A program made the position numbers and the translations under genes. DNA of 64,000 nt from Sclerotinia nivalis (lineage: Eukaryota; Ascomycota; Leotiomycetes; Helotiales; Sclerotiniaceae), in NCBI GenBank assembly GCA_029531795.1, contig JAPEIS010000003.1:1674001-1738000 (forward strand). Reading direction: 5' to 3'. Within the stretch, counting starts at the first letter, position 1. Each line of letters begins with the position of its first letter. The notes beneath the pieces are model-generated. The model was not told the origin of the DNA. It was given only the letters and a program-made list of their open reading frames with translations, and did not search any database. This document shows, piece by piece, positions 1 through 64,000 of the stretch.

Positions 1-1562
1 TTTGAAAGAGATTGATGAATTTTAGTATATATAGTATTACAAAAGGTGGTTTTGCCTTTATAATGTCGAGAGAGTATCGAACGATTGATTTTGAAGAAAT
101 TAACTATTTGAATATATTTAGGATGCTTTATACCTTTAATTTGAACTAATACAAGCTCCATATAGGCCTCTGGAGGTATATCGTCGCTGTATCCGTCTAT
201 AGTGGTTGATATTTTATAAAATTAAAAGTGTGTGCAAGATGTAGGGTCGTGCACAATATAGGGATATCGGTTACAAGAGAGCCATAAATATCTATATTCA
301 AGCAGAGAAAAAAAAATAAAGACATCATATAGGAGGAAAGTGTTACGGAGAACCATATAATACCTACTTTTCCACTAGTTTAAAGGCTCTTCTAGATCTT
401 ATCGATCCTTACGATTGATTAGAAGATCCTGATATATTACGGCTCAAAACTTAGCCTACTCAAGGTACTCCTCAACTAGATAACTACTCATTTAGTCTAT
501 ATATACCGCCCTCGATTCATATGATCGAGGGCAAATCATTCAATTCTACTTTACTCTATCAATTACGCATACCACCTATTCCACGATCCCTGAAAGTGCT
601 CTGTATTCATACTATCCCGTGATAGAAAGTTCTTATGAAGTTCTTTACACCAATCAGAATTACTCGAGTAGGGAATATTGATATCAATGCATTAACAAAT
701 TCTTGAGGGGATGACAACATGTGACATGAGGGGCAGTTGTCAAGATGGCGGTGTGGTGGATCAAAATTGCTGAGTCCGCCTAAGCACCCTTGCAGATGAG
801 GACCTTGATGGTTAAAAGTATAAAAAAGCCTTGTTCTCTTTTTCTCTCTTTTCAAATGGCGAATGAAAATTGAAGGATTTATTTCGAGGTCGGGATTTCT
901 TGGAATTTTTGTACTACCAGCCAGAAAAATGGATGAATGGTCTTCTTCATTCAATCATTCAGTCCATCAAGGTTCAACCTAACTAGGTAATTTAGTTGTT
1001 TCTTTCTTTAGCTTAATAATATTATTAATTTACCATACCATTTGTATTGTTATTATCGTTATTGTATTACACAGATAAATCAATCAATCAATCATTCATT
1101 CATTCATTCATTCATTCATTCATACCATACCATACCTTACCTTTCTATAGTCGCGAAAACCTGTGAATATATTCTCTATCCTCTTTTGATACTTCCTACA
1201 GCAGATTGTTCTGTTTGCTTTCTCTCTTGCTCCCCTTTCAAGTTCACCTCAAATCCTCATTTGCTTCTTGCTCCCTCCACCTTATCTTGTTACCTTCCAA
1301 CTGTATTCGAACCCGCACCTGCATCAACTCCCAAGCTACATTTATACTTCAATAGCATACCCGCAACAATACTCACAACAATATCTGGCATAACCTGCGA
1401 CAACTTTACACAGTCAGGTTTCAACCTTGTCCAACCTTGTGCCACTTTGTCACTTTGTATTTGATACATCTATGCATCACCAGTTGTATATCAACCACCC
1501 ACGTCAGAACTTTGAGGAAACAGAATATATCTTTATAAAGTTGGTAACGCAATATTGTCAGT
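1..1562. other. intergenic, left edge
   Basis: This is AT-rich sequence with no gene I can support. A 9-bp perfect hairpin (arms 508-516 and 524-532, arm GCCCTCGAT) is visible. The open frame on the minus strand at about 607-951 has no ATG and no clear splice partner, so I do not call it. The end of the region is the 5' flank of the ZIP transporter gene. Confidence 0.5.
1079..1123 (+). repeat. ATTC/AATC tetranucleotide microsatellite
   Basis: AATC units run into about eight consecutive ATTC units. It is a simple sequence repeat in the 5' flank of the ZIP transporter gene. Confidence 0.9.
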
Positions 1563-3120
1563 ATGGAGGCAAACTCATTCGATAATGATACAAGGGGGTG
1601 GATCATGGCCATAATTAGTGGAATAGGTCAGTACAATACTCGAATGGTCCATAGGCTGATGTTCGGTGAGTGGACTCTAACAATAATCTTTAGCATGTGT
1701 AATTGGTAGTTGCATAATCTGCATAGATATATTGATAAGATATATCCCCAGCAAGAAGAATTTCAGGATACAGGATAGTAATGCTTTCCTGGCTGCCTCT
1801 TTAAGCTTGAGTTTCGGTGTAATGGTAAGTTATTTCTCTCGCACTTTGCGCCAGCCATTTACTAATCTTTTTTTATAGATATTTTCCTCATTATATAGTA
1901 TGCTCCCATCATCGAAAAAATACCTTATTGAGGGTGGTTATACAGCACATGCCGCTGCATGGATTCTTTTGGCCTGTTTCGCCGCGGGATTTATTGGTAT
2001 ACAAATTGTTTCGAGGCTCATGCACCAATTTATCCCATCGCATGTCTCACACTGCGATCACTCTCATGAGCCCGATGCAACACATCACGACCACAGTCAC
2101 CATCATCTTGAAGGCCTCGACGGTCACCATGACCACAGCCTTCCACTCTCAAAATCGAGTTCTCATGTAGCAGTTCATCAAGCGAACAATACGATGACTG
2201 AATCTACACCACTTCTCATGCCAAGTACAGAGGAGAATGGAAAGCACCTGCCCAAAGGTCTTGCGTTAATAAATACAGATTCTCAGCCGAACAATCGTCG
2301 TCAATCCGCAACTTCTAGCAGACGACCATCACTGATGGAAGTTCAAGCCAGGGTCATGTCTTTTGTGAAGGATAGAAAGGCTAATTGTGACGAGAGTGGG
2401 CCATGTTTTGGATTTTCTGAGCTTTGTGGACGAGAATGCTTAAGAACCCCCATGAATATAAGACCCCCTTACACGACACGAACTCCAACAGGCACTCTAT
2501 CAACTCGATCTCATCCTTTCACACTACCGGAAGAAGAAGAAGAGAGTCAGGACAATTCAACACGATCTCACGAGGAAACGGAAATGGCTAGTTGTCAAGA
2601 CTCTGACATTGAAGCACAACAACATCATCACCATGTTCCCGAAAATGCATTTATGGATATTGGTCTCCAAACAAGTATAGCCATTGGATTGCATAAGTTG
2701 CCAGAAGGTTTCATTACATTTGCTACCAATCATGCAAACCCCGAACTTGGAGTTTCTGTATTCCTAGCCTTACTCGTCCACAACATCACTGAAGGATTTG
2801 CAATGGCTCTTCCATTGTATCTAGCACTCGGTAGCCGACCTCGAGCTATCTTCTGGAGTTCTCTCTTTGGCGGCGTTTCACAACCAGCAGGTGCCGGCAT
2901 TGCAGCTGCATGGTTTTCGATTTCTGGGCGAGAGGGCCATGCGCCTAATATTGTGGTTTATGGGTGTATGTTTGGTGTCACGGGAGGTATCATGGCAAGT
3001 GTTGCATTGCATCTTTTTGCTGAGTGCTTAGGCATGAATCATAACAGGAGTTTGTGCATTTCTTTTGCATTTGTTGGGATGGCGTTGATGGCTATGAGCA
3101 ATGCTCTTACCTCTGAATGA
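1563..3120 (+). CDS. ZIP-family zinc transporter (Zrt3-like)
   Basis: Exons 1563-1626, 1694-1824 and 1879-3120 join in frame to 478 aa; both introns are GT-AG. The N-terminus gives hydrophobic helices (residues about 10-30, then a segment ending SLSLSFGVM) that match the first ZIP helices. A His-rich loop lies at about residues 113-152 (many HDH/HSHHH runs), the usual cytosolic or luminal metal-binding loop. The signature helices carry HKLPEG (337-342) and HNITEG (366-371), the metal-coordinating motifs of ZIP helices IV and V. The family moves zinc or iron into the cytosol. Overall order (short N-terminus, long variable middle, four C-terminal helices) is most like yeast vacuolar Zrt3, so release from the vacuole is a reasonable inference. 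The ATG at 1563 is the first one giving a spliced frame into the conserved helix; an ATG-only start at 1900 would lose helices 1-2. Confidence 0.88.
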
Positions 3121-4723
3121 GGAAATGAGGGAATAAGATTGAAAGATGGTACGCATTATGAATAGACGATTGGCGTTTTAATAGGATATCATACCATGGG
3201 ATAAGGCCTTTTTGGTGAGCTTTTGGTGGGTTTGATGGATATATTTTGAACATTAGGGATGTATTTTTATCTAAATTCTGAAGTTTGAAATGGGTTGGCT
3301 AGGGGCAGCAACGTTGGAAATAGCTCACGCTTGATTAGAATGAATATACCGCAATTGTATTGCAGCAAATCGAGCTGCATTCAAATCATCTTCTTGATCT
3401 TATCTTACTGTTGTGAGGATCTAGCGGAGTTTGATTTGTTGGTGAGGGTATGTATCCCATGAGGCTAGAGGTAGTGAGAATCTCACTACGGGAGTGGTGC
3501 TCTCAAAGAGCATCGTTTACTACTTTCCTCCATTAGATTATATACCAATCGGGTAGCACATAAAGATGATGTGTATTTCAGCATGGTACATCGGCCTGGG
3601 TTTACTTCCGTACCTAGTATTCTCATTTATACAAAATGATGAGCGAGATAATTTTATTATCTAAATCCTATTTCATCTTTCTACTTTACTTAATTTTTTA
3701 ATGTTTTTTTACTTTTTATTTCATTGTTGTGGTTATTATGTTATTATTATGATGTTTGTATATATGCTATTATCATATAGTATGAATAGATGAGGAAGGA
3801 AGTAACTATCTAGATAGGATAGAATAGAGCGGGATGGGATAAGAGGAGGAAGGTTTGAAGATTTGGAGAGAGAATGGGTGTCTATATATGTTAGTTTTGG
3901 AGCTTGGAGCTTGGAGTTTGGAGTTTGGAGTTTGATCGGAGGTGTTGGAGGTTGATTGGAGGTGTCGGATTGGAGTTGGTGGGGAAGTTAAATATTATCT
4001 TTTAGGTAGGTAGTTGGGTAGGTAGTAGAAGGTGTGTTGAGATGTAGAGATGTTGAATTGAAGAGATGGGGAGTGTATATATGTATATGTATTTGAAACA
4101 ATTTGAATCATAGTAGAATAGACTGATAGAACAATCCAATTTTAATTCTGAATTCTAGATTCTAAACTCTGACTACCTACATACGTACCTAGGCGCCTAG
4201 ATACATTTTTCCACGTGTCCAGCTACAGTTAGTCCCCCTAATTATCTCGCTTAGACTTCTCACTCACTTACTACTCATTCATTCATTCACCCCGCACCGA
4301 TACAAAGCATCTTAAGCATCACATATCAATATCACTCACATACATCATTTCATATCACAATCAGAAATATCCTAGAGAATAAGACAGGAGTATGATTCCT
4401 TTCCGTCGGAACTTCCTATATCGAATATTGATTTTTTGTCTTTCTTTCCTTGGTATACTACACACACTGTTTGAAATCCTCTTCCATCTCCAGGCCACCA
4501 TCGACTCCTTTTCCAGCTTCCTTCCATCCATTCATCGATAAAAAGTAAGTAAAAAGTCGATGTTCATCTTCAGCTCCCTTCGAATTTCGGATTTGAATTC
4601 CTCATTCATCGCTTCTCGATTCCCGAATTTCCTATGTCCATTTCGCTCATTTTCCCACTTTAATATTCAAATCTACTTGGATATGAACACTAAAGTCCTA
4701 GCCTACTGTCCCCACCTAATCAT
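3121..4723. other. intergenic between convergent genes
   Basis: It lies between the 3' ends of the ZIP gene and the lectin gene. It contains T-rich stretches, degenerate TTGGAG/GGAGTT runs at about 3896-3980, and CT-rich sequence at 4260-4530. I see no gene. Confidence 0.5.
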
Positions 4724-5973
4724 TTAAAATCGATGACTTCTCCTCTGCTGAGTCCTCCAAGCCGTATATCCGAGGTATCCACCACCAAGAATCGCCAATC
4801 CCGCAAAACACTTAACAAAGAACCAACTCCAGCTTCCCTTTTGCTTCTGCTTTCCGTTAAAAAGTCCCTGGCCCTTTTGAGATCTGCTCTTTCCGTTCTC
4901 GGATGTAGGCTGCGAATCTTTGTATTTGTTCTTGTGTGTGTTAGTGTCATACAAATTGTTTGTGTTGACGCTGATGATATCATGGTTATCGCTCAATTCT
5001 CCTGTTTCTGCTGAAAATCCAAGATATGCTACCGAGGGAATGGTGGGTGGTTCGAAGGTTTCGAAACAGAGTTCCCATTGGTCTTCTTTCTTGTATTGAA
5101 GTTCGAGTTTGAGGGACTTGTCTTGGAAATAGGTGAGTCTGGCCTTGGTTGGTACGTTCGCGTTGCGTAGACCTCGTGCAGAACAGCCCATGAATTCTTG
5201 ATCTTTGCCATCGTTGTTCTTGTCATATGAGGTGCTTCCGTCGCCGACCATTGCCATTACATAGGGGAATACGGTACCAGGACGGTTGTTCTTATATGTG
5301 TCGAAAAAGATACCGAGACCTTCGAATTTATCGACGGAGCCGAAGACGTCGCCTTCGGTGGCGCGTTGTTTGGTGAGCCACATGGCCCAACCGTCACCAT
5401 GGAGATTACCCTGGCCATGTACCTTGAATTCGACTTCGATCTGCGGAAGGGCTATGGTCAGATTGGGTTGTGAGAAGGCAGGTGGGTTTATTCATACCTC
5501 CCAGTTTGTGGCCGTCAATGGAACTCGTGAGAAGAGCCATCCTGAAGAGGATGGATGATCATATGTCAATCGTATGTATCTATCACCTCCGCATTAGCAC
5601 ATCTACTCCGACCAATCAGTCAGGGCATTGGTGCGCATCCATACTTGTCTGCTCTCACAATAGTATTTCCTCCAAAATCAAACCATCTACTTTGCATATC
5701 CGAATCCAAGTATGGCTATCCCAATTCCAGATCAGCAGAATTCCCAAACCATCTAATGCGCCTCGTATTTAACTACTGACCTGATTCAGTGAATGTGTTC
5801 GGAGCTACTCCAACAGGTCAGCCAACATCCTTTCAATACTAATCCAGCTATAGAGTAAAACAAACCGGTATACTTCTAATCCCATCCTCGCTCAACTTCG
5901 TGGTCAGCGTATCGCCAGCTGCCATAACACAAGATGCCAGCCATAACGCCGACAATGATTTAGGAAACCACAT
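4724..5973 (-). CDS. L-type (legume-like) lectin, ER-Golgi cargo receptor, VIP36/ERGIC-53 class
   Basis: Five exons read from the minus strand: 5973-5866, 5804-5781 (only 24 nt), 5715-5645, 5579-5498 and 5440-4724, giving 333 aa. The start MWFPKSLSALWLASC is a signal peptide. Residues about 35-250 form the L-type lectin fold: SRWFDFGG, YIRLT, GWLFSRVPLTATNWE, the family hallmark HGQGNLHGDG, then DKFEGLGIFFDTYKN and a Cys pair (CSARG ... CFETFEPP). A single C-terminal membrane segment (about 303-325) precedes a short Arg-rich cytosolic tail ending RSHRF. Family members bind high-mannose glycoproteins and carry them between the ER and Golgi; the aromatic end of the tail fits an ER-export signal. 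The gene is head-to-head with TIM13, 630 bp apart. A start inside exon 5 would remove half the carbohydrate-recognition domain, so the spliced model is strongly preferred. Confidence 0.9.
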
Positions 5974-6603
5974 TATTCCTATTGAACCTATCCCTATCCA
6001 CGATATTCTTCGACCACTGTCTGTACCTCCTCAATCAATTCAAAAGATCAATTCGACAATCGAAGAAGGATGAAGCTAGGAAAGAAAAACTGGTAAAGTA
6101 AAGTAAATGGAGAAGAAGAAGATCATCCGCAGAAAATAGAATAGGATGTTGAGAAGAGAAACCGTTACAAATAGAATGTTGAACCTTAGTTACCCCCGAG
6201 GTCGTCAGATTAAATTGTTAGCTGTTAGCTGGCCTTAAGGTTCACATCGGGGATTTCTAGGTTAAGCTGAGATCCCTGTTACGCTTTGGCTGTAGTGCGA
6301 TGGATGGTGCTGTAGCGCTCGGTGACGGGTGCTTGCGGCGCTGTAAATTAGTGTTGGAATACGGACTTGTGGTGGGTATCGACCCTGCAATTTATTGGGC
6401 CAGGTACCTAGAACTAGGTAGGTACTTGCCTAAGGCCGAGGAGTGAATTTGATATCGTCATTTTTGAGGTTGATTAAAAAATTGAGGTTTAGATATTCAA
6501 AATAAAAATCAACAACGAAAATTCAAGTTCTTCTCTATAACAACTCTAGATCCGATTTCTTTGAAACACCACTTATCATACACAAATTCATACATACGCA
6601 ACT
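5974..6603. promoter_or_regulatory. divergent upstream region, lectin / TIM13
   Basis: This 630-bp region lies between two outward-pointing start codons. Near TIM13 it becomes A/T-rich with CAACTCTAG-type leader sequence. An imperfect repeat of ACCTAGAACTAGGTAGG at 6403-6425 contains the palindrome CCTAGAACTAGG. No defined factor site is assigned. Confidence 0.45.
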
Positions 6604-6991
6604 ATGGATTCTCTTAACAATGCCTTCGCTTCCTCTGACCCAAAAGCTGCTCTCATGAATCAAGTTCGTCAAGAAGCTGCCATGACCAATGCTAGACAAT
6701 TGATCGAGGTAAATCTCCCTTTTCTTCTCTCTTTCTCTATCCCGCCCTCCTCTCTCCTCTCCATCCTATTCTTCTCCCATCCAGAGATTAATTCCCCTTC
6801 AGAAAGTAAACGAACATTGTTTCGAGAAATGCGTCCCCAAACCCGGCACTTCTCTCAGCAGCGGCGAAACAACCTGTTTCACTCAATGCATGGAGAAATA
6901 CATGCAAGCTTGGAATACTGTCTCTAAGCAATATATCGCGAGATTGCAGAGGGAGTCGGCGAGTGGGGCGGCGAATGGAGGGATGTTTTAG
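6604..6991 (+). CDS. TIM13: mitochondrial inner-membrane import chaperone Tim13
   Basis: Exons 6604-6708 and 6803-6991 join to 97 aa. The protein has the twin CX3C motifs of small Tims (CFEKC and CFTQC, 15-16 residues apart) inside a helical hairpin. The N-terminal NQVRQEAAMTNARQLI and the tail KYMQAWNTVSKQY match Tim13 rather than Tim8, 9 or 10. Tim8-Tim13 is an intermembrane-space hexamer that shields hydrophobic precursors on the way to the TIM22 or TIM23 complex; import of the protein itself depends on Mia40-driven disulfide formation. Length matches the family (about 90-105 aa). The 94-bp intron interrupts the protein just before the first CX3C. Reading through without splicing gives an unrelated C-terminus and loses all four cysteines. 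Confidence 0.95.
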
Positions 6992-7692
6992 ATTTGAAGG
7001 GGAATTTTAATCAAGAAGCGGGAGAGAGGGATGATGGGGAGAGATGAGATGGGGAGAGGGAGGGGGATGCCTTATCGAGAGCGAATGTTTAAATTTATGG
7101 GATATGGATTTTCGGAACTGGGTCTTTCCTCATGGTGGAAGAGAGAAGATGGAAATACCGTGAGAACGAGACATGAAATTTCGCTATGAAATAGTATGAC
7201 GTTGAAGGAGTGTACTATACTCTTGTACACTATGAATGGGCCATCGCGCCTCTAGGATTGGAGTTGATAAAAAGTAGAAAGTTAGAGATATCACCACTAC
7301 AAATGAAATGCAAAAAGTTATGACTTCGGGACATACACTGTGATTTTGATTTTGTATATTGTATTTACATGCTGCAGTTGCATGGACTCGAGAACTAGCT
7401 TCAACTATCCTCAAATCTACTATTTATGTGACATGATAGACATGGAGTATTATCCCTCGAAGGTGTTTGGGTATCCAGTATACTTCGCTCTTTCTTATGG
7501 CTCGTGATCTCTGTTGTATATCTTGATTAAAATCCCTGGAGCCCATCTGTTCCTCGACTTCCTTAGGTTGTATTAATACACCAACCCTTTGCGGTCATGA
7601 GTATAACTAATTCCAACCAGCTTTCCATGTTAGTTGTGGATTCCAGCTAGAATTTCAGAGCGAATCCTGCTGTAAGAACTTATGCAAGTTCC
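6992..7692. other. intergenic, convergent 3' ends
   Basis: It follows the TIM13 stop (GA-rich 3' UTR to about 7080) and ends at the NSRP1-like stop. No gene is seen. Confidence 0.5.
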
Positions 7693-8892
7693 TCATTCTC
7701 CTTTTTTCTTTGCTTCTTCTGCCTCTTTTTTTCTAGCAAGGTATCTCTCCTTAGCGCTCATAATATCGCCTTCAGTCTTTCTACTCTTAGAAGCTCTTTC
7801 GATTTTCTGCCTTTCTTCTTCTTCTTCTTCTAAGGCTCGTTTGGTAGCTTGTTCCAATTGTGCTTCCATCATTCGTGACTGTCGTTCACGCATAGCTTGT
7901 TTTCCACCCCCGGCTCCTACAAATGCATTACCTCTTCCGCGATCAGGCATTGAGCCTCCGCTTCTTGATGAGTTCGCATTAGACACTGATTTTGCCTTTG
8001 GTATTACGTTCAATCCACCTTTAAGTAGTTCTCTTTTGTCAACAACCTGGCCTTCATCGTTAACTGCAATAGTTCCTGCACGTTTCTCGTTGATTTCCCG
8101 CGCTATATCTGCTTCAGTCTTCGTGTTTTCATCCTCTGTCGCATCTTCTTGAGGTCCTCGTTTAATCCTTTCCTCTGCAGCCTTTACTACTTCAGCATGT
8201 TGCTGTTCACCCCTTTCAAGCATATTTTTATAGAAATTGGTCATCCCTGTTCCCTTATTCTTTCTCTGCTCTACCTCCTCCTTTAATCGTTCCTCTTCTT
8301 CCAACCGGCGATTCTCCTCTTGTTGTTTCTTGTATGCTGATGTCACAAATTTCTCCTTATCCGCATATTCATCCCCCTCAGCTTCTCTTTCTCTCGCAAG
8401 CTTCTTCTCCTCAGCGATTGTAGAATCGCGCTTTCTCACTGCAGCCGCTGCAATAAGGTTGCTCATATATTTCGGCCTTCGTTCTTCCTCCTCAACCATT
8501 ACTTTCTTCTTTGGCTTCAACGAATCGTAAACTGCATCGTAGTCGTAAATATTCGCATCAAGCTCCTCTGCAGTATCCGCGTGTTTCTTCGACGTCAATG
8601 AACTCGAAAGATCGCCATACATACTTATGGGCGCTTTTTTCGAGGGATTAAGTTTTGGTTTAGATCCAATCGAAATTTGAGGACCTTTTTTTTGTATAGG
8701 CTTCGCAACAGTTTGTTTAGATGGTGCCTCTTCAAGCTCACCAATTACCTCTATTCCACCATCTCCAGTTTTGGTATCCTCATCTGAATCGTCATCTCCA
8801 CCAAATATGGGTTTCCTTTTCGCAGGAGGTTGTTTCGCACCATTTGGCTTCTTTGCGATATTGATACCATAAGATAATCCCTTGCCAGACAT
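7693..8892 (-). CDS. NSRP1/CCDC55-like nuclear speckle splicing-regulator domain protein
   Basis: A single exon of 399 aa begins at the ATG at 8892 (MSGKGLSYGINIAKK). The open frame continues 26 codons further upstream, but only from a non-ATG codon and with no similarity to the domain. Residues about 100-220 carry the NSRP1 N-terminal domain (YDYDAVYDSLKPKK, then RRPKYMSNLIAAAAVRKRD, then a long charged helix with the EGDEYADKEKFVTSAYKK block). The rest is Lys/Glu/Arg-rich coiled coil. In animals NSRP1 sits in nuclear speckles and alters alternative splice-site choice; the role in fungi is not defined, so function is inferred. It is divergently paired with another nuclear, charged-helix protein. 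Confidence 0.85.
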   Translation of the reverse strand: MSGKGLSYGINIAKKPNGAKQPPAKRKPIFGGDDDSDEDTKTGDGGIEVIGELEEAPSKQTVAKPIQKKGPQISIGSKPKLNPSKKAPISMYGDLSSSLTSKKHADTAEELDANIYDYDAVYDSLKPKKKVMVEEEERRPKYMSNLIAAAAVRKRDSTIAEEKKLAREREAEGDEYADKEKFVTSAYKKQQEENRRLEEEERLKEEVEQRKNKGTGMTNFYKNMLERGEQQHAEVVKAAEERIKRGPQEDATEDENTKTEADIAREINEKRAGTIAVNDEGQVVDKRELLKGGLNVIPKAKSVSNANSSRSGGSMPDRGRGNAFVGAGGGKQAMRERQSRMMEAQLEQATKRALEEEEEERQKIERASKSRKTEGDIMSAKERYLARKKEAEEAKKKGE

Positions 8893-9578
8893 CGTGTTTA
8901 TGGAATCTTCAAGATTTAAATTGACCCGAACCTGTTGTCGCAAATCATGTACACAATGGACCGAAAACACGCCCCGAGCCCGGACTCGATGAATTTTCGT
9001 TCGAATATGACGGGTCAGTTTTTTCGAGGTCGCGAAAGTCCCCTCTTCTTGAATATGAAATAAAAAAGTTACTTTTCTTAAAAATCCAAGGGTTGATCCC
9101 TCCGCTCAGATGTGCAACAAAACTTTTGTGATGTTGGACATGACGACTGAAGTCGGCTGTACTCGTAATAATTCAATACGGCAAGGTCAAGTCAGCGGTC
9201 ACGCTAGCGACCCGCTCCTGCAATCAATAAGAACTTTAGCGCCATCCATAATATGGTAATCGCAAGTCCGTGTAAATACAGCCACAAATCCATTCAACTT
9301 TTCTCTTACACCATAGCCTCAAATACTTACATCGACATGAGTATAAATTAGGAATATTTCCTTTTACATAATCAAATCTTCTTTTTACAATCAATTTAAT
9401 GGGTGCAACAATTAGTATTCATGTACTAGGCACAACAATCACTGCGACAACGAGAAAGCCAGAAACAGAGGGAGGAAGTCGTATTACAGTCTCTGACGAC
9501 TGGACTTGGAATAAGTATTTCTCGGACAAGATTTGTATGGGAAGTAGTTGGGACGCTTATTTTTTGTATTATGAAAAT
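8893..9578. promoter_or_regulatory. divergent upstream region, NSRP1-like / NFKBIL1-like
   Basis: This 686-bp spacer lies between the two preferred ATGs. It includes a small GC-richer block (8970-9000) and T/A-rich stretches. An in-frame ATG at 9399 upstream of the plus-strand gene adds 60 unconvincing residues and is treated as leader. Confidence 0.45.
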
Positions 9579-10490
9579 ATGACCTCTCATCCAACCAAAT
9601 TTCGATTTAAGTCCAAGAGGAAGCGTGGGGAGGATGAAAATGAACGACCATCAGGAAGCCATACCGAGGAAAGACATCACCGTCATCGTCATCGCTCAAA
9701 ACGAAGCAAGACATCGCCTTCTGCGACCAAAGATGATCCGTCCCTCTACGATGATACCCACCTTCCTAATATCTCGTCAAGTCAATACCTCGACCCAGAT
9801 GCTGCATTCAGAGAGAGTTTATTTGATGCGATGGCCGATGATGAAGCTGCACAATATTGGGAAGGAGTTTATGGGCAACCAATTCATACATATCCTGACG
9901 TCAAGCAAGGACCGACAGGCGAACTGGAACAAATGACTGACGAGGAATATGCAGCATATGTTAGGGGTAAAATGTATGAGAAGACACACCAACATCTGAT
10001 AGAGGAAAAGGCTCGGCGCGAAGCAGCTAAAAAAGAACGAGAACGTTTGGCTCAGGAAGGTAGGAAAGAGGAGAGGGAGGCCGAGCGATTTAGGAGACAG
10101 GTTGAGGAGAGTTTAAGAAGGGGTCAAGAGAGGAGGTCAAAGAAAGTTTGGACGGCGAAATGGAATAACTACATTAAGAATTGGGAAGAACTTGAGAAGA
10201 ATTCTTCGGAAGTTGCAATTGCATCTATACCTTGGCCAGTGGAAAGTGGCAGTCGAAAAGATGTCAAATTAGAGGAAATCCGACGATTTTTCTTATATGC
10301 ACCAACCTCTGGAGAACCTACAGAGTCACAACTCACCAAAACCTTGAAGGTGGAAAGAGTTCGGTGGCATCCTGACAAGATCCAACAGAAACTAGGAGGG
10401 CAAGATGTTGATGAAGGGGTAATGCAAGCTGTAACTGCTGTTTTCCAAATAGTCGATGGGATGTGGTCAGAAAGCAGAAATAGAAAATGA
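9579..10490 (+). CDS. NFKBIL1-like nuclear protein
   Basis: A single exon of 303 aa starts with MTSHPTKFRFKSKRKRGED. The N-terminus is basic and His-rich (HRHRHRSKRSK), resembling a nuclear localisation signal. A conserved block follows (DAAFRESLFDAMADDEAA then YWEGVYGQPIHTYP), then a long Glu/Arg coiled coil and a C-terminal segment with IPWPVESG and VRWHPDKIQQKLGG. The WHPDK motif and this order are typical of NFKBIL1 homologues. The animal protein is a nuclear factor linked to RNA processing and alternative splicing; the fungal role is inferred. I chose 9579 because the 60 residues that the ATG at 9399 would add look like translated leader and do not continue the conserved N-terminus. Confidence 0.75.
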   Translation: MTSHPTKFRFKSKRKRGEDENERPSGSHTEERHHRHRHRSKRSKTSPSATKDDPSLYDDTHLPNISSSQYLDPDAAFRESLFDAMADDEAAQYWEGVYGQPIHTYPDVKQGPTGELEQMTDEEYAAYVRGKMYEKTHQHLIEEKARREAAKKERERLAQEGRKEEREAERFRRQVEESLRRGQERRSKKVWTAKWNNYIKNWEELEKNSSEVAIASIPWPVESGSRKDVKLEEIRRFFLYAPTSGEPTESQLTKTLKVERVRWHPDKIQQKLGGQDVDEGVMQAVTAVFQIVDGMWSESRNRK

Positions 10491-12301
10491 GTGGTCAATA
10501 ATGAGTTGAAGAAGTATTAATGGAACCTCGGATTATTAAAGCATCGCATGGAGTTTTGGAAGAACATGAGGGGTAATCAAAAAATCAAGGAATACCACAT
10601 TGCATTGCATAGGTTTTGGGGCTAGCAATATCTTTACGGGGAACTGGGCAATCAATGAGATAGATACTGATTTCTTGCAATGAGTATTAATTACATTATT
10701 GTGAGAAGGAATTAGACTCGCTATTGAATAGGTGCATATAAAGTTTCATTGGGTGGTATCACCATGTATGTCAAAATTTAGTAGCCTCTCAAATAGGGAG
10801 CCGAGTTGGGCTTAAGGTTGACTTGTGCGTATTCGTACAAAATATTTTGCACAATTCCTTTGTAGAAAATTTAAACTTTCATTCGTTCTTGATTATTTGG
10901 GATCTGGAAGGATCCAATTATCGATCTTCCCGCATTTTCATTGATAGCATGTGAGACTAAATAGGTTCCATTCTTTCATACAATGAATTTCCCCATCAGG
11001 CGATAATCACTGGCATCATTAGAACTGTAGCTCAAGGAATAGTGAAGTAATTGCGACCAGAGAGAGTATGCACAGTGCTACCTGGAATTTCTCTCTTTTT
11101 CACAAATATATATATATTTATAACCCGTCATTTTTCTTCATGTTAAATGCGTTGAGAAACGATAAACCATTTACAAATAGATCTAGGAAAGAGAAGAAAG
11201 AAAAGAAATAAAGCACCGTCAATAAGCCATCAACGCTAAGCCCCTCCTTCTTATTGATATCAGCGGAATAGTATTACGTGCTTTGGAACCCTTACCTAGT
11301 AAACCTTTCGTTGATCTTCAAAAGGTGGCCAGCAAATCATTGATGAACCTTCAACCCCACCAAGACTAGGTGATCGATCCATAACTCTGTACTCTGTGAG
11401 AAAGATACCTACCTGAGTATCTAGGTGATAAATAGTGAGAGGACTTTCATAACGTCAAGTAGGCCATGAAGAGTGACACCTACAGAATACCCTGGCCTAG
11501 GTAGTCACTAAAATAATACTGTCAACTGAACTCGAATCAACCTATCCATTCTAACCAACTTTCGGAATTTCATTCCTTTTTCCCCTCACATTATTATTCG
11601 TCACACCCATTTTTATCCTTTCATTCTACCACTTAACACCACCTAATTCTTGCATACTTCGCATATCTTATACACATACACCTACACCTACACCTGCACC
11701 TGCACCTGCACTTATACACAACTACCCCAATACAACCACCGACCAACCCACCAACCCACCAACCTCCTCGAAATCCTAACCAATTTTTCAATTTTCATCA
11801 ATTCTTATTAATTCATGTATCATTAACCTCAGTATCCTCAATTGATCATTCGGTATAATTACTGCTCTCATATCGATACTCTACAACCATTAATTCACTC
11901 TAATATTGAATCATTCAACCCAATTCCGTTGTCTTTGTCGCAACGGACACAGTTCATCATAATCATAGCTGCAACGATCCGCATCCTACGAAGCTTATTC
12001 TCAACTATCAACTATCAGCTTGCAACTCCTTCCCTTGCCCATAAAATCAAAGTTCAAGAGAATCGAAAAAGACTTCTAGATCGTTAAATCTATAACATAC
12101 CTTCCCTTCCGGGTAAATCCAACGAGACACAATCTATCTTGTTTTCCCCAATTAGGCTTGTCTATCAGGACTACTGGGGTAGCTTTACCTACCCAACTAC
12201 CTTTCATTATCCTCCTGCATTCGGCCTACACACCCGGCTCTGCTTTTTGCTGACTGTCGATCCATCACACTCGACAAGCAGCAATTTACCATTTTCATTC
12301 T
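10491..12301. other. intergenic and long leader of the PKA gene
   Basis: Nothing coding is supported. From about 11570 to 12300 the sequence is pyrimidine-rich with few G residues (including ACACCT/GCACCT repeats at 11669-11713), typical of a long fungal 5' leader. Several short ATG-initiated upstream frames are present (for example at 11816), but their use is unknown. Confidence 0.5.
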
Positions 12302-14062
12302 ATGCCGACACTCGGATTTTTGAAGAAGAAACGGACGAAGGAGTCTCCGGGTATAACCTCTCCAACATCTAGTCAAGCCACAAGTCCGATAACCCCCACA
12401 TCGTCAAGAGGCTTCCATAACTCAATAGCTTCCATATCTACCCAATCTACTCTACCCCAATCCCACGAGCACGAGGTTCTTCAAACTACAACCTCTCGCA
12501 CAACAGACCAGCCTGCTGCTGTGGGCAAAAAAGCCTCAATGACACAAGGGATAACCCAACAGCAGCAATCTGCGCAAATTCATTCCGATCAACATCAGCA
12601 TAGACAAAACTCCCCAAGTATTAGCAACTTGATTCATCCACCACAGCATGACGGCGCGAGCCAGTCATATCCAACCCCACCAACCTCCTCGCAAACTTCG
12701 CTACATCCTGTAGCTGGTAACACCAGCACACTCCAAATGGACGCCTCGCACCGACATTCCCAGCAATCACAACAGCAGCCACAGATTAGACAAACTAAGG
12801 GCAAATATTCATTGACCGACTTCGAAATCCAGCGCACATTAGGTACTGGAAGTTTTGGGCGAGTTCATTTGGTTCGATCGAAGCACAACCAACGATACTA
12901 TGCCGTAAAGGTACTGAAGAAGGCTCAGGTGCACAAGATGAAGCAGGTCGAACATACCAATGATGAGAGGAGAATGTTGCAAGAAGTCAAACACCCATTC
13001 CTTATCACTCTATGGGGCACATTCCAAGATTCGAAGAATTTATACATGGTTATGGATTTTGTAGAGGGAGGTGAGCTATTCTCTTTACTGAGAAAATCAC
13101 AAGTATGTTCAATGACACCAATTTCTTGATATATACTAATAATTCTTTTCAGAGATTCCCCAACCCAGTAGCCAAATTTTATGCCGCTGAAGTTACATTG
13201 GCCCTTGAATATCTCCATTCAAAACAGATCATCTATCGAGATCTAAAACCAGAGAATTTACTTCTTGACAGGCATGGACATCTTAAGATTACTGATTTTG
13301 GATTTGCCAAGAAGGTCCCAGATATCACATGGACATTGTGCGGGACCCCAGATTACTTAGCACCAGAAGTAGTCTCAAGTAAAGGTTATAATAAGTCTGT
13401 AGACTGGTAAGTTTTGCTACCTTCGTTCCCCTTGCTATCACTTCCTCTCCAGAGCGAAGCGAAAATGCTTTCACGACAGTGGCATAGCGGAGCTTCGTCA
13501 ATTACATCTTCCTCTCTTCATAGTTTCTCTTATGGGGGCAAGCCCCCAAACCCCGTCCTCGCTGCGCTCGATTGAAAACTTAGAAGGTTGTTTACTAACA
13601 TTTCAAATCAGGTGGTCGCTTGGGATATTGATTTTCGAAATGCTTTGTGGTTTCACACCATTTTGGGATGGTGGTTCACCTATGAAGATTTATGAGAATA
13701 TCCTTAAAGGGAGGGTCAAATATCCTCCCTACATTCATCCAGATGCACAAGATTTATTACAACGATTGATCACAGCAGATCTTACCAAGCGTCTTGGCAA
13801 CTTACATGGAGGTTCTGAGGACGTCAAAAATCACCAATGGTTTGCCGAAGTAACTTGGGAAAGGTTATCCAAGAAAGATATTGATGCACCTTATGTCCCT
13901 CCTGTCAAGGCCGGAGTTGGTGATGCTAGTCAGTTTGATAAATACCCCGAGGAAACGGAGATATATGGTCAAGGTGGGCCTGATGAGTAAGTAGAGTTCT
14001 TGAACTTCTTCAAATCTAGACTAATAATGATTAGATTTGGGCACCTATTTGTCGATTTTTAA
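12302..14062 (+). CDS. cAMP-dependent protein kinase catalytic subunit
   Basis: Exons 12302-13102, 13153-13406, 13612-13986 and 14035-14062 give 485 aa. Residues 1-165 are a low-complexity Ser/Thr/Gln extension common in fungal PKA. The AGC kinase core follows: Gly loop GTGSFG (181-186), AVK Lys203, catalytic YRDLKPEN (Asp297), DFG at 315-317, and the activation loop [13 protein letters not shown] with phosphorylatable Thr328. The last 28-nt exon supplies the AGC tail ending in FVDF. It is the effector kinase of the cAMP pathway, held inactive by the regulatory subunit until cAMP binds. In plant-pathogenic relatives it controls growth and infection. Intron 2 is 205 bp against 50 and 48 bp for its neighbours because it holds a GC-rich hairpin repeat. 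The fungal kinase is usually called PKA1 or cpkA; I leave the symbol empty because paralogues exist. Confidence 0.94.
13451..13574 (+). repeat. GC-rich hairpin repeat inside PKA intron 2
   Basis: Two GC-rich pieces sit in an otherwise AT-rich intron. Piece one (13451-13498) has GAGCGAAGCG and CAGTGGCATAGCGGAGC. Piece two (13534-13574) contains the perfect GGGGGC/GCCCCC hairpin (arms 13534-13539 and 13542-13547) followed by CCCCAAACCCC and CTCGCTGCGCTCG. Related motifs recur at 18641-18680 and 22161-22195. Confidence 0.7.
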
Positions 14063-14732
14063 ACAAAAGTTCATTCTCGGAGTTTCGGAGCTAGGCCACT
14101 TTACTTTTAAGAAGGCCATATTTCTTTTGTACTTTGCAGTTTAAACTATTCTTCTGCACATATATTACAGTACGGACAAGAAAACCTTCCGTCGCATCAT
14201 CTCTTTGATTCACAAGCATTGGATTGGAATATTAGGTGGTTTGCTCTGGCTTACAGCTCTTTGATGAATGGTGGCGGACGGTGTCGGTATGGTGGGTACG
14301 ATGGGAGGTGGGATTCCAGTCCCACTCATTTTTTTGGAACCGAGAACGTGAGGATATGGTCCCCCTTTGACGTGTGGGGAATGAATTGCTCGATATCAAT
14401 ATGGATTGTGATGATATGATGTTTACGCCCCATCGTACGGAATGGAATGCGGATGATGTGGTGTGGATGAATGGGACTCAATATTAGTTATGTGCCCAAG
14501 AGGAACTGAAGGTTAATGAAGCAAATGAAAAGAAAGGAAAGGAAGAATTATAAATCCGATTCTTAATAGTGAATAGGATAGAATATTCTTCTTGATATTT
14601 TGTGTATATGTTTGATGTGAAGGGGAGTGGTGAATAAATGTGATTAAGCGAAGTGGATTGAATGATAGAGCCGTTCAATGTTCGATCGAGGTTGAGTGGG
14701 ATAATAAGGGTTGAATATGCAAGATATTATTT

Positions 14733-14783
14733 GAAGAAGAAGAAGAAGAAGAAGAAGAAGAAGAAGAAGAAGAAGAAGAAGAG
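14733..14783 (+). repeat. (GAA)n microsatellite, about 17 units
   Basis: An uninterrupted GAA trinucleotide run lies downstream of PKA; it is likely length-polymorphic between strains. Confidence 0.95.
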
Positions 14784-15187
14784 AGTAGTTAGCTCTGGAT
14801 TGATTTGATTGGTTTCTTGATTGATTTCTTGAATGGTGATGTGGAAGTGGATGTAGATGATTTTTGTTTTAGTCGGTTGATGTATGGGGAGGAGTTGGTA
14901 ATTGAAGGTGCGGAGTGAGGAGCGAGAATTTAGAAGTAAAAAGTGAGAAGCGAGGAATATTAGTATGAACTGTTGATACTTCGGATATCTAGTAGGTAGG
15001 GAGATGGAGAGGTAGTGAGATATAGATGTAGATATATGGGATATAGAGGGAGCTATACTTAGAATGAGGGAGGGGAGGGATATATAAGAGCGAGCGCGGG
15101 GATTACAGATAGAGATTCTTAATTACTAATTCACCAATCTTCGATTACTTTTCTTTCTATTCTAGAAGACTTTAAATCGGACGGGCT

Positions 15188-15234
15188 GGGTATGTGTATG
15201 TGTATGTGTATGTGTATGTGTGTGTGTATATATG
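15188..15234 (+). repeat. (GTATGT)n / (GT)n microsatellite
   Basis: Four to five GTATGT units are followed by GTGTGTGT. Confidence 0.92.
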
Positions 15235-16483
15235 GGTCTGAATAAGTGTGAATAAGTGTTTGGTTTGTCTGGGTGCGGGGATGTGAAATGAGTGCGAGTT
15301 AAGGACAGAAAATGGAATAGAAGGGTGTGCACATGTATGTTTGGGGTTTGATACCGCAATTTGAAGTAGGACTTTAAAGAAGTCTGGAGGGAAGGGGAGG
15401 GTAGGATATGGGATTGGGTTTATTCTATGAGTAGGATTGTTGGGAGATATTATGATGTACGTGGAGGAGCTTCAGGGTGTCCAACAGTCCGGAGTGGCAG
15501 ACTAGATTTAAGCTTCAATGATCGAAATGGTTTGAATATTTTAATTATATTCAACATTCACAAAATCATGAATATTTAAATGTAATTCATTACTTTAATT
15601 GATTCGAATATCTTAAATAAATTCGGGAATCCAAAAGCTTCCCATTGCATTGTTGGACTGCAGTCCGGATTATTGGATACCCTGAGAAGCTTGGAGATTT
15701 GAAATTTGAAAGGCGGCCGAGGAACGAGAACGGTAACGGAAAGGGGTTTGGAGGTAGGAGTAAATGGGTGGGATGTTAGGTCCAAGAAAGAGAATATAGA
15801 TACCCTCTCCTCTCATCTTAGCATTGAGAAAGTATCCATTAACTTGATCCACAACGATTCAGGACAGTATGCGAGTAAGTATTTTTCTCCTGCTCGACTC
15901 GAAGTGTTTAGACAGGTTGATTTTTAGAAAAAGAAAAAAAAAAGAGGGGATTACATGATATAGGGATGAATAGGGATAGGGATAGGATCAACAAATCTAT
16001 TTACGTTTAGATGGAGAAGCTAGTACTGGGTGGTATGGTAAGCGAGAGAAGTAGGTTGATATTTAAATGTTAATGAATACTAACTCGTCCAAAAATGGAG
16101 GGAGATGTAAGCCACCTATTATTGTATATACATTGCTGATACCTAGATATACATAAACTAGACCATCTTATCCGGAATTCGATTGCCTGTATACAGAGAT
16201 GAAGTTGAGTAGAAAGTCCATAGTTTGAAGTAAAGGTTGGATTACTTTTCTATTTAATTTAATGGGAGTTTATACTGAGATGAGGAAGTCAAGTGAGGTA
16301 TTTAAGATCTCCCAATTTATTATTACCAGGAAAGAACCGAGGGCTATCATGAAGACCTATCAAGTCTCATGACTTCACTGATGAAAAGATAAAGGATCTT
16401 GGATATATTCGACAGCTACTGTACAGGAACTCGAATAGACTCCTTCTCACTGACTTGCAATTGTCCTCGCCTCATTACGGGTT

Positions 16484-16547
16484 CCATCTCCATCTCCATC
16501 TCCATCTCCATCTCCATCTCCATCTCCATCTCCATCTCCATCTCCAT
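16484..16547 (+). repeat. (CCATCT)n hexanucleotide repeat
   Basis: About ten perfect CCATCT units. It is in non-coding sequence; no coding frame is supported around it. Confidence 0.95.
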
Positions 16548-18640
16548 AAGCTTCTAAACTCTACAAGCTAATTAATCACTAACTTTGCTCCAACAAGCTA
16601 CAATATGGATATGATATAATACAGAGCAATCATCTATAACTTTAGTAATCCTTACCTTACCTCAACCTACCACAACTCTATTGGATCATAATAATCTACA
16701 ATCTATCTATTCCCGAATACTCTTTTACAATAGCCTAACTTGAGCTATTTCCGACTAGCTAACGAGTGGAATATCCCCTCTTCTCCTAGGCCCAAGGGGA
16801 AACTACTATATCCTATCGATTTTTCATTTATCCTCTCCTCCACTCTCCTTCAAAAAAAATCGTATTTATCTTCATTCTCCTGATGAGAGGACATGATAAA
16901 AATCCTATGAGTCGTTTCTGAAAAGAAGGAAGTCCAACATGATCTCAATAAATTTGATATTATAGCATGAAATATCATTCTCCTCTCCTCTCCCTTGCTC
17001 TCCTAATCAACTTTTATATTTATATATCCTCCTATCTCCTGGCAGATTCTCATTTATCCTCTCCTCTCGTTTAGGGCAATGAATTTCTCCTTCTCATTTA
17101 GTCCAGGAGTGGAGAAGAGAGGGAAGTGCTTTTAAAATGCTGCGAGACGTACTAGACACAGCAAGATATCTCGCGAACTCCCACTTTGGGTCAGGGTCAA
17201 CGATTCAGCTTCGAAAAGTCATTGCCCTCTCCAGCGTATGCATAACTTAGGCAACCGGCGGTTAGCATATCAACAGTATTACTAGTAATCTATTTCATAA
17301 TTCACTACTCTCGTAATGGCTCTTATTTGATATAGATACTCGTATATAGATATCATTCATAATTCTCGATTATTGGAACGATACGCGAAGGATGTTTCAT
17401 CATTTGATGATGAATATTCCACTTGTGAATATTATATCAAGTAGAAGATCTTTAACATATAATAAAAACCACAAGTCTGGTTACAACCTACAATAGGTCG
17501 ATACTTTCGTCTTATCTTGCAGTAAGACGATGGGTAATAATCAAATCGTGCCTAGACCCAGAACTACAGGATATACACTATATGAAAGAGGATGAAGGAT
17601 CGGATTTCCCTCTCATTCCTATTACTGAATGTGCAAAATCTAATGGGATATTGAAGTATCGATGCAGCTAATATCAAAAAATCAGAAGGGGAGGAAGACT
17701 GAACACTTGAGGCTGTGTGGATATTATGACTATATATAAAGCGGTGTATGTATCCCCCCAAGTTCCTCTTCCTTATAACAAGAAAATCGATAACCGAATG
17801 AACCCCTTTTCCCTTCTCACTTTCGGGCAACTCAAAAGTATAACAAGCGCCATGGGAGTACTTAATGATATTTGCAGTGGTATGAATGACTTCCCACATC
17901 TTCACGTATGAATTTCACTATAGCATTTAATTTATATCCATCATATCTTCCTTTCTCATTCTTCCTCGCTTCACCGCACCTCACAATATCACCCCTCTCG
18001 TTTCACCCCCTCTCAAAACAAAAACAACTTTTTCTTTCTGGAAAGAAATCTACGAATAATCACTTCAATACCTAACCAAAAGACCAAAATAAAATACCAA
18101 GCTATCCCTATTAACCATTAACTATGAACTATCATCCATATACTTTCCTAACTAGCATACTTATTATATAAATAACTCTTTATATTCCTTTATACCCCTT
18201 TCCTACTCTTTGTACCCCTTCTCATCCCTTCTTTGCCCATCTATCTCCATCTCCATATCTATATCACACAACCTAACAAGACTCCTTCGAATCTCCTATA
18301 ATATATTTCATTATACTTAGTCACTCCATAGCACTCCTCACTCACTCACATCAAAAGACCTTGATACTTTAACCTCCACTGCACTAACCACACCCACTAC
18401 ACTACAACTCAACCCATCAACCCAACACCAACCAACTTAACACCTGCACAAACACCCCGCGTCAGCAACCCAAAGCAGTACTCTATATTCCCATTCCCAC
18501 AACACAAGAAAGACTGTCCAGTATCCATTAGCTATTATCTATTTACTACCCACCATCTACCATCTACCATCTAATAAACAAATTACCCATCACCCATCAC
18601 AAATCAACTTCGATATAACAGAACCCAATTTTCATCCTCT

Positions 18641-18680
18641 TCGAGCGCAGCGAGCTAAGGGAGTTTGGGGGTTTAGCTCT
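18641..18680 (+). repeat. GC-rich element related to the PKA-intron repeat
   Basis: TCGAGCGCAGCGAG followed a few bases later by GAGTTTGGGGG is the reverse complement, with small changes, of the right-hand half of the element in PKA intron 2 (CCCCAAACCCC ... CTCGCTGCGCTCGA). Confidence 0.65.
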
Positions 18681-19326
18681 ATGATGTACTTACTTATGAC
18701 ATTATGATATTGTGATGAGAATATATGATATGAATGATATGAGGAAATAGTAGGTAGAGAGTTAAGATGACATCGTATAATATGATGATGGGGGGATATT
18801 GAGTGTCACTTTTCTACCTACTCGTAGTTGAGATGATCCCGATCGATATTGATATTAAATAAATGAATTGGAAGAATTTGGAAGCAAGATGCTGAAAGGC
18901 TCTTAATTAGTATTGCATACATATATAAGAGTTGGTTGAACAATAATGGAGATTATAGAAGTATCACATGTATCCAATACGATGAATTCAGTTGTACTCT
19001 AGTAATGGAAGTTACAGATCAATACTCAAGTATCAAATATCAATATCACAAAGCAAGAAAGATAATATGTATATCTTCATGTAATGGTATTAATTATCAA
19101 TGCAATGCAATACAATGCATGCAACTAAGTACAACGCGCCCATTTGCAACCCAATCAATCCCATTCATTCCTAACCATCATTACGATCATCTGTTCAACT
19201 TTCCGATCCATCATCATCTTAGCAGTAGTAGTATTTCTTTCCACCCCGAATGATGAATTCCCATTTAAATAAGCTACTTGCGATTGTATTTGTATGATAA
19301 AGAAAATCTTCCAATCAATCAATCGT

Positions 19327-19905
19327 TTACAAGGCAGCAGCAAAAATAGCGGCACCACCAAAGAGAGCAGCAGCTCCCATAGCACCAGTTTGAATAGCGG
19401 CACCACCAGTAGAAGTAGAAGTGACCGTCGAACCAGCCGAGTTGGTAGTAGTTACGACCGAACCACCAGTAGAAGCAGCACTGCTAGCCGAAGAAGACAA
19501 CGAGGAAGTTCTCGAGCTCAAGCTCGAAGCAAGAGAGCTTGAAACGGAAGAGAGAGATGAAGAAGCAGAAGCGGCAGAAGAACCGGTGAGAGTAGCGGCG
19601 GAAGACTCGCGGGATGAGAGAGATGATTCAGCAGAGGCTTGGGCGGAGCTGATGGAAGATTCGGCTGAGGATACGGCGGATGAGAGACTTGAGGCCGAGG
19701 AAGAGGCGGATGAAGTGGCGGAGCCGATAACACTGCCTGCTTCAGATGAGGCGGCCGAGAGGATAGAGCTGACTGAGGATCCTTGACCCTAGAGTATGAT
19801 GTTAGTATTTTGTATTGATGAAGTGGATTTATATTTAAAAAGGTGAAGAAAACATACCATAACAGCACCGGCCAAAGCCAAAACGATAATGTTCTTGAAT
19901 TGCAT
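19327..19905 (-). CDS. small Ser/Ala-rich GPI-anchored cell-surface protein
   Basis: Exons 19905-19858 and 19788-19327 give 169 aa. Exon 1 encodes MQFKNIIVLALAGAVM, a signal peptide. The mature part is almost entirely Ser, Ala, Thr and Gly, a substrate for dense O-mannosylation. It ends with a hydrophobic stretch (GAAALFGGAAIFAAAL) after a Gly/Ala-rich site, as in GPI-anchor signals. Proteins of this type are cell-wall or plasma-membrane mannoproteins, often abundant and fast-evolving; no enzymatic domain is visible. The 69-bp intron separates signal peptide and body. The opposite strand has a long Glu-rich open frame, which is the expected shadow of Ser/Ala codons. Confidence 0.82.
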
Positions 19906-20438
19906 ATTTGCGGTTGAGTTGAGTTGATGATTTAATAACTTAAAGTAGAGTAATAGTATTGAAATTGAAGAAGACGATGAAGACGATGAAGACTTTTGGG
20001 TATCAAATGTAGAAGTAGACGTTGAAGTTGAAGTTGAAGTTGAAAGTGTAAGTTATTGTTGTAATGTAAAGTAAATAAATAGAGAAGAAAAGATTCATGA
20101 AACAAACCGGAAGTCAATTCTTATATAGCCGTCCAGGACAACAAACAAACAACCTTTCTTCCATGTACTACCAAACAGGTAAGTATGATGTACTACTGGG
20201 TTACTAGCGGCATCATCAACTTCCAAGTTAAGCGGCTTATTATGACCCACCCACTTTTTAGGATCCATCTTTCCTTTCCTTTCCTTTCCTTGCTTTTGAT
20301 TGATTGGTTTGTTCCATGGCAGATTTTACTTATGGAGTAGGTACGCAGTATTTTAACTCACGTCATATCATGTCTGGGCCGTGGCACTGGTATCCTGGTA
20401 TTAAGCTAAATCTCCTAGTTTTCTCCAAGTTTTTTGGT

Positions 20439-20476
<38 letters not shown>

Positions 20477-20477
20477 T
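20439..20477 (+). repeat. (GGCTCA)n hexanucleotide repeat
   Basis: Six perfect GGCTCA units in non-coding DNA. Confidence 0.93.
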
Positions 20478-22160
20478 ACGATTTGATCGAATGAGCGTTG
20501 GAGATCGGAAGGCTGGTCTAATGACCACTTGGAAGTTAAAACACCATCCTCCGTACGTACGAAGGATTACATTCACGTGCTATGATAACATTACGGTTTC
20601 CGATAGACAAGCAAGAAGTGAGGTGAAGTGAAGTGAAGCGAATCACTGAGACAACGCGCCTTGATTCAATTCTGATATCACATCATATCATACGGAAATA
20701 GACGAAAAGTAAGATGACATAATACTCCAGCATTCCGAAATCTCAAAACCCGATGTCCACGATGATCGGGAAAAATAATTTGCCATGGGATGATTTATCG
20801 ATTTAACCTTAGCAGAATCCTAGTAAATAAATATATTAAATGTATGTAGTGGCACTGTGGAACGATGTACGAGGATAAGGATAGGATAGTAAACCGGGAA
20901 TGCACGTTGGTTAATTGGGGATTGGAGCATAAAGTTGTTTTTCATAAAGATGTATATATTAACTTTGGGAGTAGAATAGAGAGTTAAGAAAGAATAGCTG
21001 AAATATCTTATCTTATCCAAACTGCAACCCTTCATAAGAGAACAACACAGCTCCGTACATAAACAAATAACATCCTCATCCTCATCATATTTATGTAATG
21101 AAAAATCCCCAACGCACATCCATTCTTGGCATATGCCATTCCATCAAATCAGCTTATCCTCTCATGCCGATTCCGAGTTTTAGAAAAGCAAACCAATACA
21201 ATTGTATTTGAATTAACCGGAGAAAAGAGAATATGTATTGTATTGTATTCTGATGGGTGGGTGTTCGATGGTTAGGTGTGGAAACAATCTAAATCTTTTC
21301 CTCTTGCAACTTTCAACCTTCAACTTTCAACTTTTGATGAAATTGAAATAAATACCTATCACCACCACAATCAACAATCATAATCAACAAAGATGAAGTG
21401 CAGTGAAGTCAACACACAAGCCCAAGAAAAGAATCCAATCGCTCAAACCACAATCCATCCCATCCCAATCCATCCATCCATCCCCGCACTTGGCACCCCC
21501 TAGATCCACTCACCATAGCGTCATCGAATCTTGGTACCTTTTCATTAATTGCACATAAGATTACCTACCTAGTAATATAATGATCAGCTCTAGGATCCAA
21601 GGGGAAAAGGAAAAATATCAAGTTTTTTAATATCAAGTTTTTATTTTTTCCCGGATATCCAGATCGAGCATTCTATGAATCGGGAGTATATTTCCGAGAG
21701 CCGTGTTTTCCCTTCTTTTCCAGTCATTCATTAAGTAACCTCAGCAGCCATTCCATTAGCCAGCCGTAAAATCAAAATCAAAATCAAAATGTCAAAGGGT
21801 GAGGAAATAATTAATTGCCACCTGATTTTTTACGAAGGCTGGAGGATTGTTGGATGAGGTTTTTGATTATTGGCTGTTTGGCTATGGGTATATAGAATTA
21901 TCTCCCTAGCCAGGTCGATGAAAAATAAAAGTGGCTGGTGCAAGATATTTCTCTCAGGTACGGGTACCAACCAAACAAACCAAGAGAAGCAGGATAGAAA
22001 ACTTGGATTATGAAATTTAGGAGGGTTTCACCGCCACCTTGCTATGTGGCTCTCAGGCCTTTACAGCCTTCAAATTTATTTTCGAATATTTCGAATATTT
22101 CGAAGATGATCGAGAACTTCTGACAGCTGTAGTGAAATTATCAGCAAAATAGTCTGCCTC

Positions 22161-22195
22161 CACGGCAGTGGCTCCCGGAGGGCCAGCGGAGCGTC
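22161..22195 (+). repeat. GC-rich element related to the PKA-intron repeat (left half)
   Basis: CACGGCAGTGGCTCCCGG and CCAGCGGAGCGTC match the spacing and words of piece one in PKA intron 2 (CACGACAGTGGCATAGCGGAGC). Confidence 0.5.
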
Positions 22196-22274
22196 ATATT
22201 CAAATCAAATCAAATCAAATCATTTGGATAATCCAAATCTTTGCCTAGAGTACTTCAAGGTAAATAATCTTCAT

Positions 22275-24845
22275 TTAATTATTTGTTTGATATGGTGCAA
22301 TTCCCTTCTTAATCTCATATACTATTTCCGCCGCTTCATCTGCACTTTTCGCCTCAAAATCATATCGTTTTTCCTCTCGTGATTTGTATACAACAAGCTG
22401 TATTCATTATTAGCTTCGATGCACTGTGAAAATGTAACCATACGTTGTATTTAACAACATACCTTAAAATTAGTTGGGTGTCTTCGTGTCACTTTACAAC
22501 CAACCACGTTACTAAAATGAACCGTGGTTGTTTTGCCTTGTCCTTCAAACATCGTCTTTCCTGTAGATGCAGGAAGAACATGTAAATATTCTCCATCTAT
22601 CGAAATAACCCTTTCATTCATTCCCACAAATCTCATTGGTTGTTTTCTCCATACTATATACCTTCGATAATTGGCACATCCAAGTTCATCTTGTTTGACA
22701 CTCTCCATAAGAGGATGTGGTACTAACATTTGAGTTCCCTTGCGAGTTTTTCGAGGATCGGCTCGATCTATCATTAATGAATTGGGTGTACTACTTGATG
22801 GTGAACCAGTCATAGTTAATGGTCCATCAGTAGCAAAACGACGTCGATACAAATCTAGTTCTGATGAATTACCAATTGATCCAACCGTACGATCAAGGTA
22901 AACAACAGTTCCAGATCCAGTAAGTTTGAGAACGTGTCCTGCTTTGTCTAATTGTCTCTTCTTACAAACATTATCGAGTACATCGGCCAAGTAAGTATCA
23001 GTTGTGACTTCTAAAGCGACCAGTTGTCCAGGTGTAGCATTATTTGAATGAATATGAATACTCAATATCTTTTTGGTACCACTACCCCTTGAAGTAGGTT
23101 GAGTAAGAGCTGTCCCAATCGTAGGTGCATCTGCTAATGTGGAATTCTTTCGTAATGCTGTCATCGTTGTAAGGAGAGGATTTTGATGAGGCTGGGTACC
23201 AAGTGGAAATGAGTTATTAGGTTTAGGTGTATTGATAGGAGTAAACTCTTCTTCCGCTTCAGATGAGGCAACAGCTTCTTGTTTGAATTGAGGAGTGAGT
23301 TGTTGATTTTCTTCGAATTGTTCATCGGTCGCTTCAACCAAAGCAAACTCATCAAAAGTTTTGGAATTCGATCTCGCCCTAGGTGCAGCTCGATTGTTGG
23401 CGAATGTAAATGATGTTACTGGTTTGAGACGATCAAGAGGCGGAAAATCTGTGTCTACCTCCCCATCATCAACCATTCGTAAAATCCATCGATTAACATT
23501 CAATTTCTCAGGGGGTATAGTGGGCTCTAATTTTTCCTCAAAATACCTCCATAGACTCAACCCAATCAAATCAGTAATAACTACTGGTCGATTATGTGAT
23601 TCATCTTCATGAACTGTTCTCCTAATCAAAACCTCGTAAGGCTTCGTCGTTGAAGTAGCAAATGGTGCCAATATACGAATATTGATAGGATTAGGATCTC
23701 CTTGTCCAGAAAGAGAAGCAAAACTTTCGAATGGCATAGCAGCTTTCGTTCGCTTGGCCGAAATCATTGCTGACAATAAACTCTTAGGTTGTATCGTACT
23801 TATAGGACGAGGGGGTGGTAAGGCTTGAAGTACTGGAGGTGCTGGCTTTGATCTTTTCGTTGGCGATCGTATAAGTTCTCGAGGTATAGTATTACCAATA
23901 TGCTCTGGTGCGGCAGTTATTGGTCCATCAACACTATCTAATATAGATGCACTATCGATACTACCACCGAATGCTGAAGACATATCTGATCCAGAGTCTT
24001 CATCTTCTTCCTCTTCTTCTAAGAGATCACTTACTTGTCTCTTTACGCCGGCATCAGGATCAGATGGATGAGTTCGAACCGTTCTACCGGCTCTAGCAGC
24101 ATTCCTATTTGATTCTCTCTGCCTTTGAAAAGCAGACGCATCAAACTCGTTATCAGATGACATCTCACTACTCGTAACAGTATCTCTTCTCGCTCTTTCT
24201 TTCACAACCTCTACAGCAGATTGGGAACCTCTTCTTATGCCAGGTCCTAGAGTACGTGATGGGGAATTCGCAGTTGTAGATTGTCGAAGATTGGATCCAC
24301 GAATGGGAGAAGAACCAGAACGATTTCGTATAGGCATTTTAGAGAATTTGATTTGTTGAGCTGCCCTTTGATCTCCATCATCATCACTATCATCACTCAA
24401 ATCACTACTATCTTCCTCCTCCATTTGTTCTCGTCTACGCCTCCTTTTCGTCGCGATTCCTGGCCCAACAGTATCCCCTGCTCCTCCTGTGAGCAAGCCT
24501 CCTTCATCGATGTCATCCTCAAGACCTGAAGGTGCCAGACCAGCTGATCTAGGTGGTGCTTGAAAATATTCTGATGCGATAGCTGTTGGTATTGGTGGGG
24601 AATGTGTTCGTTTTATATTTGCGGCATTCGTACGCCATCCAGCAGCTTTGAATCCAGCAGTATTTAAAAAACCATCGTTAATCGTTATAAGTCGCTCTCC
24701 AACACCATCTGCGATTGAGTTTAAATAATTTGATCTCAGTTGATAAGAGACGAGACTGTGTAACGCGTCAACTAGATTAGGGAAGAGGGGAGGGAGATAG
24801 TTGGGGAATTAGAAAATCTTACTCTTCCACTTGAATGACCGACAT
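22275..24845 (-). CDS. TORC2 subunit Sin1/Avo1
   Basis: Exons 24845-24823, 24755-22463 and 22397-22275 join to 812 aa. The N-terminus MSVIQVEDLVSYQLRSNYL followed by DGVGERLI is the conserved Sin1 N-terminal region. A long acidic/Ser-rich linker leads to the CRIM domain (about 335-480, which recruits AGC kinase substrates to TORC2), then a Ras-binding-like domain (about 570-640) and a C-terminal PH domain (about 700-812, starting near YRRYIVWRKQPMRF). The short last exon completes the PH domain (LVVYKSREEKRYDFEAK). TORC2 acts at the plasma membrane on actin, sphingolipid and AGC-kinase signalling. Using the nearer acceptor of intron 1 breaks the frame; the acceptor used here (ACACAG, before 24755) restores it and gives a conserved sequence. 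The gene is divergent from the PRCC-domain gene, 291 bp away. Confidence 0.9.
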
Positions 24846-25136
24846 AGTAGAAATGAAATGTAAATAATGTAAAGAAACGATCACCGGCTCGTAAATATGA
24901 AAGAAGAGTAAGGAGGTCTAGGAAGTACGATTGTTTGAGTCATTATCAAGCTTTCACTGTTAATCTCAACCATGAATGAATGAAGTTGCAATACATTATC
25001 TATCAATGCGCAGCCTTACAGTATCTGGGGTACACTAAAATTGGCGACTATTTACTTTTCATCAGGCTGTAGCAACAGCCTTTTCATCAACTCACAAACC
25101 ATCACAAACAAAAGTATTAAAAATCCATCAACAACA
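24846..25136. promoter_or_regulatory. compact bidirectional promoter, Sin1 / PRCC-domain gene
   Basis: The 291 bp between the two ATGs must contain both 5' leaders and promoters. No TATA box is obvious; CATTATC/TTATCAAG words are present but I assign no factor. Confidence 0.6.
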
Positions 25137-26321
25137 ATGGGACTTGTCGATTATTCAGATTCGGACGATTCAGATGTCCCAGAGATTACTGCGCCGAAGC
25201 AATCATCATCAACATCTACAACGAGTAAACCAGCATTTCAAAAAGTTGTCGATAGATCAAACCCTGGCAAAATTCGAGTTTCATTGTCACAAACATCTAA
25301 GGACGATACCAAAACCGATGAGCCACCAACAAAGCGCGCAAAGACTGGTGGTGGAGCTTTTAGTGGATTTAATTCATTCTTGCCAGCTCCGAAAAGAACA
25401 GGACAATCTACAAATGCGACTTTAGGTGGTGGGAATGCGGCACGAAAGAGTGGTTTAGGAGCTGGAGTTAATTTAAAGACTGGAGCTACTCCTGCTTTTA
25501 GTCGAGAACCGGAGCCTGTGAGAGAATATACGGAAGAAGAGCCTGTAGGAGATGAAGAGGCAGGTAACGGATCTGGGATGAATTTATCTCCTCCAAGCTC
25601 CTTGGTTGATGAACAGAAACCGGCAGATGAAGTCAAATTAGTTGGAAAACCATTAATGTTCAAACCATTATCTGTCGCGAGGAAACCAGCAAAAAAGAAG
25701 CTTCAAAAATCAAGCTTAAATACATCTACATCTTCTACTTCTACTCCAACACCACAAATCAGCACACCAGCCACTCCACAGAAGTCTGGGAAAGCAACCC
25801 CAAAACCAAAAGTATCATTATTCTCTCTCGAAATAGAATCAGCCAACACAACTCCAAACACCACTTCTAATGGAGAATACAAACCAATGCTTTACCAACC
25901 CATCTCCGACCAAGAGCCAACCTACGAAGAATACACTCCCACAACCACACACACCCTCCCATTCGTCCCCACTCCCCCAGTCAACACCCATAACACCGAA
26001 TCCCTATCCTCCATAGCCGATACCCTTCACCTCTCCGCGGCCGAACGGCGCCAACTATTTGGGCGCCAAAAAGGTGGTTCTGGTCCACAAGCAGCAACTA
26101 AAATCATAAATTTCAACACAGATCAAGAATACGCACATAACGAAGAATTGCGGGCATCAGGTGAACAAGTGGTACATAATCCAGTTAGAGCTATTGCTCC
26201 TGGTAAACATAGTTTGAAACAGTTGGTTGGGGCGGCGCAGAGTCAGAAGGAAGCGTTGGAGGAGAGTTTTGCTACGGGAAGGAATAATAGGAAGGAAGCG
26301 GGTAGTAAATATGGGTGGTAG
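25137..26321 (+). CDS. PRCC-domain protein (mitotic checkpoint / splicing-associated)
   Basis: A single exon of 394 aa starts MGLVDYSDSDDSD, the usual PRCC-family start. It is preceded by an in-frame stretch lacking any upstream ATG. The middle is disordered and rich in Ser/Thr/Pro/Lys. The C-terminal 120 residues carry the conserved PRCC block (INFNTDQEYAHNEELRASGE, then APGKHSLKQLVGAA and KEALEESFATGRNNRKEAGS) ending in KYGW. Human PRCC interacts with MAD2B and is found with spliceosomal proteins; the fungal role is inferred. Confidence 0.87.
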   Translation: MGLVDYSDSDDSDVPEITAPKQSSSTSTTSKPAFQKVVDRSNPGKIRVSLSQTSKDDTKTDEPPTKRAKTGGGAFSGFNSFLPAPKRTGQSTNATLGGGNAARKSGLGAGVNLKTGATPAFSREPEPVREYTEEEPVGDEEAGNGSGMNLSPPSSLVDEQKPADEVKLVGKPLMFKPLSVARKPAKKKLQKSSLNTSTSSTSTPTPQISTPATPQKSGKATPKPKVSLFSLEIESANTTPNTTSNGEYKPMLYQPISDQEPTYEEYTPTTTHTLPFVPTPPVNTHNTESLSSIADTLHLSAAERRQLFGRQKGGSGPQAATKIINFNTDQEYAHNEELRASGEQVVHNPVRAIAPGKHSLKQLVGAAQSQKEALEESFATGRNNRKEAGSKYGW

Positions 26322-27423
26322 ATTGGAGATTTTAGTGATGAGTTTGGGTGGTAGATTGGTCAGGTTTTTTGATAACGAGAATGAGATGAGGAAGAAAGGG
26401 ATGGTGGTGTGGAATTTATGATAGACTGGAGATGTAATGGAAATACGGAAAAAATTGATACCCATATACTTCATGACTATCTACAGATCTCCTTATTCAT
26501 GCCTTCCATACACACTATTGCGCACGTATACAATAGGAGAACTCCACTCCCCTCTCATCTCCCTGGTGGTAGGATGGAGAAGAAATCCCATAAAAATTCG
26601 ACAATAAGCGAGGAGACCCCCTTAATCCCAACCAAGATTCTACAAACTCACCTTATGATAACTCATTACTCATCATTCTTCACCAGCTCTACAACTCTTC
26701 CTCCTATATATACCATACCATACCATACCACATCCACGCAATCCCATCCTCAAACCCATCTTCTTTTCAAGTCTTCATGCATATAAATTAAAATTAAAGT
26801 CGCTCATCTATTATTTACATTGTTTCCATTGACAACATATTGTAAGACTACCATTACAATCATAGAGAATAGAATAGAGTATCAACTAAAATAACCATTA
26901 CCCAAAGAAATACGAGTTATTCATATTCATATTCATATTCATATTCATCCTCTAGCTAATAGATAATAACTAATAATTATCGATATATAATCGACTCTAA
27001 TCTACTCTAATTTTTCAAACTCAACAAGGATGCGGAACTTGGTGTGTATATACATACTATGAAGGATAAAGAATGAAGAATGAAAGTTGAAGGGATTTTG
27101 TTAAGGTTATATATAAATTATTGTTTATATTTGGATGTGATGTGATGTGATGTGATGATAATGTAATGAGGGGGTTATTTTGTATATAATGTGGATTATA
27201 GATAGCTAGATAGCAAGCTAATTTATTAGGAGAATTAGGATGTTGTGTTAACAGTTTAGAGGGTTGGTTTAGATATATTTTTTGTTTGGCGGGGAAATTT
27301 GATAGGAATGAGAGGGTGTTTGTGAGATAGATATAGATATAGATGCGTAGTAAGTGGTATAGAATTAGTACTCTATATATATTTAGAACTTAACACTTAC
27401 AATTAATTGATATCACCAAATAT

Positions 27424-27513
27424 ACTACACTGTGTAACTTAAATACTTTACACTTAAATACTTTACACTTAAATACTTTACACTTAACACTTAACACTTA
27501 ACACATACAAGAA
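27424..27513 (+). repeat. ACTTAAATACTTTAC minisatellite grading into ACTTAAC units
   Basis: About four copies of a 15-bp unit (CTTTACACTTAAATA) are followed by three ACACTTA units. The decay into shorter units suggests slippage. Confidence 0.85.
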
Positions 27514-27809
27514 ACCTTCCAAAAACTCCCCCCCTGCGCATTCCATAGATATATAAGCGATTTCATTCACGACGTGCTGGAATAGATAGATATAAACAAT
27601 TGCCGCTTCAAGTGAAATTAACATGGATTGATATTTTTTGGATTATGAGGATGCTGGGAGTGGAATGGAAGATTTTTGTTAGATTGTTATTGTTATGGGT
27701 TGGTAAGGGAGAAGAGGGAAAAGGAGGGATGAAGTGTTGAGTTCTTATTTCTGAGGATTGGAAGAGGAGGGGAAGATGGAAGAGGGAGGGTAGAAGATAG
27801 AATATGTAC

Positions 27810-27838
27810 GCAGGGAGAGAGAGAGAGAGAGAGAGAGA
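27810..27838 (+). repeat. (GA)n microsatellite
   Basis: An uninterrupted GA run of about 13 units. Confidence 0.92.
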
Positions 27839-28206
27839 TAAAAGAAAGCAATAGAATAGCCGAATATGATATATGAATTACACGTATTAAGAAATAGATG
27901 TAAGGAAGAGGAACGCGCCATTATGTGAAAGTTGGAGAATGTAGATAATATATAATATAGAAATAATCGTATGTATATACAAATTTCAATGACTTTCTCT
28001 ATTCCCGGGCCTTGTCCTAAGCGATACCCATCCAAGACGTTCCCAAAATCAAACCAAACCAGATAAACTCCACCCGATCACAGCTCTTGTTCTCAGGAAA
28101 TATATACGCCATAACACCATCTAGTCCAGACTCCAACCTATACCAGACCAAACAAAACCAGAACAAACACCCCCAAATAATCATCCAATCAAAACTACCA
28201 CACCAC

Positions 28207-29517
28207 CTAACAATCCACCTCAACAAGCGTAAATCTTCTCTCCCCTCTCATCAAACAGTCCCACTCCCCTCTAGTCCCAGGACTAAAATCCTCCACTCTA
28301 TTCGGAGTTCTCTCACCCCTAAAAAATGGCCCCCTATCCTCTTTCTCTCCATTCCCTCCATCTCCCCTTCCCCAAACAGGACTTTCCCCATCCCTCCCCT
28401 TAGCACTCTCACCCACCTCCACCAAATCCTCCTTCCCCACAAAAGAAGTCCTCACCGATAAATTCCGTGAATTCCTCCCCTCCTCATTCACAATCGCCCC
28501 CTCTCTCATACACCCCCCATAAAATTTCCTGTACCCCTCCTCAACATCATACAACGCACTAAGCGAAATCCCCAACCACTCATAACATCTCACCAACTCC
28601 CCTCTCCCAACCTTCTTCCCATCCCGTATTAAAACCAAACGTCTCAACTCATCAACAGCAATCCTCATATCTCCTGCAGAAAGACTACGGGAATAAATAT
28701 GCAGCGCACACTTAAACGTATACAAATAATCGAGCGAATAGAGCGATAGTCCCGCACTTGTAAAAACAAGTCGATTTTGAGAAAGAGAACGATGAATTAA
28801 ATCTTGAGTGGGAGAATCGGTTATAGGTTCGGAGAGCGATGATGTAGATAGCCAGTTTCCACCAATAGAGGGGAATTTTTTCTCGGCTCGGGATATGGTG
28901 GCGCGCAAGATGCGTTCGGCGCGCGGTGCTAGGGTGGTGGAATGCATGAGTGTGACGCCGTAGCGATTTGGTGTATCTGGGGCTGTCCATTCTGTGGTTG
29001 GGGTGCAAGGGGTTGAAGGGGGAGAAATTGAGGCGCGGATGTGGTGGGCCATGGTATCTTTTGGGGAAGAGGGGAGTCCGGAGTATTTTGTGCGTGAGAG
29101 ATAGATTGTGGATGTGGAGAGTGTAGATGCCGTTGTAGAGTTTGAGCGTTCGGAAGAGGTATTGGAAAAGATCGTGTTACTTGGACTTGCAGCACGGGAG
29201 CTCAATGGAGAAGATCTTCGACTGGAAGGTGAAATATCGCGAGTATAAGATGTAAGTGGTGCGTTATTGTAGAGGAGTGATGATGGTGAAGTAGCGAGAG
29301 AATGGGCACCGGGTGCGATAATAGAGTTGGATATAGCAGGACTTTGAATTTGATTGTCTCTCTTGACGACAATTAATGATAAGTGAAGTCTTTTTTGCAC
29401 CAAACGTTTTGATAGGTAATCAAGAGCTTCGAGTAATTCGGATGGTAATTGCATTGGTTGAAGCAATGATGTACCTGCTTCCAATGGAGAAGATATGCTA
29501 TTCTTTGAGATAGGCAT
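28207..29517 (-). CDS. fungal protein of unknown function
   Basis: A single exon of 436 aa begins MPISKNSISSPLEAGTSLLQ. I do not recognise a named family. The N-terminal block ELLEALDYLSKRLVQKRLHLSLIVVKR looks folded. A Ser-rich disordered segment follows (about 80-170), then motifs such as GVTLMHSTTLAPRAERILR. An alpha-helical part (about 250-350: FTSAGLSLYSLDYLYTFKCA, MRIAVDELRRLVLIRDGKKV, CYEWLGISLSALYDVEEGYR) has the look of a conserved fungal-specific domain. The acidic/Gly-rich tail is variable. The open frame extends 64 codons upstream only from a non-ATG codon and through hydrophobic leader-like sequence, so the ATG at 29517 is preferred. No signal peptide or membrane helix remains with this start. 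Confidence 0.7.
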   Translation of the reverse strand: MPISKNSISSPLEAGTSLLQPMQLPSELLEALDYLSKRLVQKRLHLSLIVVKRDNQIQSPAISNSIIAPGAHSLATSPSSLLYNNAPLTSYTRDISPSSRRSSPLSSRAASPSNTIFSNTSSERSNSTTASTLSTSTIYLSRTKYSGLPSSPKDTMAHHIRASISPPSTPCTPTTEWTAPDTPNRYGVTLMHSTTLAPRAERILRATISRAEKKFPSIGGNWLSTSSLSEPITDSPTQDLIHRSLSQNRLVFTSAGLSLYSLDYLYTFKCALHIYSRSLSAGDMRIAVDELRRLVLIRDGKKVGRGELVRCYEWLGISLSALYDVEEGYRKFYGGCMREGAIVNEEGRNSRNLSVRTSFVGKEDLVEVGESAKGRDGESPVWGRGDGGNGEKEDRGPFFRGERTPNRVEDFSPGTRGEWDCLMRGERRFTLVEVDC

Positions 29518-31460
29518 ATTGATGATAGTGAACAGATCCACAGTAGATAGATGATCCGAGAACTTTTGATTGTCTATCTGTATACACAATATAAAAAGCT
29601 GAAGCCGATGAACAGTTACTTGACTTGAGGGTCCAGCCAACAGATATACAAGTATCAAGACTCCAAAAACAAGACGCCGCCAATACCCAAAATAAACTCT
29701 CCGATGCAAGCCCTAAGATGCAACTAACATTCTGATAAAGCTTTGACTACATCCTGCTCAATGATTATTTAGTACTACAACCAAAATTTCTTGAGGGAAA
29801 ATTAATTCTTTCTTGAGCTTGACGGGTACAAATATGCAAGACATTTTTGTTTATATAGTATGATTGGTTAGAAGTGTTTCCTGAAATAAAATCCATGTGG
29901 ATAGTTTTATTTTTGGGATTTGATGATTACTACATGAAACCAAAAAGCGTATAAGTCCACCCCCTTTTAGCCACTACAAAGATTCAAAGGTTTGTATGTA
30001 GTACCACAGTGCTAGAACTTTATCAAAACCACTCCAGATGTGATGAACTCCCGGGCGCCTAGCACCCACCTACCAATGATATATTGCATATCCGTGCAAC
30101 CCCTGATATACTTCAATTTATTTTTGGATGTGACGAACCATGGGAATTTTCAAATATAGAAACAAATTACCCCGTATCTGGGATTTCTGGCGTTTATCTT
30201 CTAAAATCATTATCAACTGTAGATCAATCGACACAAATAAGAATTTTCTCCTGATTAAATGCAGGCCCTCACTCCTCACCCCTCCAATCCTCAAAAAGAC
30301 CACCTCGATATAAAAATCACATTTCGCAACCTTGCATATCATATTTTCATCTTCTTATCATCCAGTTTCCATTCTACTAAGAATAGTATTCTCTATGCGC
30401 CTTCATCATTTATTTGACTGGTGTGATTAGACCTTATTCTATGTATCTACTCAAGTATCTCTTATTTACATATTACCCCTCATTCTCACCTCGCTTCTCA
30501 ATTTCAATTAGAATAGATATGCATGTGTATCGAAGGGTAAGGGTAAGGATTATATAGGTCCGTGGCAGCCTCCCATGGCATGCCATTCTTAATACTACAT
30601 TATTGCTACCTACCCATAGCCAAATGCCAATCTTCCTATAAGTAAAAATGCCCAAGACCACCCCAAATCAACCAATTCATCTTATATACTCGAGTACATC
30701 ACATCACATCACATCATGCACATCAACAAAGCAGAAACAATTAAGAATTACGTATAGATATTTACCAATAGCATCTATAGTTTCCCAAGGCATATTCTCT
30801 TCGCTCGCAAGTACTTTTCTTCTCTTGCTCATAAACCAGCTAACTAAGTAATTCCCCGCCCTATCAGCATAATATCATAATTTCTTCTTTCCCATCATAC
30901 TCTCGTTTTTCCTTTGCATCATTCACCCCTAAAAAACATATCCGATAGACTTCATAACGCCATCCATCTAATCATCCATCCATCTTCCCATCCCATTCCA
31001 ATCCATTCCGCCCATCCATAAGATAAAAGAAAACTAAAATCACAGTAAAAGAAACACAAAATATCATGAGTGATTTATCCCATCCACTGCATCAACTCCG
31101 TTCACTCCAACCCAGCCCAGTCCAGCCTGGGCAGCCCAATCCACCGCCAATACCAATTCCCAATGTCCATAACCAAACCCCGACTGAGCCAAATGCATTT
31201 CATCAAAAGTAGTAAAAGCCATTCGCCAGTATCGCTAAGTTATGGGTCTCTGAAAATATTGCGCCACATGTAACGCCCTTTTTTATGACTTGTCGCAATT
31301 AACAGTGGATTCATCCGGCCAGTATTTGATCCCGTCGTCTAATAACACCATACGCCAGTGGAGACTGAAGAATTCGAAAGCTTTAACAGCTTATAATCAA
31401 AAGATGAAAAAGATGAAAACCGAAGGTGATAGTATCACAGAAATCATTTGAGCAATAAAG
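29518..31460. other. intergenic
   Basis: It lies between two minus-strand genes. AT-rich, with ATCACATC repeats near 30698-30715 and CATCCATCC words near 30960-31020. No gene or RNA is supported. Confidence 0.5.
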
Positions 31461-34400
31461 TTAGAGCTGTCCATCTAACTCACTATCCATAGGTTCACAA
31501 AGTTCCGTTATGTTGTCCATGGGTTCATCAGAGACATATTCATCATCAGAATTTTCCCATGCTATGATATGGTTAGCATGTTCAAATGGGCTAGAATGCG
31601 ATATCCTACCAGAACCATCGTCTACTTCTTCAACCATATATCTTCTTAAGTGATTCCAGAGATCTAAAATATGTTAGTTGCTTTTTTATTACCAATCGAA
31701 ATGACGTTGACTTACTGTCCATGTTCAACTTGTATCGATCGGCTGCTTGTCCGGGCTCAAAATATTGAAGACAAAGACCAACAACATGCTCGATGTTAAT
31801 CATAACTGTCCTAACGGCTTGCACACGTTGTCGTATATAAACATCTTGTAAATATTCTAAACAAGCGTTGCCCAACCTACGAGTCTGTTCCCGCCTGTGG
31901 TCTGCCAGGTTTTGTTCATTTTCTGGTGATGTATCGTCCTCTTCGACACCGATATTGAAGATAAGTTCTCCAAGGAAATCTTCAGTATCAGATCTGACAG
32001 TGCTTTGGTGATGAGTAAGAAGTGCAGGGACCCATTGAGTAAGTGTAGACAAGACAATCTTTGTAATTTCCTCTTGGGGAATATCGTTGCTATTGCTTTG
32101 CAAAGTGACGAGATCTTTGAAGAACTGAAGATACTCTGATCCATCGTTATTGTCAAGATTAAACGAATTCTTAGCAACATGAAAAGCCATCTCCGGGATT
32201 GCTTTCGGGTTTTCTGAATGCTCGCAATACAATATGGCAGCTCTTAAAAATGGGCCCCACAGTGGTTGACTGTTCCTTCTAATGCCGTGAGTGATTGCAC
32301 AATACATATATTGGTCAAGATCAAGATCGTCCGGATGTGGAAAGTGTAATAGTGTGGCGATAATTAATTTCGTTGCGTGCTGGTTCTGATTAATCATGAG
32401 AAGCTTTTCGGTGAGGATATGGGCCTTAGTCCTCGTCCAGTGGCAATTAATTCTGTTCCTTTCATCAAACGAAAAGGGTATTCTACGATCACCAAGGGAT
32501 AGTTGAAGTCGCGAACTAGATTGATCGATTTCGGCAGCCACCGGGTCGCAAACTGAGATGAGTCGAGCTAAGAGGTCGATGACGCTATCATACGAGACTG
32601 GTCTTTGCATCAAATTCCTCTTGGAAATCGCTTGAAGCATTCGTGTTAATTGAGAATCATTGTCGATCGTATCCGCGCAGATGATATCTATAGCTTTCAT
32701 GAGAAATCCAGAGTCGAGAAGAACTGCTGCCTCGTGATCCCCGAGGTTGGCGATGCTGGCGAGCAAGCCGAAGTATTCAGGCCAAGCCCTTATACTGCTG
32801 TGAAAGTTTTCATATAGTCGGATCAAGGCGGCAACCACATCTTGAAGCAAATTTGGATCGTCAGAACGAACGCGGCCACCATTACTAAGACCGTATGCAT
32901 ATCGTATCCCATTCTTTACCGACAATAAGGCTCCCAGGACTGCAACACCTACCTCTGAACGGACCGTGGCTTCAGGACACTTCAGAAGCAAGAAACGAAA
33001 AGAGTCTGTGCATCTACAAAGGTAGTCAAGAAAGTCCCGGCTGCATTCTCCGCAATATTGGCATTGTGCCCGCAAGGAATTTACGTATGTTCCGAGGTCT
33101 GGGACATCTTTTGAACGTGCGACTACTTGGTCCAGATGACACATTGCAACCCACATGGCTTGCTTTTCGAGTTCGTGCGGGTCTGTGCACTTCCCATTGT
33201 GCAGAAGCTTATTCAGGTGCCTTGTGTTTTCAAACATATTCCGAACGAGGAGGACATGGGCAGGGTCGTGGAGACAATACTTACGCATTACAAGCTCGTT
33301 CTCCAGAGTTATGTGGTTCGCCTGTCGCGGCTCGACAGCTATCTTCAATGGGTTGCGTACCACAGGCTTGTTATTCATGTTTATGCGGCTCCCCTGTAGC
33401 GGATTGACAACTGCCTTCGATAAAATTTCATTCTCCTCTTTGGCCAATTCGTCGTTTGCGACGGTCAATGTGGAAGAACGTTGATAAAACAACATATAGG
33501 CACTAAAGTTCTTTTCAAACGGGATGTTATCAATAGTCCCATGCTCAAGGCCACCAAAGCAGGCTGACTCCATGAAGCCTGGCTCCCAAGAAGTTACCGA
33601 GTCATCATTGAACTCCACCCAATTTTCTTTGCCACCAACTTGTGGCCGCTCTCGGATGTAAGAATAGTAATGGCCAGTTTCTGCTGTTCCAGAATGGACA
33701 AGAACGCCGACAAGCTCAAACATATCCTCTTCAACTTCACCTGATTCGTTCATGAGGTATTCAACCTTGTAAGGCCGCATGTCTATCGATGGTGGAAATG
33801 TAAAGTGGTCGTTGATCTTACTACGTGTCATTGTGCGGAGATTGTAATCGAATCTTTTCAAATGAAAGATCAAATTATCCGGCACATCCGTGAGACACGC
33901 CCGTTTGACTGCATTGACATGACGATCACAAGCCTCGCATTTGTACTTGTTTTCCCCTTCCATGGCTTCGCCCTCGACATATGCCTGCAGACTATCTTGG
34001 AGGGATTTTTTCCCCTTGATATCACATTGAATGGCGGAGAAGTCTTCTAATCTCCCTGAGATATGAGGGCATTCTTGCGACTTGATCTGCTGTACCAATT
34101 TGCCTCCATAAAATGATCGAACTTTGCGTTTGTCATCGTCTGTTAAATTTTCACGTTCGAAACGATCGAAGAGAAGGTTGTAAAACTCGTCAACATCCAT
34201 TTGGACGGTGACATCAATCTCAGTCTCCTCAAAAGTTGTAATAGACGCAGCAAAATTAGTTGGATCGATGAATCGCTGCATACTATTTTGCATGAAAGAA
34301 AACAATTGTTGAGTCTCAATGAGTAGCTTTTGCGAACCTGGAACAGTGATATGTGAATGGAGAATGAACTCCCTAAATGACAAATTCATGAATAGCTGCG

Positions 34401-37400
34401 TAACCAGAGAGTTGAGATAGCACGTATTAGAAAGATTTTTCAGGCCAACATAACCAGTTGGGGATCTGACAGCCTTCGATCTTTCATATACAATTTGCAT
34501 GTCGAAGAGATATGGGTCAATGGCCCTGTGCTCATAAGGAGCGACTTCTGACAGTAGCTGCAATAATTCTTTGTACTGGGTAATGTCGTCTTTGACTAGA
34601 GCCAATACAGTCTCTCCCATGGTATGTCGAGTTTTAGAATTTATCACTGGGATTTTTTGGGCAATAAGTCCATCGCTTCCAATATCATCTTCGGTCGAGA
34701 TGGTAGGAAACAAACGTCTCTTGAAAATATGAACTCCTAGACCTCCGCAGGACAACTTTTGTTCTGGTTGCTTCATGCTAATCACGGCATGATGCAACAG
34801 ATTGACTAAGCCTTGAGTAACCATATCAACGGCTTCGGGTACGCCAACATCTTCACAGTTGTCGTGATGGAGGAGTAGCTCACCCCACTCTCGTGCGACT
34901 GTGACAAGATCTACATCGACTGCTGTCTCCAACAATCTTTTAAATATCGTCAGTGCAAGTAGAAACGTCTCCTCACACTGTTCAGGTCTCTTGGCAGCCT
35001 CGGGAATCAATTTGGCTACTATCGGCCACAATGTGATAGCAACCTCCGATGGGGAAACATGAGCTGGGTTGGGATTGAAGGTACATTTGCTCGTGATGTG
35101 TTTTGAGATGGCTTTTCGGACAAATGGTCGAAGATCCTCCAAGAGAAGGTTTTGAAGGAGATCACTGCCATTGAGATGGCGAACAAAGGTACTCCACAAA
35201 GCAGAATTCTGAATGGCAACCTCAAGTAAAGCCTCAACACTAGTCCATATCAGATGAACCGAGGTTTCTCTAGCCGTTACTAATTTGGCAGCATATAGTA
35301 AGTCTAGGAGACGTTTCAAAAGCTTGTCGTTGATGCCAACCGTCGATGATGCAGGTAGAGCTGGGTCTATGAGGTATTAGCTGATGATTTCTCGAGGGAA
35401 TAAATTATCATTACCTTTAAGAAGTGATGCCAAGCTGCTGATAAAATGCATGGCTAGAGTTTCTCTAATTGTTTGCGGTGCACAACTCTCAAGGAATTTC
35501 GGATCTGAGATCGCAGCGACGAGTAAAATCATCGCTCGATCAAAAACAGCAGTATCAATAGATCCCTGCATGGGTTAGTCAAGACCTCCCCAGGGAAGAT
35601 GGATTACAAACCTTTGAAGACTGAGAGGAAATGTATTGCTTCAATCCATACAAGCCATACAGAGCTTTGTATGGTTGCCCGAGTGGGAATATTTCGGTAT
35701 ACGGGACGGTAGAATTGCTAAGATCCTGTAGCACTCTGTCGTAGACTGGAAATTGAATGAGGAATGAGTAGATCTGAGAAACGTTAGGGATTATAACAGC
35801 CCGTTAAATGTCGATTACACATACCTTTTCCGCCAAATTTTCTTGCATGCCAAGATAACTCCAAATTTGATCGAACTTTCTTGTAATTTCCAATTGGAGA
35901 GGACCATTGTTGCTCGGCAATTGAGGATCTGTTTCATCACGGCGTTTGACGAGAACAAGGCCATTCATATTGAGACTCTCCACAGACTTACACAATTCAG
36001 CGTCATCGTGCATGAACTCCTTACCACTGTAAAATACCCTGCAAGAAGTAAAATCAGTCTCCTTTTGCAGTTTTGCAACTAATGTAGCAGCTGTGTCTTT
36101 CGCGCCTATCGTGAGTTTCTTTATACACGAAGTAGTTTCATCAAATGCTTGGTACATGATCGTAAGAGAAGTTCCCTCGACGGTATCCGATGGTATGCTG
36201 ACAGCGGACCGCAACTTTGGAGTGGCAAAGTGTGCGTGGCTTGAATATGCCGCGAGAAATGTTTGCAGAGCTGCGAGTGATCGAATGAAAAGCAATTCCT
36301 GTTCTTGAATCTGAAATTCTGGAATCACTATAACCATATCTTCATCATCTCCCCTAGCTCCATCAGTACTAGAGGTCTTCAATTTACCTGCAGCATCTGC
36401 TAATTTGTCCAAACACCGCGTGAGAAATGCTAAATGTAGTTCCCGTGTCTTGAAGTGGGGCAGACTACGGATAAAGGGACCCACGTAAACACCGACAAGC
36501 TCTTGTATGGCCTGTTCATAGACTGTTCCTTGAGGGGCGCTTTCGATTATCCGCCATAACTGCTCCATGGCGAGGAAGTCAAAGGATAGATCTAGCTTAA
36601 CATTCTCATCTTCTTGAGACTCCTTTTCTTTCTCCTCTAGCCAGAAATAAACCCCACTCTTCACAAACAGCAAAGTTCCATCTAAGAAATGATTAGGCTC
36701 CAGATGTGGCAGATAATTCTGAAAGCAAATGGTAAGGTATCTGTTGGAAAACTTTGCTTTCTGGAAAGCCTTGTTCAAGATTTGCCATCCTGCTAGGCGG
36801 TCGGCTGTGTCATTTGACTGGGATCCCACCAACAAATTCCAAAGTCGTGTGCCAAGTTCGGCATTGATAGTGTCCGGATCCATCAGAATGATTTGTAGTA
36901 AAATCTCACGACGGGCAATGTTGGCAGGGCTATCATAAGCAAGAGAGCGATTTCCAGCTATATTCGATTCAAGTTCATCGACCATCAATCTTGTAAGGCC
37001 ATGTTGAGTGGTCAGTGTGTGAAGATCCGGCATCAAACTTTGATGAAGCAATGCACTGACGACACATATACTGCCAGGGGCGGTGGCCGTTTTGTCAGAG
37101 ATGTCCTTGATACAACTCAGGTAGATATCTGTGCGTGCTTCCTGACCAGGCCCATGAACAAGCAACTCGCGTAGGTGACTTGCAGCAAAATTTTGGATCT
37201 CAGGATAACCGTTCGGGCAGTCATCGCTGATAATTGATGACTCTCGAATCAGACGGACGCATATGTCATAGGGAGGAGCGTCGAGATCTCTACGACCTAC
37301 CTTGCTTGAAAGTTCTCTGAAGAGGTGTTCGCAGAACTCTCTCATTGCGACAGTGAACGCTTGTACTGGTAGGGCAGCAACTTTCTGACAAATGTAGAGG

Positions 37401-39444
37401 CACGCTGGGTACTCGTGTAAGTTAAGGACTTTCTTCATCATTCTGAGAATGGCCTCCACAACCCTTGGATCCTGGCTCGTTATCACCGTCTGCCAGATGA
37501 GATCGGTTTGCTCGTCCTCGTACGTTTTCGTTACTATTAGAAAGCCGACGATGTTGCTGCTTTCATTGATAATTTCGGGGTGAGATCCAATACCGACAAT
37601 GTAGTTAATTAGCTTATGTTGTAATACTAACTTCGCAAAGTGAAGAAGAACTAAGCCACCACTTGGGGGCGCTTCCTTTGATCGATAAGTACTATGAAGA
37701 TTTAAGAGATCTGCACACATGGTTGTCACACCAACCACTCGAAGTTGCATCTGAGTTGATGTGATAAGTTTTTGAAGGACGAAAAACTTCCACTCGAGAG
37801 CCATGGCCTTGGAAAGCAGTGCATCGGGAAGATCGGGGCAGATCTTTCTATGTATTTCAATTCGAACTTTCGCTATTCGTGGGTTCCACGATGCCGAGTT
37901 CCACAATATCTGCGTTAGACATTGAAGATGCGTATTTGCAGCTTCAGGTGTGAGAAACGTGACATTTTTCTCAATGATAGAGTCCAACGCTGAAGACATG
38001 AGATTGAAATAGTCATATCCATGGGCGAGTCTCCGGCTAGCGTCGTCATAAATATCGGATGCTGATTGTCTCTTAACCACCGCAGCAACAGAATTCATCC
38101 TATCCATCAATTTTGACGGCTCGGAAAAATTCTCAAATAGTCTTGGACAGTTTGGGATGAACCGCAACTGCCCTTCGACGAACTTGGTCAGAGCAAGCAT
38201 CGATCCGCCCCCATCCTCAAAATAAGTTTGAAGCTCGGCAGTATCTTCATCCCACTTCCAGTTGTAATGGGTTTCCAAACTTCTTCCAATGTGATTTGGT
38301 TCTGAATTGATCTTTTGTAGGTGAGAATAAGTGTGGAGAAAATGTGGGGACACGAGCTCCGGTATTTGGTCTGTATCATATGATAATGATTTGACGTCCA
38401 TTGCGAGGAATCTCCCGGAAAGTTTGGCGTACCGGTATAAGAAGTGGGCTAAAGATTTGCAACGCGAGTTAAGTCTGTTCATAAAGTTTCCAAAATAACG
38501 ACTACCATAAAGTTAGCTCAGAGTGCCCTCCGTCATTGCAGGTATGGTATTACAAACCTTCGACAACTCAATGCCCATATCATATCTGGAAATGCAAGCC
38601 AAAAGTCTCTATGTCTGGTGAATGCGTTATGCAAGCGATTATCTGAACCGGCGAAACGAAGAAAATCATCTATCCAGTCACGAAGTCGATCAAATAAATC
38701 CTCAGTATCAATGGCATCTACAATGGTTGTTAAATATTTCCTTTATCTCATGGTTGCGCAAGATTCCTTACCGAATTGCAAGATGTGTAAAACCTTCTTG
38801 AGTGCCTGAAGCATGTTTTCTCCGCGACGTTGAGTAGGGAAGTGATTTAGAGGGTCAGGAAAGACTTCCTCCTCGTCGATAATACCGAGAGTTGGGCTAC
38901 GCTCAGGATCATCAGAACTGATAGGAACGAGTTCAACCTCTGGACTTCCTTCCATCGCGGAAGGAGAGGAAGAGGGGGTTTCAATAACTGAAGCTGGCAC
39001 AGTTGAAAGTACATCGCTTTCGGATTCAATACTAATTCTGGCACCTTCGTCGTCCACAATGTGTGTCATTTTCGATGGAGTATTAGGAGAAGGCGAGCTG
39101 GAGTATATCGATTCTAAAGGAGGTTGAGGAGTCCGCAGGTTGATTGTAACTCGACTGGATGTTGGTCCAGTTTGTGATTGCGCCGTGTTAGGTCGTGTCG
39201 GAGTGCTTGGTGGAAAAGGATCATGAAGAACATCTGAATCATCTTTATGTGACGACATCGAATCGGGTGGAATATCTGAAGCTTTAGTCGTATCAACCGA
39301 CCTACTTCTCGAGCCACTTCTGGAAGTCTTTTGTCGCTTTCTCGCAGAATGTTGTTCGTTGTCATCGAATGGAAGTGGATGTGTCGAACAAGGCTCTGAT
39401 GAGACCGCACGTTCTGGCGACGACTCTACTGGATCTTGGTCCAT
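31461..39444 (-). CDS. giant ubiquitin-specific protease (USP9X/USP34-type, peptidase C19)
   Basis: Seven exons read from the minus strand: 39444-38772, 38717-38558, 38501-35825, 35773-35612, 35565-35415, 35366-31716 and 31663-31461. They join without a frame break to 2558 aa. All introns are 46-56 bp and GT-AG. Residues 1-220 are disordered, Ser/Pro-rich with a basic RKRQK patch. A very long helical-repeat region follows, then a ubiquitin-like segment in the C-terminal part of exon 3 (KKLTIGAKDTAATLV, CRVFYSGKEF). The catalytic domain has the Cys box GLKNLSNTCYLNSL (nucleophile Cys1590) and the His box GTAETGHYYSYIRER (His1840), with a CEAC zinc-ribbon cysteine pair and EFNDDSV. The C-terminal about 600 residues are helical. 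Such enzymes remove ubiquitin from endocytic and signalling substrates; the substrate here is unknown. All catalytic residues are intact. A start 35 codons upstream would be non-ATG. Confidence 0.9.
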
Positions 39445-40857
39445 TTGGTAGGGTTTGAGAAATTGAATGAATGCGATGGAAGCTGTCCAGAACAGCAGGA
39501 GCCGTAGCGACCGAAAGTTTTCGTAATCCTTCACGCAGCTAACAGCCAAGGAAGTCGCATATGATTATAATTTATTGAATTGATATTCCCCGCACAAGAA
39601 GGTGAATTTGGTAAGTATTTGAGAATTAACCTTGAGGTACACCGGTATGACGAGGTGAGAGGGGTAGATTTCGTATGGCGAGAATTATAAGGTTGAAATA
39701 GTTTATGCGATTAAGATGTAGTATTGGGAGTTGAAGCTACACGTATTAAACTTTTCCTGGTAAAAACCTGCGGGTGGTATGTGAAAGAAAAGAAAGTGAT
39801 TGTGGTGTTGTGATGTGTGTAAATGTGTGTGTACCTAGAGAGAGGAGGAAGAGTCAAGGTACGCAGTTACGTAGTTTTACGATCAACCGATTGATTTGAA
39901 GGTAAGGTAAGGTAACAACAGTACTTCTAGGTTACATAGGATGAATATTAAAGAAAAAGTGTTCTCGTTTTTCCTTATCAAGCAAATCAATCCTTTTAAG
40001 TATAAAGTACAAAGATTTGAAATGTCAGAAACTTGGGAATTAAATTATTAAAAGGAAGTTTTTTGTTGTGAAATAATTTTTGGGATTTTGGATGGATGGA
40101 TGATGATGGTGGATGGTTTTACTCTTATCGAAACTAAATTTCGAGCTTTCACTTCAACGCCCCACTAAATTCATGGCGTGTGTATAAAGCAGCAACGTTG
40201 AATCGAGGCAGCAGTTTTCTATGAGAAATTGATAGGTAGGGAGGGATAAATACCGAGTAGGTTATTCATTTAAATATCAATTTCCATTCAGATATTGATC
40301 TATGAATTGATAATGACTTATTAATGAATGATGATTGGATGGTATAATGTTTTGAGAATTGCGATTTGCATGTTGTAGTACTACCTATTCAAGTTCAATT
40401 ATCCTTCAACATGTATAGGATTATAGGATTATAGGATTATTCACCAATCGCAAGAATTCCATCTAAAAGTGGCAAGGAGTTCAAACTTCGTCGCCCGCCA
40501 TATGTGTACTTTCGCCTGAGGCATTCACACATTTCGCGTTTCCACTAAACCCAATCTTCTTTGGTCTACAGCTAACCTTATTTTACCCCTCCAAATTTTG
40601 ATACTAAACGGTTTCTAGTTGCGGTGATTGATATGTGAAAATCTGGATCATAATACTAGGTATCAATCAAAGCTTCACTATATACAAAAATCACATGATC
40701 GAATCGATTTCGATCCCTTCACAAAATAATTACCTAGTGCCTAGCAGTCATAAGACATCAATTTTCACAATCGGTCTACTAGGTATCCACAGCTTAAGAA
40801 AAGCTTCCGCTAGCTACCTTCCTCCAATACTCTCACCTCTCTGGAAATAAAAAGAAA
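39445..40857. promoter_or_regulatory. divergent upstream region, USP / POP3
   Basis: A 1.4-kb spacer with GGTAAGGTAAGG (39900-39914), GGATGGATGGATGATGATGG (40092-40111) and three AGGATTAT copies (about 40418-40440). No gene is supported; the small plus-strand frame at 40635-40850 looks like leader. Confidence 0.45.
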
Positions 40858-41829
40858 ATGGATAATAAGAAAACTAAAACTATTTATCAATTGGATACCC
40901 CATTCACTACAGTTCAATGGTTGGTAAACATTCACCATCACTTTGTATTAATACTAATCTGAAATCCTAGGCCACAAATATCCTCCAAAGACCAGGAAAC
41001 CATAGTTGAACTTCTATGCAGGTGTGTAAATATTCTGATACATAAGCACACCCTGGAATTGTATTTCTGTCGCTGATTTCTGTCCCAAGAGAATTCTTAA
41101 CATCATCAATTGAGACATAAAGGCAGAGAGTTCTGCAGTCCACCCAAGAATCCTTTGCGGCAATTTCAAGCTAATCGCAAGGCTGACCATCTTTTTAGTA
41201 TATTATCACCAATTGGATCATATCGTTCCAATCACATTATTACATCTAAAGGAAAAAGAAGTAAGAAACGCAAGAGAAGAGACTCAAAGGCAGGAAATGA
41301 GAAGTCCTCAGAAACTCCTCCACCACCCGAAATATCTTCCTACATTGTTACAGGGCTCAACAGTATCCATCGAATGCTAGAAGAATCGTCCAAAAACGGA
41401 CTGGACACTAAAGCAAATCCCGATAATCCAAAAGCCGAAACTCGCCCCCGAACCAAGGATGTCTTCAGCTTCGATTGCCATTTCTCAGCCATATTCGTCG
41501 CCCGTTCCAATCAGCCCCCAATCCTCAACTCCCATCTCCCACAAATCATCGACACAGCCTCAAAAGCACATCCTATCAAACCATCCACAAGATTAGTACA
41601 ACTACCCAAAGGATCCGAAACTCGAATAGCCGCAGTACTCGGTCTACCAAGAGTATCATTCCTTGGGATTCTCGACGATGCACCAAATTCTAAGGCTCTG
41701 CTTGATTTGATTCGAGACTGTGTGGAGGAAATGCAGATACCTTGGTTGGATGAGGCAAAGAAGGCAGAGTATTTGGTGACGAAGATTAATTCGATTCAAA
41801 CTTCGATAGGGGCTGTGAAGGCTAAATAA
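40858..41829 (+). CDS. POP3: RNase P / RNase MRP subunit Pop3
   Basis: Exons 40858-40919, 40971-41021 and 41139-41829 give 267 aa. The N-terminus MDNKKTKTIYQLDTPFTTVQ is followed by exon 2 (ISSKDQETIVELLC) and the Pop3 block LFSILSPIGSYRSNHI with a basic SKGKRSKKRKRRD patch. The later part (IVTGLNSIHRMLEE; HPIKPSTRLVQLPKGSETRI; LGLPRVSFLGILDDAP) resembles the L7Ae-like fold of fungal Pop3. Pop3 is an essential protein of the RNase P and MRP ribonucleoproteins, acting in pre-tRNA 5' processing and pre-rRNA cleavage. Intron 1 uses a GTTGGT donor, slightly unusual, but the alternative GTAAAC donor four bases later shifts the frame into a stop. Confidence 0.82.
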
Positions 41830-42714
41830 AAGAGGAGTATAGGAAGTCGAAGCTGTATTATGAATGTCCAAATTTAATAGGCAATTTTGGACTACAATTT
41901 TTGAATATTTAGCACAAGTCGGGCGATTCAGCACCTGTTCACCCATGCTGCCGGGAAATTAACATTCCCTCATCCCAAGGACTTCACAACACCCATCAAA
42001 AGTAACCAAGTTGCAGGACGCATAACTTAATCTCTCGATCTCAACAACAACAACCATACTGCAAAACCATAACTCGAGCCAATATCACCCGGAAATAATC
42101 CTCAAAATAGATACCACATTCTAATTCAAAAACATAACAAACACACTTCAAATGAGCATTGTACAAAAATCCGCAGTGAGAAACCCCGCACCATCCAATG
42201 CTCTACATAAATATTTGCCAATTTTCATTTCCATATTCATTCATATTCATCCACTTCTCTGGTGCTCTTAAACAAGCTCTACTATTCGTTATATATATAG
42301 TACCTAGTGAGTTATAGTTTGAGTATGAGCTTGATTTTGATTTCACTCATTTATTGCTAGATATTCATGTGTGCTTATTTACTTCCCTTGTTGTTTGCAG
42401 ACGCTTGTGCCTTCATAATTTCCATCTTTCAATGAGCTCGTCGTTTTATGCAGATGCTCATGACTTCATTACTTCCATTTTTCCTTGGTCATTTTGCCAT
42501 TTTGCCATATTCTTTTGCCCCCTAGAAGTATACAACAATCGAATCCTATCCTCCGATCAAAAATTCAACAATTCCCATTCAATTCAATTCATTCTGTTCA
42601 AAACTTTTCCATCAAAACTTTTAAGTCAATCATTCACAATTTCCCATCATTCCTCTCATCCCACCTCCCCTCCTCCTCCATCATCCACTCCCCGTTTACT
42701 CATCTTCCCACCAA
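41830..42714. other. intergenic, convergent 3' ends
   Basis: AT-rich, with ATTCATATTCAT near 42235-42250. No gene is supported. Confidence 0.5.
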
Positions 42715-43483
42715 TTACTCATCCCCAGCAAGCAACGTCTCCACCTTACTAACCTTCTCCTCAAAACGCTGCTCCTTATCCGTTCGCGTCCCTGCTCTAA
42801 TATCCGTCTGCACGCGCACAACCCCGTTTTGATGAACAAGTGTGTGCGCTTGACCTATTACGCGCATTACTTCGTCCCAGGTACCTTCTATGTTTCGGGG
42901 GAGGGAGGTTGTTAGTTTCGTTTGTGAATGTGAATGAAAGCGGGTAGGAAATGGGAAAAGGAGGGGGATGGGTAGGTGGGAAGAGAAATAAGATTTCTAG
43001 AGGGTGATATGGGTTATGAGAATTAGTTTGTGAGGATGTGTTGTGAATATTCACATATGTAATTAAATAGAACCATCTATCTGCACTTGCAAAAACCCCT
43101 TTATCGCCTCTCTTTAAAGTTTAAATTTCAACCCCATATCACATGGAAACAAGAAATCTAGAAATAAAAGAATGAAAAACATACCAACAGTAGTACCAGC
43201 AGAATGCATACTATAACTCAATCCACTAGCCTTCATCAATCTCTGAACAGCAGCTACTTCTTTGGATACTGAGGCTGTGGTGGTACCGATCTGGTGTTGT
43301 TAGTGGTGTCTCTGTGGAATTGGATGCAAGACAATATTGGGATAAGCGAAGGGGAGAAAGAGAAGAGAAGAGACGTAGAAGGAAAAGGAAAAGACTTACA
43401 GGAATCAAACAAAAATCCGCAATGGCTTTTGGGGGTGTAGGAATATTTGCATAATCGGTAGTACTAGAGGTTGAGGAAGACAT
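42715..43483 (-). CDS. UPF0045 / Ecm15-like thiamine-binding-fold protein
   Basis: Exons 43483-43400, 43290-43185 and 42887-42715 give 120 aa. Exon 1 ends ADFCLIP and exon 2 continues IGTTTASVSKEVAAVQ, so the ferredoxin-like strand is split by intron 1. KASGLSYSMHSAGTTVEGTW, VMRVIGQAHTLVHQNGVVRV and QTDIRAGTRTDKEQRFEEKV are the conserved blocks of the UPF0045 family. The yeast and archaeal members bind thiamine-like ligands as tetramers; the cellular role is not settled. Intron 2 is 297 bp, long for this window. Length matches the family (about 100-120 aa). Confidence 0.88.
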
Positions 43484-46400
43484 TGAGTGTATGTGTTAAC
43501 GTCGATTGACTTGATTCTTGGTATTTATCCTAGATATTCGGAATAGTGCAAGTTTTGAGTAGAGGTGAGTTTCTATGGCATATGGTGATGGGATATTGAA
43601 GTGAGTGAGGGATGAGAATGTTGCGAACTTGAGATAGAGATAGAGGTGAGAATGAGGACACGTGATAAGACACGATGCGGGGTATTTTCATCCGGAAGGG
43701 ATTTCATTTTCTTGGTGTGTTTGGATCTCTCTTCAATTTTTTTTATATCTATAGCTAGTTGTTATAAAGTATTGCGTAAGTATATTTATTATTGGAGCCT
43801 CAGAATCCCTGTCGTATATCCGTACTCAATATCGTTGATATAGCGTCTCGAATTATTCCCTCACAAGAAGGAAAATTCAGCATATGTTGAAGGGATCTAG
43901 GTCAAGATCTAAATCCCCATTAGGATCTCATAGTATGAAAGTATAATACTTCAACCAAGTGTATATTAGTTACTGCAAAGCCTCTTCATCCTATTTCTTC
44001 TCGTTTTTCTTCACCTCTCCTTTACTTTATCGCTTCAAATACTCTATTGTTTAGTTCTCGGCCCAGGTGTTCAATAGTCCGGACTGTAGGTCGATTGAGA
44101 TCTGTAGATGTCGAATCTTTGATCACTTTTTTGGGCATCAATAAGTTTATTATGTTTAATGTTTGAAGTCATTTCAGTGTTTGAGATCATTCCAATATCG
44201 AGGAGCCTCTCATGATGGAACTACAATCCGGATTCTGGACACACCACCTCGCCCTCCCCTCTTCCCTATTATCCTTTCTTCCCCATGCCTATACTCTGTT
44301 ACCTCAACAACCATGTCCTCAACCCCCCATCCAAAAGCCACTCTAAATATCTTCAACAGCACTGGCGGCTGTCTGAACAATGATCCCCTCAACGCATGAT
44401 ACACTTGTGAGGAACGTGGTTGACAATGTAGGGACTGTGAGATTTCAAATCTGACCATGTTGAGTTGAGTGCGGCATACAGGAATTGGATTTGTGAAGGG
44501 GTTGGCGATGTCGAAGTTTGTGGGGATGGAGGGAATGCAGGGTTGGGCGGGATTTTGGGGGGTATTTCTTTTGCTATCAAGGGGACTTTCGGGCGAAAAT
44601 GGATAGTAAAGGGGTATGCGGAGAATTATGGATGGTGTAGTTGATGATGTCGAGTGATGGGGATCTTAAACGAATGTTTCTGGCACTAAAATTGTCATCG
44701 AGAGCGGCAATAAGACAGTATGTATACATAGATATAGTGATAAATCATAATATAGTACAGAACACCTTAGCTTAATTCATGTCTTGAAGCAGAATAAGGA
44801 GGAAAGCACTGCCACCATCCAAATGTTGGCATCCAAACGTGTACTGTAGGCCAGGATCCAAGCACAATAATCGTGTACCGCTGCACCGGCAGACAGCCAC
44901 ACACATTGCGGTGGAAATTTAGGATTGAGTAGGAAAAATAACCATACAAATGCTTTAATGTATACTCAACAATATCAATATCGCATGAAACACACGATAT
45001 TTTCACTTTCCAACAACATAAATGCCGGAGGCTAGGCACCAAGGTATGCTTGTAATACTCCAGTAGTAAGTAAATAGAAAAGATGGGAATATCATGAATC
45101 GAAATTGGCACATTCCCTGAGAATGCAGGAAATGCTCCGCGAGTTTGTAGCGTGTGGAAGGAAAGTTTTCGATTGGCGCCCTCAACTCGCCCTTAACTCA
45201 CTTGGTATGATTAACTCAAGCACAGAGCCAAGTGACAAGATGTATAACGGTCTATTCGGATCTTCTTAGATAAGCTCTTAGTATACCTCAAAAAATCGAT
45301 ATCTTGAATCTAGAACTTCAATGAAGATTTATTTGCATGGATTGAATCGTTCGAATCTTTTAGATTGTTTGAATTTCTCAAATGGATCCAGTATTGAAAA
45401 TTGCAAAAAGACATTTGTTTTAAAAACTCCGAATAGACTACCATACAAAGGTATTCATCGAATGCATTTCATAAAGTTTGATATATCTTTTTGAAATTAG
45501 CACGTGATACGGGGTAAATTTCATTTCACTAGAAATGACATGCAGTCGGTGCGTGATCTTAAATTTATATCATGGCTTTTCCTACCAAACTTGTCCTGGC
45601 GTTGATTATCGCAATACTAGACGATTTTATCTAATCTCCTTGCGTCTTGCCAGTGAGCTATTTTTGATCCGCATCGATTTAAAATCGTGCTTCAGATAAA
45701 CCCATAAGCTAAACGGAAAATCGTTCATGACATAGGTACCTGACACCTCACCCCACGAAAGAAAGAATCATCGAAACTCGAAGATCCGGAGGAAAAGCTT
45801 GAGGCAGATGTTGTTTGATGAATTGTGGATTGTCTGATCTGATCTTAGATTGGGATATGGCAGAGTCGGGATAGAGTGGAGAAAGGGAAATTCTTAATCT
45901 CTTACGTTTGTTGATAGGGATAAGACGTGCGGACGAGGCAGATTCGTAGTTTTTCATTTGAAAGGTCTGATATACAATAGATGATCGAGAATGTTGAGAT
46001 TATTGATCTTTATCGATGGTATAAGCTTTATTAGTTTCCCGTCTGCTTATTTGATATCCGCATGAATTAGGTTTTCGGGAAAGGGGTATTCCCGATGGCT
46101 AAAGGCCGCATGTGGTCGTAATCAACATCTTCAGCCTTCTTCATTCCAGCTTCATCCACCCGGTTGCTTTGGCAGCTGGACAGCTCAAGCTGATCTGCAT
46201 CTTTGAAGATCATTCTCCATCGTTGCGTGATAAAAGAAGCTTACATTAGTCAATTTAATTATTGTCCTCGTCATCTTTTGAAACTTTGTGAGGTCGACTT
46301 GTACTCTGTTGGTCAATGCATTGATTTTCAACGCCCTGTTCAAGGATAAAAATAGAAATGACTAGGAAGATTTTCATCACCTCACAACTTCCAGCCAACT

Positions 46401-46926
46401 GATTTTTAACATCCTCGCTCTCTCACCAACCTCAAACTTCAATATGAACGATCTGACTACCGATATATACAAGCATCACCCGGTGTGCCATCCTTTAACA
46501 TCTTAAAACCTAGGCTTTTACATCGTTTCATGCAGATCTAGAAGAAGTGTTGATTGGAAGTTCTCCTTTCCAGCTCTTACTCCGTACTCAAATACGGATA
46601 AGGTCCACTTTTCCAAGACTCGTAATGTTGCTGGCTTACGACAATCTCAAGAGAATTGAAAGAGGCAACGAGGCGCAGTAATACGTAAAGTCTTCCGTGG
46701 TTTTCATATATGCGTAATCTATTAACCTTCATCAAAAGTTCTCCATACCTTTGAAGCCTCTTTCTTTACGAGATTTTATTTATTTTTTGGCATTTAATTT
46801 TTTTCACTTATTTGTTGTTGACCACATGTGTTGTTTTCTTTGTCTTATTTTTTGAAAAGCAACACTCTTTCGACTGAAGGATTCTTATCTCCTTATCGCA
46901 ATATTAATCCCTTTACTCCATCAAAT
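43484..46926. other. 3.4-kb intergenic region
   Basis: No well-supported gene. At 44312-44400 there is a 28-codon ATG frame (MSSTPHPKATLNIFNSTGG...) followed in another frame by protein-like codons to about 44610; this might be a decayed gene but cannot be assembled. A 69-codon minus-strand frame is listed separately. Confidence 0.45.
45748..45957 (-). CDS. possible small protein, unrecognised
   Basis: An ATG-initiated frame of 69 aa (MKNYESASSARLIPINKRKR...), basic, with no signal peptide or membrane segment. It ends at a GTGAGG, which could be a splice donor rather than the true end. No family is recognised. It may be chance; it is isolated in a long intergenic region. Confidence 0.25.
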   Translation of the reverse strand: MKNYESASSARLIPINKRKRLRISLSPLYPDSAISQSKIRSDNPQFIKQHLPQAFPPDLRVSMILSFVG

Positions 46927-48171
46927 ATGCGGTCCTTCCTTGCTGCTGCAACAGCACTTCTTTCTTTGGCTAGCTCTTCGCAGGCCATTCCTCAAAATAA
47001 TGGTGGATATGGTGGAGGGTATGGTGGTTATGGAAGTCAACAATCATCATCGTCATCATCATCGATAGCTGCTGCTACACCATTTGCATCATCATCAACC
47101 AATTCTGCATCCGTTACAGAAGCAGCAGCATTAACAAGCACAGTTGCCTGTAATAATTCACCAGAGCTATGCAATCGAAACTATAACAACATAACACATA
47201 TGGGAGCCCACGATTTAGCATTCCTTAGGGACCAATCAACAGGCTTTTCAACATCAGGAAATCAATTTTATAACGTCACAGTTGCTTTATCCGCAGGTAT
47301 TCGATTACTTCAAGCACAAGTTCATAACTCGAACGGAACCTTAGAACTATGCCACACATCTTGTCTACTTCTTGATGGAGGTAGTCTTGAGACCTTCCTT
47401 ACTGAAATCAAAACCTGGATGGACGCCAATACTAATGAAGTTGTCACTCTCATTCTTGTCAATTCCGACGATGAATCAGCCGCTACTTTTGGATCCGCCT
47501 TCTCATCCTCCGGTATTGATACCTACGGCTACACACCTACCTCCACCACCTCACCTATCGCTACTTGGCCTACTCTTCAAACTCTAATCACCGCAAACAC
47601 CAGATTGATTACTTTCATCGCAAGCATTGATTATGATTCCAGTTATCCATACCTCCTCTCCGAATTTACATATGTCTTCGAAACCTACTTTGGAGTTCTC
47701 TCGCTGGATGCATTTAATTGTACCCTGCAACGTCCCACCTCCATTGATTCCGCCTCAGCCGCCGTTTCATCTAGTTACATGGGTCTCATAAATCATTTCG
47801 CCGACACGGCTCAGTCATTCGGTATCACAGTCCCAGATGTAGGAAACATCACTACAACAAACTCAGCCTCTACAAATACGACAGGAGCATTGGGAACTCA
47901 GGCAGAGCAATGTAAGAGTGAGTGGGGCATTAAACCAACTTTCATATTGGTAGATTTCTTCAATGTGGGGCCCAGTATCGACACAGCGGATATCATGAAT
48001 GGAATTTATGGAGAAACGACAGGAAGGACAGATGTTAGTACGAGTGTTTTGACCGCTAGTAGTGATTCCAGTAGTGGTGCTAGCTCGCTGGGTCTGGGAT
48101 TGTGGAGGAATTGGGAATGGATGTGGATTATGATTGGAATGGTTGCAGTGGGAAACTGGGTTTGGTTATGA
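46927..48171 (+). CDS. PLC-like phosphodiesterase, secreted, GPI-anchor type
   Basis: A single exon of 414 aa starts at the ATG at 46927 (MRSFLAAATALLSLASSSQA), a clear signal peptide; the frame upstream lacks an ATG. A Gly/Tyr and Ser-rich spacer (about 20-70) precedes a TIM-barrel domain of the PI-PLC-like superfamily. The motif HMGAHDLAFL has the first catalytic-type His, and SAGIRLLQAQVH the second. LCHTSCLLLDGGSLETFLTE, NEVVTLILVNSDD and KPTFILVDFFNVG follow. It ends with a Ser-rich stretch and a hydrophobic tail (WMWIMIGMVAVGNWVWL), consistent with a GPI-anchor signal or a membrane anchor. The Ca-binding residues of true phosphoinositide PLC are not visible. A cell-surface phosphodiesterase is the safe description; the substrate is unknown. 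Confidence 0.85.
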   Translation: MRSFLAAATALLSLASSSQAIPQNNGGYGGGYGGYGSQQSSSSSSSIAAATPFASSSTNSASVTEAAALTSTVACNNSPELCNRNYNNITHMGAHDLAFLRDQSTGFSTSGNQFYNVTVALSAGIRLLQAQVHNSNGTLELCHTSCLLLDGGSLETFLTEIKTWMDANTNEVVTLILVNSDDESAATFGSAFSSSGIDTYGYTPTSTTSPIATWPTLQTLITANTRLITFIASIDYDSSYPYLLSEFTYVFETYFGVLSLDAFNCTLQRPTSIDSASAAVSSSYMGLINHFADTAQSFGITVPDVGNITTTNSASTNTTGALGTQAEQCKSEWGIKPTFILVDFFNVGPSIDTADIMNGIYGETTGRTDVSTSVLTASSDSSSGASSLGLGLWRNWEWMWIMIGMVAVGNWVWL

Positions 48172-48485
48172 GAGACGTGAAAGGGGACGCCCTTACCTTC
48201 TTCGTTGGGGGATATTCTTCTATTTATGGAACTATGATTGAAGATTTGCTTTTACATTTACATAGCGATGGCGTTCTGGAAATTTGGATCTAGGGAGGCA
48301 AAATCGCATTCGCATAAGCGTAGGGAAAGTTGAGAAAAGAGATTACCTATGCATTGGACGGAATATAGAACGAGATGACAGTCGATTCTGGAAAGAGATA
48401 CGTCTAGACATCACTCAATTGAAGTAGAAACCCTTGAGCCGTACATTAATGTACACACAATATTCGGGCAAAAATTACATTTGTC

Positions 48486-48888
48486 TTAAACAGTTCTGAT
48501 ATTTACGTACAGCGAAGCATCTACTCGTTTCGTACTGGCTTTAATATCTAACATCTCTTCATCCCATCTATATATCAAATATCCAGTCCATTGTCCGTCT
48601 CCTTTCTGGATTTTCCGAACGATAACTCGTGCTGGATATCGTGGAAAATTTAACCAATCACGTATCTCAAGTCGACCCAGAGCTGTTGATAATTTGACGA
48701 ACCTCACTTCATGTGTGCCCTACAATTGACATCGCCGACGAAACATCCCACATACATTGGCTTCCATGATTTATCAAATTCAGATGATTAAATAGCAACT
48801 ACAACTACTAGACAGATTCCGATATGCTCCCTTATACGGATGATGAAATAGCAGCGATAACAAACCTGTCGTTTGACATCTTGCTCAT
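48486..48888 (-). CDS. candidate small two-exon gene, unrecognised
   Basis: Exon 48888-48838 (MSKMSNDRFVIAAISSS) and exon 48719-48486 join in phase 0 across a 118-bp GTATAAG...TTGTAG intron to 94 aa. The second exon is preceded by an in-frame stop made by its own TAG acceptor, which supports the splice site. It has protein-like content (GTHEVRFVKLSTALGRLEIR; LIYRWDEEMLDIK). No domain is recognised. An alternative start (MEAN, at about 48768) would need a 36-bp intron, too short for a fungus. Between this and the PLC-like gene are 314 bp of 3' flank with nothing notable. Confidence 0.42.
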
Positions 48889-49177
48889 AGGTATGCTTAC
48901 GACTAGATATCACTCAAAGCTAAGAGATCCTTCTCTTATCCACTCTATGTCACAAATCGACCTCAAATATTCTAGGAAATATGCGAGTCATCACATATAA
49001 GAGTCAAGGCCTTAATGTAATCATTGAATGGCTATCACCAGCAATCGATGAGTCATTTCCTTATGTCTGCATAACAAGCTAAGTAAGATCAAGTGCGGTA
49101 GTATAGTTAAGTATTCAATTCCTTCTCACTCCTTGACATTTTCTTTTCATTCCCATTAACCCCTCAGACCTACACCA

Positions 49178-50001
49178 ATGACCACACAATCCAGCAAACC
49201 ATCTCCCAAATTCTCAAAAGTCAATCTCATCCCCTGGGATCCAGACTCTCCATCCCACATCGAGAGACTATTCAATCAACGAGTAGCCTGCACATGGAAT
49301 TCAGAATACGTAGAATCATGGCGGGAAAAACAAAGACAGGGCGCTATTACTCTTCAATGGATCGTACGTGTCCCAGATTCCATATTCCATTATCTCTCGA
49401 AACACATCTAATATTACCCTAATAGGTCCTACCGATTAGCTGCCCCACTCGCGATGAGCTTCATAACCTTCATACAATGCGCTATCCGCTGGAATTTGAA
49501 CCTTTGGTCGATTCAGCTACGACTTTCAATGCATTGCCTCGCACTCCTCCCTCTCCACCTCACTCTTTCCTACCTATCGGCCACATAGCCCTCGAAGTGC
49601 AATCATCCTCCCCGCCCTCCCCGCCCTCCTCTCCCTCCTCTTCAACTACCACTACCACTCCACTCTGCTCCACCTACAAAATCTCTGGCCTCTACATCTC
49701 CAGCGCCCTGCGCGGTAACGGCCTGGGCCGCGCAGCCATGGATACAATCGAAATCCTCGCCTCCTCACCCCCTATCTCAGCCCAAAAACTCATTCTAGAA
49801 GTTATAGCAAATGAATACCCTGGGAAAGAGGAACGGAGAATTGCGTTGAAGGTTGAGGGGCTGTCGGTTGAGAGAGAGGATTGGTATGTTAGGAGAGGGT
49901 ATAAGATTGTGGGGTGGAGAGATGGGATGTGGCCCGAGAGGGATGAGATGGGACGGGTGTGGACGGCGAGGTGTTTGTTTATGGAGAAGATTATCAAGTA
50001 G
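49178..50001 (+). CDS. GNAT-family N-acetyltransferase
   Basis: Exons 49178-49363 and 49426-50001 give 253 aa. The acetyl-CoA-binding motif A is present: GLYISSALRGNGLGRAAMDT has the R-G-x-G-x-G/A signature at the start of the helix. The upstream strand (IGHIALEV) and downstream ILEVIANEYPGKEER and WYVRRGYKIVGW complete the fold. A Ser/Pro-rich insertion (SSPPSPPSSPSSST) lies in the loop before motif A. The substrate is unknown. The N-terminus (FSKVNLIPWDPDSPSHIERL, ACTWNSEYVESWREKQRQG) resembles other fungal GNATs of this size. The 3' end of the coding sequence is contained in an 80-bp tandem duplication. Confidence 0.85.
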
Positions 50002-50107
50002 CTGGGGCCGGGGATAGGATGGGTGGGATGGGACGGGTGTGGACGGCGAGGTGTTTGTTTATGGAGAAGATTATCAAGTAGCTGGGGCCGGGGATAGGAT
50101 GGGTGGG
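49947..50107 (+). repeat. 80-bp tandem duplication covering the GNAT stop codon
   Basis: Copy 1 is 49947-50026 and copy 2 is 50027-50106, identical as far as I can read. Each holds the last 18 codons plus stop and 25 bp of 3' flank. As 80 is not a multiple of 3 and the first stop is intact, the second copy is a silent 3' UTR duplicate. Confidence 0.93.
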
Positions 50108-51167
50108 GGAGGGAGAGAAGTTTGGGGGTGTATGTAGAGTTTGGATAGTGGATGTGGATAGAAGTGCTGGAAGAGATGAATATAAATATAAAAACACAAG
50201 ATACTGGGGAGCGTATAGGTAAATAGATATAAGATCTTATATCCAACCACAATACAAGACTTCGAAACTACAACCCCTCTTCTATTGCATATGTGCAAAA
50301 TTGTCATGGCAGAAAATGACATAAGATTGGACTTTTGTTGCATATCTCCTCCTGTTCCATGACGGAATTGAAGACTGTTTCAGCTAGATTTTGAGGGAGG
50401 TTTTGTTGCACGACTTAAATATTACTATGACGAAAGAGGCGCCTTTGTTGCATATCTACAGTAAGAAATTGTTGTGGTAGAACATAGCGCATTTTTGAAC
50501 TTTTGTTGCGTATTTGAGATTAGTCTGTTGTTCTGTGATGGAATTATTAGATTCAGTACATACCTAGTAGATTAAATATATTGGTGGTAAGAGAAAGCAG
50601 ACGATCGAGTTTCTTTAAGGGAATATTGATTAATGGAGCTAACAGCTAATAGGCAGTAGGTTCATGTTGTGTGGCAGTGTGGCAGTGTGGAAATGGCTGA
50701 AGTAGATACTGGGTATCATTAGAGCTAAAAATAGAGATGAACTGCTCCGGTTATACATTAATCCGATAGAATCTCAAATCGGCTTCAATCTTTCCTGTTT
50801 CCTCGACATTTATCAAAAGCTTACATCCCAACAAGCCTTTTCCAGCCATCGCTATTCTTGCAATTCTTGGAGCAGTCAACTATTCCGAGCACCCAAGTGT
50901 AAAGACTGAATCCTTTCCTTCCCGTTTTCCAGTTCACGCAAGCAAACAGACTATCCATTTGCATTTACGAACACACACTCTCAGTAAACAAGGGATCGTT
51001 CAAAATGTCTTCCTAGATACCTCTACGTCATTATCAATTCCAGCTTCCCGCAAAATATATGCCATGTCTGGACAAAAGTAAAGCTTTCTCCTTCGATTGT
51101 TTTTATGGTCGTTGTTGACCCTTAGCCTCAACATCACAAATCCATTAAGAAAAGGAAAAACTATTGA
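50002..51167. other. intergenic
   Basis: It holds the second copy of the GNAT tail, the TTGTTGCATAT repeat cluster (separate entry), a GTGTGGCAGTGTGGCAGTGTGG run (50671-50691), and otherwise AT-rich DNA. Confidence 0.5.
50283..50515 (+). repeat. degenerate TTTTGTTGCATAT repeat cluster
   Basis: Five copies of a core (T)TTGTTGC(A/G)(T/C)A start at about 50284, 50334, 50402, 50443 and 50502. They are often preceded by a run such as AAATGACATAAGATTGGAC or AACATAGCGCATTTTTGAAC, and followed by a GTGATGGAATT/CATGACGGAATT word. The unit is 40-70 bp and diverged. Confidence 0.6.
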
Positions 51168-51570
51168 ATGCACAAAACAATTTCTATTTTCTTCTCCAAA
51201 CTATTGATTATTAGATGTAATCATTATACATTACTTCAAATACAGCCTCAAAGTAGCTCTTTTGGGAAAGTGGTAAGCATACCAAGTAAATTTTACCATC
51301 TATCATAGGTAAGCCTTACAGACTGTTCCTTTACAAACTTCTGCACACATTTTAGCCTATAGTTCATAATGGTTCTTCAACTTTTTACAGATACATGCCA
51401 AGTCTGACGTGCATACAGCTGCGCCTATAACATTTCTAGTATTTTTCGTGTGTTATCCCACTCTATTTACTCTATTATTGGGCATAAAGCTTATAATTGT
51501 GCGCCGAACTGCAGCGAAGCGCTTAACCGATCTTCCTGGAGGGGTTGCTCTTAAGGAGCTGGTGGGATGA
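51168..51570 (+). CDS. candidate small membrane protein, unrecognised
   Basis: The well-supported part is exon 51391-51570, 59 codons ending at a stop: IHAKSDVHTAAPITFLVFFV..., with one transmembrane helix (about 14-35) and a basic, conserved-looking tail (VRRTAAKRLTDLPGGVALKE). It follows a strong T-rich CAG acceptor. A possible upstream exon 51168-51272 (ATG, ending GGGAAAGTG before a GTAAGC donor) joins in phase across a 118-bp intron, giving 94 aa, but that half is AT-rich and may be leader. No family is recognised. Confidence 0.38.
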
Positions 51571-51746
51571 TATCTAAAGAGGCTCAGCAAGTTTTGAAAA
51601 TATGTTTGATGTTTTCCCTCTCTGTTTTATCATTTCCTTCAAGTAATGATCACTTTACTTCTATCTTTCTTGTATGTATTTTCCAATTTTAATCTTGTTT
51701 ATTTACCGTTCGGTTCTTTCGATTCAGAATTTCGTCGAGAGATATC

Positions 51747-52957
51747 ATGGTCTATATCCAGTCCCGGGTTTCAAATCTATCATATTCTACCCTTGGTTGT
51801 GGCAGGAGGGATTCTCCAACGTTTATAGATGATTCCTTTACTCCCATATCTGGAATTGGAATTGCCATTCCATATCCAACTTTTCAACGAACTTTTTTTT
51901 TAGATCCTACACCTCCACAAAGTCCGGTAGGACCAAAATTCAAATGTCCCTCATTTGCCCCTTCATCAACAACACAAGGACAATACAATCTCATAACATT
52001 CGATCAACTTCCGAAATGGAGTCGAGATAATCCTCATATCCAATCTGGATATCGACGAATTTCCCATTCTACTTCCACCTGTCTTCATTCCTGTTTTCAA
52101 ATTCATAATGAAACTTTCAACATTTGGTCTCATTTCATTCCATGCATTATCTTCATTATCCTTGAAGGTGCAATGATATATTATCTCAAAACCCGGTATC
52201 CCAATGCTACAACTAAAGATCATATCATTTTCGCATTTTTCATTTCCTGCGCAACCATATGTTTGGGCATCTCAACAATTTTCCACTCCGTCATTTCTCA
52301 TTCTCGAAAAACTCGCGATCTCTGGTTAAAACTCGATTATGCGGGTATTATTTTCTTAATCATTGGATGTTTCATTTCCGCTGTGTATATGTCTTTCTTC
52401 TGTCATCAAACTTTACAATATGCTTATTGGGCAATGGTGAGTCGTTATCAATTTTTCTCTTTTAATCTTTCTTTACTCATTAAGTATTAGATACTAGCAA
52501 TGTCAAGCACGGCATTAGTTTCCCTCCTTCTACCAGCTTTCCAAGGTCATCAATGGCGTTCTTTTCGCGTAACGGCTTTTTGTGCAACAGGTGTTTCGGT
52601 TCTCATACCTTTCGTTCATGCAATTGTGCAATTTGGATGGAGGAAGGCGATGAATCAATCGGGTATGCCATATTATTTTGCGGAAGCTTTATTGCTATTG
52701 ATCGGAGTTGTTTGTTTTGCTGTATGTCCATCTCTTCTTCCCTATCTAATCAATGTTTCAGGTTTCAGAGAAAAACTAATCTAAAATAGAAACGATGGCC
52801 CGAATCATGGATACCTGGCAGTTTCGATCTCCTAGGTAATTCACATCAGATATTTCATCTCTTCGTTGCTTTGGCTCTGGCGTTACATTTGGTGGGTCTT
52901 TTACAGGCGTTTGATTATAATTATGGGAAAGGGGATTGTAGGGGGATTGGTTCATAA
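51747..52957 (+). CDS. PAQR / Izh family seven-helix protein (haemolysin III-related)
   Basis: Exons 51747-52436, 52491-52721 and 52790-52957 give 362 aa. The PAQR signature is intact: LITFDQLPKWSRDNPHIQSG, then CFQIHNETFNIWSH before helix 1; ISTIFH (His180); LKLDYAG (Asp197); and NSHQIFH in exon 3 (His326, His330), together the zinc site of this fold. Seven hydrophobic helices follow in order. Yeast Izh proteins affect zinc, sterol and membrane homeostasis; adiponectin receptors have ceramidase activity. Exon 3 begins at the TAG acceptor at 52787-52789; the earlier CAG acceptor would run into a stop. The first about 45 residues are unusual, so the true start may lie in an unseen upstream exon. 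Confidence 0.87.
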
Positions 52958-55292
52958 ATTTGGTATATAGTAAGATTTTATATGGAATGGTTTGCAGAGG
53001 GAGAGGTTGGTGTATATATTGGATGATGTGGCTTTGGTGTGTTTATGAGTTTGATGATAATGTTGATATTGTTGATAGTGGGTTCATGGGGAAGGAAGAC
53101 ATGGAAATCGGATTTTGGATATGGGAGTGGCGCGGAAAAGAAATAGATAAGATATGAGGCGGGAGTGAATTGGAGTTTTGGATGGATATTACATTGATCT
53201 GAGAGGAAAGAGAGAGGATATATTTATATCCGCGAAAATGGTTTTGCTTACAATGTGGTGATGAGGACAGGGCGCCGAATATTATCATATAAGATCTTAC
53301 TTTAAGAGCTCAACTCGAGCTCGAAAGCAATGAATAAATATATCATATAGTACCCAAATATCTAACAGTATTTTCCACTTGACATATAATTACATCAATA
53401 CGATAACCTCATAGCATACTAACTACTCAATATTCTAGCCCAGCAAATCTGAGCCTATATTTAGGGTGCAGTAACGACCTGAGAGGAACATAAGTACTGT
53501 TAATGTCAAATCTCAATTTTTTCTCATGATTTCATTTTTAATCATATCTTCTATCCATCTCGTTTTAAAAACCTAATACTAACATACGAGTACAAGAAAT
53601 GCCAAGAACGAACATCATTTCGATTTTCTCTAATATCTATATCATAAGTATGGACAACCCAATGGAAGTATATTCCCTGTGGGGTATAGGTTGATAATCC
53701 AACTTGTGTAAACAAGTAAATCTTTATTTTCCAACCCACGGATCCGAATTATTTATGATCATCTATTAATTGTGTTATAGAATTGTTCTATGGATTTTCC
53801 TTCCTTCCGTGCTTCCGTAAATATAAAACCGGTAGTTGTAATTTGTGTTGTTCCGTAATAAAACGAGGCTATTATAGATATGGAGTTACATACCGGTAAT
53901 GAACATGTTTTGGCAAAATATTTAGCCAAAATAAAATGTGTAAAACAATACTCCGTACAGTCATGCCACGTGTTGGGTTACCGAGTTATACTTATGTTGT
54001 GTTGTTGTATTGTGTTATTATAGCTGGAACGAAGGGGAGATGTGGTACTTATTACGTGCTTGTTTAACGTTCAATGATATCGGGATACATGCATGTATGT
54101 ATGTGTGTGTGTATGTATGACATATGGACAAATTGGACGTGGAGAACTTCGTATTCATGTGTTTTGGTAGGCAAGTAGTTAGGTATACAATGATTTGGTA
54201 TTTTGGATATTCGATTACTGTTCTAGAAAATACTCCGTGCAACGATAAGGTTACCATAGTTCTACATTTCACAGTGTAACTTCATATGCTTATTCAGTAT
54301 GCATACATATATGAAGGAGAGGGCAAGAACCAAAACGCCTTACGCCTTAAGCCTTAAGATATCACGAACCAATCTCTCCACTAACCATGAAAACGAAAGA
54401 TTTGGTATAAAACTCCCATGATCAATTAATCATCATTTCATGTATCACCACAAATACAAAACTTCAGGTCATCCCCATCCTTCCATCACTGCCAGTAGAT
54501 TGCGTAATTTTTTCTCGCCCTACGGCCAAGAACTACACGTAGAGTTGAGTTACATCTCATAACACAAATACACCCTCTGAAGTAACTCTCAACCCCGGAT
54601 TTTCAAATATCATGCCATGCCATGCTTTCTCAAGGGGATACCTTATCTATCCAAGCGATCACACGTGTCAATACCACCTGGACCTACACTCCCTCATCCT
54701 CCATCCTCCATACACGCCCAACTCCGCAGCTGAAAAAGAAAAAGAGACCCCTAATCTAGATTTCCTAGCTTCGGACCCTGAAATTCCTTTCCTAGCATAA
54801 TATCACACAACGTACAACAACACAACACATATTATCCAAGTACTTCAAGACACATACACAATTAGCTAAGAAATAAGGACAACAGATGTTCATTGAGCAA
54901 TTATAGCCAATTCTTTCTTTTGAGGCAAGATTTGCCTGACACCCCTGGCTTGGTTTGAATGAGGTATGGGAAGGGAAGATCCGGTTGTGCGACTAGCCAA
55001 TGGAGGGGCTTTTCTGCATTATGACATATGTACATGTTCGAGTATATATGTTATACTCGTTACTCGATATCTTTTGAAAGAAATGGCATGAATGAAAATT
55101 TCTTGTATTAGGTGATATTATATTTTATATACCTACGTACCTACCTAATGGTATTAATTTAATTTATTTGAACATCTTGTCATAAATATCGATTCATTTT
55201 TCCGAATTTTGAGGTTGATTGTTAGTCTTGATATTGGATATTCAAGTATACATTCATATATAAGGAGAGAAGCCTGAATACTCAAATACATT
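52958..55292. other. intergenic
   Basis: AT-rich, with a short TATG/TGTG repeat (54087-54118) and duplicated words such as ACTCCGT near 53950 and 54232. I see no gene. Confidence 0.5.
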
Positions 55293-55645
55293 ATGGCGAA
55301 ATCTTCAACGTCATCCTCATCTCCACCCTCAAACTCACCAGTATCTAAAACTAAATCCCACACCTACCCTCCATCCTCACTATCATCCTCAAGGTATTTC
55401 CTCCCCTCCCCCTTCCTTCTATCTTCTCCTCATCCCCCCAACTAATACTCTCCCCTCCCTCCAGCACCCACAAAATCCTCACAACACTCCTCTTCCCCAC
55501 CCCACAAAAGCATCATACGATCGGACGGGGTACACCAGGTCGAGGTATTACGCCTTGGATGAACAGTGGTGATTTACGGATTTTGGGCGGGAGAAGAGGA
55601 AAATTGGATCAGGTGGATCCGGAGAGTTTGACGAGTTTTTGTTGA
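55293..55645 (+). CDS. candidate small two-exon gene, unrecognised
   Basis: Exon 55293-55393 (MAKSSTSSSSPPSNSPVSKT...) and exon 55465-55645 join in frame to 93 aa across a 71-bp intron with a good ACTAATACT branch site and CCTCCAG acceptor. The first half is Ser/Pro-rich and disordered. The second is basic with a Gly-rich stretch (IGRGTPGRGITPWMNSGD, LGGRRGK) ending FC. No family is recognised; the intron signals are the main support. Confidence 0.45.
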
Positions 55646-55770
55646 TTGTTTTGTTGATTGGTTGGGTTGGGTTGTGGATGGTTTGGGTTTGAGGGGTATT
55701 GTTAGGAGGTGTAGGGTGGGTAGGGTAGGAAAGGGAAGGGAGCGGTATGGTTGGAGGTGTAGGGTGGGTT

Positions 55771-55905
55771 AGGAAGATGGGAGAGGGGGAGGGAGAGGGA
55801 GAGGGGGAGGGAGAGGGAGAGGGCAGGAGGCAGAAGGGAGAAGGAGGAGGCAAAGGGAAAGGCAGAGGCAAAGGCAAAGGCAAAGGAAAGGAAAGGGACA
55901 GCAAA
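55771..55905 (+). repeat. purine-rich low-complexity tract (GGGAGA / GGCAAA units)
   Basis: 135 bp, almost pyrimidine-free on the plus strand. GAGGGA units grade into AGGCAAAGG and AAAGGAAAGG units. Confidence 0.85.
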
Positions 55906-56351
55906 AGCGAACAGAGTCATCAGATGATCTGATGAACGGATTTAGAAATGAGCCAAAAATCTCAGTTAAGGAAAAGGAAAAGCAAAAGCAAAAGCAATCA
56001 CCATCAGACCCCAAAAAATTACCATTATTTAATGCATTTGAAACAACGGCTTCCTCATATTCTCCTCACAATCTCATCACATCTTATGTCTTCTCTTCTT
56101 ATAAGATTAGTAGTTAAGTAACGCTTTGAACCCCACACACACACATACACATATATAGGTGGAAAATAGGATTTGCACAAGAAATAAAATCAAGGTTAGG
56201 TATGTATTCATTCATGTATTCATTTACTCATTCATACATTCATATATTGGATGGATAGATGAATGTGAGATTAGTAAATGATTTGATTCTTTTGAATTGA
56301 GAATTATGGATAATATGGATGATGAATGATGTGAAATATATATAAGTTTAA

Positions 56352-56920
56352 CGGTAAATACCCCGAATAGCAACTTTTTAACTTTCGATACCTCGTTTAA
56401 CAACCTGTGGTACCATTTTTGACCCCAAATATCATTTGAGTACAGATCTATAAATAGATTTATGAAATGAATTTTTAATTTATAAATATATTAATTATTA
56501 TTTGAATTTTTTGAATATAATTTTTCCTTTTATTTATATTGAATAATTATTTAATTATGAGTTGTTGAAAAAAATGTCGAAAATGTCACGTTTTGCCACT
56601 AACCGAAACCTCAATCGAAGCCTGAACATCATCACTATTATTTCAATTAATTATTATTCAACAATGAATCCTTCAATTTTAATAAAAATTAATGATTCTG
56701 AAAGCCCTTAATTGATAATAATATAATATTACTTTTTTTTTCTTGATTTAATTTATTATTGAAAGGTTGTGTATCGAATTGAAATATATTATATTATAGT
56801 GTAGTTCAGGTTTTCAAAATTCGCATTAACGTTCGGAAAAAAAAAGTTGCTATACCCAGATTGCCAATAGTTGTTAAACGAGGTATCGAAAGTTAAAAAG
56901 TTGCTATTCGGGGTATTTAC
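56352..56920. mobile_element. non-autonomous DNA transposon (MITE) with 51-bp perfect terminal inverted repeats
   Basis: Left inverted repeat 56354-56404 (starts GTAAATACCCCGAATAGC) and right inverted repeat 56870-56920 are exact reverse complements over 51 bp. Direct repeats TATAAGTTTAA flank the element at 56341-56351 and 56921-56931, an 11-bp target-site duplication. The 465-bp interior is very AT-rich with no coding capacity. Long inverted repeats with a 9-11-bp duplication point to Mutator-like (MULE) transposases acting in trans. The perfect repeats suggest a recent insertion. It lies about 190 bp downstream of the AAA-ATPase stop codon. Confidence 0.9.
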
Positions 56921-57107
56921 TATAAGTTTAATATGGCTATCTGGATATCCTCAATGATCTCAAAGATTCAGCAGAAGTTAATAGATTATCGATATGAAAA
57001 ACTCAACAATCAATCAATTCTAATCCTAACTAACCAAAGTCGAATCAATACCCATCCATCCATTCAGTTAAAACCTCCAATCCACTCCTCCCTATCTAAT
57101 ATCTTCA

Positions 57108-59498
57108 CTACAAAAGAGCATCATCCCCTCTATCCCCATGAATCTTCGCCTTCAACATCTCACTCTGACCCGCCGTCTCGTCACTCCCAACCGTAGCCAA
57201 ATACCTCTTAAAATTATCACTCATCTCCACCACCTTCTCAAAATGATCCTGTCTCAACTCCACCTCCAATTTGCCCTCCTTCCCCCCATCACCCTCTCTC
57301 TTGGTCTCCGCTTCATATTCCGCCAACGCAACCGCCGTCTGAAAAGCATTCCGTATCTCTCTTCCATTCCATTCAATATCCTTCAACACGTCATCCGAGA
57401 GAATATACCGTTTCGCAGCACTCTTAATAGTAATTTCATCCGCGCGTTCCTTTTCGAGTTTCTGGAAAAACTGAAGCCAGATTCTCTTGCGGCCTTCGCT
57501 ATCCAGTGGTCGATATCCAATATACACGTGAATCCGACTGAAGAATGCAGGATCGAAATGGCCCACGCGGTTGGTGGTCAGGAATAAGATACCGCGGTAA
57601 TACTCCATCGCGCGGAGGAACACGGATACGAGACCATTGCGTGTGAGTTCGGAGACTTCTCGTCGCTCGAGATATACATCTGCTTCGTCGATTAACATTA
57701 CGGCGCCCCAGATCTCGGCCAGTTTAAACCATTTGCTGAGGGATTCTTCGACGCGGAATTCGTCGGTTCCGATGTCTCCGCATGTGAGGGATAGGAGGGG
57801 TCGTGATGTGAATTCGGCTACGCATTCTGCCGTGTAGGTTTTCCCTGCACCGGGAGGACCATGCAGTAAGAAGATTTGTCCTTCGCCTTTGTTGGGGATA
57901 GGATCTGCGGACCAGGTCATCTCGCTCTTGCCGGCTTTTTTGGAGGATGTATATTTATGCACGAGTGCTTTGATCAATTCCAGTTTTTCGTTTGGTAGGA
58001 CCAGATTTTCAATAGCTGAAGTGTAGAATTTGGGTGGTTGGCAGCAATCGACGTCAAGAGCTTGCCATTTCTTAGACTTGAGATCGAAACCCATGATACG
58101 ACGAGGACAGAGGAAGTACTTATGACGAGAAACATTTCCATTTGCGTCGGTGTGGGCAAGGGAAGGACTTTCGCGAGGTTCAATGTTCTCGTATTTACCC
58201 CAGCGAGTATTGGCAGATGCAGCGAGACGCTTGGAATTACAATCCGAACAACTGCAATTATAGTGCAAGTCTGCCAAAATACCCGAATCATCATCATCGA
58301 TACCGAGAACGGGAGCTGGATGTTTCTGTGTTTCCTGCCAGTCGGCGTACGTGTAAAAAGCACTCTGATCAACCACCACGCGACCTTCGTGGAAACGTTT
58401 GGGCTTTTGCTCAACGGGCATGCTGAACCCTCTATAATCCATTTGTTTGCCCATCAGCATGCTGTAGAATTTCTCACCGCGATCTTCAAGTTGTGTTCGT
58501 GGAGAGAGGATGGGATTTATGTCAATGTAATGCGCAGGAACGACTTTCAACGATGTAACCTCGCGCTCGCCTTCAAAAGGTGCAATGGTCACTTCGTGAG
58601 ATCGACGTCCAACAAATCGGCCGTCGAAATCAAGATACCACATTTTGACTTTGAGAGGAGATGGCTGACCTGGCCTAGTATTCTCGGTTGAGTTTTCACA
58701 ACCTTGGAGAACGAAACCGGCACGTTGTTCGTCAAATTGAGCGTAGACATCCATTCCGGGCTTGAAGAGCATCCATAACATCTCGAATGTTACGACTGGA
58801 TTGGCTCTCGCATGTCTGTCATCCTCCAACTTTAACTTCTCTTCAAAGTTATCCTCGAGATACTTTTGAAGGACACTGATATGGTGAGCAGCTTCCGCAT
58901 CATCACAGTTCTCTTTGTATTCTTGAAGTTCCTTTCGGTAGTGAACGAGAATGCCATAAGGTTCCTTGATCGAGATGGTGTCTCCGAGTAAAGATTGTCC
59001 GGGGTAATATTCGACGAGAGATCTCAAGGCCTTCATGATATGTGGAGAATGTATGATAAGTTCTTTCTCCTCCATAGATCGTTCATCAAAGTCATTCTCA
59101 TCTCTCATCTCTGATGATATCGCATTATCATCATCCTTCTCCTTCTTGCCCTTTTTCTTGCCATAAATGGTAGGGAACCAAATAGTGACACTGTATAGGA
59201 CTTCTAGAATAGGTATTTCTGAATCACGATATCTTGAAGATGTTAGTATTTGGTTAGAGGAAGGACGGTGATTCACTTACGTGGTCTTCTTCAACTTATA
59301 TGGTGCCGCCAACTCTTTTGTTCCTTTGATTTCACCACCTACATCCTTATATTGGACTTTGTATAAAATCTCTGGACATTTGATATCTTCATCCTTGCCG
59401 GCATCACTTGATGCTTGTGTGGGAGTGGTGGCATCTTTTTCGGCTTTGACGACGACATATTGTTCGCCATCCTTACCAGGGGTCTCGTTGGTATGCAT
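57108..59498 (-). CDS. fungal-type AAA+ ATPase with large N-terminal domain
   Basis: Exons 59498-59281 and 59232-57108 (48-bp intron) give 780 aa. The start MHTNETPGKDGEQYVVVK is the first ATG of the frame. Residues 1-500 are the N-terminal domain seen in many fungal AAA proteins (IIHSPHIMKALRSLV, DISISIKEPY-like region GDTISIKEPYGILVHYR, Cys cluster CSCSDC at 399-404). The AAA module has Walker A GPPGAGKT (531-538), Walker B LIDEAD (586-591), sensor-1 TTNR (625-628) and the arginine finger in FFSRIH (Arg639). The short C-terminal lid follows. This class is related to BCS1-like and other single-AAA proteins expanded in Pezizomycotina; cellular function is mostly unknown. Confidence 0.88.
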
Positions 59499-61003
59499 GA
59501 TTGAGGATATGGTGAAGAAAAAAGAAGTGATATGATTTTGATAAGAGGAAGAAGAGGAAGAAGAGGATGAAGAAGGAGGGAAGGAAGGATGAGAAAGGAT
59601 ATGAAGATTTGGAATAAATTGAGTACTAGAAACAAGTATATAAATATTCCAATCTAGATAGCTCAAGAAACGAGGTTATAGGAGGTATAGAAATTTGGTG
59701 GAACTTCAATCACATTTGTGGAGTACAACTGGTTGGTGGCATAGGCAACACTCGCCGCAGGAGTCAGCCTGCAGATCAACACGACACCAAACTTCTCCCA
59801 TTCGTTAGAGATAGCAATACATGGCCAATATATTCTACTATCCTATCCTGCATTGAATCCTTTGACTCACCGTGTTGTAGATGCATACTCTAGAGTCTAG
59901 GCAAAAGATGAACGTTTGGATTATCAGTACGATATAGACGTAAATGTGGAGGCTTCTTTATATGCAACTAGTAGCCCTAGATACTTGTAATGACATTTGA
60001 TTGGCTAAAGCTTGTTTGGCGAGACAGATTGGTGGATAAGTAGCTAGGATCCCCGCCATAGCTCACGCAGCTGAATATTTACGTGGGGTACTAACGAAGT
60101 ACTGTAAGGTTATGTGGCTCCAAATCCTTCATGATGAGTACATCCGGTCAGTAGAATTACGAGGAGAAACAGCGGCTGTGTTAAATGTATCAGTATGAAC
60201 AGGTAAAGAGTCATTACCTTTCGATTGCAATCAATGGATGATATGTGTAACAGGTCATCGTCCGAAAAGCGATGAAATTTTCGATTCAATTTTTCCAATT
60301 TTTGGAGAGAACTCGATATGCTTTTTTTGTTGATAGAGTTGAGAATGGAAAAACATCTGGCATCGATCTTCCAAACAATCCAGACATTATCGCGATAGGA
60401 GATGCTTTCCAGCAAATTTCCGTATCGTGAGTCTGCAGAAAAGCCAAAGCCTCTGTTTGAAACAGAGATTTACATCCAGATCAGTCTCGCTGGTTCCACT
60501 GGCTTCAGGTCTTGTTCCACTTTAATATCCATACTGATCTGCGCCCGTTTGGCGTGTCAGTGCCACAAGACACTACTACTGGATCTGAGATTGGGTTGTA
60601 TGTCCTGAGACCCTGTTCCTGTTCTGTAGCGATAGAGGGTATTGATATAGTAGTTCGTTTTGGATATGTAGAAGATTGATTTCATTTCATTTAGGAGTAT
60701 ATTCCATAGTGTCATGTTTTGATTTAGTCCACGATTTTGGATGGATGGATAAGCAAGAGGTTTTGGAGTTTTAAATGCATCTCAACAGCTCAAACGATAA
60801 ATGAAAATATCAGCTCCATTACATCGCATCACTCACTCACTCACTCACACAATGACTCACAGCAAATACTAATATTTCACCCCCGAAAAAATCATCATCA
60901 ATTCGCCCATCGCTCTAAAACCTGAAAACTACCTGCATCATGCAATGTCATGCAATGTACTCTTTTTCACGCAGAAGATTACAAAGACAATCACGCCACA
61001 TCT
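59499..61003. other. intergenic with a possible decayed coding segment
   Basis: On the minus strand from about 60415 to 60226 there is an ATG-less, protein-like frame (YRDNVWIVWKIDARCFSI; LQKLEKLNRKFHRF) ending at a GTAATG donor. Upstream, a short ATG frame at about 60527 (MDIKVEQDLKPVEPARLIWM) leads into it in the same phase across a TAA stop. No intact gene can be built, so this may be a relic. The rest is AT-rich with ACTC repeats at 60831-60849. Confidence 0.4.
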
Positions 61004-63216
61004 TTAAGACTTAGCAGCCTCCAACTCCAGCTCCAATTGTCTAATTCTTTCACTCTGATCACCAGGACCAACTCTCATCTTCAATGTATCAACCTCTTGA
61101 GTCAATAGACCAATTTTCTCCGTTTGTGCTGTGATAGTTTTGGTTTGAGCTTCCAAAAGTTTCTTGATTTCTTCTAGGGAATCTTCGACGCCAGCTGCAG
61201 TTGGGGATAATTGAGGGGCACCAACGGCGGAAATAGGTCCAGAAGAGGTAGGGATGGCGGCTGGAGTAGGCTTTGCTGCGGGCTGGAATGATGTTGGTGT
61301 TGCTTGAGATACAGGAGATGGCTTTGGTGGTGCAGTTTTGGTTGAAGCGACGTTAACTGGTTCTACCTTTGCTGCAGCTGGAATTGATTTTTGAATTGGC
61401 CTTTGAATCTCTTCAAAGCTAGAATTATCATCGCCGTCATCCTCATCGTCATCTTGGAACTTAGAAGCCATAGCAGAAATGGAACCTTTTTGCTCGGACA
61501 TGGTTGGTGGAGTTGCTCTTTGTACCATTGGAGCTGGTTCAGGCTCTGCCTTAGGTGGTGCTGTCTTTGTTAGGGGTGGGTTTGGCGCCGGTGCAGCGGT
61601 GGGTGGTCTATAATCAGCTGGCACTTCAACTGGGGCATTTCCTTCATATACACTTTCCAAATCGATCTTGGCAGGAATTCCATCTTTACCAGCGAGCCAT
61701 TCCTCGGCAGTAACCGCAGGTTTCAAACCGATAGCAGGTGGGTAAATATCAGATTGGAAGACTTCGGCTCTTCTAGGAACTGTGAAAGAGATAGGTTCAA
61801 CATATTGGTCGTTGACGGTTTTGAATGCCTTCATAACTTCGTTCTCGTGAACCTGTATTTTCGTCAGAATAGATATGCGAAAGACATAATGACAATCACT
61901 TACATTAATACCACGTCTTGGGAGGAATGCAAGACCACGTTGTTGATCACTAGACTTGTATTCGGATAAGAATTCGAACTTGTCGTTCTCATATTCATAG
62001 TATCGAATGTTGCCATCACTGAAACGAGTTAGCTAGTTTTCCGGTGACATCTGCCAATCGACTTACCCTTTGCCTGCCAAATACAAACATTGTGTTCCAT
62101 CATCTAAGTCAAATTAGCAAAGATCAACCAAAATCAGTTAATGTAGCCCACCCCAGAATGGCATGCAAACACCCGAGATAGAGTCTAAAACGGTGAACCC
62201 GCCAATTGGTTGTTTGGCATTACCAACATCCCACAAAGCCAATTGACGATCGCTCATCTTGGAGAATCCGGTAGTAGCCACACGATTGTGTTCTCCCATC
62301 CATACAACTCTGCTATTCTTTGCGCCAGTATGTCCAGGTCCTTCATGTGCGGGTCTTTCTTGTCGAGTATCCCAAATACGTAACTTCTTGTCACGAGAGG
62401 TGGTAGCCATAAGAGCTCCATTTGCGCTCCATGACAAACTTTGTACAATATCTCCGTGCTTCAATGTCAAAGCTGCCTTCCCAGTGCCTACATCCCATAG
62501 CTTGACCGTGTAATCGCCAGATGCGGATGCGAGAATGTTGTTCGCGGCGGGGTTGAATAGAACTTGTCCGACTTTCCTGCAGGTTGTTAGAATCGATTAG
62601 AACTTTCTGTATAGCTGGCACATACCTAGAATGTCCTGCCAATTTGCTGACAGGCGCAACATCGACAGGTTCTTCAGAATCCTGATAAAGAGAAAAGCCC
62701 TGAGGAACCTCCCATATAAATACCTTTCCGTCATCAGATCCAGAAGCGATAATGCGATCGTTGAAAGGATTCCTAATTCAAAAGTGAGATTTTGTTCCAT
62801 CTGCCACACATTGAATACTCACCAATCTGTATCAAGGACAGGTCCAGTATGACCTCGAAACAATGGGATTTGTTCTGGCAGGCGTCCTTTCTCATTCAAA
62901 GGAATAACAGCGAATGCGCCTCCACCACTAGCTTCCCAATTGACCGAAAGATATTCAGGATTGGCCTATTTCGATGATGAGCTACCTTATTCCTTCATTC
63001 TATATCACTTTCCAAAGTATTTGGTATCCCACCTTGATTAAATTGGTATCCCATGCATTGCGACTGATATGTAAGTTATCGTAACATGCCTCCTTCTTCG
63101 ATGATTTACCAAAGACATGTCCTATTTTCTCGTCAGCCATTGCTCTCGTGCCTCTTTCTCGCGATATTGTAACAAGGCTTACGATATTTCGACGCGCGCA
63201 CAAAACGACCTGCCAT
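61004..63216 (-). CDS. coronin, actin-binding WD40 protein
   Basis: Eight exons read from the minus strand: 63216-63183, 63121-63033, 62965-62823, 62772-62626, 62576-62152, 62103-62067, 62018-61904 and 61852-61004. They give 612 aa. The start MAGRFVRASKYRHVFGKSSK is the classical coronin N-terminus that binds F-actin. The seven-bladed WD40 propeller follows (SGSDDGKVFIWEVP; ASASGDYTVKLWDV; ATTSRDKKLRIWDTR; RQLALWDV), with the conserved extension DGNIRYYEYENDKF and GLAFLPRRG. A Pro/Ala-rich unique region and a C-terminal leucine-heptad coiled coil (LEEIKKLLEAQTKTITAQ ... ERIRQLELELEAA) mediate Arp2/3 binding and oligomerisation in yeast Crn1. It regulates branched actin at endocytic patches and hyphal tips. 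All introns are 48-67 bp. Confidence 0.93.
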
Positions 63217-63853
63217 CTGAGCTCATGCAAAGGATTTGAAAGAAGAAGAAGAAGGTAGTGAGTTATTGAATGTAATTAAGAATGTTGAGGAGGGTTGTCA
63301 AAAAAGAATGTTTTTGTTTCGTTTTGTTGTTGATTTTGTTATTTCCGAGTTTATGCGAAGCTCATCCAAAAAGTCTTGATATCAAGATGCTATCAGTAAC
63401 TTTTTGAATTACCTTGTAGGCTGGCTGTAGGTAAGAAGTGGTGAAACTCAAACTCAATCTCTAGACGCGAGGCTTTTGCTGTGTTGCAGCTTAACAGTTT
63501 ATTAGTAGTTTTTACTTGCTGCGCCCGCCAATGGTTACGGGTTGGTTATAAAGTCTACTACAAAGGGAAATCACGGCCCGTGTCAAATCAATATTATCTC
63601 AAATTAGGAGATTAGGAGTTCCTTATTTGATATTTTCTTTGTTCCAACCCCTTTTCGATAATTCATTATGTTACTCCGTATGTTCGTTCATGATTGCATT
63701 AATTTTATCTATTCCATACCAAATATGGAGTACAAGTTCATATGCTTTGAACCCACCTCGTCAATCCCACTTTCCGCCACATAAATCCCCACTTTATTTG
63801 AAGCACAACTTAGGAATATATTCACACATTTGGTTCACCCGTCAACAATAATA
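63217..63853. other. spacer between coronin and tRNA-Val
   Basis: It contains the coronin 5' leader and promoter, with GAAGAAGAAG at 63243-63252. No gene is supported; the 3' part is AT-rich with CAACAATAAT just before the tRNA. Confidence 0.5.
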
Positions 63854-64000
63854 GGCCGGATGGTGTAGTTGGTTATGTGAGTAAACACTTCTCTCTATCT
63901 TATTTCTCTTCTACAGTTACTAATATCTTTACAGCACGTATGCTTCACAACATCTCAGCATGTTTAACGCATAAGGTCCTGGGATCGAACCCCAGTTTGG
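63854..64000 (+). tRNA. tRNA-Val(CAC), interrupted by two introns, 3' end cut by the window
   Basis: Acceptor 5' arm GGCCGGA (63854-63860), linker TG, D-arm GTGTAGTTGGTTAT then CAC after removal of 63877-63934. The anticodon stem is TATGC (63939-63943) with GCATA (63969-63973); the loop starts TTCACA, giving anticodon CAC (63946-63948). The canonical intron is 63950-63967 (18 nt, after position 37). Variable loop AGGTC, T-arm CTGGG-ATCGAAC-CCCAG, and five of seven 3' acceptor bases TTTGG follow. An A box (TGGTGTAGTTGG) and a B box (GATCGAACC) are present. The last two acceptor bases, discriminator and terminator lie beyond the window. Confidence 0.87.
63877..63934 (+). other. 58-bp spliceosomal-type intron inside the tRNA D-arm
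   Basis: The insert begins GTGAGT, has TTACTAATATC 11-18 bases before its end and finishes TTTACAG, the same donor, branch and acceptor words used by protein-gene introns in this window. It splits the D stem after T22. Removal gives GGTTATCACG, the usual Val D-arm. No run of four T occurs inside, so RNA polymerase III would not be stopped early. It is not at the anticodon-loop position used by tRNA endonuclease, and a separate canonical intron is present. Confidence 0.72.

Follow-up and report, generated by a model that had tools for sequence, protein, structure and literature searches.

The tRNA-Val(CAC) gene at the end of the stretch of Sclerotinia nivalis DNA analysed here (64,000 nucleotides, hereafter the window; bases 1674001-1738000 of contig C3, in a genome of 50.3 Mb and 31 contigs) is very probably a functional nuclear gene interrupted by two introns of different kinds, one in the D arm that would be removed by the spliceosome and one in the anticodon loop that would be removed by the tRNA endonuclease. 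A second valine isoacceptor gene, tRNA-Val(TAC), is built in the same way, and no uninterrupted reader of GUG was found in the searches made. The original prediction that two splicing machines may mature this tRNA is upheld as the best reading of this locus, the splicing itself being deduced from the sequence. One protein encoded in the window has as its best match a protein named Sclerotinia trifoliorum (96% identity over 87% of the query), which by itself makes a fungus of the Sclerotiniaceae probable; a 5.8S search gave a match only below the cut-off.

The gene occupies the last 147 bases of the window, whose edge severs it. Beyond position 64000 the contig continues with TCA, the last 3 bases of the tRNA, and then with TGTTTCTTTTTG; a T5 run follows the body. 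The complete gene has 150 bases, and its body ends at contig base 1738003. The TCA completes an acceptor stem of 7 standard pairs (3 of them G-U), and the failure of the acceptor arm to pair, which the original prediction would have taken as the mark of a pseudogene, is not seen once the sequence is extended to the T5 run. All features lie on the plus strand. A TATA-like element, ATATATT (63816..63822), is found 38 bases upstream of the body, which opens with the 23 bases of exon 1 (63854..63876; tRNA positions 1-22), the same in 9/9 valine tRNA genes found. Box A of the polymerase III internal promoter, TGGTGTAGTTGG (63861..63872), and box B, GGATCGAACCC (63982..63992), 109 bases downstream of box A, both match the consensus. 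Between tRNA positions 22 and 23 stands a GT-AG intron of 58 nt (63877..63934), with the 5' splice site GTGAGT (63877-63882), the branch word CTAAT (63920-63924, within ACTAAT), whose presumed branch A at 63923 lies 11 nt before the intron end, and the 3' splice site ACAG (63931-63934). Exon 2 (63935..63949; positions 23-37) contains the anticodon CAC (63946-63948) and is followed, after position 37, by a canonical anticodon-loop intron of the tRNA endonuclease type (18 nt; 63950..63967) and by exon 3 (63968..64000), which runs from position 38 onward to the body end 3 bases beyond the window. With both introns removed the tRNA would measure 74 nt.

Since the exon before the D-arm insert ends in T, the intron begins with G and ends with G and the following exon begins with C, the boundaries of this intron cannot be slid. 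The coordinates originally proposed for the start of the body and for the insert, and the length of 18 nt given for the canonical intron, proved exact on re-reading, and the GTGAGT, ACTAAT (about 11 nt from the end) and ACAG words attributed to the insert are all present. The absence of a T4 run from the insert, also part of the original prediction, is confirmed by a gene without any run of four or more T, and the claim that removal of the insert restores a valine D arm is borne out by the first 27 bases of the tRNA, which after excision are those of the uninterrupted tRNA-Val(AAC) genes.

The single tRNA-Val(TAC) gene found in the genome (C12:779555-779707, minus strand) lies on a different contig and carries a 55-nt insert, GTAAGT...CACTAAT...ATAG, at the same 22/23 position, with its branch A 12 nt before the intron end and, in addition, an anticodon-loop intron of 24 nt. 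When the interiors of the two D-arm inserts were compared, with 6 bases trimmed from the start and 18 from the end, an alignment equally good or better was obtained for 439 of 1000 shuffled pairs. The common position together with unalike interiors points either to an old shared intron or to two separate gains, which suggests, as alternatives, an ancestral intron of which only the splice words have been kept and independent insertions at one site. The recent intron capture envisaged in the original prediction is not favoured by two isoacceptor genes with inserts at the same position and interiors no more alike than shuffled sequence.

Both genes have the marks of intact tRNA genes. In the spliced CAC and TAC tRNAs every pair of the acceptor, anticodon and T stems is standard, and D-stem pair 13-22 is unpaired in 8/8 valine tRNAs aligned, five of which were typed in as reference sequences; between the CAC, TAC and AAC isoacceptors the anticodon stem differs on both of its strands, and such two-sided changes are the pattern of functional genes. 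The polymerase III signals comprise box A, box B and a TATA-like word starting at -38 (CAC) or -43 (TAC), and a T5 run begins 6-7 bases past the tRNA body in each gene. A TATA-like word between -43 and -32 is found in 4/7 tRNA-Val(AAC) genes and in the TAC gene, and none is present in the 60 bases scanned for the remaining 3/7. The TAC intron contains one T4 run and the CAC intron none. In 4/7 AAC genes T4 runs precede the first longer T run of the 3' flank, so that T4 appears to be a weak polymerase III stop here, a conclusion that the flanks suggest but do not show for this genome.

Seven tRNA-Val(AAC) genes, one tRNA-Val(CAC) gene and one tRNA-Val(TAC) gene make up the nine valine genes recovered. 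A query of 18 bases of exon 1 gave nine exact matches among the matches listed (100 of the 115 with at most three mismatches), its backward sequence giving 119 matches at the same limit. A query for the 5' half spanning the junction, again with at most three mismatches, found the seven AAC genes and two other places with 2 and 3 mismatches, which are taken as chance (backward control, 3 matches); a query for the 3' half found nine places, namely the same nine valine genes (control, 0); and a DNA search in which the CAC and TAC sequences served as queries without their introns returned ten rows, all in these nine genes. An intronless tRNA-Val(CAC) gene elsewhere, which had been named as a possible sign of a pseudogene, did not turn up in the count of such genes: neither the 5' pattern nor the 3' pattern nor the DNA query found an uninterrupted tRNA-Val(CAC) or tRNA-Val(TAC) in the genome. 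Valine tRNAs of yeast and human gave no match to the genome, a result that is uninformative, and a GUG reader of very different sequence may have escaped these searches.

The inosine-34 of tRNA-Val(AAC) decodes U, C and A and not G, so that GUG (63 of 380 valine codons, counted over 14 of the 22 open reading frames listed) needs a tRNA with the anticodon CAC or UAC. None of the seven AAC genes has a D-arm insert; five contain an anticodon-loop intron of 18-19 nt and two contain none, their bodies being otherwise identical. Position 58, an A in nearly all tRNAs, is T in all seven (T loop ATCGTGC) and A in the CAC and TAC genes. The junction GGTTAT-CACG, proposed at the outset as a diagnostic read, does not serve that purpose: all seven AAC genes encode GGTTAT-CACG, the junction word GGTTATCACG, and informative reads must therefore extend into the anticodon stem, where TATGC is specific to the CAC and ATCCC to the UAC tRNA.

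The D-arm inserts have the form of the genome's own mRNA introns. On both strands of the window there are 5 segments of the design GTRAGT...CTAAY...YAG within 45-80 nt; in 100 windows simulated with a Markov-1 model the count averaged 0.94 and rose to 5 at most. Since at least one simulated window reached the same count, the number of segments is by itself no argument, and the argument lies in their position: under a simple model the chance of such a segment is about 7e-6 per place, and the chance that two different genes both have one at a single given position is about 5e-11. The four other segments of the window (48, 48, 52 and 54 nt) are in or beside long open reading frames. Removal of those at 1825, in a gene for a putative ZIP-like transporter, at 13987, in one for a putative PKA-like kinase (whereupon the last residues FGHLFVDF appear), and at 62066, in a coronin-like gene by its predicted product (YLAGKGDGNIRYYEYEND), joins frames that are otherwise stopped, and these three, judged by their frames, are clearly mRNA introns. 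At 31715, in a gene resembling that of a ubiquitin peptidase, the frame without splicing reads through the segment and meets a stop shortly downstream, and the joined frame continues, making this segment probably an mRNA intron as well. It is this company of four segments of the same design that gives the tRNA insert the look of a native mRNA intron. Compared with the features of U2-type introns, for which the branch word is CTRAY, both inserts have ends that agree with the host consensus (GTGAGT...ACAG in CAC, GTAAGT...ATAG in TAC), both have CTAAT near the 3' end, and their lengths of 58 and 55 nt are suitable, slightly above those of all four window examples, the only ones available, which come from a motif search confined to 45-80 nt.

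Whether an agent other than the spliceosome might remove the inserts bears on one competitor of this account, namely that the tRNA splicing endonuclease cuts them as it cuts the odd-position introns of archaea and a red alga, which we consider very unlikely. Position 22/23 is indeed used by archaeal introns according to passages of a tRNA intron review (PMC4090602). The archaeal-type bulge-helix-bulge, taken as a central helix of 4 bp flanked at the splice sites by two bulges of 3 nt, plus an outer helix, is not found at the inserts in exact register (central helix 1/4 in CAC and 2/4 in TAC, outer helix 1/3 in both), and slid registers bring the central helix to 3/4 (CAC) and 4/4 (TAC) with the outer helix at 1/3, values that lend the endonuclease some support. 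The two anticodon-loop introns, used as a control, have central helices of 0/4 and 2/4 and outer helices of 3/3. Since these ordinary introns also lack a full central helix, the structural comparison, with its outer helix of 1/3 against 3/3, speaks only weakly against the endonuclease; the splice and branch words speak against it more strongly, for cleavage by the endonuclease would leave GTRAGT, CTAAT and AG in both genes unexplained. The same words weigh against the proposal, the least credible of those considered, that the insert stays in place and gives a tRNA with an oversized D loop, which works as such or has some other use. The D stem is indeed able to close around the insert, but a D loop longer by 55-58 nt is far beyond known cytosolic tRNAs, and there would be no reason for splice words to be kept in both genes.

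The disabled copy that the original prediction offered as its dull alternative would require both genes to be pseudogenes hit by inserts and GUG to be read by another tRNA. According to PMC4090602, eukaryotic tRNA genes with short inserts in the D arm are for the most part presumed to be pseudogenes, and the assembly or the searches may miss an uninterrupted gene; nonetheless, the pattern and DNA searches yielded no uninterrupted CAC or TAC gene, both tRNA bodies are fully paired in three stems and keep their promoter words and T5 runs, and two pseudogenes are hardly expected to have both preserved flawless splice and branch words in the same place. With inosine-34 of tRNA-Val(AAC) unable to read GUG, the two genes are the only GUG readers found, and since their bodies also pair well the pseudogene explanation is disfavoured and looks very improbable. 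There is even less to recommend a variant in which the spliceosome does remove the introns from a precursor made by polymerase II or from a longer, overlapping mRNA-like transcript. Spliceosomes mostly act on capped polymerase II RNA, which is the attraction of this idea, but it does not sit well with two unlinked loci that share the tRNA position of the intron and each have box A and box B along with a T5 run near the 3' end, nor with the fact that removal of the intron restores a tRNA.

General tRNA-finding tools gave mixed results on these genes. A valine tRNA covariance model, in the building of which both genes had been included, aligned the unspliced CAC and TAC genes end to end and placed the inserts at the border of D loop and D stem, at most 2 bases from the GT-AG junction; because the D stem is able to pair with the insert retained in the loop, an unspliced precursor would not by itself lose the cloverleaf. 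ARAGORN read the intron-free forms as tRNA-Val with the anticodons CAC and TAC. With introns allowed, it read the half-spliced CAC form as Val(CAC) and missed the unspliced one, and took the unspliced TAC gene for tRNA-Leu and the half-spliced form for tRNA-Ser. When run on the window and the loci it did not report the CAC gene, a failure that is not specific, as it also read the plain AAC gene of locus L004 as Leu. The minimum-free-energy folds of the intron-free CAC and TAC forms are not cloverleaves and were set aside. Rfam scans of the window and its flanks called no tRNA, and they missed the plain tRNA-Val(AAC) of L004 too, so that this negative carries no weight. A genome search with the tRNA family, in which 63 of 2986 candidates were scored, gave 62 rows that included none of the nine valine genes and was not used for tRNA counts. 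Within the same scored set, tRNA matches of equal score recur about every 4.48 kb, with 13 rows on C24 and 9 on C25; the two copies of this repeat that were read are tRNA-Ala(TGC), a comparison of two units gives 99.3% identity over 4.4 kb (L085, C24:1-9000), the unit has no stop-free stretch of at least 120 codons in the standard code, and the repeat is possibly mitochondrial-like.

No third interrupted tRNA of this kind came to light among the places tested. At 123 places in the genome (68 + 55), GTAAGT or GTGAGT stands 1-9 bases after box A; of these, 13 rows belonging to two repeat-like families were dropped and 110 were tested for a T arm and acceptor (2 valine, 108 others). Both valine genes scored 17/17; three of the 108 others reached the threshold, with 13/17 (L092, L104 and L161), and, at that score only, were judged to be chance and set aside as candidates, so that no further tRNA with GTRAGT just after box A was found among the 110 places tested. 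By pattern count, box A is followed by GTATGT at 59 places in the genome. Nine similar 27-base words on several contigs (e.g. C5:2665169), probably a dispersed repeat, mimic box A plus GTAAGT, and another repeated sequence, beginning GATGGTGTTGTTGGTTCTTCTTCCCGTGTG, occurs on four contigs (C16:870819, C19:63142, C20:53684 and C21:64254; L050-L053). The interrupted gene had 0 matches in viral and prokaryote contigs, and an uninterrupted control word likewise had 0 in viral contigs, so that these scans say nothing on conservation.

Among known systems, the nearest parallel is offered by U6. Some basidiomycete yeasts have mRNA-type introns in their U6 snRNA genes. Passages of PMC10484740 describe such an intron in the polymerase III transcript of fission yeast U6, near the catalytic nucleotides and thought to stem from reverse splicing, and thereby support the precedent invoked in the original prediction. 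The single U6 snRNA match of the present genome (C1:7073134-7073240, L088) matches the family over its full length in 107 bases, which indicates a U6 without an intron. The valine genes resemble those U6 genes in having an mRNA-type intron inside a polymerase III transcript, but U6 is part of the spliceosome, and the host RNA here is not a catalytic component of that machine but tRNA-Val, in two isoacceptors. Spliceosomal introns of fungal nuclear rRNA genes are likewise mRNA-type introns in a structural RNA, although their host is a polymerase I transcript and not a tRNA; a title cited in PMC11782384 refers to them.

With canonical eukaryotic tRNA introns, which lie at 37/38 and are cut by the Sen endonuclease, the CAC and TAC genes have in common that each also holds one (18 and 24 nt), whereas their D-arm introns differ in the 22/23 position, in the spliceosomal splice and branch words and in the poorer outer helix. 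The eukaryotic D-arm tRNA introns accepted in passages of PMC4090602 are those of nucleomorphs and a red alga; there, archaeal and red-algal introns are tied to bulge-helix-bulge motifs, the introns of Guillardia measure 3-24 nt, and the main text has no word starting 'spliceosom'. The valine genes share with archaea, Cyanidioschyzon and nucleomorphs an extra intron in the D arm, and 22/23 is among the archaeal positions given in those passages, but the inserts described here are 55-58 nt long and have GT-AG ends with a branch word. A spliceosomal intron in a tRNA gene was not found in the open-licence literature, among the matches listed (titles and abstract openings), and a report elsewhere is possible. 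What would be new is to meet an mRNA-type intron in a polymerase III gene for tRNA, a kind of RNA for which none has been found reported.

Read from the signals in the DNA, transcription and the splicing itself, its order and its agents would be as follows. Polymerase III would transcribe tRNA-Val(CAC) from box A, box B and the upstream TATA-like element and stop at the T5 run; the spliceosome would cut out the 58-nt D-arm intron in the nucleus, using the 5' site at 63877, a lariat at A63923 and the 3' site at 63934; RNase P and tRNase Z would trim the ends of the precursor, which would be exported; and the tRNA splicing endonuclease and a ligase would remove the 18-nt intron after position 37. 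The tRNA-Val(UAC) precursor, having the same build, would take the same route, and if it is matured likewise this fungus cannot translate GUG unless the spliceosome has spliced its tRNA. A 5' exon as short as this one (23 bases plus leader), and presumably uncapped, is unusual for spliceosomal recognition; this very short first exon and the T4 run in the TAC intron are the main difficulties of the spliceosomal account.

We think it likely, on the whole, that every cytosolic GUG-reading tRNA of this lineage is made only after spliceosomal splicing, that the spliceosome directly controls the decoding of a sense codon and that a single polymerase III transcript is handled by two unrelated RNA-splicing machines, one after the other. 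If true, this would be, to our knowledge and as far as the searches go, the first nuclear tRNA for which a requirement for the spliceosome is demonstrated. It would show that the spliceosome can work on polymerase III transcripts even when the first exon is very short, and would provide a clear example, outside U6, of a polymerase III RNA with mRNA-type introns. Interrupted tRNA genes of this type are easily overlooked, as illustrated by the CAC gene that ARAGORN did not report (the program also misread a plain AAC gene), and their existence makes it testable whether introns spread into abundant small RNAs, for example by reverse splicing. Splicing of tRNA and splicing of pre-mRNA are taught as separate processes; the two would be linked if the only tRNAs found to read GUG contain a spliceosomal intron.
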